Origin: Pseudanabaena sp. UWO311
GTDB taxonomy: Bacteria > Cyanobacteriota > Cyanobacteriia > Pseudanabaenales > Pseudanabaenaceae
NCBI RefSeq assembly: GCF_006937785.1
Contig: NZ_SJEE01000005.1
Location: 124,001-188,000 of the forward strand
DNA: 64,000 bases
Reading direction: 5' to 3'
The notes beneath the pieces are model-generated. The model was not told the DNA's origin. It was given only the letters and a program-made list of their open reading frames with translations, and searched no databases. Positions 1 to 64,000 of this stretch are shown in pieces (positions within the stretch are counted from its first letter, which is position 1; each line of letters opens with the position of its first letter). Position numbers and translations under genes: made by a program.

Positions 1-374
1 AGTACCAAAAACAAACGAAATAAATCAATTAAGAGTTTAGGAACTCGCGCCCGCCAAGTATCAGCTTTTGCTTGCTCAAAAATGATCGCGTTCAGTAACG
101 ACAAGGCTGCGTGCAGTACACAAATCCAAAATAGAGTTTGGACACTTTTAACAATGTCATCATCAGCAGGACGTTGCAACACATACTGAATAAACAGCAT
201 GAACGCGAGCATTGGCAGTACCAAGTTTCGCACTACTTGTAAGGTGGCTGCGAGAGGACGGCGGCGATGTTGTAGGCGATAAATAACTTCGCCAAGGATA
301 ATTACTGATAGAGCTAATCCGACAATTAAAGCGATCGCTGAAATAAATAAATGATTGGCACTAGGTTGCAGCAT
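1..374 (-). CDS. Integral membrane protein, N-terminal part (possible MscS-type channel)
   Basis: Reading leftwards from an ATG at 374 the frame is open to the window edge (about 124 residues, C-terminus missing). It begins MLQPSANHLFISAIALIV and shows a hydrophobic segment at about residues 8-30, a basic stretch rich in HRRRP, and two further hydrophobic segments near residues 50-65 and 80-100. This hydrophobic N-terminus followed by an amphipathic linker resembles cyanobacterial mechanosensitive channels of the MscS superfamily, but the diagnostic pore domain would lie outside the window, so the family call is an inference. It starts 24 bp after the stop of the YacP-type gene on the same strand and is probably cotranscribed with it. 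Confidence 0.6.
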   Translation of the reverse strand, partial: MLQPSANHLFISAIALIVGLALSVIILGEVIYRLQHRRRPLAATLQVVRNLVLPMLAFMLFIQYVLQRPADDDIVKSVQTLFWICVLHAALSLLNAIIFEQAKADTWRARVPKLLIDLFRLFLV

Positions 375-398
375 ATTGTGATTTCCAAATAGGGAAGC

Positions 399-944
399 TT
401 AATTCAAACTATTGCGCCACTTAGCTAATTGAGCTTTGGTCTGACTATCAATGCGATTTCCCAATAAATTATTCGTATTCGCTTTTTGATTCTTTTGACG
501 ACTTTGAACCGATCGCATCGTAGCTTCCACTTCCTGTTCTAGCGCTGGTGCTGATAGCCACTCCGCCCCAAACCCAACTGCGGTTAACTGCTGAGCACGA
601 TCGGATGTCACCACAATAATGCGTTTTAAATGTCTTAGAGGATCACGGCGATACTTGCCACATTGACGCTCGATATAAGTATCCGCCGTTTCGTTGTGAT
701 CGGTAAAATATAATCTTAGATTTTTGGTTATTTTTTCGGCTTTAGCTGGTGTCGCCTGCACATAAGCATCGAATACTAAAGTCGTTTTATAGCCGTGATA
801 AGCACTAAAGTTCACCATCGTCTCGGTTAAATGCGATCGGGCAATATCAAACCCTTGCAGATCTCGAATTTCCTGCAAGTGCTTCCAAAACCCAATTACG
901 TTATAGCCGTCCACCAACATAACTGGTGGATGTTCCGAAGACAT
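399..944 (-). CDS. NYN-domain ribonuclease of the YacP/Rae1 family
   Basis: A 181-residue cytoplasmic protein. The NYN (PIN-like) nuclease fold is indicated by the acidic residues expected for metal binding: LVDGYNVIG near residues 10-18, VFDAY near 58-62, ETADTYIE near 85-92 and VTSDRAQQ near 112-119. In the family these acidic residues bind Mg2+; the Bacillus homologue Rae1 cleaves mRNA on the ribosome, and the role in cyanobacteria is less certain. The polar tail rich in Q and N is typical of less conserved ends. It is the upstream gene of an apparent two-gene unit with the membrane protein at 1-374. Confidence 0.88.
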   Translation of the reverse strand: MSSEHPPVMLVDGYNVIGFWKHLQEIRDLQGFDIARSHLTETMVNFSAYHGYKTTLVFDAYVQATPAKAEKITKNLRLYFTDHNETADTYIERQCGKYRRDPLRHLKRIIVVTSDRAQQLTAVGFGAEWLSAPALEQEVEATMRSVQSRQKNQKANTNNLLGNRIDSQTKAQLAKWRNSLN

Positions 945-1437
945 AGTATTAGACCGCTAGTTAGAATTACTTATTTCAATTCTGACATTAGACTTTACAA
1001 ATGTTGCATTTGTCACCGATCAAATACCACATGGTTTTAATCTCTCTAACTTTAATGTCATCATGACTCAAATGGCGATAGCGAACTCACATTAACTTTA
1101 GGTGTATAGCAATGCAAGAACCCAAAAGATGAGTGGCGGCGCGAAGCGCCGCATCACTAATTCTTGGTTGGGAATATCCTCAATCATTTATGAGATTAAA
1201 TAGTTTGAGAAATTGCAACTCTTTGAGTCGCACTCTCTCAAATTATTTAGGATTGCTATATCACTATCAAATTTGATATTCTTTTAAACTATGAGGTGAT
1301 TTTAAAGTTAATCTCGTTGCTATTAGCCTAATAGATCCATAATTATGCTGATCTTGCCGGACTAAGTAGTATAAAGTTTTTTTTGCTGAGATTGCTCAAT
1401 AAGAAGTTAGAGGAATTTTTAAATCAGGGAGCATTTT
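945..1437. other. Intergenic region with one decayed H-type hairpin
   Basis: No credible gene is seen. The region separates the divergent YacP-type gene and the small membrane protein, so it should carry both promoters. It holds one hairpin-type repeat (1119-1172) and is otherwise AT-rich. No clear riboswitch or operator was recognised. Confidence 0.6.
1119..1172. repeat. H-type long hairpin, partly decayed
   Basis: The tip GGCGGCGC-GAA-GCGCCGC is intact and the outer arms begin GAACCCAAAAGAT, but the right arm (TAATTCTTGGTTGGG) has mismatches, unlike most other copies. It is not directly at a gene end, which may explain weaker selection for pairing. Confidence 0.7.
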
Positions 1438-1935
1438 ATGACCATAGAAAGCCTTCTAACACTCTATAAAATACCTATTCTTTTATTAGTATTTTTATCT
1501 CCTTGGCTAGCTTACTACATTTGCATATTTGTTCCTGGGACTAAAGAGGAACCCTATGTATTAAGTGTAAATTTGAGCATATCTGCATTTGTAGCTATTG
1601 TGTTCGCTGGTTACATAGCCTATGCCAGCAATACTGGAGTCTGGGGAAAATTAGGCAAGGAAGCGGATATTTTGTTGCTTTTATCTGCCCCTTATCACGT
1701 AATCTGCTCGATTATTCTTGCGAAAAAACGGATGCCACTTAGTCGGATTCCAGCCTTTAAATTCATCCAAGGCTTGATGTTAATGTCAATGGTATTCATA
1801 TTTTTATCATGGATTTCTAGCAGGATTCATTTATATTTCTTCTCATACTTGCCTTTTAACTCATTTTTAATAATTTTGGCAATAGTTCTCCTAATAGGTT
1901 ATGTAGGCTATACCAAAGTCTTTGGAGAAGATTAG
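1438..1935 (+). CDS. Small multi-pass membrane protein of unknown function
   Basis: A 165-residue protein preceded by a plausible ribosome binding site (GGGAG about 8 nt before the ATG). Hydrophobic segments lie near residues 11-32, 45-65, 76-94, 108-128 and 138-160, so four or five membrane spans are likely, with short loops and no recognisable catalytic motif. I do not recognise the family. Base composition is more AT-rich than its neighbours. It stands alone between a divergent nuclease gene and recA, and nothing around it suggests a role. Confidence 0.7.
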   Translation: MTIESLLTLYKIPILLLVFLSPWLAYYICIFVPGTKEEPYVLSVNLSISAFVAIVFAGYIAYASNTGVWGKLGKEADILLLLSAPYHVICSIILAKKRMPLSRIPAFKFIQGLMLMSMVFIFLSWISSRIHLYFFSYLPFNSFLIILAIVLLIGYVGYTKVFGED

Positions 1936-2309
1936 TATAAATAAGCTATAGAGTGGACTTCTAGTGTTTAGAATTTGGAGAAGACAGAATTGATATTTAA
2001 AGATATTTAAATTTCATTCTGCATAACCTTAAAAAATAGCTTTTCAAATTATAGAAAATTCACCGAACTCATATTCATGTCAGGGCAAATATCTGGGTTC
2101 AAGATCAGGATTGGAACTAAACTTAATTTGATGAACAAGAGATCATACAAATGTTACGTCTTTTTATTGAAGATTTTTAGTACAAATATCTAAATGCTAG
2201 CAAAATCAAGGTAGTCACTTAAATTTCAGCACAAATTTAACACCTCAAATGCAGAAGCTTAGTGTCATAATGAGGCAGACTTACTAAACGAACTAAACCT
2301 CGAACGGCA
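1936..2309. other. AT-rich region upstream of recA
   Basis: Expected to hold the recA promoter. I looked for a cyanobacterial LexA-type box and saw no convincing match. No open frame or hairpin repeat stands out. Confidence 0.5.
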
Positions 2310-3449
2310 ATGGCGAAAAATTCTTCTGCAACGGCAAATAGTCAAGTTGATAAGACTGCTGCGATCGCTCAAGCTGCAAAGACAAACATCAGCCCTGAGA
2401 AAAAGAAAGCGCTCGATGCAATCATGCAAAAAATCGAGAAGGATCATGGGAAAGGCGCAATCATGCGTCTTGGCGATGCTACCAATATGCGTGTTGAGAC
2501 CATCCCTAGCGGCGCATTACCTCTCGACCTTGCCCTAGGTGGTGGACTCCCCAAAGGTCGAGTCATCGAAGTGTACGGGCCAGAAAGCTCAGGTAAAACC
2601 ACTCTAGTACTTCATGCGATCGCCGAAGTCCAGAAACGTGGTGGCATTGCCGCCTTTGTTGATGCTGAACATGCCCTAGATCCAACTTATGCAGCTGCTG
2701 TAGGTGTTGATATTAATAACCTACTGATTTCCCAGCCTGACTCAGGCGAAATGGCACTGGAAATTGTCGATAACCTCGTGCGATCGATGGCAGTAGATAT
2801 CATTGCGATCGACTCTGTGGCAGCCCTCGTGCCTCGTGCTGAAATCGAAGGTGAAATGGGCGCATCCCACGTTGGGTTGCAAGCAAGACTAATGAGTCAA
2901 GCCCTTCGTAAGATCACGGCCAATGTCGGCAGATCCAACTGCATCGTCATTTTCTTGAATCAGTTGCGGCAAAAAATCGGCGTTTCCTATGGCAGCCCTG
3001 AAGTAACCACAGGCGGAACTGCCCTGAAGTTCTATGCTTCTGTACGTCTAGATATTCGTCGCATCCAAACCCTCAAAAAGGGCACTGAAGAATATGGGAT
3101 TCGCGCCAAGGTCAAAGTTGCTAAAAATAAAGTTGCGCCACCTTTTCGGATCGCCGAGTTTGACATTATTTTTGGGAAAGGAATTTCTACGGTTGGTTGC
3201 CTAGTCGATCTCGCCGAAGAAATGAGCATCATCGTGCGTAAGGGTGCTTGGTATAGCTATCAAGGCGACAACATCGGACAAGGCCGAGATAATACGATCA
3301 AATACATGGAAGACAAGCCAGAATTTGCTCAAGATGTCGAACGCCAAGTACGCGAAAAATTATCCGCAGGTGTTGAGGTTTCGGCGACAAAAGTAGTCCC
3401 CGAAGAAATTGAACCTGAAGATGATGAACTAATAGTAGAAGACTTCTAA
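2310..3449 (+). CDS. recA: Recombinase RecA
   Basis: RecA binds single-stranded DNA, catalyses ATP-dependent strand exchange and stimulates LexA-type self-cleavage. At 379 residues it is slightly longer than the E. coli protein, with a polar N-terminal extension of about 25 residues. Walker A GPESSGKT is at residues 90-97, the Walker B stretch VDIIAIDS near 162-169, loop L1/L2 regions follow, and the acidic C-terminal tail ([12 protein letters not shown]) is typical. The stop codon TAA is also the first three bases of an R1 repeat element, so the gene runs directly into that element, which probably ends the transcript. Confidence 0.98.
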
Positions 3450-3548
3450 TACTAGATTACAAAATGGCTCTGCCATTTTGTAATCTCAAAACCCTTACGA
3501 GGTTTGGTTTTTAACCACAAAAGTGTCACCACTTTTGTGGTTGGGATA
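3448..3548. repeat. R1 two-hairpin element, copy A
   Basis: About 101 bp beginning TAATAC and ending TTGGGATA. Hairpin 1 (3454-3486) has 15-bp perfect arms around TCT with the conserved core AAAATGGC/GCCATTTT. Hairpin 2 (3513-3542) has 13-bp perfect arms with the conserved core AAAGTG/CACTTT. The spacer contains the conserved AAAACCC...GGTTT motif. It begins inside the recA stop codon and could terminate transcription of recA and, from the other side, of zipN. Confidence 0.85.
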
Positions 3549-3581
3549 GATCAAAAATGATACATAGCGCCACTTTTTAAT

Positions 3582-5747
3582 TTAGAAAACCAACATTTCC
3601 CTAATTAGCCATCGATTATCTTTTTTTACCAAATCATACTCAACTGTATAGCTGGCATCATCTTTTGATGCTCCACGGTCAAGTTCGCCATTATTAAAGT
3701 AATTGCGTGACTCGGAAATCTTGGCAACTACTTTAGCTTTACTATCGCCATCAGGCGTAACAAAATCAACTGCACTTGATTTTGTTTGGTACTGCAAATA
3801 TGAGTTACTCGATTTGAGTTCTTTAGCGCGTCCTTTCCAATCACTAAGAGCAGGATCAATCAAAATTTCTTCTAAAAGATTGTCTTCATATCCCTTGCCA
3901 AGAGCTTTTGATTTAGTAGCTTGCCATGTCTCGATTACTTTGGTAGCAGTTTCTTTGTCCAAAGGTCCTGGTTGAGCAACTGGGGCTGCATTATTTTCCT
4001 TAAGGGCTTGGACTATATTTGTGATTGGCTTTTCTAAGGTTATAGGCTGTGGTTGGGGAGCACCAGTTAAAGCACGAACAGCCCAAACAACTAACCAAAT
4101 AGAGCCAGCAAGCACAGCGATCGCTAAAACAATTACGGTTGCTAAACGACCAACATTAAACTTGCGTTTTGGTAATGATGCGTGACTTGAAGTATGAACT
4201 TGCGATGGACGCTTAATCTCCCTGACGGATTCATTAGCAGCTCTTGTCGAATTTCTAGCAGGTGGCACATTGCTGGCGCGACGAGTGTTAGGAAGATCTC
4301 GCGCTATATTGCGACTACCATTAGCATAGGCAGCAGGTCGCTCAATTACTGGAGTCGCAGAGCGCTGAAAGCGATTAGGTGTCTCAGGGGCGTAAGTAGA
4401 TAGTTTTGGCTCAGCAACGGCACTCTTTGCAGGATTAAGATCAAAATCTCGATTTGCAGGTGGTGACTCATCGAGCGAAGACATTGCTGACAATCGATCG
4501 CCTCCCACTGGCGAAGTCCATTCTGATGACATTGCACCAGTATTAGGTAATTCTTCTAGATATGCTTGCACCTGCTCATCCGCAAAATAATCCTTAAGCG
4601 ATACGATTTGACTCATTAGATCGCGGAAATGTGGATAGACCTCTTCTTGCAGCCAGCGTTCGCTGTAGAGACATAGTCCTGGCAAAAGATCGGGCGCACC
4701 TTCAGAGTTTTGTCGGATATATGCGATTTGATCGTCTTCGCCACTCTGATCGATCGCAGCACTTGCTTCTTCCGTTTGCCCCAGTAACAAAGCACATACA
4801 GCTTTTTCTAAATAAATATCTTGTTTAGCACTGAGTTTAACTAGTAAGCCTTTTGCGCGACGGATTAGTGCGGGCTGACGCTGTGAGAATCCACGCGCAA
4901 TCAACGCATATACTGCGAGATAGGTTGCCACAGAAGACGGACGACGGGCTTCTTCTTCAAACAAGGTTTGCTGCTCGATCGCAGTCATATAGCTACGTAA
5001 TTGCTGAATAAATCGCAAAAAGTCGTCAATACCGAGACTGGAATAATCATTGCCAGAGCCATCAATACCGCGCCGCGCCTCTAGCATCTCTTGCAAAAGT
5101 GACATGCCTTTGCGATGCGCTTCCGTATGATTATCAGGAGATGCTAACAATTCAAGGATTCGATAGGGGCGGAGGCGAAATAGATCGGCTTGAATTTCAC
5201 TGCGAATACTGAGAAATAATCCTTCTCGCAATAAAATTTCTTGGGCCGATTCTAAAGATGAAGCGGCAGATTCATATTGTCCCTGTTTCCAATACTCACG
5301 TCCAAGATCTAGATAGGAAAGCGATACAGAGAGAAGTAAATCAGGATCGTGAGGCGAAATTCTTGCCGACTGATATTCGGCTTCTTCAGGATCGTAATAA
5401 GGTTTAGCAAGAGATAAGACTTTCTCGGATTCGCCGAGTTCATACAAAATCAGTAATAGCCCTGCAAAGTCTTTTTCGTCAGCTTCAATTTGAGGTGGCA
5501 ATGTCAAAACTGGGCGATCGCTATCTACCTCCAATGCATCACCTTCACTTGAAGCGCTAAGGCGATCGCGGTCGGTCAGAGTTTCATAAGCTTTATCAAT
5601 GATGCGCTTACGCGAGGCGATCGCTGCATCAGAATATTCTCGCCTTGGCATAGAGAGCAGGCGATCTCGATGGGCTTGATGGACTTTGTCTAGCCCAGAT
5701 AGGTGTGTTAAACCTAGAATACGGTAACAGTCTAGAGGAACTCTCAC
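3582..5747 (-). CDS. zipN: Cell division protein ZipN/Ftn2 (ARC6-like)
   Basis: A 721-residue homologue of cyanobacterial Ftn2/ZipN and plastid ARC6, which anchors FtsZ at the membrane and organises the divisome. Residues 1-65 form the J-domain-like region (LDCYRILGL, later IIDKAYETLTDRDRL); no intact HPD is seen, as usual for the family. Residues 70-400 are alpha-helical repeat-like, followed by a low-complexity Pro/Ser/Arg linker. One membrane span lies at about 534-557 (RLATVIVLAIAVLAGSIWLV). The C-terminal part after it matches the ARC6-like domain ending in EYDLVKKDNRWLIREMLVF. Transcribed convergently with recA. Confidence 0.93.
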   Translation of the reverse strand: MRVPLDCYRILGLTHLSGLDKVHQAHRDRLLSMPRREYSDAAIASRKRIIDKAYETLTDRDRLSASSEGDALEVDSDRPVLTLPPQIEADEKDFAGLLLILYELGESEKVLSLAKPYYDPEEAEYQSARISPHDPDLLLSVSLSYLDLGREYWKQGQYESAASSLESAQEILLREGLFLSIRSEIQADLFRLRPYRILELLASPDNHTEAHRKGMSLLQEMLEARRGIDGSGNDYSSLGIDDFLRFIQQLRSYMTAIEQQTLFEEEARRPSSVATYLAVYALIARGFSQRQPALIRRAKGLLVKLSAKQDIYLEKAVCALLLGQTEEASAAIDQSGEDDQIAYIRQNSEGAPDLLPGLCLYSERWLQEEVYPHFRDLMSQIVSLKDYFADEQVQAYLEELPNTGAMSSEWTSPVGGDRLSAMSSLDESPPANRDFDLNPAKSAVAEPKLSTYAPETPNRFQRSATPVIERPAAYANGSRNIARDLPNTRRASNVPPARNSTRAANESVREIKRPSQVHTSSHASLPKRKFNVGRLATVIVLAIAVLAGSIWLVVWAVRALTGAPQPQPITLEKPITNIVQALKENNAAPVAQPGPLDKETATKVIETWQATKSKALGKGYEDNLLEEILIDPALSDWKGRAKELKSSNSYLQYQTKSSAVDFVTPDGDSKAKVVAKISESRNYFNNGELDRGASKDDASYTVEYDLVKKDNRWLIREMLVF

Positions 5748-5864
5748 TTTGCTTCTCTACCCAAAACTTCAATTGGAAATGCCGATCTGAACTCCGATAA
5801 TGCCAACCTGTTTGCCTCTCAAATCAAAGATGCTCCGTATCTAATGCACTAAGAACATTTGATG

Positions 5865-5892
5865 TAATGTACTTAATCTTTTAAGTACATTA
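5865..5892. promoter_or_regulatory. 12-bp palindrome upstream of zipN
   Basis: Perfect arms TAATGTACTTAA / TTAAGTACATTA separated by TCTT, about 118 bp upstream of the zipN start. It lacks the GC-rich tip and T-run of a terminator, so it may be an operator; no regulator is identified. Confidence 0.4.
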
Positions 5893-5951
5893 AACGCCCG
5901 AATTATACACTAAGTTAATCTACTTGGTGGAAATAGCAAAAAAGTCACCAA

Positions 5952-6004
5952 AACCGATTTTGTGGTTTGCAGCGACGTAGGCACTGCAAACCACAAAATT
6001 GGTT
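5952..6004. repeat. Long hairpin, 21-bp arms
   Basis: Arms of 21 bp with one mismatch (left begins AACCGATTTTGTGG, right ends AAAATTGGTT), loop of 11 nt. It contains TTTGTGGTT, seen also in the AAGTG hairpin of the R1 copy after recA, so it may be a divergent relative. Confidence 0.7.
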
Positions 6005-6051
6005 TCATCAATAGCTGCACTTTATCAGTAGATGGACATAATTAATTTCAA

Positions 6052-6104
6052 ACCAAAACCCTTAAGGTTGCGCCCCTGTTGGGCGCAACCTTAAGGGTTT
6101 TGGT
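6052..6104. terminator. Terminator-like hairpin after the TetR-fusion gene
   Basis: Perfect 24-bp arms (left starts ACCAAAACCCTTAAGG, tip GCGCCC/GGGCGC) with a 5-nt loop CTGTT, ending 9 bp from the stop codon of the minus-strand gene. The arms share the AAACCCTTAA motif of the R2 repeats. Confidence 0.8.
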
Positions 6105-6113
6105 AATTTATTT

Positions 6114-7352
6114 TTAAGAGTCAAGAGCGATCGCTTTATCAATCGCTAACTTTTGATTAAGACGGGTCTGATAAGCTAGCAATTCTTTAGGCTTGATACC
6201 GCTAATGATGCAAAAACTATCGACATCAATGCCCCGCGATAACATTTCAAGACACCAAGTATGTCTTGCTTGATCAATTGTTAAAGGTGAGCCATTCAAA
6301 TTTCGATAGGGCTGTGTCCAACGCTCCCAAAGTTGCTCGATCTCTTCTAGGGAAAGTGGTTTACCGTCGCTACTAAGAACCAAAGACGCAACATCCTCAA
6401 TATTTTTCAGATCTTTTAGATCCTTTAACTCATTCTTGCGAGTCTTAAGGTAAGCACTAAGAGGATTATTAGTTGCCGAGCCATAGCGATGACCGAGAAT
6501 TTTTTGATTGAGTGGTACTGATCTCTCATTACCAGTAGCATCCCTAGTTAGTAAAATTCCGTGGTTAGCTTGGTGCTGATAGTCTTTTAATCGCAAACGA
6601 GTAATATCGAGTGCCGTCAGCCCTGCCCCAAACAGCAAATAAGCGATCGCATAGTCCTTTGCCCCACATTTTTTAGCTTGTAACAGGATTTCGCGTACAG
6701 TCTCCGCAGAGATATCGTTAATTGGTTGCGCTTGGGCGAGCGGGTTAACTTCTTGAATAAACATATCGACAAGCGTACTGACAAACTCGTCGCGATCACG
6801 CCAAATTGCCTGCACATCGCTGGTTAAAGTGATCACCGCGTAGCCCAAAATACAAGTATTCAATAAGTTAGCAAGCTTGAGCGGGGGCAAAGAATATTGC
6901 AAGCGCGAATTGACCAATACATCATTGATAGCAGTTGCGATCGTTTGATTAACTTGGTTAATACCTTGCGCCAATGCTTGTCGGCTTTCGAGAGGATATT
7001 GTCCTGCCTCGCCAACTAGCGATCGCACCAATTCAGGCACACTTTCAAGAGCCCGCAACGAACTCTGAATGTAATATTTGAGAAATCTCCGCAAATCACT
7101 CTGACTAGAGATATCCGACACCATGAGCGACTCTCCCACTTGCGCCAACACCAAATATTTTTGCAGACATTCTTGCAATACCGCTAGCAATAACCCATGT
7201 TTATTTCCAAAATGCCGAAATAGAGTTACTTCATTGACCTGAGCGAAGTCCGCGATTTGGCGCGTAGTTGTCTCGGTGATTCCTTTGCTAGCAAACAACT
7301 CTAGGGCTGTATTGACTATGCGTTGACGAGTAGGAATTCGAGATACAGACAT
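6114..7352 (-). CDS. TetR-type DNA-binding domain fused to degenerate tyrosine-recombinase domain
   Basis: About 412 residues from the ATG at 7352; in-frame extensions to ATG 7367 and TTG 7382 overlap an operator-like palindrome. Residues 5-55 are a TetR helix-turn-helix (RQRIVNTALELFASKG, then TTRQIADFAQVNEVTLFRHF), followed by a helical ligand-domain-like part to about 195. Residues 205-400 align with XerC/XerD catalytic domains: KDYAIAYLLFGAGL, RLRLKDY, NERSVPLNQ, LTIDQARHTW, MLSRGIDV. The catalytic set is mostly lost: the first Arg (GLR) is Thr, the HxxR His is Asp and the GH His is Ile. It therefore probably acts as a regulator, not a recombinase. It is divergent from a desaturase gene with twin operator-like sites between them, suggesting it controls that gene and itself. 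Confidence 0.85.
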   Translation of the reverse strand: MSVSRIPTRQRIVNTALELFASKGITETTTRQIADFAQVNEVTLFRHFGNKHGLLLAVLQECLQKYLVLAQVGESLMVSDISSQSDLRRFLKYYIQSSLRALESVPELVRSLVGEAGQYPLESRQALAQGINQVNQTIATAINDVLVNSRLQYSLPPLKLANLLNTCILGYAVITLTSDVQAIWRDRDEFVSTLVDMFIQEVNPLAQAQPINDISAETVREILLQAKKCGAKDYAIAYLLFGAGLTALDITRLRLKDYQHQANHGILLTRDATGNERSVPLNQKILGHRYGSATNNPLSAYLKTRKNELKDLKDLKNIEDVASLVLSSDGKPLSLEEIEQLWERWTQPYRNLNGSPLTIDQARHTWCLEMLSRGIDVDSFCIISGIKPKELLAYQTRLNQKLAIDKAIALDS

Positions 7353-7378
7353 GAGAGCATGTACCATTGAGATGATTT

Positions 7379-7393
7379 GCAAGTGATACTTGC
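7379..7393. promoter_or_regulatory. Operator-like palindrome 1
   Basis: GCAAGTGATACTTGC is a perfect 6-3-6 palindrome 26 bp upstream of the TetR-fusion ATG. It matches site 2 in 14 of 15 bases. TetR-family proteins typically bind such palindromes as dimers in divergent promoters, so this is a strong candidate autoregulatory site; binding is inferred. Confidence 0.72.
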
Positions 7394-7429
7394 ATTATTA
7401 CTTAAAAAGCAGTTAAACTTAATATAACT

Positions 7430-7444
7430 GTAAGTGATACTTGC
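7430..7444. promoter_or_regulatory. Operator-like palindrome 2
   Basis: GTAAGTGATACTTGC differs from site 1 by one base, lies 51 bp from it (close to five helical turns) and ends 31 bp before the desaturase ATG. Together the two sites bracket the divergent promoter region. Confidence 0.72.
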
Positions 7445-7475
7445 ATCTCCTCACCACCCCTTAAGTTATTATTTC

Positions 7476-8339
7476 ATGACCGCCACTACTGAAGCCATCT
7501 CAAAAGAACAAAACCTGAACTGGACAAATGTTGCCTTCTTCAGTGTTTTTCATCTCGCTGCCCTAGCTGCGCCTTTTTACTTCTCATGGCAAGCTGTAAT
7601 CCTTACAGTCTTCTTGCATTGGTTATTTGGCAGCATCGGCATCACCTTAGGATATCATCGCTTACTTAGCCATCGGAGCTTTCAAGTGCCTCAGTGGCTG
7701 GAATACATCATCGCTACTATCGGCGCATTTGCACTACAAGGTGGTCCAGTATTTTGGGTGGGCGGACATCGTCAACATCACGGTTTTACAGAAGATAATC
7801 AAAAAGATCCCTACTCGGCAAACAAAGGTTTTTGGTGGAGCCACATGATGTGGATCATGTACTCCAAGCCTGAGCATTTTCAGCGTTCCAATTACAGTAA
7901 ATTTGCCCCTGATCTGGCTAACGATTCTTACTACAAGTTTTTAGATGTTTACTTCTTGTTGTTGCAAGTTCCACTCGCCGCACTGCTCTATGTCGTTGGA
8001 GAATATGTTTTCTCTGGACTAGGTGCATCATTTTTGGTGTACGGTGTGGCAGTACGCTCAGTGTTTCTTTGGCATAGCACTTGGTTGATTAACTCGGCTT
8101 GTCACAAATGGGGTTACAAAAACTTTACGGAAACCTCCGATCATTCCACCAACCTTTGGTGGGCTGCGATTTTGACCTACGGCGAAGGATGGCACAACAA
8201 TCACCATGCATTTCCTAAGTCGGCGCGTTCTGGCTTGAAATGGTGGGAAATCGATCCAACTTGGGGTGTAATCAATTTGCTGCAAGCAGTCGGCTTGGCG
8301 AAGAAAGTCTACTTACCTGAGCCTTGGCAAGCTAAATAA
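7476..8339 (+). CDS. desC: Membrane fatty acid delta-9 desaturase (DesC-like)
   Basis: Introduces the first double bond in acyl chains of membrane lipids using ferredoxin and a di-iron centre. The 287-residue protein has the three histidine boxes: HRLLSH at 61-66, HRQHH at 98-102 and HNNHH at 240-244, with hydrophobic segments at about 17-50, 75-92 and 155-200. ATG 7476 is chosen because the upstream GTG at 7434 lies inside the operator-like palindrome and would add residues not seen in the family. Likely regulated by the divergent TetR-fusion protein. A long terminator follows at once. Confidence 0.94.
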   Translation: MTATTEAISKEQNLNWTNVAFFSVFHLAALAAPFYFSWQAVILTVFLHWLFGSIGITLGYHRLLSHRSFQVPQWLEYIIATIGAFALQGGPVFWVGGHRQHHGFTEDNQKDPYSANKGFWWSHMMWIMYSKPEHFQRSNYSKFAPDLANDSYYKFLDVYFLLLQVPLAALLYVVGEYVFSGLGASFLVYGVAVRSVFLWHSTWLINSACHKWGYKNFTETSDHSTNLWWAAILTYGEGWHNNHHAFPKSARSGLKWWEIDPTWGVINLLQAVGLAKKVYLPEPWQAK

Positions 8340-8370
8340 AAAAGAAAGGGCGCTTAGCGCCCTTTCTTTT
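8340..8370 (+). terminator. Terminator of the desaturase gene
   Basis: Perfect 14-bp arms (AAAAGAAAGGGCGC / GCGCCCTTTCTTTT) with loop TTA, directly after the stop codon and followed by T. Confidence 0.88.
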
Positions 8371-8442
8371 TAGAAATCTAGCAAAAATAGATACATTGAC
8401 GGGATCAGTAGTATGTAAACCTAATACAAAATGGGTTAATCA

Positions 8443-8934
8443 ATGCGGGAAAATAAGCAGATGGATCATCGCCACATTCGCTTTAGCGATCGCCATGAAG
8501 AAGTCGATTTAGAACAGTTACAAGGATTATTTCGACTAGGGGCATTTTGGGCAAAGGAACGTACCTTGGCAGGCTTGGAGTTCGCGATTGCGAACTCCAA
8601 GCCAGTCGTAACAGTGTGGGATGGCGGTCGCCTAATCGGACATGCTCGCGCTACTAGTGATGGCATTTATCGGGCGACAATTTGGGATGTGGTGATCGAT
8701 CCCGACTATCGGGGTGCTGGCTTAGGTCGGAAGTTAGTCCAAACAGTGTTAGCGCATCCCAATGTTTGCAATGTTGAGCGTGTTTATTTGATGACCACTC
8801 ATCAGCAAAAATTTTACGAGCAGATTGGCTTTGAGCAAAATTCTTCAACCACGTTGGTTTTATTTAACGGGGATGGCGATCACGATCGGCATCTTACAAC
8901 TTCTGAATTAGTTCCAACAAATGTTTTTAAATAA
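8443..8934 (+). CDS. GNAT-family N-acetyltransferase
   Basis: A 163-residue single-domain acetyltransferase of the GNAT fold, acetyl-CoA dependent, substrate unknown. Core strands TIWDVVIDPDYRGAGLGRKL (residues about 84-103) contain the RGAGLG pyrophosphate-binding motif, followed by VERVYLMTT and FYEQIGFE. ATG 8461 (MDHRHIRFSD) is an alternative start. Within the coding region, 8572-8603 is a perfect 14-bp inverted repeat with a 4-nt loop, translated as part of GLEFAIANSKP; length and alignment of the protein seem undisturbed there. Confidence 0.85.
   Translation: MRENKQMDHRHIRFSDRHEEVDLEQLQGLFRLGAFWAKERTLAGLEFAIANSKPVVTVWDGGRLIGHARATSDGIYRATIWDVVIDPDYRGAGLGRKLVQTVLAHPNVCNVERVYLMTTHQQKFYEQIGFEQNSSTTLVLFNGDGDHDRHLTTSELVPTNVFK
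8572..8603. repeat. Perfect hairpin inside a GNAT coding region
   Basis: Arms GCTTGGAGTTCGC and GCGAACTCCAAGC (14 bp if the flanking G/C pair is included) with loop GATT. A perfect repeat of this length is unexpected in coding DNA. Confidence 0.75.
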
Positions 8935-8962
8935 AAGTATTAAGAGTTAGCACTTCATACTC

Positions 8963-9046
8963 AGTACTTGTACAAAATAAATTACCCAAACCCTTAAAGC
9001 TTTTACCCTGCGGGGAGAAACTTTGCGGGTTTTGGTTTGTAATTAG
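8963..9046. repeat. R2 repeat, copy 1 (decayed arms)
   Basis: Starts AGTACTTGTAC and ends GGTTTGTAATTA, like the copy at 29951-30033. The internal arms (ACCCAAACCCTTAAAG versus ACTTTGCGGGTTTTGGT) carry several uncompensated mismatches. Confidence 0.7.
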
Positions 9047-9145
9047 TTATGTATATCTATGAATTACCTCTTATTTTTTTTATAGTATTTACAAACACTG
9101 TCGATCTCTAGAAGTTATGTAAAGATATCTAAAGATAAAGACCTC

Positions 9146-9196
9146 AAATGGTTTATGGGAGTGTAACCAAAAGGTGTCCGTTGTCATAAACCATTT
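9146..9196 (+). promoter_or_regulatory. Stem-loop in the phoU leader
   Basis: Arms AAATGGTTTATG / CATAAACCATTT are 12 bp and perfect, with a 27-nt loop, ending 41 bp before the phoU ATG. It lacks a T-run; it may be a leader structure or operator. Confidence 0.4.
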
Positions 9197-9237
9197 TTAG
9201 AATAGTTTTTCATCCCATTTAAATTTGGTGGGAGCCA

Positions 9238-9912
9238 ATGAACGAAACTTCATATCTAAGTCAAAAACGAACAAGGAGCGAATTTGAACGCCAACTGCAT
9301 CGCCTAGAACAAGATTCTTTACGAATGGGAGCACTTGTCGAAAATTCATTCCTCTTAGCTCATGCAGCTTTATTTGAGCGCGATCTTGAAGCTGCAACTC
9401 GTATTGATCCTCAAGACAAACAAATTGATCAAATCTATCGCCAAATTGAAATCGATTGCATTGAATTGATCACCTTACAGTCGCCAGTTGCTCGCGATAT
9501 TAGATTACTAAGTGCCTTGATGCAACTGATCCGCGACATTGAACGGATTGGAGACTACGCTGAAAACCTTGGTGATATTGCCATTAAACTTTTTACTTAT
9601 CCTCCATCTCCCTATCTCGGCGAATTGCAAGTAATGTCCAATCGCTGTCGAGCCATGCTTGCCATGAGTTTAGAAGCCTTAGCTAACCTTGATGAAAATA
9701 TTGGTTTGCAAATTAAGACGAAGGATGATGCTGTTGACGACGACTACAAGCAAATCTATAACTTATTAGCGGCTCAAAAGCTATTTGGTGGAGAGCCAAT
9801 GGAACCTATAATGCTGATGGTATTAGCAATTCACCATTTAGAGCGCATGGCAGATCATGCCGCTAATGTGGGGCAGCGAGTTGCTTATATTGTCACTGGC
9901 AAGCTTGGCTAA
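9238..9912 (+). CDS. phoU: Phosphate signalling protein PhoU
   Basis: A 224-residue, all-helical cytoplasmic protein with two PhoU repeats of about 100 residues, each carrying the acidic metal-binding helix pattern: DIERIGDYAENL near 100-111 and HHLERMADHAANVGQ near 199-213. PhoU restrains the PhoR-type kinase and Pst transporter when phosphate is plentiful. The start is supported by GGGAG 5 nt upstream. No pst or sphS/sphR genes are adjacent, so it is a stand-alone copy here. A perfect terminator follows. Confidence 0.93.
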   Translation: MNETSYLSQKRTRSEFERQLHRLEQDSLRMGALVENSFLLAHAALFERDLEAATRIDPQDKQIDQIYRQIEIDCIELITLQSPVARDIRLLSALMQLIRDIERIGDYAENLGDIAIKLFTYPPSPYLGELQVMSNRCRAMLAMSLEALANLDENIGLQIKTKDDAVDDDYKQIYNLLAAQKLFGGEPMEPIMLMVLAIHHLERMADHAANVGQRVAYIVTGKLG

Positions 9913-9916
9913 AGGA

Positions 9917-9949
9917 AAAGAGAGTCGGGGCTTTGCCCCGACTCTCTTT
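9917..9949 (+). terminator. Terminator of phoU
   Basis: Perfect 15-bp arms AAAGAGAGTCGGGGC / GCCCCGACTCTCTTT with loop TTT, 4 bp after the stop codon. Confidence 0.88.
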
Positions 9950-10049
9950 ATAAAATAAAAAATAGGAGCACAAGCGCTATAGCGCGGTAATCTAAGTTAA
10001 GTGCTTTACAGCACATCTGAATTTATGTGGGAAAGTTTTAAGGATTGAA

Positions 10050-10886
10050 ATGAAGTCATATTTGGCGGCTGCCGTACAAATGACCAGTGTCTCTGATGTA
10101 GATAAAAATCTTGCTCAAGCAGAAGATTTGATCCAACTGGCAGTGAATCGAGGTGCAGAATTAGTTTGTCTACCTGAAAACTTTTCGTTTTTAGGAGATG
10201 AGAACGAAAAGACAAGACTTTCTACAGAAATAGCAGAAAAGAGCGAAAAGTTTTTAATTACGATCGCTCAACGCTATCAAATCTTGTTACTTGGTGGTGG
10301 TTTTCCTGTGCCTGTTGCTGAAAGCAATAATGGTAATCGCGGCAAAATGTACAACACCGCCTTGTTGATTGGGCGTGAAGGTGAAGAATTAGCGCGTTAT
10401 CGAAAGATGCATCTATTTGATGTGAACCTCCCTGATGGCAATACTTATCAAGAGTCGGCTACGGTGCTAGCAGGCACTGAGTCTCCACCTGTATATATGT
10501 CCGAGAAATATGGCAACTTAGGGCTATCAGTTTGCTATGACGTAAGATTTCCAGAACTTTATCGTCATCTGTCCCAGCATGGTGCAAATGTATTGTTTGT
10601 TCCTGCTGCTTTTACGGCTTTTACTGGCAAAGATCATTGGCAAGTTTTATTGCAAGCTAGAGCAATTGAGAATACTAGCTATGTGATCGCACCTGCTCAA
10701 GTGGGAATGCATACGCCGCGCCGCCAGTCCCACGGTCATGCGATGATTGTCGATCCTTGGGGCATTGTCCTCGCTGATGCAGGCGATCGCATTGGTGTAG
10801 CGATCGCCGAAATTCAACCTTCGCGCATCGACCAAATTCGTCGCCAGATGCCATCCCTGCAACATCGGACTTTTTCCTGTTCTTAA
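10050..10886 (+). CDS. Carbon-nitrogen hydrolase (nitrilase superfamily, Nit1/Nit2-like amidase)
   Basis: A 278-residue amidase. The catalytic triad is visible: Glu in LVCLPENFSF (about residue 42), Lys in RYRKMHLFD (about 119) and Cys in LSVCYDVRFPE (about 161). The residues around these match the Nit branch, whose members hydrolyse deaminated glutathione or omega-amides (metabolite repair), so that function is likely but inferred. AAGGA 6 nt upstream supports the start. It is a single gene bracketed by phoU and a GNAT gene. Confidence 0.88.
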   Translation: MKSYLAAAVQMTSVSDVDKNLAQAEDLIQLAVNRGAELVCLPENFSFLGDENEKTRLSTEIAEKSEKFLITIAQRYQILLLGGGFPVPVAESNNGNRGKMYNTALLIGREGEELARYRKMHLFDVNLPDGNTYQESATVLAGTESPPVYMSEKYGNLGLSVCYDVRFPELYRHLSQHGANVLFVPAAFTAFTGKDHWQVLLQARAIENTSYVIAPAQVGMHTPRRQSHGHAMIVDPWGIVLADAGDRIGVAIAEIQPSRIDQIRRQMPSLQHRTFSCS

Positions 10887-10894
10887 GAACAAGA

Positions 10895-10947
10895 AAAAAC
10901 TAAAAACTGTACCGCCCGCTGCGCGGGCGGTACAGTTTTTAGTTTTT
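10895..10947. terminator. Long terminator after the Nit-like amidase (H class)
   Basis: Perfect 25-bp arms (left starts AAAAACTAAAAACTG, tip CCGCCCGC) with loop TGC, beginning 8 bp after the stop codon. A-run and T-run at the two ends allow function on both strands. Confidence 0.88.
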
Positions 10948-11063
10948 CTAATTTTGCCGATGGACTAAAGAACGATATTCAAAAAATATGTATTAAAATC
11001 ATAATCAACGATTTGTGCTGATTTTTACAGCTTTGATCAAATCCCTTTCTGGCATGAGTAGCT

Positions 11064-12239
11064 ATGCAACCTTTCCCAGTACTTGGTAATACAATCCGTC
11101 CACTACAACACCGCGATTTAGAGATCATCCAGCGATTTGCCTCTCCCAATGATCTAGAACAAATTGCGGTCAGTGATCTCAGTGGTTGTCGCAGCCGCCA
11201 AAAAATCAGCTTGCACCAGCTAGCCAGTTGGTTGCCTGCACCTGTGCAAACCCTGCTCAAGCCCTATGTGCGAGCCTATGTCTCTGAATGTAATGGCATC
11301 ATCCAAGGCTTTATTCGGGTTTCTCCCTTCAATAACAACAGTAGTACTTGGCAGATTGATCGCGTCGTGGTTTTGCCAGAAGCTCAAAATGGTCAGCATA
11401 ATGTGGGCACGCAACTCATTCGCTATTGTCTAGAATCTTGCCTAGAAGCGCGGACATGGGTATTACAGGTTGACATTAACCAAAAAGATACGATCGCGCT
11501 CTATCGACAAAATGGATTTCAGCCACTGGCTCAGTTTACCGATTGGGAAATTGATACCGCTAGTCTGCACGAACTTGCTCAGCATTCTCCTGATCTGCCA
11601 AATTTGATGCCTGTCAGCAATGCTGATGCTAGCCTGCTTTATCAGCTCGATACAGCTGCGATGCCCCCACACATTCGCCAAGTTTACGATCTCAATATCG
11701 ATGATTTTCGGGCGAAGACTATCGACAAACTTGTCAATCACAGTTCTTTGCTAATCAATCATTTGCAAGATGTATCGGGCTATGTCTATGAGCCTCAACG
11801 TAAAGCAGCGATCGGTTACTTTTATCTGCTGTTGCAACGCCCGACCGTTAACCAGCCCGATGAAAAATTGATTCATCATTGTCAGCTCACGGTTCATCCT
11901 GCTTACACATGGCTTTATCCTGAACTCACTTCGCAAATTGCTCAAATAGTGATTAAGCAATCTCCTGAGAAGCAAGCTGAAAATGTCAGCTTGCAACTAT
12001 CTTCAGCCGATTATCAGCCTGAACGCGAAGATTATTTAGAAGGAATTCATGCTCAAAGACAAGGACATTCTTTGCTGATGGCGCGATCGGTTTGGCACAA
12101 AATTCGTGAGACGAAGCCTGTACTTGATGGCTTGCAGCTTTCGCGCATGTTGTCAGGGTTACAACCCACCCAAAAGCCTATTCCTGGGCGAATTGAAACT
12201 TTGCCACAACAACATCAGCACACTGATGAGTCACTTTAA
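11064..12239 (+). CDS. GNAT-family N-acetyltransferase, two-lobed
   Basis: A 391-residue protein. The N-terminal half (residues 8-160) is a GNAT domain: TIRPLQHRDLEIIQRF, IDRVVVLPEAQNGQHNVGTQ in the acetyl-CoA binding position, then LQVDINQKDTIALYRQNGF. The C-terminal half (about 170-370) looks like a second, diverged GNAT-like lobe (IHHCQLTVHPAY, SLQLSSADYQPEREDYLEG). Substrate unknown. Homologues of this length occur in cyanobacteria as single-copy genes. There is no strong Shine-Dalgarno. The hairpin upstream and the gap downstream make it monocistronic. Confidence 0.82.
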   Translation: MQPFPVLGNTIRPLQHRDLEIIQRFASPNDLEQIAVSDLSGCRSRQKISLHQLASWLPAPVQTLLKPYVRAYVSECNGIIQGFIRVSPFNNNSSTWQIDRVVVLPEAQNGQHNVGTQLIRYCLESCLEARTWVLQVDINQKDTIALYRQNGFQPLAQFTDWEIDTASLHELAQHSPDLPNLMPVSNADASLLYQLDTAAMPPHIRQVYDLNIDDFRAKTIDKLVNHSSLLINHLQDVSGYVYEPQRKAAIGYFYLLLQRPTVNQPDEKLIHHCQLTVHPAYTWLYPELTSQIAQIVIKQSPEKQAENVSLQLSSADYQPEREDYLEGIHAQRQGHSLLMARSVWHKIRETKPVLDGLQLSRMLSGLQPTQKPIPGRIETLPQQHQHTDESL

Positions 12240-12287
12240 CTAAGCTTGGTAAGTTAGGTGGGCAAGACCTCCCCTACATTCCTTAAG

Positions 12288-12302
12288 GTGGGCAATGCCC
12301 AC
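12288..12302. repeat. Short GTGGGCAATGCCCAC hairpin
   Basis: GTGGGC-AAT-GCCCAC; the same core with longer arms occurs at 53273-53295, and a degenerate piece (AGGTGGGCAAGACCT) lies at 12256-12270. A short interspersed repeat, seen in many cyanobacteria. Confidence 0.6.
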
Positions 12303-12345
12303 TCTAATACTTGGTTAGTTATTCTGTGAAAATCACCTAATATGC

Positions 12346-12391
12346 TGTATAAATTGTGATTAATCAATCTGATTTTGGTTCAATTTATACA
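12346..12391 (+). promoter_or_regulatory. Inverted repeat upstream of cphA
   Basis: Arms TGTATAAATTG / CAATTTATACA, 11 bp perfect, 24-nt spacer containing TGATTAATCA. It lies about 77 bp before the cphA ATG and could be a paired regulatory site; no known NtcA-type GTA-N8-TAC site was seen. Confidence 0.4.
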
Positions 12392-12467
12392 AAATGAAGA
12401 TCCACAAGATCGCTAGGATTAGACACTGGACATTTAGGCATTGGATGCACCTTTAAAACGCTTGACT

Positions 12468-15059
12468 ATGAAAATTCTCAAAATCCAGACATTACGTGGT
12501 CCAAATTATTGGAGTATCCAACGACATCAGCTTGTAGTTGTGCGATTAGATTTAGAGGATTTTCAAGTACAACGAATTAGCTTTTATCAAAATTTATGCA
12601 AAGTTTTACCAAGTCTAGCGGGGAAAGACATCGCTCAGCGACCTGATATCAGTGACTCTGATTTCTTGGCAGAAATTGTTAAAGATATTGCGATCGCACT
12701 TCAAGGCTATGTTGGCATGAAGGTGGATTTTGGGACAATTAGACAAACTGTTGAAAAAAATGTCTATCAAGTCGTATTTGAGTATCAAACCGAAGGTGCT
12801 GGACGTTATGCGGCACGAGCTGCCGTAAGGATTTGTACCAACATTTTAGAAACGGGAACCTACGCAACTACCGAGTTGCAAGAGGATCTCAAGGATTTAA
12901 GAGATATTCGTCTTGATGGTCAATTAGGTCCAAGTACTGAGTCCATTGTTGCCGAAGCTAAAGCCCAAAATATTCCTTGGTTAGAACTTGGTAGCCGAGC
13001 CATGATTCAGCTTGGATATGGAGTACATCAGAGTCGAATTCAGGCAACTTTATCGAATAAGACGGGGATCTTAGCGGTTGAGTTAGCCTGTGACAAGGAA
13101 GGGACAAAGAGTATTTTGCGGGCTTCAGGTGTTCCAGTGCCAAGGGGAACAACGATCCGATCGCCTAAATATCTAGAAGATGCGATCGCCGAAGTAGGGG
13201 GCTTTCCGATTGTAATTAAACCGTTAAATGGCAATCATGGTCGCGGGATCACCATTGATATACGTAATATCAAAGAGTCGATTGATGCCTTTGATATGGC
13301 GCAAGAAGTATCTGAAGAAGTAATTATCGAAAGATTTCATACTGGACGGGATCATCGCATATTGGTGATCAATGGCAAATTTGTAGCTGTTGCTGAGCGA
13401 GTCCCAGCAAATGTTACAGGGGATGGTGTTTCCACAATTTCGCAATTGATTGAAATTACGAACCAAGATCCCCGCCGTGGCGATGGGCATGATAACGTCT
13501 TGACCCGCATCGAGATTGATCGCACGAGCATGGATATCCTCGCTAGACAGGGCTTTACGCTAGAATCCGTACCTCCAACGGGGCAGATTTGCTATCTCAA
13601 AGCTACGGCAAACTTAAGTACAGGTGGCGTATCAGTTGATCGTACAGACGAGATTCACCCTGAAAATATTTGGCTAGCTGAGCGCGTGGCAAGAATTATC
13701 GGTCTGGATATTGCGGGCATCGATATGGTCACTGAAGATATCAGTTTGCCTGTGCGCCAAACTGATGGTGCGATCGTGGAAGTCAATGCAGCTCCTGGAT
13801 TCAGAATGCATACAGCTCCAAGTATTGGCACACCGCGTAATGTTGCCGCGCCAGTCATAAATATGCTGTTTCCCTCTGGATCACCTACGCGAGTGCCGAT
13901 AGTAGCGATCACAGGGACAAATGGTAAAACTACTACTACACGCCTAATAGCTCATATCTTCAAGCAAACTGGCAAACGAGTCGGGTATACCACCACTGAT
14001 GGTATTTACATTGGTGAATGTTTGGTTGAAAAGGGTGATACCACTGGTCCATACAGTGCTCAGGTAATCCTGCGCGATCCCACCGTTGAAGTTGCGATTC
14101 TTGAAACAGCTAGAGGCGGCATTTTGCGATCGGGATTAGGTTTTGATGGTAGCGATGTGGGTGTAGTTATGAACGTTGCCGCCGATCACCTTGGCATTGG
14201 TGACATTGACACAATTGAAGACTTGGCAAGGCTTAAGAGCGTAGTTGTCAAAACAACATTGCCGAGCGGCTATGCTGTACTGAATGCTGATGACCCATTG
14301 GTTGTTGCCATGGCAAAAGAAGTGGATGCAAAGGTTGCTTACTTCAGTATGGATCCCGATAGTCCTTTAATCAAATCTCATATCGAGCAAGGTGGACTTG
14401 CCGCAGTATATGAACAAGGCTATCTAACTATCTTAAAAAGTGATTGGAAGCTGCGAATCGAAGAAGCTGTCAACGTACCCTTAACACTAGGTGGTCGTGC
14501 TGCCTTCAATATTCAAAATTCTCTGGCAGCAAGTCTAGCCGCATTCTGTCAAGACGTACAGATTGAAGAGATTCGTCAAGGGCTTTCCACATTTGTGGCT
14601 TCGACTGAGCAAACCCCCGGACGCATGAATTTATTTAATTTAGGCAAATATCATGCGTTAGTCGATTATGCTCACAACCCTGCGGGATTTAAAGCGATCG
14701 CAGATTTTATCCAGAAATGGGAAGGTGAAGCGATCGGTGTGATTGGAGCACCTGGAGATCGACGCGATGAGGATATCATCGAATTAGGGCAACTAGCGGC
14801 AAATATGTTTGGGCAGATCTTTATTAAAGAAGATAAGGATCTTCGTGGTCGTGCCCCTCGTGTCGTCGCCGATTTATTGCGTCAGGGAGTTCAAGAAATT
14901 AATCCTAATATTCCTTGTATTACAATTCTTGACGAATCGGAAGCCATCACAGCCGCCTTGGATAGCGCCCCTCAAAGTAGTTTAGTTGTGGTATTCCCCG
15001 ATAAAGTGGATTCAGCTATTGCTATTATTGAATCGCGAAAGTCCAAAATGTCGTCGTAA
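12468..15059 (+). CDS. cphA: Cyanophycin synthetase
   Basis: Builds cyanophycin, the Asp-Arg nitrogen-storage polymer, by alternately adding Asp to the backbone and Arg to the side chain with ATP. About 863 residues, the usual length. N-terminal domain to about 160; ATP-grasp domain about 215-470 with FPIVIKPLNGNHGRG and EVNAAPGFRMH; Mur-ligase-like domain from about 480 with the P-loop GTNGKTTTT and later DYAHNPAGF. ATG 12468 (MKILKIQTLRGPNYWS) is chosen over the TTG at 12441 because it matches the family N-terminus. No cyanophycinase gene is adjacent. The sugar kinase starts 8 bp downstream, so the two are probably cotranscribed. Confidence 0.97.
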   Translation: MKILKIQTLRGPNYWSIQRHQLVVVRLDLEDFQVQRISFYQNLCKVLPSLAGKDIAQRPDISDSDFLAEIVKDIAIALQGYVGMKVDFGTIRQTVEKNVYQVVFEYQTEGAGRYAARAAVRICTNILETGTYATTELQEDLKDLRDIRLDGQLGPSTESIVAEAKAQNIPWLELGSRAMIQLGYGVHQSRIQATLSNKTGILAVELACDKEGTKSILRASGVPVPRGTTIRSPKYLEDAIAEVGGFPIVIKPLNGNHGRGITIDIRNIKESIDAFDMAQEVSEEVIIERFHTGRDHRILVINGKFVAVAERVPANVTGDGVSTISQLIEITNQDPRRGDGHDNVLTRIEIDRTSMDILARQGFTLESVPPTGQICYLKATANLSTGGVSVDRTDEIHPENIWLAERVARIIGLDIAGIDMVTEDISLPVRQTDGAIVEVNAAPGFRMHTAPSIGTPRNVAAPVINMLFPSGSPTRVPIVAITGTNGKTTTTRLIAHIFKQTGKRVGYTTTDGIYIGECLVEKGDTTGPYSAQVILRDPTVEVAILETARGGILRSGLGFDGSDVGVVMNVAADHLGIGDIDTIEDLARLKSVVVKTTLPSGYAVLNADDPLVVAMAKEVDAKVAYFSMDPDSPLIKSHIEQGGLAAVYEQGYLTILKSDWKLRIEEAVNVPLTLGGRAAFNIQNSLAASLAAFCQDVQIEEIRQGLSTFVASTEQTPGRMNLFNLGKYHALVDYAHNPAGFKAIADFIQKWEGEAIGVIGAPGDRRDEDIIELGQLAANMFGQIFIKEDKDLRGRAPRVVADLLRQGVQEINPNIPCITILDESEAITAALDSAPQSSLVVVFPDKVDSAIAIIESRKSKMSS

Positions 15060-15067
15060 AGTCCGCT

Positions 15068-16045
15068 ATGCCGCGTGTAATTTGTCTTGGCGAAGTTTTA
15101 ATCGATCAAATAGCTGAAGATATTGGTGCTCCCTATGAGCTAGTTAGCTCTTGGAAGCCTTATTTTGGTGGAGCGCCTGCCAATGTCGCCTGTGGGCTAG
15201 CCAAACTGGGAACGCCAGTAAGTTTAATTAGCTGCGTTGGCCAAGATGCCGCAGGAACCGATCTGCTCAAACAGTTGGGGGCAGCAGGTGTTGAAACTTC
15301 AGGCGTGCAAGTGCATCCTGAATCCACTACTCGCGAGGTATATGTCACCCGCGATGCCCAAGGCGATCGCAGTTTTGCTCGCTTTAATGGCGATGCTCAA
15401 ACTGTATATGCAGACACCTTAATGTCTGCCGAACATTTGCCTGAGCATTTATTTGCTGATGCCAAGTTTTTGGTGTTGGGCACATTGGGCTTATCTAGTC
15501 CGCAAACATCTAGAGCGATCGGTCGTGCTCTAAAGCTGGCGGAAGAAAACTTTGTAAAGGTGGTAGTTGATGTCAATTGGCGGGCGATGTTCTGGAAAAA
15601 TCCTGAGCAGGTTGCCAAACTATTACCCGTCTTGCTGAAATACACCGATTTTCTGAAGATGACTGAGGATGAGGCTAAGTTATTATTTCGTCTCACTAGT
15701 CCTGCCGCAATATCTCAAGCCTATAGCCATCTCGAAGGAATTTTACTCACCAATGGGGATAAAGATTGTCGCTACTATTTGGGCGAACGTCAGGCAAAAC
15801 ATGCTGTTTTCCCTGTTCATTCGATTGATACAACTGGTGCGGGGGATGCTTTTCTAGCAGCCTTTATTCATAAGATTTATCACCGTCCGCTTACCCATTT
15901 GCTCGATCCTAAGTTTGCCGATGAAGCGATCGCTTATGCCTGCGCCGCAGGTGCTTTAGCTACACTAAATATGGGTGCGATCGCTGCTCAACCAAGCGAT
16001 CGGCAAATTCGCGAGTTTCTCGCCATGCGAGAGACAAAACATTAA
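15068..16045 (+). CDS. PfkB-family carbohydrate kinase (fructokinase-like)
   Basis: A 325-residue ribokinase-fold kinase. N-terminal CLGEVLIDQIAEDIG and FGGAPANVACGLAKLG are the substrate-side motif; DTTGAGDAFLAAF near 257-269 is the PfkB signature with the catalytic Asp and anion hole. Fructokinase is the closest type by the GGAPANVA motif, but the sugar is not proven. Only 8 bp separates it from cphA, implying cotranscription, an odd pairing of sugar phosphorylation with nitrogen storage. Confidence 0.88.
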   Translation: MPRVICLGEVLIDQIAEDIGAPYELVSSWKPYFGGAPANVACGLAKLGTPVSLISCVGQDAAGTDLLKQLGAAGVETSGVQVHPESTTREVYVTRDAQGDRSFARFNGDAQTVYADTLMSAEHLPEHLFADAKFLVLGTLGLSSPQTSRAIGRALKLAEENFVKVVVDVNWRAMFWKNPEQVAKLLPVLLKYTDFLKMTEDEAKLLFRLTSPAAISQAYSHLEGILLTNGDKDCRYYLGERQAKHAVFPVHSIDTTGAGDAFLAAFIHKIYHRPLTHLLDPKFADEAIAYACAAGALATLNMGAIAAQPSDRQIREFLAMRETKH

Positions 16046-16059
16046 AACCATATATTTTG

Positions 16060-16076
16060 GTGGCGCGAAGCGCCAC
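16060..16076. terminator. Short hairpin after the PfkB kinase
   Basis: GTGGCGC-GAA-GCGCCAC. It is the tip of the H-type hairpins without the long arms; 14 bp after the kinase stop and just before the ycf49-like gene, so it may attenuate read-through. Confidence 0.55.
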
Positions 16077-16087
16077 AATCATTTGCT

Positions 16088-16396
16088 ATGCACTCTTTAT
16101 CTTTGCCCACATGGGTAATTCATATTTCTAGCGTAATTGAGTGGACTTTAGCAATTTGGCTCATTTGGCAATACGACAAGCAAAATCCTGATTGCGGTTG
16201 GCGTAACTTAGCATGGGCAATGTTTCCTGCTTTAGTCAGTGCGATGTGCGCCGTGACTTGGCACTTTTTTGATAATGCTGATTCTTTAGAATGGTTAGTT
16301 ACGGTGCAAGCCGCACTAACTTTAATTGGCAATACCACTCTTGCGATCGCAGCCTACTTTATCTGGAAAATTGCCAACACAAAACCTCAATCGTAA
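16088..16396 (+). CDS. Ycf49-like protein (DUF2499)
   Basis: A 102-residue membrane protein with hydrophobic segments near 8-26, 40-58 and 72-95, and conserved aromatic motifs (PTWVIHISSVIEWTLAIW, AVTWHFFDN). This matches the Ycf49/DUF2499 family found in cyanobacteria, algae and plants; its function is not established. The next gene encodes DUF3593, a usual partner, so they likely work together in a membrane. Confidence 0.85.
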   Translation: MHSLSLPTWVIHISSVIEWTLAIWLIWQYDKQNPDCGWRNLAWAMFPALVSAMCAVTWHFFDNADSLEWLVTVQAALTLIGNTTLAIAAYFIWKIANTKPQS

Positions 16397-16403
16397 TTTG
16401 AGC

Positions 16404-16492
16404 TATTAGCTGTTAGCCTTTAGCTGTTAGCTTTTTTTACAAATTGTAAATTTAAAGAGCTAATAGCTAATAGCCAATAGCTAACAGCTATG
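16404..16492. repeat. AGCTGTTAGC-type inverted repeats
   Basis: The left part has units like AGCTATTAGCTGTTAGCC and the right part the reverse-complement units GCTAATAGCCAATAGC, so the stretch folds into an imperfect hairpin between two genes of a likely operon. Similar units recur at 38370-38500. Confidence 0.75.
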
Positions 16493-16499
16493 AAAAACT

Positions 16500-16793
16500 A
16501 TGCCCAAAGAAGCCTTATTCGGTTTATCTCTATTTCCCTATCTTGCCTTTCTCTGGTTTGCCACCAGATCTCGCCAATTTCCCAAACTGGGACTTTGGGG
16601 ATTTTATGGGACATTAGTATTTGTGGCGATTACAATTCCCGCAGGAATTTATGCACAAGTCCATTACGGCAAAGCTTTAGCCAATGTTGATTGGTTGCAT
16701 GGCAGCGCCGAGTCATTCTTGACCATCACTAATATTTTGTTGGTATTAGGTTTTAAAAAAGCGCTTAAAAATGCAATTAAACCTAAAGATTAG
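16500..16793 (+). CDS. DUF3593 membrane protein
   Basis: A 97-residue protein with three hydrophobic segments (about 5-22, 31-52, 70-86) and the family motif GLSLFPYLAFLWF. DUF3593 proteins are small cyanobacterial and plastid-lineage membrane proteins of unknown role, generally encoded next to a DUF2499/Ycf49 gene, as here (103 bp apart). The ATG at 16500 is used; an ATG at 16490 is in another frame. Confidence 0.83.
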   Translation: MPKEALFGLSLFPYLAFLWFATRSRQFPKLGLWGFYGTLVFVAITIPAGIYAQVHYGKALANVDWLHGSAESFLTITNILLVLGFKKALKNAIKPKD

Positions 16794-16880
16794 AGTTGAC
16801 AATTTGAGCGTATCTAATCTTTGTGAATATAATGAGCGATTATTGTAGTTAATATCGCTGACTGCCAATGCGAGGAATTT

Positions 16881-17252
16881 ATGAACAGACATTATCAACG
16901 CATTTCTGAGGTTTTGACGATCGCAGTGCTAGCGATCGCTAGCACTATGGTTAGTCCAGTACTTTCTCAATCAACGCAACCACAAAGAGGCGATGCCGAT
17001 CGCCTGCGTCCTGCTCAAGGTCAGCCGATCTCTCCTACAAATACTGATCAATTTTCAATAGAAAGAGATTCTCCGCGCTCAGATCTCAAAATTCAAAATA
17101 TTAATCTCGACGTTGAGGAGATTCAGCCAGTCATCCCTGGTAATTACAACGCTTCTCCCCAGAAAGTGAATCGGTCTGGTACTTTTATTAGCGATCCACT
17201 TAACGCGATCCAGATCTTCCAAGAGTCTGGCACATCTCGGCGCGAAAAATAA
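16881..17252 (+). CDS. Secreted protein of unknown function
   Basis: A 123-residue protein with a signal peptide (hydrophobic about 11-28, likely cleavage after VLSQS) followed by a polar, Pro/Gln/Asp-rich chain with low predicted structure. GAGGAATTT precedes the ATG. Its last coding stretch (ATCTTCCAAGAGTCTGGCA) recurs as a direct repeat about 95 bp downstream, beyond a hairpin that starts at the stop codon, so the present C-terminus may result from an insertion or duplication. I do not recognise a family. Confidence 0.65.
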   Translation: MNRHYQRISEVLTIAVLAIASTMVSPVLSQSTQPQRGDADRLRPAQGQPISPTNTDQFSIERDSPRSDLKIQNINLDVEEIQPVIPGNYNASPQKVNRSGTFISDPLNAIQIFQESGTSRREK

Positions 17253-17322
17253 TTAAAGACGGCGCAAAGCTCCGTCTTTAATTTTCGGTTTAACTCAATC
17301 CAAATCTTCCAAGAGTCTGGCA
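17188..17322 (+). repeat. Direct repeat of a gene end flanking a hairpin
   Basis: About 33 bp of the gene's 3' end (17198-17230) recurs at 17291-17322 with few changes; the core ATCTTCCAAGAGTCTGGCA is identical. The hairpin at 17251-17283 lies between the copies. Confidence 0.7.
17251..17283. terminator. Hairpin at the stop of the secreted protein gene
   Basis: Arms AATTAAAGACGG / CCGTCTTTAATT, 12 bp perfect, 9-nt loop CGCAAAGCT, overlapping the stop codon. Confidence 0.75.
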
Positions 17323-17361
17323 TTTGCTCATATAGCAATAAGAAAATAGCTAGAACAAATC

Positions 17362-17416
17362 AAAACCAAAAACACAAGTGGCGGCGCGAAGCGCCGCCAC
17401 TTGTGTTTTTGGTTTT
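17362..17416. terminator. H-type long hairpin between convergent genes
   Basis: Perfect 26-bp arms around GAA: base AAAACCAAAAACAC, tip AGTGGCGGCGC. It sits between the secreted-protein gene and menC, beside a second 26-bp hairpin. Confidence 0.88.
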
Positions 17417-17417
17417 A

Positions 17418-17474
17418 TTGCTCATAGAAAGTTAAAGAGAGCGCAATTCGCTCTCTTTAACTTTCTATGAGCAA
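17418..17474. terminator. Perfect hairpin containing the 3' end of menC
   Basis: Perfect 26-bp arms with loop CAATT. The right arm includes the last codons and stop of menC (LLIES-stop), so the left arm is an exact inverted copy of coding sequence. Confidence 0.88.
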
Positions 17475-18476
17475 ATGACCAGTGGCTAATCCACATGCTC
17501 GCTTAATTGGTAAGGCAGCAGCTAGATCAAAAGCTCCTTGACGAGCGATCGCGCCGTCGATTGTCGTTGTCACAACTACGTCTAAACCAGCTTTAAAAGC
17601 GATCGCAGCTGCATGATGTGCGGTGATGAGACCGCCAAGCACCATTGGTTTAAGAATAATAATATCGGCGGCTTGAGTATTAATCACTTGCTGCAATTGT
17701 GAGAGGTTATTTACTGACTCATCAGCAGCAACTGGAATTGATTGCGCTCGCCTGACTTCTGCCATACCTAACAAATCAGAAGCAGCAACAGGCTGCTCGA
17801 CATATTCGATTTGCAAAAATTCAAGTTTTTTTAAATTAGTGATCGCTTCAGACACTGACCATCCTTGATTTGCATCAATCCGAATTTGGATATGAGCGTC
17901 AACCTGCGATCGCACTGCTTCTATTCGTTGCAAATCCATTCCAAAATCCTCAGTTCCCAATTTAATTTTCAGGCAACGATAACCTTGAACAATATATTCT
18001 CTCGCTTTTGTTGCCGCTATCTCTGGTGCGATCACTCCAATTACTGCATTAATAGAAACTTGATCACGAACTATTCCAGAGAAGGAATTAGCTAGTAATT
18101 GAGAAATAGATATACCTTGAACTTGTGATAATAAATTGAGCAATCCTAATTCAATTCCATGTTTCGCAGCAGGGGTACGATCATATTTTGAAAGGAAGTT
18201 CTCAATATCATTAAGATTATGAATCTCTACATTAATTAGCGATCGCTGAGCCTCTCTTAAAGTTCTTTCAGTTTCAGCAAGAGATTCCATCCCAAACCCA
18301 CTAAGCGGCGCAGATTCTCCTAAACCAATATGCTGAAAACCATCATCTGATTTGCGATCGCAAATCTCAACAATAAATCCTTCTCGATGGGAAAGTTTAC
18401 CTAATGCTGTTTGAAATGGTTCGCGAAAAGCAAGTCGATAAGGTTGATATTGAAGAGATTGAACGATAAAAGCCAC
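17457..18476 (-). CDS. menC: o-Succinylbenzoate synthase (enolase superfamily)
   Basis: Dehydrates SHCHC to o-succinylbenzoate on the way to phylloquinone, the photosystem I quinone. The residues of the MLE-like enolase subgroup are all present: CLKIKLG (KxK acid/base pair), RIDANQGW, YVEQP, AADES (three metal ligands), ILKPMVLGG (second Lys). A dipeptide epimerase of the same subgroup is an alternative, since no other men gene is nearby. The start is uncertain: GTG 18476 (VAFIVQSLQYQPYRLAF) fits the family better than TTG 18503, and neither has a clear ribosome binding site. The 3' end lies inside a perfect hairpin. Confidence 0.85.
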   Translation of the reverse strand: MAFIVQSLQYQPYRLAFREPFQTALGKLSHREGFIVEICDRKSDDGFQHIGLGESAPLSGFGMESLAETERTLREAQRSLINVEIHNLNDIENFLSKYDRTPAAKHGIELGLLNLLSQVQGISISQLLANSFSGIVRDQVSINAVIGVIAPEIAATKAREYIVQGYRCLKIKLGTEDFGMDLQRIEAVRSQVDAHIQIRIDANQGWSVSEAITNLKKLEFLQIEYVEQPVAASDLLGMAEVRRAQSIPVAADESVNNLSQLQQVINTQAADIIILKPMVLGGLITAHHAAAIAFKAGLDVVVTTTIDGAIARQGAFDLAAALPIKRACGLATGHLLIES

Positions 18477-18590
18477 AGCTAAGCCAGAGCAAAAGTTATA
18501 CAAAAGTTATATGAATAGCAATCTATGTTGCAAATAAGATTTTATAGTTTATAGTCATATTTACAAATTGATTTTAGACAGATCAAGATC

Positions 18591-18932
18591 ATGATTAAGA
18601 AAAGTTTTTTGGTTTCTGCAAGCCTACTAGCTTTCAGCTTGGTGGCAAACGTTGCTTCCGCTTCTGCTGATCAGTGGTACTTCTATGTCAAAAATAGCAG
18701 TAACTCTACAATCAAAAAGCTATTGGTTGGTGAGCCAAATAAAACTTGGGGATTTTTTGATATTGGTTCAGGTATAACTCCAGGCGAAAATACTAAGATA
18801 GTTTGGGACAGTTCCACTGACAATCAATCATGTAAGCAATGGATTAAAGCTCGATTTGCTGATGGTAGTGAAAGTGAGCCATCTTATATCGATTTCTGCA
18901 AAAATCTAGATGATCCAATTGTCTTCAATTAA
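18591..18932 (+). CDS. Small secreted protein of unknown function
   Basis: A 113-residue protein. Residues 1-27 are a signal peptide ending in ASASA, so the mature part of about 86 residues starts at DQWYFYVKNSS. It has two cysteines (CKQW and DFCKNL) that may form a disulfide, and aromatic/Gly-Asn rich beta-type sequence. I do not recognise the family. It stands alone, divergent from menC, so it may share a promoter region with it. Confidence 0.68.
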   Translation: MIKKSFLVSASLLAFSLVANVASASADQWYFYVKNSSNSTIKKLLVGEPNKTWGFFDIGSGITPGENTKIVWDSSTDNQSCKQWIKARFADGSESEPSYIDFCKNLDDPIVFN

Positions 18933-19045
18933 TCTACAGATGTTACGTAGAAGGAATTCTTATGATGATAAAATCTAGGATAACCACGGGGAGATTGCTC
19001 TGCGTCGCTAGCAGTAAGTAATAGATTCATCATCTGAGTTCCACG

Positions 19046-19150
19046 TAATACCAACTCTCAAAATGGCAATGTCATTTTGAGAGTTAGAAACCTTCCTCTG
19101 GTTGGTTTTTAATTCTTGAAAGGATAATTACAATTTCAAGAATTGGTATA
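19046..19150. repeat. R1 two-hairpin element, copy B
   Basis: About 105 bp with intact ends TAATACCAA and TTGGTATA. Hairpin 1 has arms AACTCTCAAAATG / CATTTTGAGAGTT; hairpin 2 ATTCTTGAAA / TTTCAAGAAT; the AAACC...GGTTGG spacer lies between. Same orientation as copies A and F. Confidence 0.87.
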
Positions 19151-19182
19151 TAGCTGTCGCCACATAAGCTAAGACATAAAAC

Positions 19183-19221
19183 AAAAAAGAGTTGCTGCGC
19201 TTTACGCAGCAACTCTTTTTT
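19183..19221. terminator. Terminator-like hairpin
   Basis: Perfect 17-bp arms AAAAAAGAGTTGCTGCG / CGCAGCAACTCTTTTTT around CTTTA. It is not directly at a gene end. Confidence 0.75.
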
Positions 19222-19348
19222 GTATAAATTCTTAAAATGCATCATCATTCTAAGAATTTATAGCTACAGCAATATTAAGTTCTACTTAAAGTAGTTTTTG
19301 TTCCAAAAATTTATTGTGGTTCTTTTGAATGCACATCTCTGTAGATAT

Positions 19349-19403
19349 AACCCCCAAACCCAAAAAAGCGGCACAAAGTGTCGCTTTTTTGGGTTTGGGG
19401 GTT
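19349..19403. terminator. H-type long hairpin after clpP
   Basis: 26-bp arms with one G-T wobble around AAA; base AACCCCCAAACCC, tip GCGGCAC. It lies 6 bp downstream of the clpP stop (minus strand). Confidence 0.85.
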
Positions 19404-19409
19404 GTGGAA

Positions 19410-20003
19410 TTACTGTGGGGAATCAAGAACGCGATCTATTAAGCCATAGGCTAGAGCCTCTTGTGAAGACATATAGTAGTCACGATTCATATCGCGCTCA
19501 ATCTTCTCTAGAGGCTGTCCTGTTCGCTTGGCATATTCTTCATTCAACTTTTGACGAATGCGAATAATCTCCCGCGCCTCAATCTCAATATCTGAGGCTT
19601 GACCTCTGGTTCCACCTGAAGGCTGGTGAATCATGATTCTAGCATTGGGTAAAGCATAACGCTTACCTTTAGCACCAGCCATCAATAGGAATGAACCCAT
19701 CGACGCTGCTAACCCAACGCAAATTGTGGTCACATCTGCCTTGATATGTTGCATCGTATCAAAGATCGCCAAGCCTGCTGAAACCGATCCGCCAGGAGAA
19801 TTGATATAAATGTAAATATCTTTGGTTTGATCCTCAGAGTCAAAGTAAAGCAGGCGAGCAATGATTGCATTTGCCATACCGTCTGTTACTTCACCACTCA
19901 AAAAGATGATACGCTCCATCGACAAACGCTCGTAGATATTAATCCACTGCGTGTAGGAATCACCAGGATAGCGATAGGGAACTCTAGGAATACCAATAGG
20001 CAT
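19410..20003 (-). CDS. clpP: ATP-dependent Clp protease proteolytic subunit (ClpP3-type)
   Basis: A 197-residue serine protease subunit that forms heptameric rings with a Clp/Hsp100 unfoldase. The triad is intact: Ser101 in GLAASMGSF, His126 in IMIHQP, Asp175 in MNRDYYMS. It follows a clpR gene 92 bp upstream; in cyanobacteria ClpR and the adjacent ClpP3 build a mixed essential ring working with ClpC. The spacer between them contains short tandem repeats. A long hairpin ends the operon. Confidence 0.95.
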
Positions 20004-20010
20004 AGGTTTA

Positions 20011-20093
20011 ATTAAGAATTAGGAATTAGGAATTAGGAATTACAAATTACGAATTACGAATTACGAGTTACAAATTCGTAATTCGTAATTCCT
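20011..20093. repeat. Tandem and inverted 7-bp repeats between clpR and clpP
   Basis: Units GAATTAG are repeated about three times, then GAATTAC/ACGAATT units, followed by the reverse complement GTAATTCGTAATTC, so the array can fold into a hairpin with arms near ACGAATTACGAATTAC. It separates two genes of one operon. Confidence 0.8.
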
Positions 20094-20095
20094 AA

Positions 20096-20797
20096 CTAAA
20101 CGAGTGCTGGAACTGCTTTGGGCAGGTCTTTTGTGCTTTCAAGAACACGATCAATCAGCCCATATTCTTTGGCTTGCACTGGAGTCATATACAACATCCG
20201 ATCCATATCTTTGGTGATGGCTTCGGTGGACTTGCCTGTGGTACGCGACAAGATTTCGAGCATCGCAGCACGGTTCGTCAATACTTCTTTCGCCTGAATC
20301 TGCAAATCAGAGGCTTGCCCTCTGGTTTGGCGGCGGGCTTGGTGTAAGACTATCGTGGCATTTGGTAAGCTAGCTCGAAAACCTTTGGTTCCGCTGGCGA
20401 GAATCATCGCGGCGGTTCCCATGGCTTGTCCGAGACAGATGGTATGGACAGGTGGCTTGATATAGTTGAGTGTGTCGCAAATAGCAAAAGCTTCGGTCTC
20501 AAAACCGATCGCATCGCCTGTATACCAAGATGTCCCCGTGGAGTTGATATATAGGAAAATCGGTTTTTCAGGATCTTCGTATTGCAAATATAAAAGTTGG
20601 GCGATGAGCAATTCTGTAACATCGACACCAAGCTGCTGTTTGTATTCGTCGGGAGATACAAGAGGCAACCCAAAGTAAATAATCCGCTCTTTTAGTAGTA
20701 GCGAAGGTAAGTCAGGCGGCGGTGTGCGTCCGTATGACGAATCCCCTGAATAGGCGGCTTGTGCGGCTTGGGGAACAGAGCGAGAAGGTCGATCCAT
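20096..20797 (-). CDS. clpR: Non-catalytic Clp protease subunit ClpR
   Basis: A ClpP-like protein of about 233 residues. The nucleophile region reads CLGQAMGTAAMILASG, without the Ser of GxSMG, so it is catalytically inactive; the His-containing segment is IVLHQARRQTRG. This marks it as ClpR. In cyanobacteria it forms alternating rings with ClpP3, encoded just downstream. The N-terminal extension (Pro/Ser/Gln rich) is longer than in ClpP. ATG 20797 (MDRPSRSVPQ) is preferred over 20818, though the latter is possible. Confidence 0.93.
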   Translation of the reverse strand: MDRPSRSVPQAAQAAYSGDSSYGRTPPPDLPSLLLKERIIYFGLPLVSPDEYKQQLGVDVTELLIAQLLYLQYEDPEKPIFLYINSTGTSWYTGDAIGFETEAFAICDTLNYIKPPVHTICLGQAMGTAAMILASGTKGFRASLPNATIVLHQARRQTRGQASDLQIQAKEVLTNRAAMLEILSRTTGKSTEAITKDMDRMLYMTPVQAKEYGLIDRVLESTKDLPKAVPALV

Positions 20798-20818
20798 GTT
20801 TATTCGTGTTAATGACAC

Positions 20819-22108
<1,290 letters not shown>

Positions 22109-22191
22109 ACAACTGCCCTTCCTAGCGAATAATTTGGGATGCGCGGTGATATCGCATTGGGTTTGCTATAGAAATGTAAGTTTTGCTTAGG

Positions 22192-22254
22192 ATATAAAAC
22201 CCAAAAGATAAGTGGCGGCGCTTCGCGCCGCCACTTATCTTTTGGGTTTTATAT
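22192..22254. terminator. H-type long hairpin after LPOR
   Basis: Perfect 30-bp arms around TTC; base ATATAAAACCCAAAAGAT, tip AGTGGCGGCGC. It shares base and tip with the copies at 1119 and 17362 but differs in the middle. Confidence 0.88.
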
Positions 22255-22335
22255 TTCGTTACTAAATTTGTAACCACGAAGAATTGCAAGATTACTTGAT
22301 GTAAATTGAGGGTAAAGAAATTTGAGGCTTCTCAT

Positions 22336-23172
22336 ATGCTTACCCCATCAAACCTGCGGATTTTGGCAATTTGTTCTGTATTGGTTGGCGGGATTGTTAT
22401 TGCTAGTTATCCTCGTTCGACTGAGTCATCGGCGATTCCCAATCGTTTAAGCGATGAGAAGATCGGAAATAACACTACACAGCCCATATCCTCCGTACCA
22501 TCCAGAAATTATATCCCTCAAAACTCGACTGTATCGATCGCTATTAACCAGAATGGGAATATCCGACGACCCGACCCTAGGGGCTACATCAATGTTGGTA
22601 TTCGAGAAACCTATAAGATTGAAATTAACTCACCTAGCTATACGAGCGCCGTTAGCATAAAAATCGATGGTGTTTCCATTATTGATGGGTTGATCTGCGA
22701 TCGCTCTGTCATCTTGGAGCGACCTCGCGCGATCGCTAAGCAATTTATCGTTTTAGAAGAAGGTAATCCAGGGCTAGATCGAGATGGTGGCATCAATAAT
22801 CCCGATCTAGGCTTAATTGAAGTTACATTTAAACCAATCAAACGCCGAGATGCGATCGCGCTTGAAACACCTAGAACTCAAGAATTTCCTCCATCAGCTT
22901 CAGCACCTTCTAATTCAGCCCCATCCAAAGATGAAGCGTCTAAATCGAGAGCCAGTGAAAATCGCAGTAATGCCGTGGGAACTGGTTTAAGTGGCACTTC
23001 CTCTCAAGATTTTGTAGCGACTAATGAGTGGGTAGAAGCCCCAGAGATTGCTCCCACTTACACTAAAAAATATCGCTTAATCGGATTACGTGCACCAGAT
23101 CCTGTAACACTTCACAACATGAATCAGAACAGACCATCAGAGATTACCGATCCAGTCCCCCCAAGACTTTAG
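22336..23172 (+). CDS. Membrane-anchored protein of unknown function
   Basis: About 278 residues from the ATG at 22336; the upstream TTG at 22306 lacks support. An N-terminal hydrophobic segment (about 8-25, LRILAICSVLVGGIVIASY) is a signal anchor. A globular part to about residue 175 has beta-type sequence, followed by a Ser/Pro/Ala-rich low-complexity linker (PSASAPSNSAPS) and a short C-terminal part with EWVEAPEIAPTYTKKYRLIGL. I do not recognise the family. Monocistronic, with its own terminator. Confidence 0.66.
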   Translation: MLTPSNLRILAICSVLVGGIVIASYPRSTESSAIPNRLSDEKIGNNTTQPISSVPSRNYIPQNSTVSIAINQNGNIRRPDPRGYINVGIRETYKIEINSPSYTSAVSIKIDGVSIIDGLICDRSVILERPRAIAKQFIVLEEGNPGLDRDGGINNPDLGLIEVTFKPIKRRDAIALETPRTQEFPPSASAPSNSAPSKDEASKSRASENRSNAVGTGLSGTSSQDFVATNEWVEAPEIAPTYTKKYRLIGLRAPDPVTLHNMNQNRPSEITDPVPPRL

Positions 23173-23174
23173 GG

Positions 23175-23209
23175 AAGAAAATTGCGGCGCAAAGCGCCGC
23201 AATTTTCTT
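23175..23209. terminator. Terminator after the membrane-anchored protein gene
   Basis: Perfect 16-bp arms AAGAAAATTGCGGCGC / GCGCCGCAATTTTCTT, loop AAA, T-rich 3' side. Confidence 0.85.
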
Positions 23210-23227
23210 TTTGTTATTTATGACAGT

Positions 23228-23257
23228 ATGGCAACGTCATTTTGAGAATTAGTATTA
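23228..23257. repeat. R1 element remnant (half copy)
   Basis: TATGGCAACGTCATTTTGAG followed by AATTAGTATTA matches the right part of hairpin 1 and the terminal end of R1 copies, with the left arm gone. Confidence 0.6.
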
Positions 23258-23296
23258 CAAGCGCTATGCTATTGGCAAATTCCGCCTAATAACAAT

Positions 23297-24226
23297 ATGC
23301 GATCGCCACTAGCCTTATTACTAACAGCTTTGCTGGCTATCGGTTTTAGCCAGACTGCCACAATAGCTATAGACTCAGCTTACGCTCAGTCAGCGCAGCC
23401 TCTCGACAACAATGTCATCAAGAAAGTCACGCCGACTAAAGCTCCCTCGAAGACAAAGCCATCACACACACTCGACAATGACTATAGCAACCCCAATTTA
23501 AAAGCGGGAAACCCTAGCAAAGCTACACCTGATGTTGCGAATGCCGATAACTATTTGATGCTCAAGCCTGAGTATGTGCTGAGCTATAGCAAAAGTCGTA
23601 ACATAGCAAACTGGGCTTCATGGCAATTAAATAAATCATGGATGGGTGATGCAAAGCGTCAAAACAATTTTCGTCCTGATCCAGCTTTACCTAAGGGATG
23701 GTATCGGGTAGTAACTACTAACTATGGCGGGTCAGGATTCGATCGCGGCCATCTCGTTAATTCTGAAGATCGTGGTCAATCGGTGGAGGTTAACTCTTCC
23801 ACTTTCTTGATGACGAACATCGTACCGCAAGCACCCGATAACAACCAAGGAGGATGGGAAAAGTTAGAAAGCTACAGTCGAATCTTGGCTAATCAAGGCA
23901 AAGAGCTTTATATCATCGCTGGTGGCTTTGGCATTGGTGGCGAAGGCAATAATGGTAAAGCTTCTCAATTGAAGGGCAAAATCACTGTGCCTGAAACCAT
24001 GTGGAAGGTGATCTTAGTTCTTGACGAACCTACCAAAGGTTTAGAAGGAGTAACTGCCGACACTCGCACGATCGCAGTGCTTATGCCAAACAAGCAAGGA
24101 CGCAATAATAAGTGGCAAGATTTTTGCGTGTCAGTTGATGATGTGGAAAAGTTGACAGGCTATGATTTCTTTTCCAATATTCCTCCCGATATCCAAGAGC
24201 AGATTGAGTCAAAGAAAGGCTGTTAG
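23297..24226 (+). CDS. Secreted DNA/RNA non-specific endonuclease (NucA-like)
   Basis: A 309-residue nuclease of the beta-beta-alpha metal family. A signal peptide (1-31, cleavage near SAYAQS) and a Lys/Pro/Thr-rich linker precede the catalytic domain. The DRGH motif is at 149-152 (GFDRGHLVNSED), with the metal-binding Asn in PDNNQGGWEKLE near 183. Homologues such as Anabaena NucA degrade DNA and RNA outside the cytoplasm. The gene ends 2 bp from the end of a convergent gene encoding a NuiA-like inhibitor, which would protect the cell against mislocalised enzyme. Confidence 0.92.
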   Translation: MRSPLALLLTALLAIGFSQTATIAIDSAYAQSAQPLDNNVIKKVTPTKAPSKTKPSHTLDNDYSNPNLKAGNPSKATPDVANADNYLMLKPEYVLSYSKSRNIANWASWQLNKSWMGDAKRQNNFRPDPALPKGWYRVVTTNYGGSGFDRGHLVNSEDRGQSVEVNSSTFLMTNIVPQAPDNNQGGWEKLESYSRILANQGKELYIIAGGFGIGGEGNNGKASQLKGKITVPETMWKVILVLDEPTKGLEGVTADTRTIAVLMPNKQGRNNKWQDFCVSVDDVEKLTGYDFFSNIPPDIQEQIESKKGC

Positions 24227-24228
24227 GT

Positions 24229-24618
24229 TTAGGTTTCAACAACTGTAGTTTTCAGCCCGACCAAATCATTCCCGATCGCACCAATAATATAAACGTCGAT
24301 CTTGACTTTGCCAAGGCGAAACACTTGGACATTTTCTAAGGTAGCGATCGCAGTTTGCAAGTCGCGAAACCGTTGAGCAATTTCCCGATCTGCATCTTCA
24401 AACCAATCTTGATCTGTAACTACGGGCGCAAAGAGCTCTTCTAAGGAGATCTCTTTGATCGGCGTTTTCGCAGGTTTACCCGATTGGGTCAGGATGGTTT
24501 TACGATTGAGGGTTGCAGATTTCCAAGTGAAAGGTTCTAGAGGATATTCGGACTCACTAGGGAATAGTAAACCTTCGGAGAGTTTAGTAAGGCGATCGCT
24601 GATTTCTGTAGCAGTCAT
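24229..24618 (-). CDS. Nuclease A inhibitor-like protein (NuiA family)
   Basis: A 129-residue cytoplasmic protein without a signal peptide. The segment GLLFPSESEYPLEPFTW near residues 16-32 matches the conserved SESEYPFE-type stretch of NuiA, which supplies the acidic residue that reaches the nuclease metal site; the C-terminal part (KIDVYIIGAIGNDLVGLKTTVVET) is the conserved beta/alpha end. The gene is convergent with the NucA-like gene and separated by only 2 bp, which strengthens both assignments. Pairing in vivo is inferred. Confidence 0.88.
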   Translation of the reverse strand: MTATEISDRLTKLSEGLLFPSESEYPLEPFTWKSATLNRKTILTQSGKPAKTPIKEISLEELFAPVVTDQDWFEDADREIAQRFRDLQTAIATLENVQVFRLGKVKIDVYIIGAIGNDLVGLKTTVVET

Positions 24619-24681
24619 CGGTGTGGTTAATTGCGTATGCTATGACCATACTGCTATTTTTGGATCTGGTGGTGTTAAATG

Positions 24682-24736
24682 AAACCTCACAGCAGGAAAT
24701 ATCCCGCGCGGCGGGATATTTCCTGCTGTGAGGTTT
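24682..24736. terminator. H-type long hairpin after the cysteine desulfurase
   Basis: Perfect 26-bp arms around GCG (base AAACCTCACAGCAGG, tip ATCCCGC), ending one base from the stop codon of the minus-strand gene. Confidence 0.88.
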
Positions 24737-24737
24737 A

Positions 24738-25883
24738 TTATCGTATGGATCGCACTGAAGCAATTACATGATTAGCGACAGTTTCGATCTCATCAAAAGT
24801 GTTAAATCTGCCAATGCCAAATCGAATGGAAGCATAAGCTAACTCCTTGGAATGTCCCAAACAGGTAAGCACATGAGATGGTGCAGTCTTTGCAGAAGTA
24901 CAAGCAGAACCAGAAGAAACAGCGACAACTGGCTGCAAAGCCAGCATTAAAGCGGCTCCATTCACTCCCATAAAGCTAACATTGAGATTACCCACGAGCC
25001 TCTGGGTCGGATGTCCATTGAGAATAATGCGATCAAGTTCGCTTAATCTCTGCCATAAATGTTCACGTAGGTCTAGAGCTTTCTGTTGCTCCTCAGCTTG
25101 AGAAGCGACAGAAAGCTCTAGAGCCTTTGCAAAGCCGACAATCTGCGGCGTATAGAGAGTACCAGAGCGCATTCCTCGCTCATGTCCGCCGCCATGTAAC
25201 TGGGGTGCAAGATTTACTCTTGGTCGGCGACGACGTACATACAAAGCACCAATTCCCTTAGCCCCATAAATTTTATGAGCAGTGAGTGACATCAAATCGA
25301 CCTGCATCGCGTTCACATCAATAGGAATTTTGCCGATCGCTTGAGCCGCATCGCTATGGAATAAGACTTGACGATCATGACAAATCTGTCCAATTTCTGC
25401 GATCGGTTGTATCACCCCAATCTCGTTATTCGCTACCATCACCGAGACTAAAATTGTATCGGTACGAATGGCATCTTTCAGTTTCTGCAAATCAATTAAG
25501 CCATCCGTTTTGACAGGTAAGTAGGTAATCTCAAACCCAAGAGATTGCAAATAAGTACAGGGATCAAGCACTGCGCTATGTTCCGTTTGTACAGTGATGA
25601 TATGCCGCCCTTTTTGGTGATACGCTTCAGCTATTCCCTTAAGAGCCAGATTATTTGCTTCGGTTGCACCGCTAGTAAAAATGATCTCATCGGGTGTTGC
25701 ATTGATAGCATTAGCGATCGCCTCACGCGCTAACTTGACCGCTGCTTCTGCTTCCCAGCCATAGAAATGCCCAACACTTGCCGCATTGCCAAAAGATTCC
25801 CGAAAATATGGCAGCATCGCCTCTAAAACCCTCTCATCGACGGGAGTTGTGGCATGACAATCAAGATAAATTGGTCTTTGCAT
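24738..25883 (-). CDS. Cysteine desulfurase (NifS/IscS family)
   Basis: A 381-residue PLP enzyme that takes sulfur from cysteine for Fe-S clusters and thio-modification. N-terminal YLDCHATTPVDERVLEAM; EANNLALKG; the His of TEHSAV; the PLP Lys in LTAHKIYGAKGIGA; the active Cys in SSGSACTSAK; substrate-binding RFGIGR near the end. These features place it in the group I (NifS/IscS-like) class. No other isc or nif gene is adjacent. Confidence 0.94.
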   Translation of the reverse strand: MQRPIYLDCHATTPVDERVLEAMLPYFRESFGNAASVGHFYGWEAEAAVKLAREAIANAINATPDEIIFTSGATEANNLALKGIAEAYHQKGRHIITVQTEHSAVLDPCTYLQSLGFEITYLPVKTDGLIDLQKLKDAIRTDTILVSVMVANNEIGVIQPIAEIGQICHDRQVLFHSDAAQAIGKIPIDVNAMQVDLMSLTAHKIYGAKGIGALYVRRRRPRVNLAPQLHGGGHERGMRSGTLYTPQIVGFAKALELSVASQAEEQQKALDLREHLWQRLSELDRIILNGHPTQRLVGNLNVSFMGVNGAALMLALQPVVAVSSGSACTSAKTAPSHVLTCLGHSKELAYASIRFGIGRFNTFDEIETVANHVIASVRSIR

Positions 25884-25895
25884 AGTGCTTTAACG

Positions 25896-25926
25896 ATTAA
25901 AGAGGGCGCTTCGCACCCTCTTTAAT
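25896..25926. terminator. Terminator after psbQ
   Basis: 14-bp arms ATTAAAGAGGGCGC / GCACCCTCTTTAAT with one mismatch, loop TTC. It lies between psbQ and the downstream desulfurase, so it may reduce read-through into the latter. Confidence 0.78.
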
Positions 25927-25960
25927 TTCATAGAAGAGATACTTTGTGTTCCTTGTCTAA

Positions 25961-26419
25961 TTAGCTGACTAAATCAACGATACTTTCAAAATCTTGGAGA
26001 GACTTTTTAAATGCATTCTCCGCCGCGATCGCATCCTTATCTTTGGCTGCATTATCAAGGATCACAAAATTTTTGAATAGGTTATTAGATAAATCATTAG
26101 CAGCTTCTTTTTGAGTTTTGCTCAACTGCCCAGCAATCAATCTTAGCTCGCGTCGAATTTCGCCAAATGGCCCGTGAATGTAAGTAATCACATCATTCCA
26201 TTTTTGAGCATATACAAATTTTTCGAGGCGATTGAATCGCTCACTAAGCACCTGTAGCTTTGCAGCAGAAGCTGCAAGCGCCGCCGATTGAGATTCACTT
26301 TGAGCCATCGCAGGCTGAGTTAAGACAGGTGCAAACAGAGTGCCGACTAGCGCCAGCATTAAGCAAAAGGCGATCGCAACTTTTTTAAAACCTTTCCAAT
26401 AATTTTTGAGATTCAACAC
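25961..26419 (-). CDS. psbQ: Photosystem II PsbQ-like extrinsic protein (CyanoQ)
   Basis: A lumenal four-helix-bundle protein supporting the oxygen-evolving complex. About 152 residues from GTG 26419, chosen because AAAGGAG lies about 10 nt upstream; the longer frame to 26491 would run through a hairpin repeat. Signal peptide about 1-40 with hydrophobic core AFCLMLALVGTLFAPVL and AMAQ cleavage. The mature part carries the PsbQ motif DVITYIHGPFGEIRRELR and C-terminal ALKQ-like KKSLQDFESIVDLV. No lipobox Cys is visible, whereas characterised CyanoQ is a lipoprotein. Confidence 0.85.
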   Translation of the reverse strand: MLNLKNYWKGFKKVAIAFCLMLALVGTLFAPVLTQPAMAQSESQSAALAASAAKLQVLSERFNRLEKFVYAQKWNDVITYIHGPFGEIRRELRLIAGQLSKTQKEAANDLSNNLFKNFVILDNAAKDKDAIAAENAFKKSLQDFESIVDLVS

Positions 26420-26455
26420 GGAAAAAAATACTCCTTTATCAATAATTACAGATCC

Positions 26456-26497
26456 AATAAATGTGTTGTGAGCGCAAAGCGTCCATAACACATTTTA
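26456..26497. repeat. Imperfect hairpin upstream of psbQ
   Basis: AAATGTGTTGTGAGCGC-AAA-GCGTCCATAACACATTT, arms with a few mismatches. Its presence argues against the longest open frame being the true psbQ start. Confidence 0.55.
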
Positions 26498-26527
26498 TAG
26501 AAGGCGCAAAGCACCACACCAAGATTA

Positions 26528-27781
26528 TTATTTTACTTGTTTCAAAGCATCTGCCGAGCCTGCTACCGAAATAGCAGGTGTTACAAAATATTTTTGCGCT
26601 ACATTCTGCACATCAGCGACGGTCACTCCTTCAATAGCCTCGACAAATTGGCGATCAAACTCTAAGCCTAAGCCCATCACCTCATACCATCCATACACTT
26701 GAGCAATTTGACCATTAGTTTGCTTACCAAGGGCATATTGTCCCAGTAACTTACTCTTGCATATTGCTAACTCTTCATTTGAGATCGCAACAGTGGCAAG
26801 CCGCTCACACTCATGACGTAACCCTTCAAGGGCAACCCCTGTGTTTTGCGGAGCCGTTCCCATATAAGCGACAAATTGCGAAGCTTCTAATCTCGTGGGA
26901 TAAAATGCAGAGACTTCGTAAGCAAGCCCCCGTTTTTCGCGTAATTCCACAAACAAGCGGCTCGATAATCCATTGCCTAAATAGGTCGAGATAATTTTTA
27001 GCGCGGCATAGTCGGGAGAGCTAACTGATGGCGCAGGATAACCAATTATGACGATCGCCTGTTGTGTATCCTGTTCATGGGTAACTAATCGAGACTGGAA
27101 ATTGGGTGTGGGTGTCGATATAACAGTAGGTTGATGTGGCTTTTTCCAATCACCAAAGGCTTCACCCACAAGAGAGAGAGCTTGATCTGGCGAAATCTTA
27201 CCTGCAATGCTAACCACCATTTGATCGGGGCGCAAATAAGTTTGGTGAAAATCAACCAAGTCATTACGAGTGAGGTTACTGACAGTTGCTTCTGTACCAA
27301 GGCTTGGGAATCCATAGGGATGATCCCCATACATTAGCTGTTGCAAGTGATCATAGGCGATCGTAAATGGGCGCTCCTGTTGAGATCGGATTGATTGAAT
27401 TGTCAACCTTCTTTCGAGATCAAGCTCGCTGTCGGGATAGCTAGGCGATCGCAAAATCTCTGAACCCAGCAGTAGCATGTCATGAAAATCTGATGAAATA
27501 GTTTTTAATGAGAGTAAAAAATAGTCGCTTGAGCACTCTGTTCCCAATGATGCGCCAATCGACTCCACCTGTTCTGCAATTTCTAGGGAGGAAGATCTTT
27601 CAGTGCCGCGTGTCATCAGTGAGGCTGCTAGATGGGTTAGTCCTGATTTGGTCGAGCGTTGGACGCGCTCACCGCCCGCAAAGAAGCACCGTGCTGCGAT
27701 GATATCAGCCGTAGGATTTTCGGTTACTAAAACCACAATGCCATTGGATAAGACCAAGCGATCGCTGATTCGTTGTGACAT
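26528..27781 (-). CDS. M16-family peptidase-like protein, zinc site lost
   Basis: About 417 residues from ATG 27781 (MSQRISDRLVLSNG); the upstream TTG at 27838 is rejected. Two M16 lobes are recognisable. In place of HxxEH there is HLAAS at residues 50-54, so zinc cannot be bound. The R/Y substrate motif of the second lobe is kept (RLFVELREKRGLAYEVSAFY). Such proteins are usually the inactive partner of an active M16 subunit, the pair forming one clam-shell protease; no active partner is adjacent here. PsbQ is encoded downstream on the same strand. Confidence 0.88.
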   Translation of the reverse strand: MSQRISDRLVLSNGIVVLVTENPTADIIAARCFFAGGERVQRSTKSGLTHLAASLMTRGTERSSSLEIAEQVESIGASLGTECSSDYFLLSLKTISSDFHDMLLLGSEILRSPSYPDSELDLERRLTIQSIRSQQERPFTIAYDHLQQLMYGDHPYGFPSLGTEATVSNLTRNDLVDFHQTYLRPDQMVVSIAGKISPDQALSLVGEAFGDWKKPHQPTVISTPTPNFQSRLVTHEQDTQQAIVIIGYPAPSVSSPDYAALKIISTYLGNGLSSRLFVELREKRGLAYEVSAFYPTRLEASQFVAYMGTAPQNTGVALEGLRHECERLATVAISNEELAICKSKLLGQYALGKQTNGQIAQVYGWYEVMGLGLEFDRQFVEAIEGVTVADVQNVAQKYFVTPAISVAGSADALKQVK

Positions 27782-27838
27782 TGCTAATGACAAATTTTGA
27801 TTCCCGAATTTACAAACAACAAACGTTACAAGAAACAA

Positions 27839-27873
27839 ATATTAAAGATAGTGACTCGCGATATCTTTAATAT
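27839..27873. repeat. 12-bp palindrome upstream of the M16-like gene
   Basis: ATATTAAAGATA / TATCTTTAATAT around an 11-nt loop, 58 bp upstream of the ATG. Confidence 0.6.
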
Positions 27874-27880
27874 CCCTAGC

Positions 27881-27928
27881 TTATACCAATTAACAAAAGT
27901 GTGATGACACTTTTGTTAATTGGTATAA
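27881..27928. repeat. R1 element, single-hairpin form (copy C)
   Basis: Perfect 21-bp arms with loop GATG; both ends carry TTATACCAA / TTGGTATAA and the core is AAAAGTGT/ACACTTTT. It equals one half of R1 closed on itself. Confidence 0.87.
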
Positions 27929-27933
27929 CTAAC

Positions 27934-27980
27934 TGATCTCAAATCTGCAAGCGACACCCCCACTAGCAGATTTGGGATCA
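27934..27980. repeat. Hairpin, 15-bp arms
   Basis: TGATCTCAAATCTGC / GCAGATTTGGGATCA, one mismatch, 17-nt loop. Directly next to the R1 hairpin. Confidence 0.7.
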
Positions 27981-28405
27981 GCTAGCAGAATTCAGCGATT
28001 TCCAGCCAAACTGACGATATACATAATCTCCAACTTAATGAACTATGAGTAATGGGTCGGAAAATCAGCTACTTACGTTTAGTAACCGACAGATTATGCT
28101 AGATTTTCTGTCATCTTCAAAGCGTCGTACTAATATGTTTAAAGATGGGAATGGCTTAGGGCTAACTGTCTTTATAAATTAATTAAAAAATCTGAACAAA
28201 ATCACACAAATCCAATCAGTCATCAATACAAGTCGGTTTAAGTTTCATGCAATACAAAACCTACCGTGCCTTGCGCTTAAAAAAATATCGAAAAATTTAG
28301 GAGCAAATTATTAGGTAATTGTCTAGATAATCACCAGCATTTTGTGGTTGAGATGCTCGAAAAAACGCTGTAAATAAGAATGACGTTAATTGCGGAGAGG
28401 ATTGG

Positions 28406-29764
28406 ATGAGTACTGCAAAGGATAAACAAAAATGTCTAGATTGCTTAACACAAGCGATCGCAGACTTACATGGTCAAGTTGACATTGAGCAATTGACTAA
28501 AATCTCCAATTTGATCATTCAGACCATGACTGGCCCCTGGCGATCGTTTCATACACCAAATCATATTTTTGAGGTTGGCGAAGGGGGAGATGCGATCGAG
28601 GTAATATCAGCAATATTTCATGACCTAGTTTATGTACAGGTAGATCAGGGCATCAGCGTCAATATTAGTCGCTATATTTCACCATATATCAAGCAAGATC
28701 GTGAGCAATTAGTCATTCTTGACCCTCCCGAACTTCAAGAAGATATGATTTTTAGAATGGTAACGATGCTGTTTGGCTTTGAGCATGGACAGCCTCTACT
28801 ACCAATGTCTGGGCAAAATGAGTTTCTAAGTGCACTCATCGCCGTCAAAGCCCTAGAAAATATGCTGCCTTTATCGACATTGACTGAAATAGCTGCATGT
28901 ATCGAAGCCACAATTCCGTTTCGTCCACAATTAGATTCTGGGTTGACTTGCTCTGATTTGCTATTTGGGCGTTTAGTTAATGCTAATGAGATATTTCATT
29001 TTGGGTGGGAGGATCAAGAAATTGCTGAAATTGTCAAAAGGGCAGTCCGTTTATCTAATCGCGATGTCGAAAATTTTGCGAGTACCAATTCATCTAGGTT
29101 TCTGAACAATACTTGGAACTTAATTCCAGAGACCAATCATGATCTTAAGAATGTCAACTCCTACAGTGTGCATGGCTATCGAGTTTCCATCCAAAAAATG
29201 GAAGGATTTATGAACTTCCTCTCACCTGAAATTGTTTTTCGACGCTATCGCAATGAACCAAATGAGAAAGACTATTACAAATTACTTGCACAAACCAAGC
29301 AAAATTTAGAAGTAGCAAGATTATATTTAGGAACAAAACTCACGTCAATCGCAATTTTGGAAGCTCTATCATTTCGGATCGGACGTGATATATCGCTTTC
29401 GACAATGATGGGTGAATTACCGTTAGAAGACAGACCTGTAGTGGGATTAGAACAGTTTTTACCAGAAATCATCACACCGCAACAGCCTTCGAGTCCAGTT
29501 GAAGCAGAGGTATTAGAGCTTTTAGACAAGGGGCGCACTGTTGACTCTAGTTACGATGTCAAAAATTCACCTGTAGCAACTTTTATGGTGAAATCGATCG
29601 GTTTTACAGAAATGCAACGCATGTTAGAACTTTCCAAGGAATTTTTCAAGGGAAATTTAACCTCAGAGGAGTTAATTGCAAGTTGTGATCCTTATGTAAT
29701 GTCAATGATTAAGAGTGCGGTTTTGCAGTTGTTTGACTCTCGCAAAGCTGCTCTTTCTCAGTAG
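28406..29764 (+). CDS. HD-superfamily phosphohydrolase-like protein of unknown function
   Basis: A 452-residue soluble protein. Residues 45-80 contain RSFHTPNHIFEV and VISAIFHDLVYVQVD: His49/His53 and the His72-Asp73 pair resemble the HD metal-dependent phosphohydrolase signature, best compared with the predicted-phosphohydrolase group with HN/HD boxes. The rest (helical, with a proline-rich break near 355-370) is not recognised. AGAGGA lies about 6 nt before the ATG. Substrate unknown. It ends at a pair of very long hairpins. Confidence 0.72.
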   Translation: MSTAKDKQKCLDCLTQAIADLHGQVDIEQLTKISNLIIQTMTGPWRSFHTPNHIFEVGEGGDAIEVISAIFHDLVYVQVDQGISVNISRYISPYIKQDREQLVILDPPELQEDMIFRMVTMLFGFEHGQPLLPMSGQNEFLSALIAVKALENMLPLSTLTEIAACIEATIPFRPQLDSGLTCSDLLFGRLVNANEIFHFGWEDQEIAEIVKRAVRLSNRDVENFASTNSSRFLNNTWNLIPETNHDLKNVNSYSVHGYRVSIQKMEGFMNFLSPEIVFRRYRNEPNEKDYYKLLAQTKQNLEVARLYLGTKLTSIAILEALSFRIGRDISLSTMMGELPLEDRPVVGLEQFLPEIITPQQPSSPVEAEVLELLDKGRTVDSSYDVKNSPVATFMVKSIGFTEMQRMLELSKEFFKGNLTSEELIASCDPYVMSMIKSAVLQLFDSRKAALSQ

Positions 29765-29776
29765 TCAATGTCATAC

Positions 29777-29835
29777 AATCCAAGAGTTTTGTTGAGAGTG
29801 TTGCGAGGCAACACTCTCAACAAAACTCTTGGATT
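29777..29835. terminator. H-type long hairpin after the HD-like gene
   Basis: Perfect 28-bp arms (left starts AATCCAAGAGTTTTG, tip GTGTTGC) around GAG, 12 bp after the stop codon. Confidence 0.88.
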
Positions 29836-29850
29836 TAGGGAACTCCAAAG

Positions 29851-29935
29851 AAAAAATGATCCATATAAAACCCCAAAATATAGCGGCGGGCGTAGCCCGC
29901 CGCTATATTCTGGGGTTTTATATGGATCATTTTTT
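29851..29935. repeat. H-type hairpin, longest copy (41-bp arms)
   Basis: 41-bp arms with one mismatch around GTA: base AAAAAATGATCC, then ATATAAAACCCC, tip CGGCGGGC. Flanking AACTCCAAAG / CCTTTGAGTTT extends the pairing further with small gaps. Confidence 0.88.
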
Positions 29936-29950
29936 CCTTTGAGTTTCCTA

Positions 29951-30033
29951 AGTACTTGTACTAAAAAAGTTACCGAAACCCGTAAAGTTGCGCCCCGCAG
30001 AGGCGAAACTTTATGGGTTTCGGTTTGTAATTA
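29951..30033. repeat. R2 repeat, copy 2
   Basis: Starts AGTACTTGTAC and ends GGTTTGTAATTAA, matching 8963-9046. Internal 23-bp arms (ACCGAAACCCGTAAAG...) pair with two mismatches. Confidence 0.75.
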
Positions 30034-30096
30034 ATTTTGCTTGAGTTACTTTCGCATCAAAGCGTTAAACTGAAAACAGTCCCTCAACTCGTGGTT

Positions 30097-32223
30097 ATGG
30101 CAAGTTTTCTGTTAGAAGTTGGTACTGAAGAGCTACCTGCTAGCTTTATTGTTGATGCTTTGCGCCAATGGCAAGAGCGCATCCCAAAAAATTTAGATGA
30201 ACACCAATTAACTACGAGTAAGGTCAGTGTCTATGGTACGCCTCGTCGTCTTGCCGTATTAATCGAAGGCTTACCAAATCAACAAAGCGATCGCAGTCTA
30301 GAAATCAAGGGGCCAGCGATCGGTTCAGCTTTTGTTAATGGCGATCCACAAGGCGAACCCACCAAGGCTTTATTAGGTTTTGCCAAGTCTAAGGGCATAG
30401 ATCTCCAAAATATTTTTATTAAAGAAACTGATAAGGGCGCATTTGTCTTTGCTCATCAGCAGATTATCGGTCGCCAGACTAAGGATATTTTGCAAGAACT
30501 TGCCCCGACTTGGATTACGGGACTCGAAGGTAAGCGCTTGATGCGTTGGGGTAATGGCGATCTGAAATTTCCTCGTCCGATTCGTTGGTTAGTGTCATTA
30601 TTTAACTCCAAGCTTTTGCCGATCGCCTTAGAAAATGTCCAAAGCGATCGCATTAGCCAAGGGCATCGTGTCCTGCATCCGCGATCGGTAATTATTGACA
30701 CAGCGATCGATTATGTGGCGACTTTACGCGAAGCCTTTGTATTAGTAGATGGAAAAGAGCGTAAAGCACATATTCTCACGCAGATGAATAGCATTGTGGA
30801 ATTATTTGGCGGAAAAGCTGAAATTCCTGAAGATTTACTCGAAGAAGTTACTTATTTAGTGGAATTTCCCACAGCGTTAATTGGTGAATTTGAACGGGAA
30901 TATTTAGAACTGCCTCAACCCGTAATCAAGACCGAAATGGTTAGCCATCAGCGCTATTTCCCTGTACATTCACTCAAAAATCCTGAACAATTATTACCGC
31001 GCTTTATCACCATTTCCAATGGTGACCCTGATAAATCGCGTTTGATTTCGGCTGGAAATGGTCGGGTAATTAGGGCGCGTCTCTCCGATGGCAAGTTTTT
31101 CTACGATAGCGATCGCGCGGTACATTTAGAGACTTTCTTGCCACTTTTAGAAAAAGTTACCTTTCAAGCCCAGCTTGGCTCGGTCGCTGAAAAAGTAGAA
31201 AGAATTCGGGCGATCGCTAAAGTGGTGATTGCGTCAATCGCGAATTTAGAAACCACTGAAGCAGACAAGGCGATCATCGATCGCACAGCCCAACTCGCCA
31301 AAGCCGATCTCGTCACGCAGATGGTCAAGGAATTTCCTGAGCTGCAAGGTCAAATGGGTTATTACTACGCCCTTTCTAGCAAAGAACCTGTTGCTGTGGC
31401 GACGGGTATTCGGGAGCATTATCAACCACGCGGCGCTAGTGACTCATTGCCAACTTCTTTGGCGGGTAAGATTGTGGCGATCAGCGATCGCATTGATACC
31501 CTCGTTGGTATTTTCGGCTTGGGGATTATTCCTACAGGTTCGTCTGACCCATTTGCATTGCGCCGCGCCGCTACTGGCGTTGTCCAGATTGTATGGGAAA
31601 GTGATTTTGCCCTCGATTTGCCGAAGTTATTACAAGCCGCGATCGCAATTTACGCCGCAAAGAATTTGCTGGCGACACCTGCGGAAGCCGTTCTGGAGAA
31701 TCTCTACAAATGGTTTAAACAGCGTTACGAGACAATTTTGGCAGATCAAGGGATTGAATATGATCTTGTTAATGCAATATCAGGTAATGAGGATCTCGCC
31801 TATACCTTGCAAGGCTTGAGCAATCTCACTCGCATCAAGGAACGCGCTCACTTCCTCCAAAAATCTCGCGATGGGGCAACACTCAGCGCTATCTATGAGC
31901 CAATCGTCAGGGCTTCTCGACTTGCAGTTCAGGGAGACTTGGATAGCATGACAGTTGATGTGACAGCAATTATTAATCCTGAAACTTTGACCGAACCAGC
32001 AGAAAGGGATTTATATCAGGCGATCGCTGCTTTGCCAAGTCAGCCTAGTGATGAGCAGTTGATGGCAGGGATTATGGAGATCGCGCCTGTCTTAGCCAAA
32101 TTCTTTGATGATGTATTAGTCATGGCAGAAGATACATTAGTACGGCAAAATCGACTTAACTTGCTAGGCATTATCCGCAACTACAGCCGCAAACTCGCAG
32201 ACTTTAGCGCCATTCTTAAATAA
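30097..32223 (+). CDS. glyS: Glycyl-tRNA synthetase beta subunit
   Basis: Works with GlyQ (alpha) as a tetramer to charge tRNA-Gly; beta carries the tRNA-recognition parts. 708 residues from ATG 30097, matching the family start MASFLLEVGTEELPASFI; the earlier TTG at 30037 would run out of an R2 repeat. Recognisable are YGTPRRLAV, the HD-like and linker regions, AISDRIDTLVGIFGLG and DPFALRRAATG, and the C-terminal anticodon-binding DALR-type domain (NRLNLLGIIRNYSRKLADFS). glyQ is not in the window. Confidence 0.96.
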   Translation: MASFLLEVGTEELPASFIVDALRQWQERIPKNLDEHQLTTSKVSVYGTPRRLAVLIEGLPNQQSDRSLEIKGPAIGSAFVNGDPQGEPTKALLGFAKSKGIDLQNIFIKETDKGAFVFAHQQIIGRQTKDILQELAPTWITGLEGKRLMRWGNGDLKFPRPIRWLVSLFNSKLLPIALENVQSDRISQGHRVLHPRSVIIDTAIDYVATLREAFVLVDGKERKAHILTQMNSIVELFGGKAEIPEDLLEEVTYLVEFPTALIGEFEREYLELPQPVIKTEMVSHQRYFPVHSLKNPEQLLPRFITISNGDPDKSRLISAGNGRVIRARLSDGKFFYDSDRAVHLETFLPLLEKVTFQAQLGSVAEKVERIRAIAKVVIASIANLETTEADKAIIDRTAQLAKADLVTQMVKEFPELQGQMGYYYALSSKEPVAVATGIREHYQPRGASDSLPTSLAGKIVAISDRIDTLVGIFGLGIIPTGSSDPFALRRAATGVVQIVWESDFALDLPKLLQAAIAIYAAKNLLATPAEAVLENLYKWFKQRYETILADQGIEYDLVNAISGNEDLAYTLQGLSNLTRIKERAHFLQKSRDGATLSAIYEPIVRASRLAVQGDLDSMTVDVTAIINPETLTEPAERDLYQAIAALPSQPSDEQLMAGIMEIAPVLAKFFDDVLVMAEDTLVRQNRLNLLGIIRNYSRKLADFSAILK

Positions 32224-32769
32224 ATTCTAGACAGGTATAGCTGTGGCTATTCTTTTTTAGGACATAAAACCCAAATATTGAGAGGCGGCGCAAAGCGCCG
32301 CCTCTCAATATTTGGGTTTTGATTTGTCTTTATAAAATTGGCTAAGGCTACACTTATAGCGATAGATCCCTTCTCCTGTGTTTCAAGGGGGAATGATTGA
32401 TTGAATTTTCATATCAAAAATGGTTATATGATTACGCCTGTAGATTAGATTAGAAAAACTTATTAAATAAATCAAAATATAAACGAAAACTCATCATTTT
32501 TTCAACCCACTAAAATACCTACAACTCTTTTGGGAAAACAGTTATAGATATTACGACAACCTTGAAAGCGATCGATAACTATCACCTATAACCAATGGTA
32601 GAAATAAAAAGCTAATTGTTCGCTTGGTTGCCAAGAACGATATGATGCGTGTTGATACCCTTGTGGGTGATTGAGATAAACGTAACTTGGTTGACCACCT
32701 TTAATTAGGTATAAGTTCAGGCTCTCGTTTATTTTTTTGGCTGCAATCTTTAAGAGGTTTATTACATAC
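32224..32769. other. Region upstream of petF with one H hairpin
   Basis: The H-type hairpin lies at 32266-32320; the remaining about 450 bp is AT-rich, without an open frame of note, and should contain the petF promoter and leader. Confidence 0.6.
32266..32320. terminator. H-type long hairpin after glyS
   Basis: Perfect 26-bp arms around AAA: base AAAACCCAAATATTG, tip GAGGCGGCGC. Confidence 0.88.
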
Positions 32770-33069
32770 ATGGCTACCTTCAAAGTAAGACTGATTAATG
32801 AAGCTGAAGGGCTTGATAAGACTATCGAAGTTCCTTCTGATGAGTACATTCTTGATGTTGCTGAAGCTCAAGGAATCGATCTTCCTTACTCCTGCCGCGC
32901 TGGTGCTTGCTCTTCTTGTGCTGGCAAAATCGTTAAGGGTGAGATTGATCAAGGCGATCAGTCCTTCTTGGATGACGAGCAAATCGAAGCTGGATACGCT
33001 CTCCTTTGCGTAACCTATGCTCAGTCTGATTGTGAAATCTTGACCCACCAAGAAGAAGCTCTCTACTAA
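32770..33069 (+). CDS. petF: Plant-type [2Fe-2S] ferredoxin
   Basis: A 99-residue soluble electron carrier that accepts electrons from photosystem I and passes them to FNR and others. The four cluster cysteines are Cys42, Cys47, Cys50 ([12 protein letters not shown]) and Cys80 (LLCVTY). ATG 32770 is chosen because [10 protein letters not shown] matches mature ferredoxins; the frame upstream to 32737 is not conserved. Acidic surface residues are abundant, as expected for FNR docking. Confidence 0.96.
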
Positions 33070-33097
33070 TCGCTTCTTTTCATAAATTTTTTAAAAG

Positions 33098-33139
33098 CTC
33101 CGATCGCTAGTACTTTAAGTGCAACGCTCGGAGTTTTTT
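33098..33139 (+). terminator. Terminator of petF
   Basis: CTCCGATCG...CGCTCGGAG followed by TTTTTT; 9-bp arms with one mismatch and a long loop. Confidence 0.6.
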
Positions 33140-33192
33140 CGTTAATTGTCATTTTAAACACTGGTTTTCAAAAGACCAGACTGCGGCTCGAA

Positions 33193-33247
33193 AAACCAGT
33201 TTTGGGTTTCCCAGCGCCTGCGGCGCTGGGAAACCCAAAACTGGTTT
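33193..33247. repeat. H-type long hairpin upstream of murJ
   Basis: Perfect 25-bp arms with loop CTGCG; base AAACCAGTTTTGGG, tip CCCAGCGC. An AAACCAGTTTTGGG segment also occurs at 63174-63188. Confidence 0.88.
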
Positions 33248-33383
33248 CATAATTTAGAATTGCTGGTTTTTGATGCAAGCTTTAATCTGAGTGGTATTTT
33301 GATGATACATTTCTCAAAGTCTAAAAAGTCTAAACAGCAAAGAGGCATCACCAATTTTGTCTGGCAACGAAGAAGAAATCGAC

Positions 33384-35078
33384 ATGGAAACGCAGGAATT
33401 ACAATCCACTGCAAAGTCTGCTAAGCGATCGCTACTGAATATCGCTACGATTGTGGCGATCGCAACTTTGTTGAGCAAAATATTTGGATTACTGCGTCAA
33501 GTGGCGATCGCGGCAGCTTTTGGAAACGGTACTGCCTACGGAGCTTACAACTTCGCCTACGTGATTCCAGGCTTCTTGCTAATCTTACTTGGCGGCATTA
33601 ATGGGCCATTTCATAGCGCGATCGTTAGTGTTTTAGCCAAGCGCGATCGCAAAGAAGTTGCCGCAATCATCGATAGCATCACCACCATCGTTACAGGGAT
33701 TCTATTACTGGTGAGTGTTGCGCTAGTAATTTTTGCTGAACCATTGATGCATTTGGTCGCCCCTGGATTATTTATCCCAGAAGCAGATTTACTCGCAAAA
33801 GGAATTACCCCTGAAACTATTCAAAACCTAAAGATTACTAAAGACATTGCGATCCAACAGTTTCAGATCATGGCTCCAATGGCAGTTTTGGCAGGACTAG
33901 TGGGGATCGGATTTGGGGCTTTAAATGCTGCTGACGCATACTGGTTGCCTTCTGTCAGCCCTATATTTTCTAGCTTGACAGTACTCATTGGCATCGGCGG
34001 CTTGTTTGTGGCAATGGGCAGCAAGATTTTACTACCAGAAAATGCGGTGCTAGGCGGTGCGGTGCTCGCTTGGTCAACTCTAGCAGGAGCAGTTCTGCAA
34101 TGGCTGGTGCAATTACCTGTTCAGCTCAAAGCTGGCATGGGTGGATTTAAGCTAAGGTTTGACTTTCAGCGTCCTGAAGTCAAAGAAGTCTTAAAAATTA
34201 TGATCCCCGCCACTTTTTCATCGGGGATGCTACAAATTAACGTCTGGACAGATTTATTTTTTGCTTCTTTCATCCCTGATGCGGCGGCGGCGGTGTCGGC
34301 AATGGGCTATGCGGGGTTATTAGTGCAAACGCCTCTGGGGATTTTGTCGAATGTGATCCTTGTACCGCTGTTTCCAGTTCTCTCAAAGCTAACTGATCCC
34401 GAAAATTGGGACGAACTGAAACAACGTATTCGTCAAGGATTAATGCTCACGGCTCTTACGATGTTGCCAATTAGTGCAGTGATGGTAGCACTGGCTTTGC
34501 CGATTTCTCAGGTGGTTTATGAGCGCTATGCTTTCGATGCTGAGGCTTCGCAGCTCACTGCTGTAGTTTTAATGGCTTATGCGGTAGGCATGTTTGTGTA
34601 CTTAGGGCGCGATGTGTTGGTGCGTGTGTTTTATGCCCTTGGCGATGGTGATACACCATTTAAAATTAGCATTGTCAATATTTTCCTGAATGGACTATTT
34701 GATTATTTATTAGTCCAAAGATTTGGCGCAGCAGGAATTGTTTTGGCGACAGTATCAGTGAATGTACTCTCCATGATTGCGATGATGTATTTCCTCGATC
34801 GCCGTCTGAATGGGATGCCCCTAAAAAGCTGGAGCAAAACCCTCTTGGGTTTAGTCATCGCCAGTGTGATCGCAGGTGGCGCAAGTTGGGGCATTTATCA
34901 TTTGCTGAGCAAGAATTTTGATAGCTTCGGCACTGTAGAAAAATTTGGTGCAGAGTTGGGTGGTTTAGCGCTCGCCAGTGCGATCGGGTTTACTATTTTT
35001 GGTGCGATCGCAGTCCAAATGAAAATCCCTGAAATCAAAGCTCTCACCAATCAAATCAAGCGTCGGTTTTCACGTTAG
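33384..35078 (+). CDS. murJ: Lipid II flippase MurJ (MviN family)
   Basis: Moves the peptidoglycan precursor lipid II across the membrane. About 564 residues from ATG 33384 (METQELQSTAKSAKR), with some 14 hydrophobic segments. The family signature near the N-terminus is KIFGLLRQVAIAAAFGNG, and later PLFPVLSKL and RVFYALGD motifs are present; this is the MOP exporter fold. The TTG start at 33357 has no support. Monocistronic, with a terminator downstream. Confidence 0.94.
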   Translation: METQELQSTAKSAKRSLLNIATIVAIATLLSKIFGLLRQVAIAAAFGNGTAYGAYNFAYVIPGFLLILLGGINGPFHSAIVSVLAKRDRKEVAAIIDSITTIVTGILLLVSVALVIFAEPLMHLVAPGLFIPEADLLAKGITPETIQNLKITKDIAIQQFQIMAPMAVLAGLVGIGFGALNAADAYWLPSVSPIFSSLTVLIGIGGLFVAMGSKILLPENAVLGGAVLAWSTLAGAVLQWLVQLPVQLKAGMGGFKLRFDFQRPEVKEVLKIMIPATFSSGMLQINVWTDLFFASFIPDAAAAVSAMGYAGLLVQTPLGILSNVILVPLFPVLSKLTDPENWDELKQRIRQGLMLTALTMLPISAVMVALALPISQVVYERYAFDAEASQLTAVVLMAYAVGMFVYLGRDVLVRVFYALGDGDTPFKISIVNIFLNGLFDYLLVQRFGAAGIVLATVSVNVLSMIAMMYFLDRRLNGMPLKSWSKTLLGLVIASVIAGGASWGIYHLLSKNFDSFGTVEKFGAELGGLALASAIGFTIFGAIAVQMKIPEIKALTNQIKRRFSR

Positions 35079-35079
35079 G

Positions 35080-35122
35080 CAAATAAAGAAAGGCTGAGCT
35101 TCTTTCCGTCTTTCTTTATTTG
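35080..35122. terminator. Terminator after murJ
   Basis: 13-bp arms CAAATAAAGAAAG / CTTTCTTTATTTG around a 17-nt loop that can pair partly. Confidence 0.7.
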
Positions 35123-35124
35123 GG

Positions 35125-35230
35125 TTATACCGATTCACGAAAGTGTTGTCACACTTTCGTTGATTAAAAACCAAACCCAGTAAGGTTTTTAATCAACAAA
35201 ATAGCTATGCCATTTTGTGATTTGGTATTA
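35125..35230. repeat. R1 two-hairpin element, copy D
   Basis: 106 bp with ends TTATACC and TTGGTATTA. Hairpins carry the AAAGTG (35131-35166) and AAAATAGC/GCCATTTT (35190-35222) cores, spacer AAAAACCAAACCCAG...GGTTTTT. Reversed relative to copies A, B and F. Its last three bases are the sbtB stop codon. Confidence 0.87.
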
Positions 35231-35533
35231 GGTAGCACTTGCCGCATTAATAGCCATTGCGTCAGAGATATAACAAACTCCGCCAAACTTTTTGGTAACT
35301 GGCTTCAGCTTTTCAACTAAAGTCTTCGTTTTTTCTTCCAAAAAGAAAGCAATCACATAGTCATTTTCCAACATACTCATATCTAGATCGCCCGAATTCG
35401 TGCCACTAACTCCCTTACCGACGACATTCCGAATCACGGTATAGTTTAAAACCCCAACTTTTTCTAAAACCTTGATAATTTTGTGCGACTCAACAGAATC
35501 AGATACAATTTCTATTCTTTTAACAGCTTGCAT
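35228..35533 (-). CDS. sbtB: PII-like regulator SbtB (carbon sensing)
   Basis: SbtB is a trimeric PII-like protein that binds adenine nucleotides and gates the bicarbonate transporter SbtA. This copy has 101 residues with the ferredoxin-like fold and a T-loop region containing VVGKGVSGTNSGD near 37-49. The C-terminus (CYISDAMAINAASAT) ends without the Cys-containing CGPEGC-type tail of Synechocystis SbtB, so redox control of that loop is probably absent. It lies 80 bp downstream of sbtA. Its stop codon is the edge of an R1 element. Confidence 0.9.
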   Translation of the reverse strand: MQAVKRIEIVSDSVESHKIIKVLEKVGVLNYTVIRNVVGKGVSGTNSGDLDMSMLENDYVIAFFLEEKTKTLVEKLKPVTKKFGGVCYISDAMAINAASAT

Positions 35534-35613
35534 AATTTTATTTCTAATAAGTTCCTACTAAATTTCTTGCCTAAACCCAAACGAATGCAGGCGTTTTGCT
35601 GCGCCCATATCGT

Positions 35614-36606
35614 CTAAGTTGTGACCCAAAACATATTAATTACGTACATATACAGAGGAATCCCGACAATAATATTGAAGGGGAAGGTGACGGCTAAAGC
35701 AGTTGACACATAGAGGCTAGGATTGGCTTCGGGTACAGTCAGACGCATGGCGGCCGGCACAGCAATATACGAAGCACTGGCACATAGGACGGCAAATAAT
35801 AGCGCGTCGCCCTGTGACATGGAAATTAACTTAGCGATCGCAATGCCCACACCTGAATTCAAAATTGGCATCAAAATCGCAAAGGCTATTAAGAAAACAC
35901 CTGTTTTTTGCAAATCCTTAATTCGTTTGGCGGCGACTAAGCCCATATCCATCAAAAAGAAGGTCAACACACCGTAAAACATATCTTGCGTAAAAGGTGA
36001 CAGCACATGCCAGCCTCTTTCGCCAGTCAAGCAGCCAATGATCAAACTACCAACGAGCAAAAATACAGAGCTATTCAGAAAAGCTTCACGGAGTACTTCT
36101 GACCATGCAAATTCGCTAGTTTCACCTTTTTTGGCTTTTTCCTCGGCTGTAAATAAGCTCACAAGAATCAGTCCCACAATAATCGCAGGAGATTCCATTA
36201 GCGCTAAAGCCGCTACCATATAGCCATCAAAAGCAATGTTTAACTGCCCCAAAAATGAACTAGCTGTAATGAAGGTAACCGCACTGATCGAGCCATAGGT
36301 TGCGGCGATCGCCGCCGCATTGTAAGAATCAAGTTTGATCTTGAGAATAAAAAATGAATAGACTGGTACGATGCAAGCCATTAGGATTGCTGCTGCCATA
36401 GTCAAAATCACTTCTTGGTTGATACCGCTTTTAACTAGCTCAACACCGCCCTTAAAGCCGATCGCTAACAACAGATACAGCGAAAACAATTTTGGAATTG
36501 GCGGTGGAATTTCTAAATCTGATTTAATCAACACCGCTAACATGCCCAGAAAAAAGAACAGGATTGGCGGGTTAAGAACATTAGAAACAATTAGGTCTAA
36601 ATCCAT
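35614..36606 (-). CDS. sbtA: Sodium-dependent bicarbonate transporter SbtA
   Basis: A 330-residue inner-membrane symporter of the high-affinity carbon-concentrating system. About ten hydrophobic segments arranged as two inverted five-helix repeats; YGSISAVTFITASSFL near 104-119 and ESPAIIVGLILV near 138-149 are family-conserved, and the cytosolic linker (EEKAKKGETSEF) lies in the middle. It is the first gene of the sbtA-sbtB unit. Expression in the family responds to low inorganic carbon; I could not identify a CcmR/NdhR site. Confidence 0.95.
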   Translation of the reverse strand: MDLDLIVSNVLNPPILFFFLGMLAVLIKSDLEIPPPIPKLFSLYLLLAIGFKGGVELVKSGINQEVILTMAAAILMACIVPVYSFFILKIKLDSYNAAAIAATYGSISAVTFITASSFLGQLNIAFDGYMVAALALMESPAIIVGLILVSLFTAEEKAKKGETSEFAWSEVLREAFLNSSVFLLVGSLIIGCLTGERGWHVLSPFTQDMFYGVLTFFLMDMGLVAAKRIKDLQKTGVFLIAFAILMPILNSGVGIAIAKLISMSQGDALLFAVLCASASYIAVPAAMRLTVPEANPSLYVSTALAVTFPFNIIVGIPLYMYVINMFWVTT

Positions 36607-36787
36607 TTGGACAGATCCATTAAAAATAAAAGGATTTTCTTAAAACAATTCGTACATCATGTCAGTCTACAGAATTGTATGGCGATCGCTATCGGAAATG
36701 CGTTATGAGAAACACACCTTTAATCCGAAAGACTAAAGACAGTCAGCAATTCTCATTAACAAAATTGTTTTCATAATTTGAATTGCT

Positions 36788-36804
36788 GGAAAGCATTGCT
36801 TTCC
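36788..36804. repeat. Short hairpin upstream of the Uma2 gene
   Basis: GGAAAGC-ATT-GCTTTCC. It follows CATAATTTGAATTGCTGG, similar to the sequence after the 33193 hairpin. Confidence 0.5.
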
Positions 36805-36870
36805 AACTCCTTTAGTATTTTGGGTTTGATATCATTAAGTAAAGTATTTGTTTTGGGAGAATATTTGATA

Positions 36871-37569
36871 ATGACAGCGATCGCTCCTCCCCCTATCAAA
36901 CAAAAGGAAAACTTAGCAGATTCACGATCCCAGCAACTCATCACTGATCAGTGGGTTAGTGCAACGTGGGACGAGTTTGTGCAGGTTCTCGAAAATCCTC
37001 TGTATGCAGAATCTCGTTGCTATTACGACACTAATCAAATTAAGCAAATGAGGATTGAAACTATGCCTGTGGGTTCAGAACATGCTGATGACAATACTCT
37101 GATCATCTTTGCGATTAGTTTATACTGCACATTAAAAAATATTCCTGCGAGAGGTTTGACCAATTGCAGCTATGTCAAAACAGGATGTAAAGGCTGTCAG
37201 CCAGACATCTCGTACTACATTGGTGAAGTTTCAGCCCGCGCACCTCGCAGTAGTTCCATCGTCAGTCTCGATGAATCTCCTGCACCAAATTTGGTGATTG
37301 AAATATCTAGTTCCACAATCAATGATGATTTAGGGAAGAAGCGCTTGCTGTATGAGCAGTTAGGTACTAGTGAATATTGGGTGATTGATGTCCAAGAGGT
37401 GAAAATTATCGCCTTAGAAATGTTAGAAAATGGGGGCAGTCGTCAAATTACCTCATCTAAATTATTAGGTGGACTAGAGATCGCTGATCTCGAAGCTGCA
37501 CTAAAACTCAGTCGCGAAAAATCTCAATCTGAAGTTGGGTCATGGCTATTACAGCGCTTTGCACTCTAA
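36871..37569 (+). CDS. Uma2-family restriction-endonuclease-like protein (DUF820)
   Basis: About 232 residues from ATG 36871, chosen because GGGAGA lies 9 nt upstream and because the longer frame would cross a small hairpin. The PD-(D/E)XK fold is indicated by QPDISYY (Asp) and PNLVIEISSSTINDDLGKKRLLYEQLGTSEYWVID (Glu-x-Ser and helix). Uma2/DUF820 genes are highly multiplied in cyanobacteria and their function is unsettled; some may be remnants of nuclease or mobile systems. Stand-alone gene with a long terminator. Confidence 0.88.
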   Translation: MTAIAPPPIKQKENLADSRSQQLITDQWVSATWDEFVQVLENPLYAESRCYYDTNQIKQMRIETMPVGSEHADDNTLIIFAISLYCTLKNIPARGLTNCSYVKTGCKGCQPDISYYIGEVSARAPRSSSIVSLDESPAPNLVIEISSSTINDDLGKKRLLYEQLGTSEYWVIDVQEVKIIALEMLENGGSRQITSSKLLGGLEIADLEAALKLSREKSQSEVGSWLLQRFAL

Positions 37570-37621
37570 AACCCGAAAAGAGAGTTGAGGCGTTTCGAGC
37601 CTCAACTCTCTTTTCGGGTTT
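37569..37621. terminator. H-type long hairpin after the Uma2 gene
   Basis: Perfect 23-bp arms (base AAACCCGAAAAGAG, tip TTGAGGC) around GTTTCGA; the left arm overlaps the stop codon. Confidence 0.87.
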
Positions 37622-37734
37622 ATAAAATTCGATGAGTATTTTAAATGAGGCGCTATACTATCTTTAGACATTAAACTGCATACTATTTTCTAATTTAGTT
37701 GCTTACCTTCCTTTAAACATTCATAGTTGGAAAA

Positions 37735-38355
37735 ATGAGCGAACCAACTCCCTACGAAAAATTAGGAGTCAACGACGAAGCCTCCTTTGAAGAAGTGCGC
37801 GATGCACGCGATCGCCTATTGCGCGAAAGTGAGGGGGATGAGTCTCAACAAGAAATTATCGAGGTTGCTTACGATGCCATCCTCATGGATCGTCTACGCG
37901 CCCGAAAAGAAGGCAAGATCGCTGTCCCCGATCGCATTCGATATCCTGAACGGCTATCAGCGGCGATCCCCGCTTCTCTCCAGAATAATACACAGCGTCG
38001 CGCCCCATCTTGGCTGTCGAGATTATGGGACAGCCCTAGCCAAAAAGATATTTATATTTCTCTAGGAATTTTTGCGGGACTTAGTGCAGTCAGCTTTTTC
38101 ATACCCGCAGTCACGACTACATGGCTATCGTTTGGGTTGATTGCCAGTGTTATTTTGCTAACCCGCAAAGAAAATCGATTTGGACGTGCTTTGCTGATAT
38201 CCCTATCAGGAATTACTGTCGGAGTATTGTTAGCAACTTTAACTAATCAAGTTTTAATAGTATCCCGTTTAGTAGGAAGTGGATTTTTCCCTAGTCCGAT
38301 CCAGACAGTAATTATTTTGTTGGTGATGTGGCTTCATGCTTGTTTCTTAAGATAA
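37735..38355 (+). CDS. CPP1-like membrane protein (DUF3353)
   Basis: A 206-residue protein. The N-terminal part (residues 1-70, PYEKLGVNDEASFEEVRDAR) is J-domain-like without HPD; hydrophobic segments lie near 107-125, 128-144, 153-172 and 184-203. This matches the CPP1-like family, whose plant member is a chaperone-like protein of LPOR. LPOR is present at 21146-22108, so a role in chlorophyll synthesis is plausible but inferred. Confidence 0.87.
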   Translation: MSEPTPYEKLGVNDEASFEEVRDARDRLLRESEGDESQQEIIEVAYDAILMDRLRARKEGKIAVPDRIRYPERLSAAIPASLQNNTQRRAPSWLSRLWDSPSQKDIYISLGIFAGLSAVSFFIPAVTTTWLSFGLIASVILLTRKENRFGRALLISLSGITVGVLLATLTNQVLIVSRLVGSGFFPSPIQTVIILLVMWLHACFLR

Positions 38356-38369
38356 AAGCGATAAGCCGC

Positions 38370-38505
38370 TAGTGATTAGCTGTTAGCTGTTTAGATTGCT
38401 TTGCAATCTTTGGTAAACTCAAATATATTTTAAAAGCCTTGCAAAGCAGGGCTTTTAAAATATATTTGGACAAGCTAAAAGCTAACGACCAATCACTAAT
38501 AACTT
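38370..38505. repeat. Nested inverted repeats between CPP1-like gene and nadE
   Basis: Outer AGTGATTAGCTGTTAGC / AGCTAACGACCAATCACT arms enclose a small hairpin (AGATTGC-TTT-GCAATCT) and an 18-bp perfect hairpin at 38421-38467 (AAATATATTTTAAAAGCC / its complement). The AGCTGTTAGC units match those at 16404-16492. Confidence 0.78.
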
Positions 38506-38523
38506 CAAAAAAATAAAACACTT

Positions 38524-40230
38524 ATGTCACCTACATTTTTTGGGATCGCACAACTTAATCCCGTAATTGGTGACTTGCTCGGTAACTGCGATCGCATCCT
38601 AACTGCTGTCCAGAAATTAGCTAAGCAAGGGGTGCAGCTAGTGCTGACACCTGAGCTGTCAATTTGTGGCTACCCACCTCGTGACTTGTTGATGAATCAT
38701 CAATTTGTGCGCGATATGGAAACTGCGATCGCTGAGCTTGCTAGTAAACTTCCCCCCGATGTTGCAGTGCTAGTGGGAACAGTATCAGTAAACCCTCAGG
38801 CTAATCAATCGGGAGGAAAACCTCTATTTAATAGTGCAGCCCTATTGCAAGATGGCAGGGTTCAGCAAGTTTTTCATAAACGGTTGTTGCCAACCTATGA
38901 TGTATTTGATGAAGATCGTTATTTTGCGGTGGGAAATGGGAGCAATGTTTTTACACTCAATCTGAAAGGGGGAGCCTCTCTAAATATAGGTGTAACCATT
39001 TGTGAAGATATTTGGAATGATGAAAAATTTTGGGGAAAGCGTAACTATGCTGATGATCCTGTTGCTGAACTAGCCACGAATCATGAATTAGATTTGCTGC
39101 TTAATTTATCGGCTTCACCCTATGCGGTTGGTAAGCAGAAGTTACGCGAATCGATGCTAAGTCATAGTGCGATCATGCATAACTTGCCATTGCTTTATGC
39201 TAATCAGGTCGGGGCAAATGATGATCTAATTTTTGATGGGCGGAGTATGGCATTTGATCGCCATGGCAAAATAATTACCCGTGGGAAGAGCTTTGAAGAG
39301 GACTTGCTGGTAATTAATCTAGATGAGGTAAGCCTTGATTCATCCAGATATGAAAGTGATGACGCAGAAATTTTTGCGGCTCTGGTGCTTGGTGTGCGTG
39401 ACTACGTCCAGAAATGTCGATTTCGTCAGGTGGTGATTGGTTTGAGTGGCGGCATCGACTCGGCTCTAGTAGCCGCGATCGCAGCAGAGGCAATTGGCAA
39501 AGAGAATGTGTTAGGGGTACTGATGCCTTCTCCCTACAGTTCTACACATTCAATTACCGATGCGATCGCCTTGGCTCATAACTTAGGAATCTCTACGCAA
39601 ACAATTCCAATTCAGCCAATGATGGAAGCCTTTGACGCTAGTCTTGCCAATCTATTTGCGGGGCAAACTAGTGATGTGACTGAAGAGAATTTGCAGTCGA
39701 GAATTCGCGGTAGTCTGCTGATGGCAATCTCTAACAAGTTTGGTCATTTACTCCTTTCTACAGGTAACAAATCAGAGGTTTCAGTGGGGTACTGCACACT
39801 TTATGGTGATATGAATGGTGGGCTTGCGGCGATCGCAGATGTCCCCAAAACAAGAGTATTCTCTATTTGTGAATGGCTAAACCGTACTAATTCTAATTTA
39901 TCGATTAAACAAGGAATCTCTGAAGTAATTCCTGTGAATATTATTACCAAGCCGCCCAGTGCTGAACTCAAGCCTGATCAACTAGATCAAGATTCCCTTC
40001 CTCCCTATGACATCCTTGATGATATTTTGCACAAGCTGATTAATCAACATCTCGCTGCTGCGGAAATTATTGCCACAGGGCATGAGTCAGCGATCGTCGA
40101 TCGCGTAGTGCGTCTGGTCAAAATCGCAGAGTTTAAACGCCGTCAAGCTGCCCCAGGATTGAAAATAACTAATCGCGCTTTTGGCTCTGGTTGGAGGATG
40201 CCTATCGCCAGTAAAGTCACCTCATTATAG
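38524..40230 (+). CDS. nadE: Glutamine-dependent NAD+ synthetase
   Basis: Last step of NAD synthesis: deamido-NAD plus glutamine and ATP. 568 residues. The N-terminal nitrilase-type glutaminase domain (about 1-260) has LTPELSICGYPPRD (Glu), VFHKRLLPTYDVFDE (Lys) and GVTICEDIWN (Cys). The C-terminal ATP-pyrophosphatase domain has the P-loop GLSGGIDSAL near 305-314 and STGNKSEVSVGYCTLYGD. A domain order and length typical of the glutamine-using form. Monocistronic. Confidence 0.97.
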   Translation: MSPTFFGIAQLNPVIGDLLGNCDRILTAVQKLAKQGVQLVLTPELSICGYPPRDLLMNHQFVRDMETAIAELASKLPPDVAVLVGTVSVNPQANQSGGKPLFNSAALLQDGRVQQVFHKRLLPTYDVFDEDRYFAVGNGSNVFTLNLKGGASLNIGVTICEDIWNDEKFWGKRNYADDPVAELATNHELDLLLNLSASPYAVGKQKLRESMLSHSAIMHNLPLLYANQVGANDDLIFDGRSMAFDRHGKIITRGKSFEEDLLVINLDEVSLDSSRYESDDAEIFAALVLGVRDYVQKCRFRQVVIGLSGGIDSALVAAIAAEAIGKENVLGVLMPSPYSSTHSITDAIALAHNLGISTQTIPIQPMMEAFDASLANLFAGQTSDVTEENLQSRIRGSLLMAISNKFGHLLLSTGNKSEVSVGYCTLYGDMNGGLAAIADVPKTRVFSICEWLNRTNSNLSIKQGISEVIPVNIITKPPSAELKPDQLDQDSLPPYDILDDILHKLINQHLAAAEIIATGHESAIVDRVVRLVKIAEFKRRQAAPGLKITNRAFGSGWRMPIASKVTSL

Positions 40231-40756
40231 ACTTTTGAGCTTTTTTGAGCAGCACATCCTACGAACGTAATTCTCAAAAATTATTTTGAATTGATATTTG
40301 CTATCGATTTCAAAGAACTTGTTGACATCTCTATCTGTGGGAGTAAGGAGTCTCAGACAGGAATATTGAGAAAGATATACAATGTAAGGCTAAGGCTATT
40401 GCACCTAACGATTGATTTGTATATTTATTCCTTCCAGCTCTTTACGATTAAGCTCAATCCAGTAAATTTTTAACAATGTTACTTCGCGACACTGTTATAC
40501 CAATTCACAGAAGTGTTGTCATACTTTTGAGAATTAAAACCCTTACAGGGTTTCAATCCTCAAAATGGCTATACCATTTTGTGTTTTGGTATTAAAAATT
40601 TTATTGAGCTTTGTTTGATTGTAAACAGCTATAAGGAATGGGTTCTTAATCTTTCAGATTGTTTCTATAAAAGTATTTGTAAAGCAAATTACATCGCTTT
40701 GCCTACGGCAAAAGTGAAAAGTTTAATTTGATATTCGTTATATTGGGCTTAACTAA
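40231..40756. other. 526-bp region with R1 element upstream of the polyketide synthase
   Basis: Holds R1 copy E. A 60-codon open frame near 40291-40473 has no ribosome binding site or recognisable protein features. The stretch 40600-40756 should contain the polyketide synthase promoter. Confidence 0.6.
40495..40594. repeat. R1 two-hairpin element, copy E
   Basis: 100 bp with intact ends TTATACCAATTCAC and TTTTGGTATTA. Cores AGAAGTG/CATACTT and AAAATGGC...ACCATTTT, spacer AAAACCCTTACAGGGTTT. Same orientation as copy D; a few arm mismatches. Confidence 0.87.
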
Positions 40757-41872
40757 ATGTATACAGTTTTAGAAGCGATCGCTACCGCGAATCCACCTTA
40801 TAAACTAACACAGGCAGAAGCTGCTGACTTTATGTTAAAGACAGAAAGTTTATCCGCTTCCATTAGAAAAAGAATTCCATCGATTTATGCAAATTCAGGA
40901 ATCGATTATCGCTTTAGCTGTATTTCAGACTATGGTGGCGATCTCCAAAATTTTGAATTATATCCTCATAATTGGGAACTCAAGCCCACACCAACTACAT
41001 TTAGCCGCAATCAAAAATATGAAACCTATGCACCGAAAATCACTCTGCAAGCAGCACAACAAGCGATCGCTGAAGCCGAAAATCTTAATACTCAAGACAT
41101 CACCCATTTAATCGTCGTCAGTTGTACTGGCTTTTCTGCCCCTGGCATTGATATTCACCTCATCAAGCATTTGGGACTTTCCTATACTGTTTCGCGTACA
41201 ATGATTGGCTTTATGGGCTGCCATGCAGCTTTTAATGGACTCAGAACTGCTCATGCCATCTGTCAGAGCGATCGCCAAGCTAAAGTTCTCTTAGTCTGCG
41301 TTGAGCTATGTTCATTGCATTTTCAAGTCGCTGACACCTTAGAGAATACAATTATCAATGCCATTTTTTCCGATGGAGCTGCTGCCGCGATTTTGACTTC
41401 AAGTCCATTTGCTCAAGCGGAAGGAAAGCTCGCTTACACCGATGGATATAGTTTGCTAATTGAAAACACTGAAGAACTAATGAATTGGACAATCGGTGAT
41501 ACTGGTTTTTTGATGGGCTTATCACCAAAGGTTCCTGAAGTAGTAGTATCGCATCTACCTGATTATTTACAAGCTTTCTTAAAGCAACATCATCTCACGA
41601 CCAATGATCTGGATTTTTGGGCAATTCATCCAGGGGGAAGAAAGATTATTGAAAATATTCAATCAGCTTGTGAACTTAGCGATCTCATGGTGGCTGATTC
41701 CTTTGAGGTCTTGCGCCGTTATGGAAATATGAGTTCGCCGACAATTTTATTTATCCTCAAACAGATTTTAGATAAGCATCAATCAGGAGTGTCTGCTCCC
41801 TTTCAAAATGGGATTGCCTTAGCCTTTGGCCCTGGATTATCGATTGAAGGCTGTCTATTTCAAAAAGTCTAA
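40757..41872 (+). CDS. Type III polyketide synthase (chalcone synthase-like)
   Basis: A homodimeric ketosynthase of 371 residues that extends an acyl-CoA starter with malonyl-CoA. The catalytic triad is Cys155 (GFMGCHAAF), His291 (WAIHPGG) and Asn324 (YGNMSSPT). The C-terminal GIALAFGPGLSIEG loop is the family G-F-G-P-G motif. It is followed 80 bp downstream by a SAM methyltransferase, suggesting a minimal pathway to a methylated phenolic or pyrone. A long hairpin stands between the two. Confidence 0.95.
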   Translation: MYTVLEAIATANPPYKLTQAEAADFMLKTESLSASIRKRIPSIYANSGIDYRFSCISDYGGDLQNFELYPHNWELKPTPTTFSRNQKYETYAPKITLQAAQQAIAEAENLNTQDITHLIVVSCTGFSAPGIDIHLIKHLGLSYTVSRTMIGFMGCHAAFNGLRTAHAICQSDRQAKVLLVCVELCSLHFQVADTLENTIINAIFSDGAAAAILTSSPFAQAEGKLAYTDGYSLLIENTEELMNWTIGDTGFLMGLSPKVPEVVVSHLPDYLQAFLKQHHLTTNDLDFWAIHPGGRKIIENIQSACELSDLMVADSFEVLRRYGNMSSPTILFILKQILDKHQSGVSAPFQNGIALAFGPGLSIEGCLFQKV

Positions 41873-41881
41873 GCGTATAAA

Positions 41882-41926
41882 GCCCTACAATGTAACGCCC
41901 GCGCAGCGGGCGTTACATTGTAGGGC
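41882..41926. terminator. Long hairpin between polyketide synthase and methyltransferase
   Basis: Perfect 21-bp arms (GCCCTACAATGTAACGCCCGC and its complement) with loop GCA. It would limit read-through from the polyketide synthase gene. Confidence 0.86.
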
Positions 41927-41952
41927 AATAATTCACACAATTAGGAACATAT

Positions 41953-42690
41953 ATGCCTTCATTCCAAATCCGTACTAATCAAGATGAATTGATGGATGAT
42001 TTTTCAATTCAGGATGAGCGACTTACTGACGCATTAGAGCAACTGCGCCCGATCAATCAACTACTGGGCGGATATGCAACTACGATGGAAATCCTCGCGC
42101 CCTTTCTCAAAGCCCGATCGCAATCAAATCAAACAACACGCATTCTTGATATTGGTACTGGTATTGGCGATTTTCCTGAATATATTGTGCGTTGGGCGGC
42201 GGCTCAATCTCCTGTAATTAATGTAGAGATTGTGGCGATCGATGCTAATCCTGTCACGGTGGATTATGCCCGTGAAGCTTTAAAAAAGCGATTGCCAACA
42301 GATCTACAAGCAAAAATCAAAGTGGAAGTTGCGGATGCTTTGGCTCTACCCTATGCTGATCAGGAGTTTGATGTGGCGATCGCCGCAATGTTTTTACATC
42401 ATTTTGCCCATGAGAATGCAGCACAAATTGTGCGATCAATGCAGCGGATCTCGAAGCATGGCATTCTAATTAATGATTTACATCGTCATCCTTTTGCCTA
42501 TTATGGAATCTATGCGCTAACAAGGCTACTACCTGCTGTGCAGATGGTTCGCAATGATGCCCCGCTTTCGGTTTTGCGCGGATTCAAATCCTCTGAATTA
42601 AAAAGCATCGCCGAATCCGCAGGATTGATTAATTTCGCGCTCAAATGGCGCTACGCCTTTCGCTGGGTCATGAACACAATAAAAGTTTAA
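41953..42690 (+). CDS. Class I SAM-dependent methyltransferase
   Basis: A 245-residue Rossmann-fold methyltransferase: RILDIGTGIGDFPEYIV near 63-79 is the SAM-binding motif I, IVAIDANPVTVDYARE near 97-112 motif II, and EFDVAIAAMFLHHF near 137-150 the motif around strand 4. Context with a type III polyketide synthase suggests a small-molecule acceptor. Such synthase-methyltransferase pairs are common in bacterial phenolic lipid clusters; the product here is unknown. Confidence 0.9.
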   Translation: MPSFQIRTNQDELMDDFSIQDERLTDALEQLRPINQLLGGYATTMEILAPFLKARSQSNQTTRILDIGTGIGDFPEYIVRWAAAQSPVINVEIVAIDANPVTVDYAREALKKRLPTDLQAKIKVEVADALALPYADQEFDVAIAAMFLHHFAHENAAQIVRSMQRISKHGILINDLHRHPFAYYGIYALTRLLPAVQMVRNDAPLSVLRGFKSSELKSIAESAGLINFALKWRYAFRWVMNTIKV

Positions 42691-42723
42691 CTTCAGTAAA
42701 TCTTGTTTGCGGACATTGGACAG

Positions 42724-42830
42724 TTATACCAAAACATAACATGGCTAAGCCATGTTGTGTTTTTAAAACCCCTACTGGGTTTGTTTTTTAATTCACAGAA
42801 GTGTTGCCACACTTTTGTGAATTGGTATTA
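42724..42830. repeat. R1 two-hairpin element, copy F
   Basis: 107 bp with ends TTATACCAA and TTGGTATTA. Hairpin 1 AAACATAACATGGC...GCCATGTTGTGTTT, with AACATGG replacing AAAATGG and matched by a compensating change on the other arm; hairpin 2 AATTCACAGAAGTGT / ACACTTTTGTGAATT. Same orientation as A and B. Confidence 0.87.
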
Positions 42831-42947
42831 ATGAGTGATGGGTAATAAAACGTCCATTTCATAGGGACCAAAAAGATGTCAATACGTCAATCACGTTTTA
42901 GCTATCCAATGTTCTTCTATATAACCGAATTAACTTTAAATTAGAAC

Positions 42948-42986
42948 CTTAAGGATTGAGAGAACAAAGCGCTCTCAATCCTTAAG
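42948..42986. terminator. Terminator after gshA
   Basis: Perfect 15-bp arms CTTAAGGATTGAGAG / CTCTCAATCCTTAAG, 9-nt loop; the right arm includes the gshA stop codon. Confidence 0.82.
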
Positions 42987-44127
42987 ATAACAACAAAGCC
43001 TCCGCTAGTTCCTTATCCATTTGTTCCGCAGATGCGATCGCATCGGTCATGATTTGTCTCGGACTAATGCCATTGTGATAAGCCGCCAACCAACGTTGAG
43101 CTTCATTACCTTGTTCGAGAATCTTTTGTAATGGCGATAGGAAACACCAGACTCCATTATCCTTAGCACGCGATCGCAACTCTTCATAGAGATTAGCAAT
43201 CCATTCCCTTGCTGTAATTTGTTCGCCAGTTTGCCAATGGGTCAAAACTGCATCGAGACTATTGATTGCAGCGGCAACTTCATTTTGATCAGCGATCGTA
43301 GCCAGTTCATCGGGTGTGAACTTGGTCGCATTGGGCGCAAGTGGATCAAGAGTTGACCCTATCCCAGCTTCGAGAAATTGATTGAGACGCATTTCTAAAA
43401 GAGCAGTGATCGCAAGTAATGCGACTGGATCGATAACTAAATCAGAGATTCGTAACTCTAAACGATTAAGATTGTAAGGGCGATTATCGCCATTCGGGCG
43501 CACCGACGACCAGAGATGACGCACATTTTGCATCGTGCCTAACTGTAATTGCTGTTCTGTCCATTCCACAAAATGACGATGGCTGCTAAATAATGGAACT
43601 AGCTTCGGTGTTTTAGGAAACATCTGCCAGCGCGAAGAATGAAATCCAGTAGCTTTGCCATCAAGGAATGGAGAAGCGGCACTAAGAGCAAGATAGAGAG
43701 GTGCTTCCAGACGGATCAAGCGACAGGCAGCAATTAGTGACTCTAAGTCAGGGATACCGACATTAATATGAATACTTGCTGTGACTACATTAGTACCATA
43801 GGTCTGTTCGATGTAGGTGTGATAAGGATTTTGTGGATCAGAGCGATAGAAATGATCAACCCCACCCAAAGCAAGTGTACTCCCCGGCATCAAAGTGTAA
43901 TCACCAAGCGATCGCAAATAGCTGCGTAATTTCTGACGTGGCTCCACCAATGCCATTAACAACGGCTCATACTTATGAAAAGGTGGCGTAATGTATTCAA
44001 CGTTGCGGCTATCTGGTTCACGCACAAACCCATTCAGATTAGCCACAATGCGATCGCTAAAGCCCACCACATCCCCCGTCTGTGTAGAGGTGTAGATTTC
44101 CACTTCAAAGCCTTTTGATAAAAGCAC
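42982..44127 (-). CDS. gshA: Glutamate-cysteine ligase, cyanobacterial type
   Basis: Makes gamma-glutamylcysteine, the first step of glutathione synthesis. A 381-residue protein with the cyanobacterial GshA pattern: GFEVEIYTSTQTGDVVGF at the N-terminus, LMPGSTLALGG, TASIHINVGIPD near 118-129 and NRLELRISDLV near 222-232. This glutamine-synthetase-like fold is shared with plant GshA-like and EgtA-type enzymes. The start codon follows at once on a weak ribosome binding site. gshB is not in the window. Confidence 0.93.
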   Translation of the reverse strand: MLLSKGFEVEIYTSTQTGDVVGFSDRIVANLNGFVREPDSRNVEYITPPFHKYEPLLMALVEPRQKLRSYLRSLGDYTLMPGSTLALGGVDHFYRSDPQNPYHTYIEQTYGTNVVTASIHINVGIPDLESLIAACRLIRLEAPLYLALSAASPFLDGKATGFHSSRWQMFPKTPKLVPLFSSHRHFVEWTEQQLQLGTMQNVRHLWSSVRPNGDNRPYNLNRLELRISDLVIDPVALLAITALLEMRLNQFLEAGIGSTLDPLAPNATKFTPDELATIADQNEVAAAINSLDAVLTHWQTGEQITAREWIANLYEELRSRAKDNGVWCFLSPLQKILEQGNEAQRWLAAYHNGISPRQIMTDAIASAEQMDKELAEALLLS

Positions 44128-44218
44128 GGGAGTTTCCTTTTGCTATAGTCACTATCACTAGCCTACCTTGCAATGCGATCGCTTTAAAGATGCCTTAGGA
44201 CATACAAACCAAAATCCT

Positions 44219-44259
44219 AAACAGAGAAAAGGGACGTTTTGCGTCCCTTTTCTCTGTTT
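44219..44259. terminator. Terminator after the DUF3095 gene
   Basis: Perfect 18-bp arms AAACAGAGAAAAGGGACG / CGTCCCTTTTCTCTGTTT around TTTTG, 23 bp from the stop. Confidence 0.85.
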
Positions 44260-44282
44260 TGAATAGGGTGAGCCCTGCTTTT

Positions 44283-45452
44283 CTAACTCTTCATGCGTTC
44301 TTTCATCTTTTTTGCGGCCAATGCGTAACCACCATCAGCGCCATCTACAAAATGGACTTGACGACCATCGCGCTCAAAGACTAAGCAAGTCATCAGAGCG
44401 CGATCGGATACATGAAAGCCATATACTAAACGACCTTCTTGAAATTTCTTTTCTAAATAATCAATTATTTTCTTGCGCTGTTGAGTTGTTCCAGAAATAA
44501 CCATTCGCAGGACATCATCAAATTTTTTGAAGTCGGTGGACTCTGAAACTATTTGTTTATAATCACCCCAATTAAATTGCCCAGTTTTGATGTTTAAAGA
44601 CATCAGAACATTACCAAACAAATTAATCAAGCGTATTTTCCATAGGTATAAAATTCGTTTCAACCAATTCTTAGAAGCCGTAAAGACTCGGGTTTCAGAT
44701 GATAAGTTCTTTTCCCCAAAGGCAAGTTGTAAATTTGCTGATACTACAGGATGGCATTCTGTGCCTTTTCCATAAATGCGATCAATTTGGTTAATTACCT
44801 CTCGGTAGAGATTATCAACTTGGCTTTGACTTGGTGCGGTCACAAATATGATCAAACTGAGAATCTCTTCATGGCGTGTGGGAATATCCTGCCAACGGCA
44901 TTCTAAACCAGAGAAATCCGCGATCGGATAAGAGTTTTTGTGTCTAGGACTGTACAAATCCGTTGTTGCTTGATCCTTGACCAAACGTGTCGCATAGCTG
45001 ATGCCGCCGCCCCTGAGGATCGCTTGGTCATAGTTTTCGGAGATACGGAGTTTTGCAACCTTAATTTCATAGTTTGATGTAATTGCCGATAACGGGACAA
45101 TACCTATGCGTAGTAAAAGATTAAATTCATCTGCTGCTAATTTTTGCACATCTAACAATGCTTGCTCTACTTCTGGGATAAATGGGGGGGGGATGAGAAT
45201 AGATGCTCCATCACCACCAAATACAAAGGGAATCTCTAATTCTCCAACTATATTCAAAATCACAATAATTGAACAAGCACCTAAGAGATTAATATCTTTG
45301 TACCTGCCATCCTCGATCGCTTTTGTTGATTCAGCAATATCGGTAATAATCGCTGCCCAGTCACTGGGAACTGCGTAAAAATTCTCACTATGGGTAATAT
45401 CAGCAAAATTCTGAAGAAAAGGTAGATCGGCATAAAAATTTTCAGTATTCAT
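44283..45452 (-). CDS. DUF3095 protein with nucleotidyl-cyclase-like motifs
   Basis: A 389-residue soluble protein of the DUF3095 type. Two segments recall the metal-binding core of class III cyclases and GGDEF domains: AAIITDIAEST near 33-43 with Asp38, and PFVFGGDGASILIPP near 75-89 with Asp81. A second conserved block is ILRGGGISYATRLVK. The C-terminal 120 residues are helical and end in FVDGADGGYALAAKKMKERMKS. Cyclase activity is not shown for this family; the fold is my inference. A single gene with own terminator. Confidence 0.75.
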   Translation of the reverse strand: MNTENFYADLPFLQNFADITHSENFYAVPSDWAAIITDIAESTKAIEDGRYKDINLLGACSIIVILNIVGELEIPFVFGGDGASILIPPPFIPEVEQALLDVQKLAADEFNLLLRIGIVPLSAITSNYEIKVAKLRISENYDQAILRGGGISYATRLVKDQATTDLYSPRHKNSYPIADFSGLECRWQDIPTRHEEILSLIIFVTAPSQSQVDNLYREVINQIDRIYGKGTECHPVVSANLQLAFGEKNLSSETRVFTASKNWLKRILYLWKIRLINLFGNVLMSLNIKTGQFNWGDYKQIVSESTDFKKFDDVLRMVISGTTQQRKKIIDYLEKKFQEGRLVYGFHVSDRALMTCLVFERDGRQVHFVDGADGGYALAAKKMKERMKS

Positions 45453-45532
45453 GGTTATTCGTTGATATTCTTAAATATTCATGCCTATAAACCTGAATAC
45501 GAGCAAATTATCTCTATTTTATCAATAAAAAA

Positions 45533-45572
45533 TAGACAAGTATAACCGCCAGTTGGCTGTCATACTTGTCTA
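45533..45572. repeat. Compound hairpin upstream of the DUF3095 gene
   Basis: TAGACAAGTAT / ATACTTGTCTA, 11 bp perfect, enclosing GCCA-GT-TGGC. It lies 81 bp upstream of the DUF3095 start (minus strand) and could be regulatory. Confidence 0.6.
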
Positions 45573-45635
45573 TTGAACTTTGCTCATCTCTAAAATGCTA
45601 TGGCTTCCTGTACAAAATTTGTTATAGCTGTCGCT

Positions 45636-45694
45636 AAAACTCAGTTATAGAGAGGTGCAGCGCAAAGCACCGCACCTCTCTATAACTGAGTTTT
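45636..45694. terminator. H-type long hairpin after guaA
   Basis: Perfect 23-bp arms (AAAACTCAGTTATAGAG...GTGC) with a 13-nt interior AGCGCAAAGCACC that pairs partly around AAA; 9 bp from the guaA stop. Confidence 0.86.
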
Positions 45695-45703
45695 GATCAG
45701 GGT

Positions 45704-47377
45704 TCATTCCCATTCAATAGTGCCAGGTGGCTTAGATGTAATATCTAAAACCACGCGATTGACACCTTCCACTTCATTGACAATCCGATTGGAAATCGTT
45801 TCCAATAGATCGTAGGGAACTCTTGCCCAATCCGCAGTCATACCATCCTCACTAGTAACTAGACGCAACACGATAGGATGGGAATAGGTGCGCTTATCGC
45901 CCATCACTCCCACGCTACGAACGGTAGGCAATAGCACCGCAAAGGCTTGCCAGAGGTTATTGTATTGACCTGCACGATTGATCTCTTGGCGTACAATTAA
46001 ATCAGCATCGCGTAAAGTATTCAGGCGATCGCTGGTAATATCTCCAATAATCCTAATGGCTAAACCAGGTCCGGGAAATGGCTGACGCTTCACAATCTCT
46101 TCGGGAAGTCCAAGCGCTGTACCAACCTTCCGTACTTCATCTTTGAACAACTTGCGAAGTGGTTCCACTAAAGTAAAGCGAAGATTATCAGGTAAGCCAC
46201 CCACATTGTGATGACTCTTGATTTTGACAGCAACACGTTTACCAGTGACAGGATCAGCGTTAGTGTCAGCCGATTCAATTACGTCTGGATAAAGAGTGCC
46301 TTGGGCAAGGAAATCAAACGGTCCTAATCGCTGTGATTCTTCTTCAAAGACATTGATGAATTCACTGCCGATTAACTTCCGTTTCTGCTCAGGCTCGGTA
46401 ATACCCTTAACTCTTTCAAGAAATCTTTCACGAGCATTAACATACACAACATTAATGTGGAACTGTTCTTCAAAAAGTTTGACTAGACGCTCTGGCTCTA
46501 GCTTACGCATGAAGCCTTGATCGATAAACATACAGGTGAGTTGATCACCGATCGCCCTATGCAATAGAAAGGCAAGTGTTGAAGAATCTACACCACCTGA
46601 TAGTGCGAGTAAAACGCGCTTATCGCCAACCTGAGCGCGAATTTCACGAATTGAATTTTCGATAAAAGCATCAGTTGTCCAACTTGGCTCGCATTTGCAA
46701 ATGTGATAGACAAAATTGCGAATCATCGCCATCCCACCTGTGGAATGTACGACCTCAGGATGGAACTGAACACCGTAAAGATTTTTTTGGTGATCAGCGA
46801 TCGCGGCACAGGGAGTATTTGCTGTATGAGCTAAAATTTCAAATCCTTTAGGTAATTCAATGACAGAATCACCATGACTCATCCACATCGTGATGCCCGT
46901 ATCTACATTAGTTAGCAGATCTGTGGGATCATCAATTTGCAGTTCAGCTTTACCATATTCTCCATGCTCAGCAAGTTCGACCTTGCCGCCGAGTTGCTTT
47001 GCCATCAGTTGCATTCCATAGCAAACACCTAAAATAGGTATGCCCAAATTAAAAATCTCAGGATCGCATAGCGGAGCGCCATCGTCATAGACAGAATTCG
47101 GTCCACCTGACAAGATAATCCCCTTAGGATTAAGCTTCAGTAAATCTTCGGCTGAGATATGATAAGTTAGAACTTCAGAATAAACTTGTGTCTCACGTAT
47201 ACGTCGAGCAATTAGCTCTGAGTACTGAGAACCGAAATCAAGAATAGCAATCATTGAACGACTAGTTATATTATCTGTGGTACTTTCAGGATCTGGGCTG
47301 GATGAATTTATACTAGATGAAAGCGCACCTTCAAGATTTAGTAAGACATTCGACGATGTTGGAGGAGAAGAAACCAC
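45704..47377 (-). CDS. guaA: GMP synthase (glutamine-hydrolysing)
   Basis: Converts XMP to GMP. 557 residues. The GATase domain begins at about residue 42 ([18 protein letters not shown]) with Cys in GVCYGMQL and FHPEV; the ATP-pyrophosphatase domain has [11 protein letters not shown]; the dimerisation domain ends PPGTIEWE. The N-terminal 41 residues are a Ser-rich extension seen in other cyanobacteria. The start is GTG 47377, with AGAGGT about 8 nt upstream; ATG at residue 42 is an alternative. Confidence 0.96.
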
Positions 47378-47493
47378 AGTAGATACCTCTATCTTAATGA
47401 GATAGCATTTAATGCGATCGTAAGGCTTTCAGTAAGCCTATCGCGGCGAAAAAAGTAGCTATTCCTACAATGCTAGCAAAACGGTACGTACTT

Positions 47494-48114
47494 ATGGTGA
47501 AAAAAATGCGTAAAAAAGTTATGACTGCGATCGCATTGCTGCCAATTTTGGCGCTGCCAGTTTTTGCAGTTAGCAATCAAAATTTTACTTCCAGCAATTT
47601 TCTAACTTCTTCAGCAGAAGCAGTACAGTTACGCGATGGCAAAACCTATTTTGTGCAATTGCCATTATTTTTGGGTGCTGAGACTACTATAAATCGCATC
47701 TATTCTTGGAATGCGACATATTACTTTGCGATCGCACTACCACAAAATATGGGTGAGCCTCTACAAAAGTTAGAAATTTCTCAGACAGAAGGCTTTGATA
47801 AGGTTGATTTTTATAGCAATGAAACAATTGCTTATTTGCAATCTCCATCAGGAGATCGAGTTACCATCTCCAGTAAAACTGAAATTTTGCCACGTCAAGA
47901 TAGTGATCGCCCAAAAATCACAATTACCTTTGATCCCCCAATACCTGCGAGCAATGAGCTTAACAGTAAGCTAGTAGTGGGACTTCGCCCAGTCCGTAAT
48001 CCTCGCTATGATGGCGTTTATCTGTTTGGAGTGACCGCATTTCCACAAGGCGATCGCCCAAATTCACAATTTCTTGGTTATGGCAGATTAAGTTTCTACG
48101 ATTTGCGTTACTAA
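47494..48114 (+). CDS. Secreted DUF2808 protein
   Basis: About 206 residues from ATG 47494 (MVKKMRKKVMTAIALLP); ATG 47470 is an alternative. Signal peptide with basic n-region and hydrophobic core LLPILALPVFAV, cleavage likely near SSAEA. The mature part is beta-rich with the DUF2808 pattern YYFAIALPQNMGEPLQKLEI, a central ITITFDPPIPASN and terminal GVTAFPQGDRPNSQFLGYGRLSFYD. DUF2808 proteins are cyanobacterial envelope proteins of unknown role, frequently multicopy. Confidence 0.84.
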   Translation: MVKKMRKKVMTAIALLPILALPVFAVSNQNFTSSNFLTSSAEAVQLRDGKTYFVQLPLFLGAETTINRIYSWNATYYFAIALPQNMGEPLQKLEISQTEGFDKVDFYSNETIAYLQSPSGDRVTISSKTEILPRQDSDRPKITITFDPPIPASNELNSKLVVGLRPVRNPRYDGVYLFGVTAFPQGDRPNSQFLGYGRLSFYDLRY

Positions 48115-48120
48115 GGAATC

Positions 48121-48161
48121 TAAAACTAGTTGGACGGGCTTTGCCCGCCCAACTAGTTTTA
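48121..48161. terminator. Terminator after the DUF2808 gene
   Basis: 19-bp arms (TAAAACTAGTTGGACGGGC and near complement, one mismatch) with loop TTT. Confidence 0.85.
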
Positions 48162-48187
48162 ACAAATTATTTAATTCGCAAAGCGCT

Positions 48188-48219
48188 TTCATAAAACACC
48201 CAATTGGGTGTTTTATGAA
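48188..48219. repeat. Perfect 32-bp palindrome
   Basis: TTCATAAAACACCCAA followed at once by its reverse complement, with no spacer. It lies 53 bp upstream of the YbjN-like gene. Confidence 0.8.
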
Positions 48220-48272
48220 AAACATTGACGTTTGCTATACACTATTGGCAGATAGTAACTAGATATTTAACT

Positions 48273-48737
48273 ATGACCTTCACAACAGAATCGCCAATAA
48301 CTCCTGTAGAAGCAGAATCTAGTTTTGCACCACCGACTAATCACATTGTGCAAACGATCCAAACTGTCATTGCCAGTATGGATGCTGAAAATTCGGCTCT
48401 TGAAAACCAAACCGAGGATACGTGGAAATTTCAATATGGCACTGTAGAAGTAGTTGTCAACATTACTGGAACTGAGCCTAACGATACCTTCACGGTTTTT
48501 TCGACGGTGCTTGCCGCCCCATTTAAAGACGAAGCAAAAATGACACGCTGGCTTTTGGAAAAAAATGCTGCTGATACATTTGAAGCTCGGTATGCGATCC
48601 AGAATGATCAAGTTTTGGTGTTGTGTTCACGCTCTGTGGAAGACCTTTCACCTGCAGAAATCTCACGGATCATCACGATTGTGGCAGCGATCGCCGATGA
48701 AAATGATGAAGTATTAAAAGAAAATTTTGGCGTTTAG
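48273..48737 (+). CDS. YbjN-domain protein
   Basis: About 154 residues from ATG 48273; the longer frame from 48225 is AT-rich and unsupported. The YbjN / type III secretion chaperone-like fold is suggested by VQTIQTVIASMD, WKFQYGTVEVVVNI, a strand-rich centre, KMTRWLLEKNAADTFEARYAIQ and LSPAEISRIITIVAAIADENDE. Cyanobacterial members may bind peptides; function not established. The stop is followed by a compact terminator, then the lipoate ligase-like gene. Confidence 0.82.
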   Translation: MTFTTESPITPVEAESSFAPPTNHIVQTIQTVIASMDAENSALENQTEDTWKFQYGTVEVVVNITGTEPNDTFTVFSTVLAAPFKDEAKMTRWLLEKNAADTFEARYAIQNDQVLVLCSRSVEDLSPAEISRIITIVAAIADENDEVLKENFGV

Positions 48738-48749
48738 AACTGTGTTTTA

Positions 48750-48780
48750 GTAAGAAAGCACCGTTTGGGTGCTTTCTTAC
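48750..48780 (+). terminator. Terminator after the YbjN gene
   Basis: Perfect 13-bp arms GTAAGAAAGCACC / GGTGCTTTCTTAC with loop GTTTG. Confidence 0.85.
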
Positions 48781-48795
48781 AATTTTTATAAATTC

Positions 48796-49530
48796 ATGAA
48801 CAAACTATGGGAGCTTCTTCCTTATTCTGAAATATCGGGAAAGCTACAAATGGCTCTTGATAATTCTTTGCTTGATCGCCATAGCCAAGATCCTCAATCG
48901 CCATCGATTTTACGATTTTATCGCTGGAGTCCATCTGCGATTTCCTTAGGTTTTAATCAAAAGCAATATCCTATTCGCTGGAATGAGATCGCTCAAAAAC
49001 ATAATCTCGACATCATTCGTCGTCCGAGTGGGGGTCGTGCTGTACTTCATCAAGGAGATCTTACCTATGCATTGATCACCAGCGCTGATATTGGTGGGGA
49101 TCAAGCTGGGGAGTTTGAAGATAATACCTTTGGCAGAAAGCGCTCGCATCGTGAGATCTATGAATATATCAGCGGATTTCTAATCCAAGGTTTTGCCGAA
49201 TTGGGGGTTAATCTAAGCTATGGAAAAGCAGGTCGGGGCTATATTCATAATCCTAGTTGCTTCTCTACGGCAACCAATGCGGACTTAGTAATTGCCGATG
49301 GACGCAAACTCGTTGGTAGCGCTCAAGTTTATCGTCACAATTCAGTATTGCAGCATGGATCAATCTCGATCGCTCCAAACTACAAGCTACTAACGGAGCT
49401 ATTTCAAGCGGAAGTTCCCATTGTTGGGTACCAAGAACTTGCATGGAATAACCATAAAGACATAACAGCAAAACTCATAGATGTTCTATCACAGTCTGCC
49501 CGGGATTACTTTCAGGCGGAGTTCTTGTAG
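48796..49530 (+). CDS. Lipoate-protein ligase A family protein
   Basis: About 244 residues from ATG 48796. The BPL/LplA/LipB fold is shown by [37 protein letters not shown] (the RRxSGGGAVxHxxG motif, near 81-102), [23 protein letters not shown] with the conserved Lys, and QHGSISI. It could transfer lipoate or octanoate (LipM-like) to enzyme domains. Its 3' end overlaps the convergent RluE-type gene by 42 bp. Confidence 0.88.
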
Positions 49531-50088
49531 TTCTGTTTGAGTCAAATTTCGCCATTGACCAACATTCAGATTCGCTAGGCTTAAATGGGCAATCGCTACC
49601 CTTACTAAGCGCAAAGTAGGGAATCCCACTGCTGCTGTCATTTTTCTAACCTGACGATTTTTCCCTTCTGTTAATTTTAGTTCTAACCAAGCTGTGGGAA
49701 TGCTGGCTCGAAAGCGAATGGGAGGCTTACGCTCTGGTAAGTCTGGCTCGGTATCTAATAACTTAGCGATCGCAGGTTTAGTCTGATAGCCTTTGAGCAT
49801 GATCCCATTGCGTAACTTTTGCAAAGCCTCTTCTGTAGGAATTTTCTCTACCTGTACCCAATAAGTTCGTGAATGTTCAAACTGGGGATCGATTAAACGA
49901 TGCTTTAACTGTCCATCATTAGTCAGCAGCAATAATCCTTCGCTATCAAAATCCAAGCGACCTACTGAATAAACTTCAGGGATATCTATATATTCTTTTA
50001 AAGTTGGGCGCGGAGATATACTGTCATCAGTAAACTGACAGAGCACACCATAGGGCTTATTGAAAAGAATATATTGGCGATCGCTCAT
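49489..50088 (-). CDS. rRNA pseudouridine synthase, RsuA/RluE type
   Basis: A 199-residue pseudouridine synthase without the S4 domain, as in RluE, which modifies 23S rRNA. The catalytic Asp is D46 in [17 protein letters not shown]; other motifs are [21 protein letters not shown], and [25 protein letters not shown]. The exact rRNA site is unknown. Its last 14 codons overlap the lipoate ligase-like gene tail to tail. Confidence 0.92.
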
Positions 50089-50100
50089 AGATTTTTTGAT

Positions 50101-50133
50101 AATAAAAAAGCTCGCTTCGCGAGCTTTTTTATT
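50101..50133. terminator. Bidirectional-type terminator after the CAP gene
   Basis: Perfect 15-bp arms AATAAAAAAGCTCGC / GCGAGCTTTTTTATT around TTC, between the CAP gene (stop 50147) and the RluE-type gene start. Confidence 0.87.
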
Positions 50134-50146
50134 CTATAGCTATAGC

Positions 50147-50692
50147 CTAGCGTTGAGGTGAACCAAACACCTGTACCCAATAGTGTCGATAGCGAGAGTT
50201 TGGCGCATTCTCATATCCAAAGCCAATTTCAGTAAATCTACTATTGAGAATATTAGCGCGATGCCCAGAACTATTCATCCATTGCCGAATCGTCCCTTCA
50301 GGTGTTGCTTTCCCTGCAGCAATATTTTCACCTAACGCGAAATATTTATAACCAGTCCCCTTAGCACGATCTGCCATACTGGAACCGTTAAGCCCCGTAT
50401 GACTAAAGTAGTTATTTCTTGCCATATCTCTCGCATGGGACTGAGCAGCTTTTGTCAATTGTGACGAAAGCTTAAGAGGTGATAAGCCTACTTTTTGGCG
50501 TTCTAAGTTAGTTAGCTTGAGCAACTCAGTTTCAAAACTGCCCCGATTAGTACTTTGACTTATATTAGTAGACCGTATTGGTGAAATCTGGTTTTGTTGC
50601 TTAGCTAAAGATGTCGCATCCAGATTAGGTGCGATCGCAATTACCCCCCCAAACGTCAAAAGGCTACAACAGACTAAAAAAGTTGATTTCAT
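50147..50692 (-). CDS. Secreted CAP/SCP-domain protein
   Basis: About 181 residues from ATG 50692; the GTG at 50725 is unlikely. Signal peptide with core FLVCCSLLTFGGVIAIA. The CAP domain (about 60-181) has LTNLERQKVGLSPLKLSSQLTKAAQSHA, YFSHTGLNGSSMADRAKGTGY, ALGENIAAGKATPEGTIRQWMNSSGHRANIL and YWVQVFGSP; the conserved His and Glu pairs are present. Bacterial CAP proteins are extracytoplasmic with unclear substrates. It resembles the YkwD branch. Confidence 0.9.
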   Translation of the reverse strand: MKSTFLVCCSLLTFGGVIAIAPNLDATSLAKQQNQISPIRSTNISQSTNRGSFETELLKLTNLERQKVGLSPLKLSSQLTKAAQSHARDMARNNYFSHTGLNGSSMADRAKGTGYKYFALGENIAAGKATPEGTIRQWMNSSGHRANILNSRFTEIGFGYENAPNSRYRHYWVQVFGSPQR

Positions 50693-50995
50693 AAAATTAG
50701 TTACGAAACTTGTGAATAAATACACATGATTATTGACTTTACCTTCCTCTAAGGGTTCCCATATTAAAGCCCTTAAATTACAGACTAAAAAATATTGATT
50801 TTAAAAACCACTCCTTTCCCACTAATCATTCACAGGGAAGGGAGCATGAGATCGCGCTCTCTATCTTCATATAAATTGACATTCATCCTAGGTTTCAATA
50901 TCGATATATCACTCTATTTATAGATGACGATCCCCTTTAGTCAACCTAGTGTGAGATATCCATAGATTCAAAAATGTAGAATTCAAGTATTAAAC
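50693..50995. other. Divergent region, nothing recognised
   Basis: About 303 bp between the CAP gene and a small gene. An imperfect inverted repeat CTCCTTTCCC...GGGAAGGGAG lies at 50811-50845. No gene or known site was recognised. Confidence 0.5.
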
Positions 50996-51178
50996 ATGAT
51001 TCATCAACTAGCAGTTCGCTTAGGTGTGTCGTGTGTGCTGCTCGCAACATTGCCTCTCGCTACAGACGAAATAGTTAAGTATGTTCAAGCTCCTCATATC
51101 TTTTCAGGAATTGGGGCGATCGCCTCATGCTTTGGAGCCTGTGTACCAGTTTTAACCTTATTCCGCAATTCCGACTAA
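50996..51178 (+). CDS. Small membrane protein, 60 residues
   Basis: A short frame beginning MIHQLAVRLGVSCVLLA with two hydrophobic segments (about 5-22 and 36-56) separated by DEIVKYVQAPH. No family is recognised. No strong ribosome binding site is seen, but the gene is followed within 6 bp by a clean terminator, which supports that it is expressed. It is convergent with ycf35. Confidence 0.5.
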   Translation: MIHQLAVRLGVSCVLLATLPLATDEIVKYVQAPHIFSGIGAIASCFGACVPVLTLFRNSD

Positions 51179-51183
51179 AATTC

Positions 51184-51216
51184 TTACAAAAAGCTTGCGA
51201 AGTAAGCTTTTTGTAA
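51184..51216. terminator. Terminator between the small gene and ycf35
   Basis: Perfect 13-bp arms TTACAAAAAGCTT / AAGCTTTTTGTAA with loop GCGAAGT; close to both stop codons. Confidence 0.84.
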
Positions 51217-51217
51217 A

Positions 51218-51592
51218 TTATGCCCATCGCCCAATCACAATTCTCACAGTCCCGTCTTCTAATACTTCTTGCTGCTCAATCACAAATCCCTGTTGAGTGG
51301 CACTCTCTAAAACAGTTCTAGCCGCATATTGCTGATTAAGTTCTCCTAGAAATTCCTCGACATTCATTGCTACGCCCCACATATCAGCAATGAGTTCATA
51401 GCGATCGCCTGCTTTCCGAAAGCCAATGTCATAGGCATTAGGCATAGGGATTACATAATTGGCTGTAGTAGTGTCACCAAGGTATCCGCGCACTAAAGTG
51501 TTTAGCTTGACAGGATAGCCCAGCGATTGGAGCGCTTGTTCTAGCAAGTCACCATTTTTGATTTCAATGGCGATCGTGGTGAAGTGAGACAT
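51218..51592 (-). CDS. Ycf35-like protein (DUF1257)
   Basis: A 124-residue soluble protein beginning MSHFTTIAIEIKNGDLLEQAL, the conserved start of Ycf35, and ending with EVLEDGTVRIVIGRW. Ycf35/DUF1257 occurs in cyanobacteria and red-lineage plastid genomes; function unknown. It follows ycf46 by 34 bp on the same strand, so the two are probably one transcript, which suggests a shared process. Confidence 0.88.
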   Translation of the reverse strand: MSHFTTIAIEIKNGDLLEQALQSLGYPVKLNTLVRGYLGDTTTANYVIPMPNAYDIGFRKAGDRYELIADMWGVAMNVEEFLGELNQQYAARTVLESATQQGFVIEQQEVLEDGTVRIVIGRWA

Positions 51593-51626
51593 AAAATTTG
51601 AGAATAGAGCGCGTCTGCCATTTTCT

Positions 51627-53246
51627 CTATTCTAGGTTAATTGCAAACTTTCGTAATTCTTGAAGTAATTGTTCATCATTTGATGCAGTCCTAGCACCAG
51701 ACTCAGCAGCCCATTGTTTGAGAGATTCGATCTGTTGTGAGGCGATCGCGGCTAATGGCACTGTCTCCTCGATCGCACTAATGATATCTTCGGTAGTGAA
51801 GTCTTCACGATTGCCACTGCTACCTCGTCCAAAGGCTCGATGGATACCGTCAATGATGACTTGCTCTATTTCAGCGCCGCTAAAATTTTTGGTGTGTCGA
51901 GCTAATAAAAACAGATCAAATTCACGCAATCGGCTGGGGCGCAATTTTTGTAAATGCACCTTAAAAATTTCTTGGCGTTCAGACTCAGTGGGTAAATTCA
52001 AAAAGAATATCTCGTCAAATCTACCTTTTCGCAACAGTTCGGCTGGCAAAATCCTTACATTATTAGCCGTGGCAACAATAAAAACTGGGGCTGTTTTTTC
52101 CTGCATCCATGTGATTAATGTTCCAAATACGCGACGACTAGCTCCAGAGTCTCCATCTACTGAAATATTCGCATTACCAAAAGCTTTATCGATCTCGTCG
52201 ATCCACAAGACGCAGGGTGCAGTTGCTTCAGCAAGTTGAATCATTTGCCGCATCCGACTCTCGCTCTCCCCCACAAAACTTCCAAATAGTCGCCCAATAT
52301 CAAGACGCAATAATGGTAATCGCCATTCATTTGCGATCGTCTTCGCCGATAGTGACTTACCAGTACCTTGAATACCAACCAATAAAACACCCTTTGGCGT
52401 GGGGATACCATAGCGTTTCGCCTCTTCTGTGAAGGCATCTCGACGAATTCGTACCCATTGCTTAAGATTATCTAACCCACCAACATTTTTTAGCGATTCA
52501 TTAACTGTAAAGAATTCCAAGATGCCTGTTTGCCTGATTGCTTGCTGTTTTTCAGCTAATACCGCATCTATATCTGAATCATTTACTTGCTCTTTTTCAG
52601 CGATCGCTTTAGCTAACACCCTTTGAATCCTTGTTCTACTTAGACCCTGACAAGCTTTGACCAGTTGCTCCCAAGCCAAGTTTGACAAATTGAGTTTATT
52701 AGACGAAATCTTTTGTTTGATTAAATATTCGATTTCTGCGATCGCAGGCAAAGGAAAATCTATCGCGGTAATTTCTTCGGTTAATTCGGGAGGAATCTCT
52801 AGTACATGACTAGTTAGTGCAATCGTCCGACGATCAAGTTTGAGATCCCTAGCTAAGTTTTTAAGTTCGCGAATAATTGGAATATGGCGATCGTGATGGG
52901 GATATTTCAGGATTGGATGTAGATCCCTCAGTATGTACAAAACGTTATCACCATCCTTAGTTGCCTTATCCCGTTGAGCTATCCGAGACAAAGCCGCCAT
53001 CACCGATCCTTTATCGGCGTTATTGTCACTCCAGCCTCTTGCTATATCCCAAAACAATATCCTGCGGCTAGGGCTAGATTGTAGAGCTACCTCTGACAAA
53101 ACATCTTCGACTGGCTCTTCTTCGGCAGTAACTATATATATAAGCGGATATTTGGCGCGGAGCAACAAATCAAACTGCTCTATCAGAGCTTGATAAACTC
53201 TACTTTTGCTTGAAAATATGGGATCTATTGGCAATTGTGGCGACAT
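51627..53246 (-). CDS. Ycf46-like AAA+ ATPase
   Basis: About 539 residues from ATG 53246; the open frame continues to 53411, but that part is an R1 repeat and is not credible coding. An N-terminal domain (about 1-230, with YIVTAEEEPVEDVL and a degenerate P-loop-like fold) precedes the AAA+ module: Walker A GIQGTGKS, Walker B CVLWIDEIDKAF, sensor 1 IVATANN, arginine finger region RKGRFDEIFF. Ycf46 is conserved in cyanobacteria and some plastids and has been linked to photosynthesis regulation. ycf35 follows 34 bp downstream. Confidence 0.9.
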   Translation of the reverse strand: MSPQLPIDPIFSSKSRVYQALIEQFDLLLRAKYPLIYIVTAEEEPVEDVLSEVALQSSPSRRILFWDIARGWSDNNADKGSVMAALSRIAQRDKATKDGDNVLYILRDLHPILKYPHHDRHIPIIRELKNLARDLKLDRRTIALTSHVLEIPPELTEEITAIDFPLPAIAEIEYLIKQKISSNKLNLSNLAWEQLVKACQGLSRTRIQRVLAKAIAEKEQVNDSDIDAVLAEKQQAIRQTGILEFFTVNESLKNVGGLDNLKQWVRIRRDAFTEEAKRYGIPTPKGVLLVGIQGTGKSLSAKTIANEWRLPLLRLDIGRLFGSFVGESESRMRQMIQLAEATAPCVLWIDEIDKAFGNANISVDGDSGASRRVFGTLITWMQEKTAPVFIVATANNVRILPAELLRKGRFDEIFFLNLPTESERQEIFKVHLQKLRPSRLREFDLFLLARHTKNFSGAEIEQVIIDGIHRAFGRGSSGNREDFTTEDIISAIEETVPLAAIASQQIESLKQWAAESGARTASNDEQLLQELRKFAINLE

Positions 53247-53272
53247 ATTGGCAAGTATAGCAATTAACAAAT

Positions 53273-53295
53273 TAGGGTGGGCAATGCCCACCCTA
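53273..53295. repeat. TAGGGTGGGC-AAT-GCCCACCCTA hairpin
   Basis: Perfect 10-bp arms; shares its core with 12288-12302. It lies 27 bp upstream of the ycf46 start (minus strand), inside its leader. Confidence 0.8.
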
Positions 53296-53303
53296 CCTAA
53301 TTT

Positions 53304-53412
53304 TTTAGAACAATTATCGAAAGTGTGACTACACTTTCGATAATTAAAAATCAAACCCAATAAAGTTTGTGGATTTTCAAAAATGGCGTTGCCATTTTTG
53401 AAAATCCACAAA
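53304..53412. repeat. R1-related two-hairpin element, copy G
   Basis: Hairpin 1 (53312-53345) has perfect 15-bp arms with core GAAAGTGT; hairpin 2 (53366-53387 / 53391-53412) has perfect 22-bp arms with core AAAAATGGC. The spacer AAAAATCAAACCC is like other copies, but the TATACCAA ends are lost. It separates tal and ycf46. Confidence 0.83.
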
Positions 53413-53413
53413 C

Positions 53414-54430
53414 TTAAACTGTCGCGAGTACAGGTTCTTCAAGTTTGGCTAGTCTCTCAGCTAGTAACTCCTCTAAAGTGACTAGAGCTTTAGAGAATCC
53501 TTTGATGCCTTCGTCAAGTTTCTCAGATGCCATCCGATCGCTTACGTGCATCGCCTCAAAAGTAGCTTTATCCATAGGGATCTTGACCACATCAGACTGA
53601 GATGCGATCGCGGGATCGAGTTTACGTACTAGTTCCCCTTGAGTATGATGCAGCTCATCCAGCAAAGCAGGAGAAATTGTTAATAAATCACAGCCTGCAA
53701 GTTCCACAATCTCGCCCATATTGCGAAAACTCGCACCCATAATTTCAGTTTTATACCCAAACTTTTTATAGTAGTTATAAATTTTTGAGACGGACAATAC
53801 ACCTGGATCTTCGGCGGCTGCATAGCCATCGCGACCCGTATCTTTTTTGTACCAATCAAGAATTCGTCCCACAAAAGGCGAAATTAACTTTACCCCCGCT
53901 TCGGCACAGGCGATCGCTTGGTGCAACCCAAACAATAAGGTCAAATTGCAATGAATTCCTTCTTTCTCTAGTGATTCCGCCGCTTTGATCCCCTCCCATG
54001 TTGACGCGATTTTGATCAAAATGCGATCGCGAGAAATACCATGAGCTTCATATTGCGAAATCAAATAATGTGCTTTTTCTAAAGTTGCAGCCGTGTCATA
54101 AGACAACCTTGCATCCACTTCTGTCGAAACTCGCCCTGGGATAGTTTGTAAAATTCTCATGCCAAATGCGATCGCCAAGCGATCGAAAGCCAAAGAAACC
54201 ACTTGAGCAGGCTTAGCATCTTTGCCAAGTTCAGTTCTTGCTTCAAGGAGAGTTTCATCGACAATTTCTTGATATTGCGGCATTTGGGCAGCTGCCGTAA
54301 TCAAAGAAGGGTTTGTGGTTGCATCTTGAGGTTTTACCATCTCAATTGCATGGATATCACCTGTATCGGCAACCACAACTGTCATTTCACGTAACTGATC
54401 GAGAAAACTTTTGGGCAAATCACTAGGCAT
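53414..54430 (-). CDS. tal: Transaldolase
   Basis: Transfers dihydroxyacetone units between sugar phosphates in the pentose phosphate network. 338 residues from ATG 54430, selected because GGAGG lies 7 nt upstream, better than ATG 54454. Signature DATTNPSLI near 36-44 and the Schiff-base Lys in [13 protein letters not shown]. The length and sequence correspond to the TalB class; no fused glucose-6-phosphate isomerase or EF-hand extension is present. Confidence 0.95.
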
Positions 54431-54928
54431 AATATCCTCCATAGCGCCAGTCATTACTGGCTACCTTTGCTAGCCTATCTTAGCCTCAACTGCTTTGAGA
54501 CTTTTGAAACCTTTAGAGTAATTACAAGATCAAAGAGTAAAAAGGTTGCTTGGCAACCCATTTACCCTTACAAAGCAAATAAGATTATTTGCTTTGATCT
54601 AACTCAAGCTTCATGACAATAGCTGTAAATAAAATTCAAACATTTAATAAAGTTTTGTTAAGAAAATCTCAAAGACTTTTTACTTTGCAAAGCAAAACTG
54701 TACATCTCAATTTATTGCAGCGCAAAGGATTGAGCAAAATAGAGACATTCTAAACAATTGTTACAAAGACTCTAGAGCGACACAAACGTAAATCTATAAT
54801 TACGTCATCGTGGCTTAGGTTCTCTTATTAAAGCAGTACTTATCTCATTTATAGATTCAGCACTATGAGAGAACTAGCCTAATCGTTTAATCTACTTTGT
54901 CTTAACAGTCTGAGAGAGGAAAATTTAC
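54431..54928. other. Divergent leader region of tal and psaA
   Basis: Nearly 500 bp, AT-rich. It holds the compound inverted repeat 54527-54600. TTGTTACAAAG at 54758-54768 resembles a single half of an HLR1-type light-response site, but no full tandem pair was seen. Multiple psaA promoters are known in other cyanobacteria. Confidence 0.55.
54527..54600. repeat. Three-stem inverted repeat upstream of psaA
   Basis: Outer arms AGATCAAAG / CTTTGATCT enclose hairpins GGTTGC-TTG-GCAACC and CAAAGCAAATA-AGAT-TATTTGCTTTG, giving a cruciform-like structure between two divergent genes. Confidence 0.7.
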
Positions 54929-57181
54929 ATGACAATGACTCCTCAAAAGCCAGACACAGAGGTAAAGGTATCGGTTGATCGTGACGTAGTACCTACTTCT
55001 TTCGAGAAGTGGGGACAACCTGGTCACTTTGATCGCACCTTAAAGAAGGGTCCAAAGACAACCACATGGATTTGGGATCTTCATGCCAATGTGCATGACT
55101 TTGACAGTTTCACAACCGAAGAAGATACTGCTCGTAAGATCTTCTCTGCTCACTTTGGGCATCTAGGTATTATTTTTATCTGGCTCAGTGGTATGTATTA
55201 CCACGGCGCAAAATTCTCCAACTACACTGGTTGGCTTGCCGATCCAGTCAACATTAAACCCAGCGCTCAAGTGGTCTGGAATGTTGTCGGTCAAGATATC
55301 TTGAACGGCGATGTTGGCGGCGGTTTCCAAGGTATTCAAATCACTTCTGGTTTGTTCCACCTTTGGAGAGCATCTGGTATCACCACGGAGTATCAACTCC
55401 TCTGCACCGCAATTGGCGGTTTGGTGATGGCTGGTTTAATGTTCTTCGCTGGTTGGTTTCACTACCACAAGGCAGCTCCTAAACTTGAGTGGTTTAAGAA
55501 TGCTGAATCGATGATGAACCACCACTTGGCTGGTTTACTCGGTTTGGGTTCACTCTCTTGGGCTGGACATCAGATCCATGTATCGATTCCTATCAACTAT
55601 TACCTTGATAAGGGCGTACCAGCGGATCAGATTCCTTTACCTCATGAGTTTATTTTCCATCCTGAGCTAATGGCAAAAATCTTCCCTAGCTTTGCTCAGG
55701 GTCTAACACCTTTCTTCACATTGAATTGGGGTGTTTATGCAGATTTCTTGACATTCAAAGGTGGATTGAATCCTCAAACTGGTTCTTTGTGGCTAACTGA
55801 CCAAGCTCACCATCACCTTGCGATCGCGACACTTTTCATCATCGCTGGACACATGTACCGCACCAACTTTGGTATCGGTCACAGCATGAAGGAAATCCTT
55901 GAAGCTCACAAGGGACCTTTAACTGGCGAAGGTCACAAGGGTCTATACGAAATTTTGACCTCTTCTTGGCATGCACAACTAGCAGTTAACTTGGCTTTGT
56001 TGGGCTCATTGAGCATAATCGTCGCTCAGCATATGTACGCGATGCCTGCTTATCCTTACATTGCCACTAGCTACGCTACCCAAGTTTCGCTATTTACACA
56101 CCACATGTGGATTGGCGGCTTCTGTATCTGTGGTGCTGCTGCTCACGCTGGCATTTTCATGGTTCGTGACTACGATCCTGCTAAGAATGTAAACAACTTG
56201 CTCGATCGCATGTTGCGCCAACGCGATGCAATCATCTCTCACCTTAACTGGGTATGTATCTTCCTTGGCTTCCACAGCTTTGGTCTTTACATCCACAACG
56301 ACACTATGCGTGCATTGGGTCGTCCTCAAGATATGTTCTCCGATACCGCAATTCAGTTGAAGCCTGTCTTCGCTAACTGGGTTCAAGGTATCCATGCTGC
56401 TGCTGCTGGTTCAACTGCTCCTTACGCAACTTCTGGCGTTAGCCCCATCTTCGGTGGCGACACTCTTGTAGTTGGTGGCAAAGTTGCAATGGCTCACATG
56501 GCTCTTGGTACTGCTGACTTCTTGGTTCATCACATCCATGCGTTTACCATTCACGTTACTGTCTTGATCTTGCTGAAAGGCGTGCTTTATGCCCGCAGCT
56601 CTCGCTTGGTTCCAGACAAAGCTGAACTTGGTTTCCGCTTCCCTTGCGACGGTCCTGGTCGTGGTGGCACATGTCAAGTTTCGGCATGGGATCACGTATT
56701 CCTCGGTCTTTTCTGGATGTACAACTGTATCTCAGTTGTAATCTTCCACTTCTCTTGGAAAATGCAGTCTGATATTTTCGGTACTGTTGACGCAAGTGGC
56801 ACAATCACTAACATGGCTGGCGGTAACTTTGCACAGAGTGCATTGACCATCAACGGTTGGTTGCGTGACTTCTTGTGGGCTCAAGCTTCCAACGTTATTC
56901 AATCCTACGGTTCGGCATTGTCGGCTTACGGTTTGATCTTCTTGGGCGCTCACTTCATCTGGGCTTTCAGCCTTATGTTCCTGTTCAGTGGCCGTGGTTA
57001 CTGGCAAGAACTAATTGAGTCAATCGTTTGGGCACATAACAAGCTCAACGTTGCTCCAGCTATTTCTCCTCGCGCTTTGAGCATCACTCAAGGTCGTGCT
57101 GTGGGTCTAGCTCACTACCTATTAGGTGGAATTGCCACAACTTGGGCATTCTTCCTAGCCCGTTACGGTGCACTTGGCTAA
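54929..57181 (+). CDS. psaA: Photosystem I core protein PsaA
   Basis: One of the two reaction-centre subunits that bind P700, most antenna chlorophylls, phylloquinone and the FX iron-sulfur cluster. 750 residues, eleven expected transmembrane helices. The FX loop [18 protein letters not shown] is near residues 570-587 with its two Cys. Many His-containing chlorophyll sites ([14 protein letters not shown]) are visible. GAGAGGAAAA precedes the ATG. psaB follows 25 bp downstream, the usual dicistronic order. Confidence 0.99.
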
Positions 57182-57206
57182 TATTAACGGAGAAATTGAA
57201 GTAATT

Positions 57207-59423
57207 ATGGCAACGAAATTTCCTAAGTTTAGCCAGGCTCTCGCACAGGATCCAACAACCCGTCGGATCTGGTATGCGATCGCCACAGCGAACGATTTTG
57301 AAAGTCACGATGGTGTTACTGAAGAAAGTCTTTACCAAAAGATTTTTGCTTCACACTTCGGTCATTTGGCAATCATCTTCCTGTGGACATCTGGCAACCT
57401 GTTTCACGTAGCGTGGCAGGGTAACTTCGAGCAATGGATTCAAAATCCTCTCACCACACGTCCGATCGCCCATGCGATTTGGGATCCTCACTTCGGTAAG
57501 GCGGCTGTTGAAGCATTCACTCAAACTGATGCTGCTGGCCCCGTAAACATCGCTTATTCGGGTGTTTACCACTGGTGGTACACCATCGGTATGCGTACCA
57601 ACGCTGAACTATTTACTGGTGCTATCTGGATGCTAGTATTTGCATCGATTCTGCTTTTTGCAGGTTGGTTGCACTTACAGCCTAGTTTCCGTCCTAGCCT
57701 TTCTTGGTTCAAGAATGCTGAATCTCGTCTAAACCACCACTTGGCTGGTTTGTTCGGAGCTAGCTCTTTGGCTTGGACTGGTCACATGGTTCACGTTGCG
57801 ATTCCTGAGTCTCGCGGTATTCATGTCGGTTGGGACAACTTCTTGAGCGTTCCTCCTCATCCAGCAGGGCTTGCGCCTTTCTTCACAGGCAACTGGGGCG
57901 TATATGCTCAGAATCCTGATACTGCAGGTCATGTGTTTGGTTCATCTCAAGGTGCTGGTACTGCAATCTTGACTTTCCTTGGTGGTTTCCATCCTCAAAC
58001 TGAGTCTCTTTGGATGACTGACATCGCGCATCACCACTTGGCGATCGCTGTATTGTTCATCATTGCTGGTCACATGTACCGTACTAATTTTGGTATTGGT
58101 CACAGTATCAAAGAAATCTTGAATGCTCACAATCCTCCTAAAGGCACTCCTTTCGGCGGTGCGTTAGGCGCTGGACACAAGGGCTTGTATGACACAATCA
58201 ACAACTCCTTGCACTTCCAACTAGGCTTGGCTCTTGCTTCTTTGGGTGTAATCACATCATTAGTCGCTCAGCACATGTACTCGATGCCTTCCTATGCGTT
58301 TATCGCTAAGGACTTCACCACTCAAGCTGCTCTATATACTCATCACCAATATATTGCTGGTTTCTTGATGGTCGGTGCATTTGCTCACGGTGCGATCTTC
58401 TTCGTTCGTGACTACGATCCTGAAGCTAACAAAGACAATGTGCTTGCACGTATGCTTGAGCACAAAGAAGCGATCATCTCTCACCTTAGCTGGGTATCTC
58501 TTTTCTTAGGCTTCCACACTCTTGGTATCTACGTTCATAACGATGTAATGCAAGCGTTTGGCACTCCAGAAAAGCAAATCTTGATCGAGCCTGTATTCGC
58601 ACAGTGGATTCAAGCCGCTCACGGTAAGGCTCTCTATGGTTTTGATGTATTGCTTTCCAATGCTTCAAGCATTCCTTCAAATGCTGGTGCTGCTTGGCTA
58701 CCTGGTTGGTTAGCTGGAATTAATGCTGGAGACAACTCGTTGTTCCTTCAAATTGGTCCTGGCGACTTCTTGGTTCACCATGCGATCGCTCTAGGTCTAC
58801 ACACCACCACCTTGATCTTGGTTAAGGGTGCGTTGGATGCTCGTGGATCTAAGCTTATGCCAGACAAGAAAGACTTCGGGTACAGCTTCCCTTGCGACGG
58901 CCCTGGTCGTGGCGGTACTTGCGATATCTCGGCATGGGATTCCTTCTACCTCGCTATGTTCTGGATGTTGAATACCATTGGTTGGACAACCTTCTACTGG
59001 CACTGGAAACACCTCGGTGTATGGCAAGGTAACGTTGCTCAGTTCAACGAATCCTCGGTCACCATCATGGGCTGGCTCCGTGACTACCTATGGCTCAACT
59101 CTGCTCAGTTGATCAATGGCTATAACCCCTATGGCATGAACAATATCTCTGTTTGGGCTTGGATGTTCCTCTTCGGACACCTAGTTTGGGCAACTGGATT
59201 CATGTTCTTGATCTCTTGGCGTGGTTATTGGCAAGAATTGATCGAAACCCTTGTATGGGCGCACCAACGCACACCTCTTGCAAGTTTGGTTCAGTGGAAA
59301 GACAAGCCTGTGGCTCTCTCCATCGTTCAAGCTCGTTTGGTTGGCTTGGCTCACTTCACGATTGGATACATACTCACGTATGCAGCCTTCTTGATCGCCT
59401 CAACAGCAACGGCTTTCGGTTAA
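57207..59423 (+). CDS. psaB: Photosystem I core protein PsaB
   Basis: The partner of PsaA in the P700 heterodimer. 738 residues from ATG 57207 ([14 protein letters not shown]), with GGAGAA about 15 nt upstream; the longer frame starting at 57168 overlaps psaA and lacks conservation. FX loop [18 protein letters not shown] near 556-573, and the helix motifs [25 protein letters not shown] are typical. A strong terminator ends the operon. Confidence 0.99.
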
Positions 59424-59442
59424 TCTAGCTTGCGAGTTAAAT

Positions 59443-59476
59443 AAAAAATCCCTCACAGCAATGTGGGGGATTTTTT
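59443..59476 (+). terminator. Terminator of the psaAB operon
   Basis: AAAAAATCCCTCAC-AGCAAT-GTGGGGGATTTTTT, 14-bp arms with one G-T pair and a T-run. Confidence 0.88.
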
Positions 59477-59517
59477 TGTAAAAGCTATAATATCTAATAT
59501 TTATAAGAGTGGCGAAT

Positions 59518-59891
59518 ATGACAGCTATTCAAGACAAGTCAGATATTGTCCGTACAGAAAGAGGACTTAGTATTAATGGTACTCGGATTACTCTGTATGA
59601 TTTGATGGATTATATTCATGCTGGTTATCCTGTAAAGTTAATTCGCAATTATTTTTTTATATTACTGATCAACAATTTAATGCAGCGATCGCCTATATTG
59701 AAAATCATCATGAGCAGGTTGAGGCGGAATATCAACAGATTTTGCAAGAATCTGTGGTAAATCGACATTATTGGGAAGAAATTAATAAAGAGAGATTTGC
59801 TCAAGTCACTAAACGCGATTCTAAACCTGAAAATAAAAAAGCATGGGAAAAACTGCAAAGTTGGAAAGCTAGACTAGCCACTGAGGCATGA
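59518..59891 (+). pseudogene. DUF433-type antitoxin, frameshifted at a T7 run
   Basis: From ATG 59518 the frame reads MTAIQDKSDIVRTERGLSINGTRITLYDLMDYIHAGYPVK, typical of DUF433 antitoxin-like DNA-binding proteins. At T7 (59652-59658) the frame is lost; in the next frame it continues YITDQQFNAAIAYIENHHEQVEAEYQQIL to LATEA and a TGA that overlaps the toxin ATG (ATGA). An extra T or two fewer would restore about 124 residues. It may be a sequencing error, a true mutation, or a slippery site. Confidence 0.8.
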
Positions 59892-60316
59892 AGTTTTTAA
59901 TTGATTACAATCTCAAAGGTAAATCTTTAATCCTTTGGGATGTTGTTGCCTCTGAAGGTTGGCTGGAGCTAATACAAATTAAATTTCTGCAATTTGAGGA
60001 TGTGGGTTTACCTCGTGATAGTAGCGATCTAGTTGTCTGGGATTTTGCTCAACAAAGTCAAATGATTTTGATTACTGCTAATAGAAATATGAAGGGAAAA
60101 ACTTCTTTAGAGCAGACAGTTCGTGAAAGAAATACAGATATCAGTCTTCCAGTTGTGACCATTAGTAATGTGGATCGACTTGATGAGAAAGTGTATCGAG
60201 AAAAATGTGTGGCTAGTTTGATAGAAATTAGTCTTGATATAGATAACTATTTAAGGGCTGGTCGTATTTTTTATTCCTTAATTATTGTTAGTATCTTGAA
60301 TTTTTATTTAGGATAA
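59888..60316 (+). CDS. DUF5615-type PIN-like toxin, C-terminus possibly frameshifted
   Basis: A 142-residue protein beginning MKFLIDYNLKG with the PIN-like Asp of the DUF5615 fold, then GLPRDSSDLVVWDFAQQSQMILITANRN, typical of the toxin that follows DUF433 genes. Its ATG overlaps the antitoxin stop. The end reads AGRIFYSLIIVSILNFYLG; removing one T from the T6 run (60267-60272) gives AGRIFIP and a stop, the ending familiar in this family, so the last about 13 residues may be an artefact or a mutation. Confidence 0.82.
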   Translation: MKFLIDYNLKGKSLILWDVVASEGWLELIQIKFLQFEDVGLPRDSSDLVVWDFAQQSQMILITANRNMKGKTSLEQTVRERNTDISLPVVTISNVDRLDEKVYREKCVASLIEISLDIDNYLRAGRIFYSLIIVSILNFYLG

Positions 60317-60465
60317 AGCTTACTAAAAATAGAGCCTATTAAATAACCATTTTGTCTTCATACTTTACAAGGTTTGCAGCACTCAAATATCTTGATGTAT
60401 ATGCTAGACTGCATAGCTAATTTGTCTAATACAATCCATCCTAGGCGCAAGAGTAATTGAAATTT

Positions 60466-61566
60466 ATGAGAATGCGATCGCAAAGTCTTTTATCTTCTTT
60501 TGTGAATGTTGCGATCGCCGCAAATGTTTATACTTTTATTTCGCTAAGCTGGAGTACTCAAAACCATATCTTTGAGGCAAATGCTCAGGAAGTAAAGGTA
60601 AATTCTGCCAATAAATCAAATCCTAATCGTTTTTTATTCATAGATTTACAAAAACATTGGTCGCGCTTGTTTGTTGAAGGTTTATTGTCTCAGCCAGCTT
60701 TGAATGCTGCTTTAGTTAATCCTGATTCAATTAGCCAATTTCAGCCCGATCGCCCCATTACCCGCGCTGAACTTTCTAACTTGCTAGAGATCGCCTTTGC
60801 TAACCGCAATGCACCAAGAATTACCACAAGACTCAATGACTTTGCCACCAAAGCTGAAGTATTAGTGGCAATCTCCAGTCAGCTTAGTCTGAATAGCAAA
60901 GCTCACAAAACGCCTCAGACATATTTGCTATCAATGTATCGTGATGCCTTGAAAGTCCCTGACTATGCTATTCCTGCGATCGCAATACTTACCCAACAAG
61001 GCTTAGTCACTAATTATCCAGATCCTCGTGTTCTCGCACCTACTACGGCGATTACTAAAAGTGAACTTGTAGTACTTCTTTATCAAGCTCTGGCTTATCA
61101 AAAGAAATTGCCAGCTCTTGGCTCACTCTATACAATTAATCCCAATCGGCAACTGTGGGATCGTGAACTGATGCAAATAACTCGTCTCGAAGTTAGCATC
61201 AGCAAGCGCAAAGTTACTGCCTTTCATGGTGAAATCCCCTTAAAAACATATCCTGTAGCTGTTGGAAAGGAAGGCTGGAGCACCCCAATCGGCAATCACC
61301 GTGTTTTAGAGACTATTGAGTATCCTGCTTGGCAAAATCCTTTTACGGGTGACGTAATTCCTAGCAAAGATCCTGAAAATCCCTTAGGCGATCGCTGGAT
61401 TGGCTTTTGGACAAATGGGAAGGATTGGTCTGGCTTTCATGGCACACCTAACCGCGCTTCGGTGGGCACAGCTGCATCTCATGGCTGTATCCGTATGTAC
61501 AACGAAGATGTTCGCGAATTATTTAGCCAAGTGACCGTGGGAACTATAGTGAGAGTATCACCATAA
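60466..61566 (+). CDS. SLH-domain L,D-transpeptidase
   Basis: About 366 residues from ATG 60466 (ATG 60472 and TTG 60457 are alternatives). Signal peptide with core LLSSFVNVAIAANVYTFISLSW. Two or more SLH-like segments (FIDLQKHWSRLFVEGLL, FQPDRPITRAELSNLLEIA, VTNYPDPRVLAPTTAITKSELVVLLYQAL) for cell-wall polymer binding, then a YkuD catalytic domain (about 240-366) with HGTPNRASVGTAASHGCIRM carrying the catalytic Cys. It would act on peptidoglycan cross-links in the envelope. Confidence 0.93.
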   Translation: MRMRSQSLLSSFVNVAIAANVYTFISLSWSTQNHIFEANAQEVKVNSANKSNPNRFLFIDLQKHWSRLFVEGLLSQPALNAALVNPDSISQFQPDRPITRAELSNLLEIAFANRNAPRITTRLNDFATKAEVLVAISSQLSLNSKAHKTPQTYLLSMYRDALKVPDYAIPAIAILTQQGLVTNYPDPRVLAPTTAITKSELVVLLYQALAYQKKLPALGSLYTINPNRQLWDRELMQITRLEVSISKRKVTAFHGEIPLKTYPVAVGKEGWSTPIGNHRVLETIEYPAWQNPFTGDVIPSKDPENPLGDRWIGFWTNGKDWSGFHGTPNRASVGTAASHGCIRMYNEDVRELFSQVTVGTIVRVSP

Positions 61567-61595
61567 AAAAGGGGGCGCTTTGCGTCCCCTTTTTT
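61565..61595. terminator. Terminator between the transpeptidase and MBL genes
   Basis: AAAAAAGGGGGCGC-TTT-GCGTCCCCTTTTTT, 14-bp arms with one mismatch; serves the two convergent genes. Confidence 0.88.
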
Positions 61596-61600
61596 ATTTT

Positions 61601-62383
61601 TTAAGCTTTTAAAACCCGCACTACAGTGGTTTGAGGCAAGCTACCTGCATTCAGCTCTAGAGTTGAGCCTTCAAGTTTACGCACACTATCAGGGGGCATG
61701 AGCGCGAGGAACTCATCTACCGATGCTAATTGGCAAGAATTACTGGATTTGTCAGTACGGTAATAAGTGGGGATGACAATTCGTGGATTAAGCTCTTGCA
61801 CGATCGCCCTAGCTTCAACAGGAGAATAAGCTTTTAGTTGCATCGGATCTGTACCTTGAGCATTACCGCCAATCGGCAAAATCAAAACATCGGGACGACC
61901 CATTAAAATTCTTTGAGAGGCGGTGATAGGAGCTGCGGCTCCGCCTAAATGCAAGACAAAAATACCTGATTGTTTCCATCGCCATGCCACATTGCGTCCA
62001 AATCTGCGACCACCAATGCGATCGTGATCCATTGTAATGCCTTGAAGATTAATCCCCTTCAGGTTATAAGAACCTGGCTCAGACAAAACTCGAGTATCTT
62101 TGGGGAGGTTCTCCAAATATCCTTCGTCAAGCAGCCGAGAACTAATCAGGATATAGTCAGATTTTGCTGTAGGAGAAGTCAATTTGGCAGTACAACCAGC
62201 AGGACGAAAAGGATGTGTTAAAAAACTGACACTATCTCCTGAGATCAAGAATGACAGATGCCCCATCCACTGAAGTCTTAGGGTTGAATTCGTTTGTGAA
62301 TTAGCTGCATCAGCAATGATTCCTGCGGTAAATGCTGATATTAGTCCACCTTGAGCGAGTCGAAGAATTTGTCTGCGGCGCAT
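61601..62383 (-). CDS. Tat-exported MBL-fold protein with degenerate metal site
   Basis: A 260-residue protein. MRRRQILRLAQGGLISAFTAG fits a twin-arginine signal. The metallo-beta-lactamase fold is suggested by LRLQWMGHLSFLISG, HLGGAAAP and IVIPTYYRT, but the HxHxDH motif is replaced by LISSRLLDEG, so classical zinc binding looks impossible. The conserved MDHDRIGGRRFGRNVAWRW block belongs to a cyanobacterial branch. Role unknown, likely periplasmic. Confidence 0.83.
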   Translation of the reverse strand: MRRRQILRLAQGGLISAFTAGIIADAANSQTNSTLRLQWMGHLSFLISGDSVSFLTHPFRPAGCTAKLTSPTAKSDYILISSRLLDEGYLENLPKDTRVLSEPGSYNLKGINLQGITMDHDRIGGRRFGRNVAWRWKQSGIFVLHLGGAAAPITASQRILMGRPDVLILPIGGNAQGTDPMQLKAYSPVEARAIVQELNPRIVIPTYYRTDKSSNSCQLASVDEFLALMPPDSVRKLEGSTLELNAGSLPQTTVVRVLKA

Positions 62384-62446
62384 GTTGTTTAGTTAATTGA
62401 TTATTTTGGGTTATGTGGAGAATGTTTTACAACGGTACTTAAATTA

Positions 62447-63046
62447 TTAGACTATGACGCTTAATCCTTTTAGGAAGTTTCGCAGCAAGTCTTTGCCTGC
62501 CTCAGTTAAGATGCTTTCAGGATGGAATTGTACGCCTTGAACGTGAGGATATTGTTTATGTCGGACTCCCATGATTATGTCATCTTCAGTCCATGCTGTA
62601 ACTTCAAGTACATCTGGACAGTTGTGACGATCAATAACCAAACTATGATAGCGAGTTGCCGTAAACGGATTGGCTAGTCCTGCCAAAATACCGACTCCAG
62701 TGTGATAAATTTGTGAGGTCTTGCCATGCATTAAGTAAGGTGCAGAGACAACTTTGCCACCATACATCAAACCCATACTCTGATGACCGAGACATACACC
62801 TAATATCGGAGTATTTGCATCCATTTCTCGAATAATATCTAGCGATACCCCCGCTTCTTCGGGACGACCAGGTCCTGGTGAAATTACGACTCCTGCAGGT
62901 CGAAGTTGTTTAACTTCTTCGATGCTTATTTCGTCATTTCGTTTAACTATAATTTCTCCTAATGTGGGGAATTCGGGTAATAATTCTCCAAGGTACTGTA
63001 CAAGGTTATAGGTAAAGCTGTCGTAATTGTCGATAACGAGAATCAT
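62447..63046 (-). CDS. trpG: Anthranilate / aminodeoxychorismate synthase component II (GATase)
   Basis: Supplies ammonia from glutamine to component I for tryptophan (or folate) synthesis. 199 residues, class I GATase: [31 protein letters not shown], the nucleophile Cys85 in GVCLGHQ, and QGVQFHPES with the His and Glu. TrpG and PabA cannot be separated by sequence reading; one protein may serve both. No trpE is adjacent. Confidence 0.92.
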
Positions 63047-63170
63047 GTTTACAGGGCTTGTATTGCTTGTTTTTTGAAGCTTTGGACTTAATAGAGATCG
63101 CTAATTTTTTGCTTAAATTTAGCCTTATCAATTTAACATTCTTTATCAAGAATTCAGACCAGAAAAGATT

Positions 63171-64000
63171 ATGAAACCAGTTTTGGGAGTTTTCGCGTCG
63201 GTCTTAAGTACTTCGGCACAATTAAAAAACAGAACCAAAACCTGTTCTGCCCGCTATGCGAGCAGAACAGGTTTTGGGTTTTTAATTGGGTCTATCTACT
63301 TATTAGTTGGTGTGAGTTATGCAGATGTGGCGATCGCGCAACTGCGTGAAAAGCCACCGCAAAAAGTGCAGATCCAGCAACAGATTGTTGTGCCACCCAA
63401 TGAAACTGCCGATCAGCTTTTAGAGCGTGGTAATGCCTATGTGCGACTAGGGAATTTGGAAGGGGCGGTGGTGATTTTTCAAGCCGCGATTAAGAAAAAT
63501 CCTGAACTCACGGCTGCACATTACAACCTCGGTCTGGCTTACGCACAGGGGGGCAAGCTCAAAGAAGCCATTCATTCTTTTCAACGGGCAACCAGGCTCG
63601 ATCCAAAGTTTGCAATGGCTTTTAGCAATTTAGGTGCAGCACAGTTGCAGTCGGGAGATCCTAATCAAGCCATATCTAATTTACAAAAAGCCGTTCGTCT
63701 CGATCCCAAGCTCTCAGTCGCCTATTACAATCTGGGTCTGGCCTTTAAAGACAAAAAGGATATAAATAACGCGATCGCAAATCTCAATCAAGCTCTGAAG
63801 CTAAATCCTCAAGCTCCCGAAACGATTTATAACTTAGGTTTATTAATTCAAACTCAGGGTGATCTCTCAAAGGCAATATCCTACTATGCCAAAGCGTTGC
63901 AACTGAATCCCGAATATGCAGAGGCTTATTACAATTTGGGAGCGGCTTTATTAATTCAAGGTGAAACGGAAAAGGCGATCGGGCAACTGCGTAATGCTTT
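63171..64000 (+). CDS. TPR-repeat protein with N-terminal signal segment (runs off window)
   Basis: An open frame of 276 codons with no stop before the window end. It begins MKPVLGVFASVLSTSAQL; a hydrophobic segment FGFLIGSIYLLVGVSYADVA near 36-56 is a late signal or anchor. From about residue 80 at least five or six TPR units follow (AAHYNLGLAYAQGGKLKEAI, AFSNLGAAQLQSGDPNQAI, AYYNLGLAFKDKKDINNAI, ETIYNLGLLIQTQGDLSKAI). Residues about 17-39 are encoded by a hairpin repeat in frame, which lengthens the N-terminal region before the hydrophobic segment. The partner is unknown. Confidence 0.85.
   Translation, partial: MKPVLGVFASVLSTSAQLKNRTKTCSARYASRTGFGFLIGSIYLLVGVSYADVAIAQLREKPPQKVQIQQQIVVPPNETADQLLERGNAYVRLGNLEGAVVIFQAAIKKNPELTAAHYNLGLAYAQGGKLKEAIHSFQRATRLDPKFAMAFSNLGAAQLQSGDPNQAISNLQKAVRLDPKLSVAYYNLGLAFKDKKDINNAIANLNQALKLNPQAPETIYNLGLLIQTQGDLSKAISYYAKALQLNPEYAEAYYNLGAALLIQGETEKAIGQLRNA
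63220..63287 (+). repeat. H-type hairpin inside the TPR coding frame
   Basis: Outer AATTAAAAAAC / GTTTTTAATT, inner AAAACCTGTTCTGC / GCAGAACAGGTTTT, tip CGC-TAT-GCG, with a few mismatches and a small bulge on the left. It is translated through as about 22 residues. Confidence 0.8.

What the first reader, a model, noticed from the sequence alone, without database searches (positions are those of the whole stretch)
23297..24618. Tail-to-tail nuclease and nuclease inhibitor, 2 bp apart
A secreted NucA-like nuclease with signal peptide and a cytoplasmic NuiA-like inhibitor are convergent with stop codons almost touching. Antisense overlap of their transcripts could link their levels. It resembles an immunity arrangement where a cell keeps an inhibitor for an exported nuclease.
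Basis: partly seen in the sequence, partly recalled or inferred. Interest (0 to 1): 0.52.

Follow-up and report, generated by a model that had tools for sequence, protein, structure and literature searches.

The report
Tail-to-tail secreted nuclease and inhibitor
A cyanobacterium carries a gene for a secreted DNA/RNA-cutting enzyme end-to-end with the gene for the protein that blocks it inside the cell; both belong to a pair already studied in Anabaena, and this back-to-back layout recurs in many other cyanobacteria.

Summary
nucA-like 23297-24226 (+) and nuiA-like 24229-24618 (-) are convergent with 2 bp between stop codons. Both are clear members of known families: NucA (PF01223; PDB NucA, E 6e-86) and NuiA (PF07924; PDB NuiA, E 6e-27). 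The pair is therefore a new member of a known, structurally solved nuclease-inhibitor system. The layout is not a local accident. In a class-wide survey, 32 of 42 closely linked rows are convergent, in 10 family codes; 22 of those 32 have stops within 17 bp, often overlapping by 4 bp. All 16 plasmid records examined (of 24) are also tail-to-tail. The inhibitor residues recalled as contacting the nuclease are almost invariant, above all the C-terminal Thr (89 of 89 rows). In the same genus, 8 loci hold an intact pair and 4 hold an intact inhibitor beside a decayed nuclease; none shows the reverse. That fits self-protection. Against obligate immunity, 51 of 134 nuclease-bearing genomes have no detectable NuiA, and about half of the NuiA genes are unlinked. 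Antisense coupling is untested: no terminator lies between the stops, but there are no RNA data. Low to moderate interest.

The parts
23297..24226 (+). nucA-like gene, secreted sugar-non-specific nuclease, 309 aa
   Evidence: PF01223 E 4.4e-58; best PDB hit NucA 1zm8/2o3b E 6e-86 over residues 67-306
23297..23386 (+). putative Sec signal peptide, residues 1-30, cleavage after AYA
   Evidence: read by eye from the translation; no predictor was run
23741..23752 (+). DRGH catalytic motif, residues 149-152 (His152)
   Evidence: the His column is 142 of 142 in cyanobacterial relatives
24229..24618 (-). nuiA-like gene, cytoplasmic nuclease inhibitor, 129 aa
   Evidence: PF07924 E 4.4e-39; PDB NuiA 2o3b_B/1j57 E 6e-27
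24232..24234 (-). codon of the C-terminal Thr129, equivalent to the metal-bridging Thr135 of Anabaena NuiA (role recalled)
   Evidence: Thr is the last residue in 89 of 89 aligned NuiA rows
24553..24555 (-). codon of Glu22, equivalent to Glu24 of Anabaena NuiA (role recalled)
   Evidence: Glu in 84 of 84 rows that cover it
24403..24405 (-). codon of Trp72, equivalent to Trp76 of Anabaena NuiA (role recalled)
   Evidence: Trp in 78 of 87 rows that cover it
24227..24228 (.). 2-nt gap between the two stop codons; no terminator-like site here
23172..23212 (+). intrinsic terminator-like hairpin with T-run upstream of nucA
   Evidence: consensus scan
24688..24730 (.). strong 20-bp-stem hairpin between the nuiA start and the iscS stop, separating nuiA from upstream iscS transcription
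   Evidence: consensus scan

Best explanation
This is the NucA-NuiA pair of a Pseudanabaena-type cyanobacterium. The nuclease is made with a signal peptide and exported, where it degrades extracellular DNA and RNA. NuiA stays in the cytoplasm and neutralises any nuclease that folds before export, by inserting its C-terminal Thr and Glu22 into the metal-containing active site. The two genes travel together as a small convergent unit whose 3' ends nearly touch or overlap by 4 bp. Shown here: homology, conserved catalytic and contact residues, recurrent convergent linkage, and decay of the nuclease before the inhibitor in the genus. Inferred: secretion, inhibition of this nuclease by this inhibitor, and the self-protection role.
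For: Pfam matches. PDB matches to both partners of the solved complex 2o3b. Thr last in 89 of 89 rows, E22 84 of 84, W72 78 of 87, nuclease His 142 of 142; 85 of 90 NuiA ORFs end in -ET exactly at the stop. PF01223 and PF07924 co-occur: 83 genomes with both, 51 nuclease only, 8 inhibitor only, 149 neither; Fisher p 2e-27, not corrected for relatedness. 32 convergent, 8 divergent and 2 tandem linked rows (one shadow-ORF row dropped). 16 of 16 plasmid loci examined, out of 24, are tail-to-tail. In 26 genomes of the genus: 8 intact pairs, 4 intact NuiA with decayed nucA, 1 both decayed, 0 intact nucA without nuiA. Anabaena nucA and nuiA were used as nuclease and inhibitor in a kill switch (PMC4890671, passages).
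Against: 51 of 134 PF01223-positive genomes have no PF07924 match, and nucleases about 45-50% identical to this one occur on Hymenobacter plasmids where no NuiA was found. So the inhibitor is not always needed, or it diverges beyond detection. 47 of 89 NuiA rows are not linked to a nuclease. PMC11844001 (passage) uses the nucA-nuiA region of Nostoc 7120 as a neutral integration site, so the pair is dispensable in the laboratory. The 4-to-0 decay asymmetry is a small number, and nucA is the longer target. No binding, inhibition or secretion was tested.
Confidence: 0.85

Rival explanations
1. The conserved tail-to-tail geometry is itself regulatory: read-through transcripts of each gene are antisense to the other, so high nuclease transcription lowers inhibitor mRNA or the reverse, coupling their levels. 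(This can hold together with the best explanation.)
For: 22 of 32 convergent rows have stops within 17 bp, against 1 of 11 other convergent gene pairs in two 50-kb annotated stretches (background read; rows are related, so the p of 0.001 is only indicative). No terminator-like site between the stops in the window, but hairpins on both outer sides.
Against: 8 divergent, 2 tandem and 47 unlinked NuiA rows show the proteins do not need the geometry. Inheritance of an ancestral layout explains the recurrence too. No RNA data were available.
Confidence: 0.12
2. The pair acts as a toxin-immunity or plasmid-stabilising module, with NuiA protecting kin or plasmid-bearing cells from nuclease made by neighbours or remaining after plasmid loss.
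For: 24 plasmid records hold NuiA. Intact inhibitors persist beside decayed nucleases in 4 loci of the genus, with pairwise dN/dS of 0.15-0.32 involving them, within the range of paired copies. NuiA duplicates occur, with 2 full pairs in G232 and one pair plus an orphan in G117.
Against: A secreted nuclease of this family is not known to enter other cells (recalled). No delivery domain is seen in the 309-aa protein. No PADLOC match and no NuiA in 50,697 phage records. Break points of the decayed nucleases differ, so the losses may be recent and the dN/dS may reflect the time before loss.
Confidence: 0.07
3. The layout (as distinct from the proteins) has no function beyond shared inheritance: an ancestral convergent pair is kept by chance and by compact packing. 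(This can hold together with the best explanation.)
For: Convergent rows cluster on the NuiA tree (12 changes against a shuffled mean of 26.3), and most divergent rows cluster in one nuclease clade, as expected of inherited states.
Against: Flanking genes differ between loci in the genus while the pair stays together with about 80 nt of conserved sequence before nuiA, so linkage survives relocation. Near-zero spacing recurs in nine family codes.
Confidence: 0.4

Closest known systems
Anabaena sp. PCC 7120 NucA (All7362) and NuiA, PDB 2o3b complex, 1zm8, 1j57/1ktu
   Same: Same families over the catalytic domain and the whole inhibitor; DRGH motif; inhibitor ending in -VET; recalled contact residues Glu24, Asp75, Trp76 and Thr135 all have identical equivalents in the window
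   Different: Both proteins are diverged from the Anabaena ones. The PCC 7120 record was not held, so its orientation was not compared; the related Trichormus variabilis plasmid A is convergent with 8 bp between the genes. The solved NucA chains read ARGH where the window reads DRGH; I recall that a D121A mutant was crystallised
Serratia marcescens nuclease and mitochondrial EndoG/EXOG (Endonuclease_NS family)
   Same: Same nuclease family (one search lists 1g8t, EndoG, EXOG)
   Different: No NuiA-type inhibitor partner is named in the matches; other protection modes (recalled)
Bacillus NucA/NucB with inhibitor Nin
   Same: Secreted nuclease gene beside an inhibitor gene (PMC5758888 passage)
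   Different: That paper reports no meaningful sequence similarity and little structural similarity between Nin and NuiA, and no significant sequence homology between NucB and Anabaena NucA
Colicin DNase-immunity pairs
   Same: Nuclease kept in check by a cognate cytoplasmic protein
   Different: Colicin immunity proteins bind an exosite and the toxin enters other cells (recalled); here the predicted contact is in the active site and there is no delivery domain

Membership tests
Endonuclease_NS / NucA | Family profile match over the catalytic domain | tested here: met
   PF01223 197 bits against cut-off 23; PDB NucA 292 bits
Endonuclease_NS / NucA | DRGH motif and metal/catalytic Asn and Glu | tested here: met
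   DRGH 149-152 followed by TN...DNN...E in the window protein; these columns are conserved in 142 rows
Endonuclease_NS / NucA | Export signal | tested here: inconclusive
   Sec-like N-terminus by eye only
Endonuclease_NS / NucA | Non-specific DNA/RNA cleavage | not testable with these tools
   needs an enzyme assay
NuiA | Family profile match over full length | tested here: met
   PF07924 134 bits against cut-off 22.1, profile positions 2-130 of 130
NuiA | C-terminal Thr as last residue, Glu24 and Asp75/Trp76 equivalents (roles recalled from the structure paper, not held) | tested here: met
   Thr129, Glu22, Asp71, Trp72 in the window
NuiA | Tight inhibition of the cognate nuclease | not testable with these tools
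   needs an inhibition assay
Toxin-antitoxin / plasmid addiction module | Nuclease intact only where the inhibitor is present | tested here: not met
   Holds in the genus (8 of 8 intact nucA have nuiA) but not in the class: 51 of 134 nuclease-positive genomes lack a NuiA match
Toxin-antitoxin / plasmid addiction module | Operonic co-transcription of the two genes | tested here: not met
   Genes are on opposite strands

The most novel reading that the evidence does not exclude
The touching or overlapping 3' ends form a selected antisense switch: transcription of the exported nuclease and its cytoplasmic inhibitor is mutually exclusive or balanced through convergent read-through. Orphan NuiA copies whose own nuclease has decayed are kept as protection against nuclease encoded elsewhere, by a plasmid or a second pair.
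Probability: 0.08. Interest if true: 0.5.

Novelty: new member of a known kind. Interest (0 to 1): 0.22.

Why it matters
It shows that the one structurally solved cyanobacterial nuclease-inhibitor pair is a widespread, usually tail-to-tail unit rather than an Anabaena speciality. It offers a natural series (intact pair, orphan inhibitor, unlinked pair, nuclease alone) for testing whether an exported nuclease needs a cytoplasmic guard and whether convergent overlap tunes the two genes. It is otherwise an expected gene pair.

Tried and rejected
Considered a phage or anti-phage origin: no NuiA in the phage collection, no PADLOC match, one PHROG nuclease match for NucA only. Rejected.

Considered that nuclease-only genomes carry a distinct nuclease clade: on the nuclease tree 'none' rows are interleaved with paired rows (21 changes), so no clean clade. 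A column-by-column comparison of paired (36) and NuiA-less (50) nucleases gave a few differing columns, but it was not corrected for relatedness and could not be tied to the interface. Not used.

Considered a single ancestral loss behind the orphan inhibitors: break points of the nucA remnants differ, so this was not supported; stepwise erosion of a shared loss is not excluded.

The distant-relative scan of named genomes failed with the wide alignment and worked only with the genus alignment, so named survey data come from the genus and from plasmids. Literature: five searches on NuiA/NucA and two wider ones; in the passages read orientation of the Anabaena genes was not stated, and the complex structure paper was not held; the original gene papers were not looked up by id. 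Whether the tail-to-tail layout is already in print is unknown.

Full report
WHAT IS THERE. The window lies in a 5.2-Mb genome (G000). Its NuiA is closest, among plasmid records, to one on a Pseudanabaena galeata plasmid (73%), and all 7 named relatives found with the genus alignment are Pseudanabaena or an uncultured cyanobacterium. The nucA-like gene (23297-24226, +) and the nuiA-like gene (24229-24618, -) face each other with a 2-nt gap between stop codons. Upstream on the nucA side are orf22306 and a protochlorophyllide reductase gene; on the nuiA side lie an aminotransferase-V family gene (24738-25883, which I call iscS) and a PsbQ-family gene. Terminator-like hairpins lie outside the pair at 23172-23212 and 24688-24730. 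None lies between the stops, although weak candidates on the + strand exist inside both coding regions (23782-23803 and 24311-24328); the second would end a nucA transcript about 100 nt past its stop, still antisense to the end of nuiA.

FAMILIES. The nuclease matches PF01223 (E 4.4e-58) and Anabaena NucA of known structure (E 6e-86); the inhibitor matches PF07924 over its full length (E 4.4e-39) and NuiA of the solved complex 2o3b (E 6e-27). NCBIfam has no model that matches either. From memory, since the structure paper is not held: NuiA blocks NucA by placing its C-terminal Thr135 on the catalytic metal, with Glu24 in the active site and Asp75/Trp76 as a second contact. The window has identical residues at all four positions. 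Across 89 cyanobacterial NuiA rows the last residue is Thr in 89, Glu22 is Glu in 84 of the 84 rows that cover it, and Trp72 is Trp in 78 of 87; Asp71 is not conserved (44 of 89). 85 of 90 NuiA ORFs end in -ET directly before the stop.

SURVEY OF THE CLASS. Of 291 genomes, 91 have a PF07924 match and 134 a PF01223 match; the 91 include weak matches in larger two-domain proteins. 83 genomes have both, 51 only the nuclease, 8 only the inhibitor, 149 neither (Fisher p 2e-27, uncorrected for relatedness). I gave the 89 stronger NuiA hits listed (weaker ones, E above about 1e-13, were left out) and the 150 listed nuclease hits, whose list was cut by the tool. 36 of the 89 NuiA hits lie within 10 kb of a nuclease hit: 27 convergent, 7 divergent, 2 tandem, one of the tandem ones 5.1 kb away. 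With exact ORFs and a limit of 1.5 kb there are 43 rows; I dropped one convergent row in G264, a shadow ORF overlapping its partner by 315 bp, leaving 32 convergent, 8 divergent (one of which, in G264, also involves that weak short ORF) and 2 tandem. Convergent rows come from 10 family codes. Spacings are -4 bp (12 rows, stops overlapping), 0 (3), 1, 2 (3, including the window), 4, 11, 17, and ten rows of 40-692 bp; four of the 32 rows involve a decayed nucA. So 22 of 32 are within 17 bp, against 1 of 11 other convergent pairs read from two 50-kb annotated plasmid stretches. That background is small, plasmid-borne and from two species.

PLASMIDS. 24 plasmid records hold NuiA. I examined 16 of them. 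14 have an annotated convergent nuclease, with gaps from -27 to 76 bp. In Nodularia spumigena the nuclease is not annotated, but an ORF with a nuclease match (336 bits) lies convergent to nuiA; it lacks its 5' part and meets a reverse-transcriptase gene. On P. galeata pPg_01 the inhibitor gene is broken and the nuclease is a remnant, still convergent. All 16 are tail-to-tail.

DECAY IN THE GENUS. In 26 genomes of the window's genus, eight loci have both genes intact. Four have an intact inhibitor beside a decayed nuclease: G023 (fragments with stops), G137 (residues 162-309 only), G117 second locus (285-309) and G179 (281-309). One (G158 second replicon) has both decayed. No locus has an intact nuclease without an intact inhibitor. 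In each decayed locus nuclease sequence adjoining nuiA remains, and the break points differ in the three loci aligned. About 80 nt before nuiA are conserved where outer flanks are not. Pairwise dN/dS involving orphan inhibitors is about 0.15-0.32, within the range of paired ones (0.07-0.37); this cannot separate selection before and after loss.

READING. The simplest account is the known one: an exported nuclease with a cytoplasmic inhibitor that protects the producer. The genus-level decay order fits. The class-level count does not fit an obligate toxin-immunity module, because 51 of 134 nuclease-positive genomes show no NuiA match. Trees show the convergent state clustered and recurring (NuiA tree 12 changes, shuffled mean 26.3; nuclease tree 13 changes, mean 25.1), consistent with an old convergent layout lost or rearranged several times; the trees are quick ones with many unresolved forks and give no root. 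Whether the touching 3' ends regulate anything cannot be settled from sequence.

LITERATURE. The Anabaena pair is well studied. PMC4890671 (passages) uses it as a kill switch with NuiA guarding against leaky nuclease. PMC4390845 (passage) names All7362 as the characterised NucA and reports a NucA homologue, Alr7261, in the exoproteome. PMC11844001 (passage) uses the 'nucA-nuiA neutral site', so adjacency in Nostoc 7120 is known. Orientation was not stated in the passages read.

VERDICT. Confirmed observation, known system, new member. The recurrent tail-to-tail spacing and the nuclease-first decay are the only parts a specialist might not expect.

Noticed in passing
G088, G008, G252, G212, G205, G161: Larger open frames (213-420 aa) carry two weak NuiA-like stretches, a divergent two-domain relative of the inhibitor; function unknown.
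   Followed up: no
G057:C1:1985304-1986002, G198:C97 and C83: Endonuclease_NS domains sit inside very large open frames (6833-9808 aa), unlike the small secreted NucA.
   Followed up: no
L293:1693-2358 (Nodularia spumigena plasmid): nucA lacks its 5' part and meets a reverse-transcriptase-domain gene, while the convergent nuiA is intact; possibly an inserted retroelement.
   Followed up: partly
G108:C39:30829-30945, G232:C50:681-821, G117:C34:8128-8235, G172:C4:47185-47322: N-terminal nuiA fragments, three of them on the same contig as an intact nuiA, suggesting repeated duplication or recombination at these loci.
   Followed up: no
window 24619-24680, complement: The stretch before nuiA holds a block (around GTATGGTCAT) largely conserved in the genus even where outer flanks differ; a similar CAGTATGG lies before nucA near 23225. 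Possible promoter or operator.
   Followed up: partly
window 24688-24730: 20-bp-stem hairpin between nuiA and iscS, the strongest terminator-like site in the region.
   Followed up: no
window 22306-23172: Unassigned protein gene (no Pfam or NCBIfam match) that stays beside nucA in three other genomes of the genus.
   Followed up: no
Plasmids of Hymenobacter (H37, H47, H50): Nucleases 45-50% identical to this one occur on Bacteroidota plasmids with no NuiA match.
   Followed up: no

Follow-up and report, generated by a model that had tools for sequence, protein, structure and literature searches.

In the window that was analyzed, 64 kb of the genome of Pseudanabaena sp. UWO311 (G000, a 5.2-Mb draft; contig C47:124001-188000), one copy of an IS630-type MITE lies in frame within a gene for a TPR-repeat protein, at the place where the signal peptide is encoded. 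The element used a TA target and contributes a net length of 96 nt, the same insertion is present in a second species, and the host gene has remained under selection. It is very probable that the inserted DNA is translated, that it rebuilds the hydrophobic core of the signal peptide, and that the leader is cleaved off, which would leave the mature protein unchanged.

A 96-nt insert in the 5' part of a TPR gene

The TPR gene comprises 336 codons including the insert, and its frame is uninterrupted from the ATG at 63171. The orthologues across the genus have about 304 codons and near-identical first 12 residues (MKPVLGVFASVL), and they match the UWO311 gene in sequence type starting where the signal peptide ends. 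In about 20 orthologues the segment 63207-63302 is missing and its flanks are joined directly, so that the difference is exactly 96 nt. At the insert-free join GTCTTA is followed by GTAGTTGG in G019 and G012, and by TTAGTTGG in G024 (L042). The features of the gene and of the insert are:

63171..64000, + strand: gene for a secreted TPR-repeat protein, continuing beyond the window end to about 64181 (open frame, TPR families, orthologues)
63171..63206, + strand: codons 1-12, MKPVLGVFASVL, with the original start and the initial half of the core of the original signal peptide, which the insert has cut off from the remainder (same in insert-free orthologues)
63207..63302, + strand: inserted DNA of 96 nt, which comprises codons 13-44 and one of the two TA copies (absent from orthologues)
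63205..63302, + strand: whole MITE from TA to TA, 98 nt, the family mode being 105 nt (covariance-model match C47:187205-187302, 97.8 bits, E 1.6e-14)
63205..63206 and 63301..63302, no strand: first and second copy of the target TA (sequence; CTTA flank on both sides)
63205..63228, + strand: left terminal inverted repeat TAAGTACTTCGGCACAATTAAAAA, 24 nt (arm pairing, family repeat)
63279..63302, - strand: right terminal inverted repeat, 24 nt, TAAGTAGATAGACCCAATTAAAAA on the - strand (arm pairing, family repeat)
63235..63277, no strand: central hairpin with 20-nt arms (63235-63254 and 63258-63277), a 3-nt loop and 95% complementarity (pairing, folding)

Folding of the 140 nt from the ATG onward gave -47.2 kcal/mol, versus -30.0 +/- 3.6 for shuffled sequences (z -4.8, none of 200 as good), and a z of -8.0 was obtained when the 96-nt insert was folded alone. 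Read in frame, the insert is free of stops, a multiple of three in length, and devoid of ATG, GTG and TTG; in the second species it is likewise a stop-free multiple of three. Between the two species the palindrome loop 63250-63265 looks inverted (GCTATGC versus TCGTAGC in L020 of G018), with altered residues and the same length, and loops of the MITE family occur in both orientations as well.

The original prediction had described a hairpin repeat of an "H type" inside a continuous frame, and hairpin, repeat nature and frame were all recovered. The check named with it, a comparison with orthologues lacking the hairpin, was run and revealed a clean insertion of a multiple of three. The predicted extent was too small: 63220-63287, with about 22 residues, is only the inner palindrome, while the extra DNA encompasses 32 codons. 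Also its placement just before the hydrophobic segment has to be revised, because the right arm of the insert provides half of that segment.

Directly 5' of the TPR start, the block 63129-63170 (CAATTTAACATTCTTTATCAAGAATTCAGACCAGAAAAGATT) is near-invariant in many relatives despite a widely diverged gene body. It is possibly a regulatory or an RNA feature, to judge from this conservation.

The insert belongs to a mobile MITE family

A search of the UWO311 genome with the hairpin yielded 17 matches, with some palindromes counted on both strands. Reading the surroundings of these matches revealed the terminal inverted repeats TAAGTAnCTnnGCAyAATTAAA. When up to three mismatches were allowed, this pattern had 121 matches in the genome, versus 3 for the reversed control pattern. 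A covariance model of the family was built from 19 copies, and it gave at least 148 hits on both strands of the UWO311 genome, i.e., at least about 80 places. The same model showed that the family is nearly confined to Pseudanabaena, as far as 26 genomes of the genus and 12 other genomes of the bacterial family are concerned: it was present in all 26 of the former (34 to at least 104 hits each), and among the latter one had 2 hits and eleven had none. The copies are 88-111 nt long, do not code for a transposase, carry terminal inverted repeats and are dispersed (about 80 copies), as expected for a MITE. Compensatory changes between family copies were found in 13 of the 20 hairpin pairs; such changes are expected of any palindrome that keeps its pairing and are thus no proof by themselves of an RNA function.

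For 24 other copies the flanks were joined with one TA between them, and six relatives were searched with the joined sequences. At least nine of these copies had an empty site in a relative, with uninterrupted flanks and a single TA, and thus the family inserts at TA and duplicates it. Target duplication and mobility were therefore both found, and the TPR site itself has an empty allele. The earlier claim that the repeats move is borne out by these empty sites; for the accompanying claim that they "form" in coding DNA no evidence was obtained.

The window contains a second copy of the family:

10870..10968, no strand: degenerate copy at the end of a nitrilase-like gene (model match C47:134870-134968)

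The surroundings of this copy were too variable to show a target site. A frame of at least 100 codons ends inside the MITE in 23 of 81 copies in the UWO311 genome (e.g., 10870-10968, L236, L170 and L208), and MITE ends often supply stop codons to neighbouring frames. The MITE hairpin followed by a T/A-rich tract could in addition act as a terminator for the neighbouring gene. Scanning the window with Rfam at the Rfam thresholds returned nothing, plasmid records gave no match either, and no description of the MITE family or of Pseudanabaena MITEs was found in the part of the literature that was searched.

The ends of the MITE are those of IS630 elements

Complete elements with the same kind of ends as the MITE were detected in G021 (L185, 626-1700, 1075 bp, both ends TAAGTAGTTAGACAAAATTAAT) and in G013 (L179, 817-1999). 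Each of them surrounds a transposase of 345-358 aa, and the two transposases scored 212 and 228 bits against the NCBIfam IS630 model, which has a cut-off of 100. Full-length IS630 relatives have a DDE transposase with a helix-turn-helix domain. The TA target and the ends in common with a complete IS630 element assign the MITE to the IS630 / Tc1-mariner kind. Relatives of the transposase occur in 6 of the 26 genus genomes, with many copies in G009, G017 and G019, and none was found in the UWO311 draft genome itself. The shared ends suggest that a transposase of the G021 type would mobilise the short MITE.

Related IS630 elements were also seen at contig ends, namely of the contigs C16, C38, C47, C59, C85 and C89 of G019 and of several contigs of G017 and G009. 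They are thus multi-copy and break assemblies, and the copy numbers in the drafts of G019, G017 and G009 are probably underestimated.

Effect of the insert on the signal peptide

The insert-free orthologues start with MKPVLGVFASVLVVGVSYADVAIAQ..., a short predicted signal peptide of 24 residues that ends in the likely cleavage motif AIA/Q (cleavage before Q). The leader with the insert is MKPVLGVFASVL-STSAQLKNRTKTCSARYASRTGFGFLIGSIYL-LVGVSYADVAIA, again followed by Q, and the predicted mature protein begins with QLREKP. The MITE splits the original hydrophobic core. Its residues are polar and positively charged at first and then hydrophobic, and the hydrophobic ones join the remaining host core. 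Two features were predicted for the rebuilt leader:

63267..63323, + strand: predicted new hydrophobic core, residues 33-51, TGFGFLIGSIYLLVGVSYA, with 12 residues from the MITE and 7 from the host (from hydropathy)
63330..63341, + strand: predicted signal-peptidase site AIA/Q, after residue 56, kept in orthologues (from orthologues and motif)

According to hydropathy, the peak is at residues 4-18 without the insert and at residues 34-48 with the insert, and the new core is weaker than the old one (best 11-residue mean of 2.35-2.61 versus 2.91-3.05). Four to five net positive charges precede the cleavage motif. Judged on sequence and hydropathy, the rebuilt leader has a positive n-region, a hydrophobic core and an AxA motif, and it is long (56 residues). 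The insert appears to have replaced half of the export signal. We infer that translation starts at the ATG 63171 and that a working signal peptide is cleaved at AIA/Q. The strong hairpin in the mRNA could lower the translation of the TPR gene.

The proposed course of events is as follows. With a related IS630 transposase acting in trans, an IS630-type (Tc1/mariner) MITE of about 100 bp would have jumped into the TA of a TTA codon, at a point where the TPR gene encodes its signal peptide. With a copy that is stop-free and a multiple of three in its orientation, 32 extra residues would be translated from the original ATG. The MITE sequence would provide an n-region with positive charges (KNRTKTCSARYASR) and the beginning of the new core (TGFGFLIGSIYL), which would be joined to the host residues LVGVSYA and the unchanged AIA/Q. 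Signal peptidase would then remove the leader and release the mature TPR protein as before, and the insertion would be tolerated because the leader is removed and the mature protein is unchanged.

Insertions into genes are rare

About 83% of the window is coding, counted as long open frames, and thus random insertion without selection would put most copies into genes. Among the 81 copies of the UWO311 genome with usable surroundings, no copy but this one in the window lies within a long gene that starts upstream of the element. A stop-free sequence with a length that is a multiple of three was found for 9 of the 486 combinations of copy, strand and phase (1.9%); most copies would cause a frameshift or introduce stop codons, and a frameshift also follows from the commonest insert length, 103 nt. 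In a further set of 60 copies, taken from other genomes, the element is crossed by a long frame in two cases (L399 and L442), only near the 5' end of the frame, and the true starts of both may be downstream of the element. A genus-wide translated search with the 32-residue insert revealed a long stop-free frame only at the TPR gene in G000 and G018, and no third case. Selection against coding insertions is likely the rule, and the TPR copy the exception. With these numbers, the general claim of the original prediction that such repeats are tolerated in coding DNA could not be upheld.

Selection on the host gene and history of the insertion

Between the two insert-bearing species, the body of the TPR gene has a dN of 0.036 and a dS of 0.721 (dN/dS about 0.05), showing that the gene is still needed. 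The ratio was 0.03-0.08 when the insert-bearing species were compared with their insert-free neighbours. At this site the predicted tolerance is thus supported. In the insert, the two species differ by 8 nonsynonymous changes and 1 synonymous change, versus 30 and 85 in the rest of the gene (Fisher p 0.0003). Its residues are thus not conserved as those of a peptide, and a reading of the insert as a selected peptide was rejected.

The second insert-bearing genome is G018, and the same leader as in G018 is found in Phormidium tenue FACHB-1050 (L083). The G018 insert is 91% identical to the window insert and has the same short right arm, and no other copy in G000 or G018 reaches this value (the best have 82-86%, and are partial). 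Independent insertions in the two genomes could thus be ruled out, and one insertion is common to both. In the gene-body tree G000 groups with G019 and G012, and G018 with G020, G010 and G005, and all these neighbours are insert-free. Trees in which G000 and G018 form one clade were rejected, with a p-AU of 3e-11 for the gene body and of 1e-8 for the upstream region. Because the two genomes are not sisters, a single simple insertion does not account for the history: either the insertion is ancestral and precise losses followed several times, or the insert was exchanged in a short tract by recombination.

The sites typical of the G018 clade come as close as about 15 nt on the 5' side of the insert and about 40 nt on its 3' side, and thus any exchanged tract would be short. 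A 3-nt deletion beside the insert site is common to G020, G010 and G005 and absent in G018, in conflict with the body tree. Elsewhere (10.5 kb) G000 is closest to G020, with 92%, so that the genomes look mosaic. The low dS of the insert, 0.067 versus 0.721 for the gene body, was rejected as a proof of recent transfer, since a slow rate (dS 0.11-0.18, insert-free pairs included) also characterizes the remainder of the signal-peptide region. A wider idea would be that translated mobile hairpins find a safe harbour in signal peptides, that the MITE supplies a functional n-region and half of the core and is cleaved off together with the leader, and that filled and empty alleles move between species, via short-tract recombination or precise loss, as exchangeable forms of the signal peptide; this is tentative and, on balance, doubtful.

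Other repeats in the window

Other strong hairpins, of the type AACCCAAAA...GGCGGCGC...TTTTGGGTT and without TAAGTA ends, are located at 17362-17418, 22192-22254, 32266-32320, 37569-37621 and 33193-33247. The central hairpin of the MITE looks like such a solo hairpin framed by IS630 ends, and the "H type" introduced above may comprise both solo hairpins and copies of the MITE. At 27866-27943 there is a further dispersed hairpin repeat (ATACCAATT..ACAAAAGTGTG..ACACTT..), and a relative of it lies in the right flank of the G000 copy L155 (C61:124349 onward), with dozens of matches in related genomes. Furthermore, the window contains a very long palindrome at 29835-29951 (57-nt arms, 93% complementary, 3-nt loop) and, at 55477-58968, two pairs of long direct repeats, which are about 2.2 kb apart, are 70-71% identical, and are probably duplicated genes.

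Alternative explanations

The same MITE insertion could have broken the signal peptide, so that the protein would be cytoplasmic or membrane-anchored and the gene damaged in the two insert-bearing species. The split of the original core and the weaker replacement core would fit to this explanation, but a damaged gene is unlikely in view of the low dN/dS of the gene body, in both comparisons described above, and in view of the fact that neither insert-bearing copy has acquired a stop or a frameshift. A very unlikely explanation is that the hairpin is not translated at all, and that the start is downstream and the element acts on expression from within the 5' leader. The hairpin is strong, and N-terminal repeats may be extragenic if a start has been misassigned, as noted for REPs in PMC3733652. 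However, the ATG 63171 and about 40 nt upstream of it are conserved in the insert-free orthologues, in which the signal peptide has to begin there, and the insert is a stop-free multiple of three in both species. The insert itself offers no ATG, GTG or TTG in this frame, and the only standard in-frame start between insert and cleavage site, the GTG 63312, would leave no hydrophobic core. A start downstream of the hairpin, the result that had been named in advance as speaking against the original prediction, is thus unlikely.

The explanation with the lowest probability, which we regard as extremely small, is that the palindrome arose in place, or that it is an element of the REP/RAYT type (with a tyrosine transposase) rather than an IS630 MITE. 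The terminal repeat of many copies contains GTAG, and the window has solo hairpins that are similar to the central one of the MITE. Against this stand the terminal repeats common to dispersed copies, the TA duplication at empty sites, and the ends that match complete IS630 elements. REP and REPIN sequences are tied to a tyrosine (Y1) transposase (RAYT) and do not duplicate their target; the element in the TPR gene was not assigned to them, because its TA is duplicated and its ends belong to IS630 elements. An in-frame IS630-type MITE that is translated and removed with the leader thus is the preferred reading.

Comparison with known systems

The case for in-frame, translated MITEs is usually made from single genomes. 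In the present case the empty site, the target duplication, the family, the parent IS type and a second species come together, and the host is a free-living cyanobacterium. A simple reason for the tolerance is suggested, namely that the foreign residues are in a part of the protein that gets removed, and the idea that mobile DNA gives rise to new protein sequence becomes directly testable.

A precedent for the target site choice is the cyanobacterial IS630 element ISY100 of Synechocystis, which was shown in vitro to insert almost exclusively at TA and to duplicate it (PMC2170065). The Pseudanabaena MITE is similar in its TA target with duplication and its terminal inverted repeats. It differs in that ISY100 is a full element, whereas the MITE is short and non-autonomous and has a strong internal hairpin; the likeness is one of kind. 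Nezha and other MITEs of Anabaena and Nostoc are cited as small, non-autonomous elements of cyanobacteria, again a likeness in kind.

The palindromic elements of Rickettsia (RPEs), to which the insert had originally been likened, are also palindromes of about 100-150 bp that are in frame and translated while the host gene is kept. The likeness holds for the effect at the TPR site, but not for the habit. According to the summary in PMC10969869, nearly half of the 44 RPEs of R. conorii are located in genes, whereas for the Pseudanabaena family, which has the ends and the target of an IS630 element, this is true for 1 of 81 copies. A recurrent in-frame location in unrelated genes, as for RPEs, was not seen, because the genus-wide translated search gave only the two orthologous insertions, and thus the MITE is not classed as an RPE. 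The ERIC/RU elements of Enterobacteriaceae are MITEs with TA ends and TA duplication that are found in frame in genes, e.g., RU-2 in YPO1552 of Y. pestis (PMC2759123). They occur in another host and are likened here by kind rather than by sequence, and for the Pseudanabaena MITE the orthologues reveal, in addition, precisely where the site is empty and which IS type is the parent. The QMITE2 of Coxiella is also described in frame (PMC5896051). By analogy, the RPEs and the enterobacterial RU-2 can be regarded as functional analogues of the TPR insertion. Taken together, the TPR insertion is very probably a clean natural case of mobile DNA read as protein, and it is kin to cases in other bacteria.
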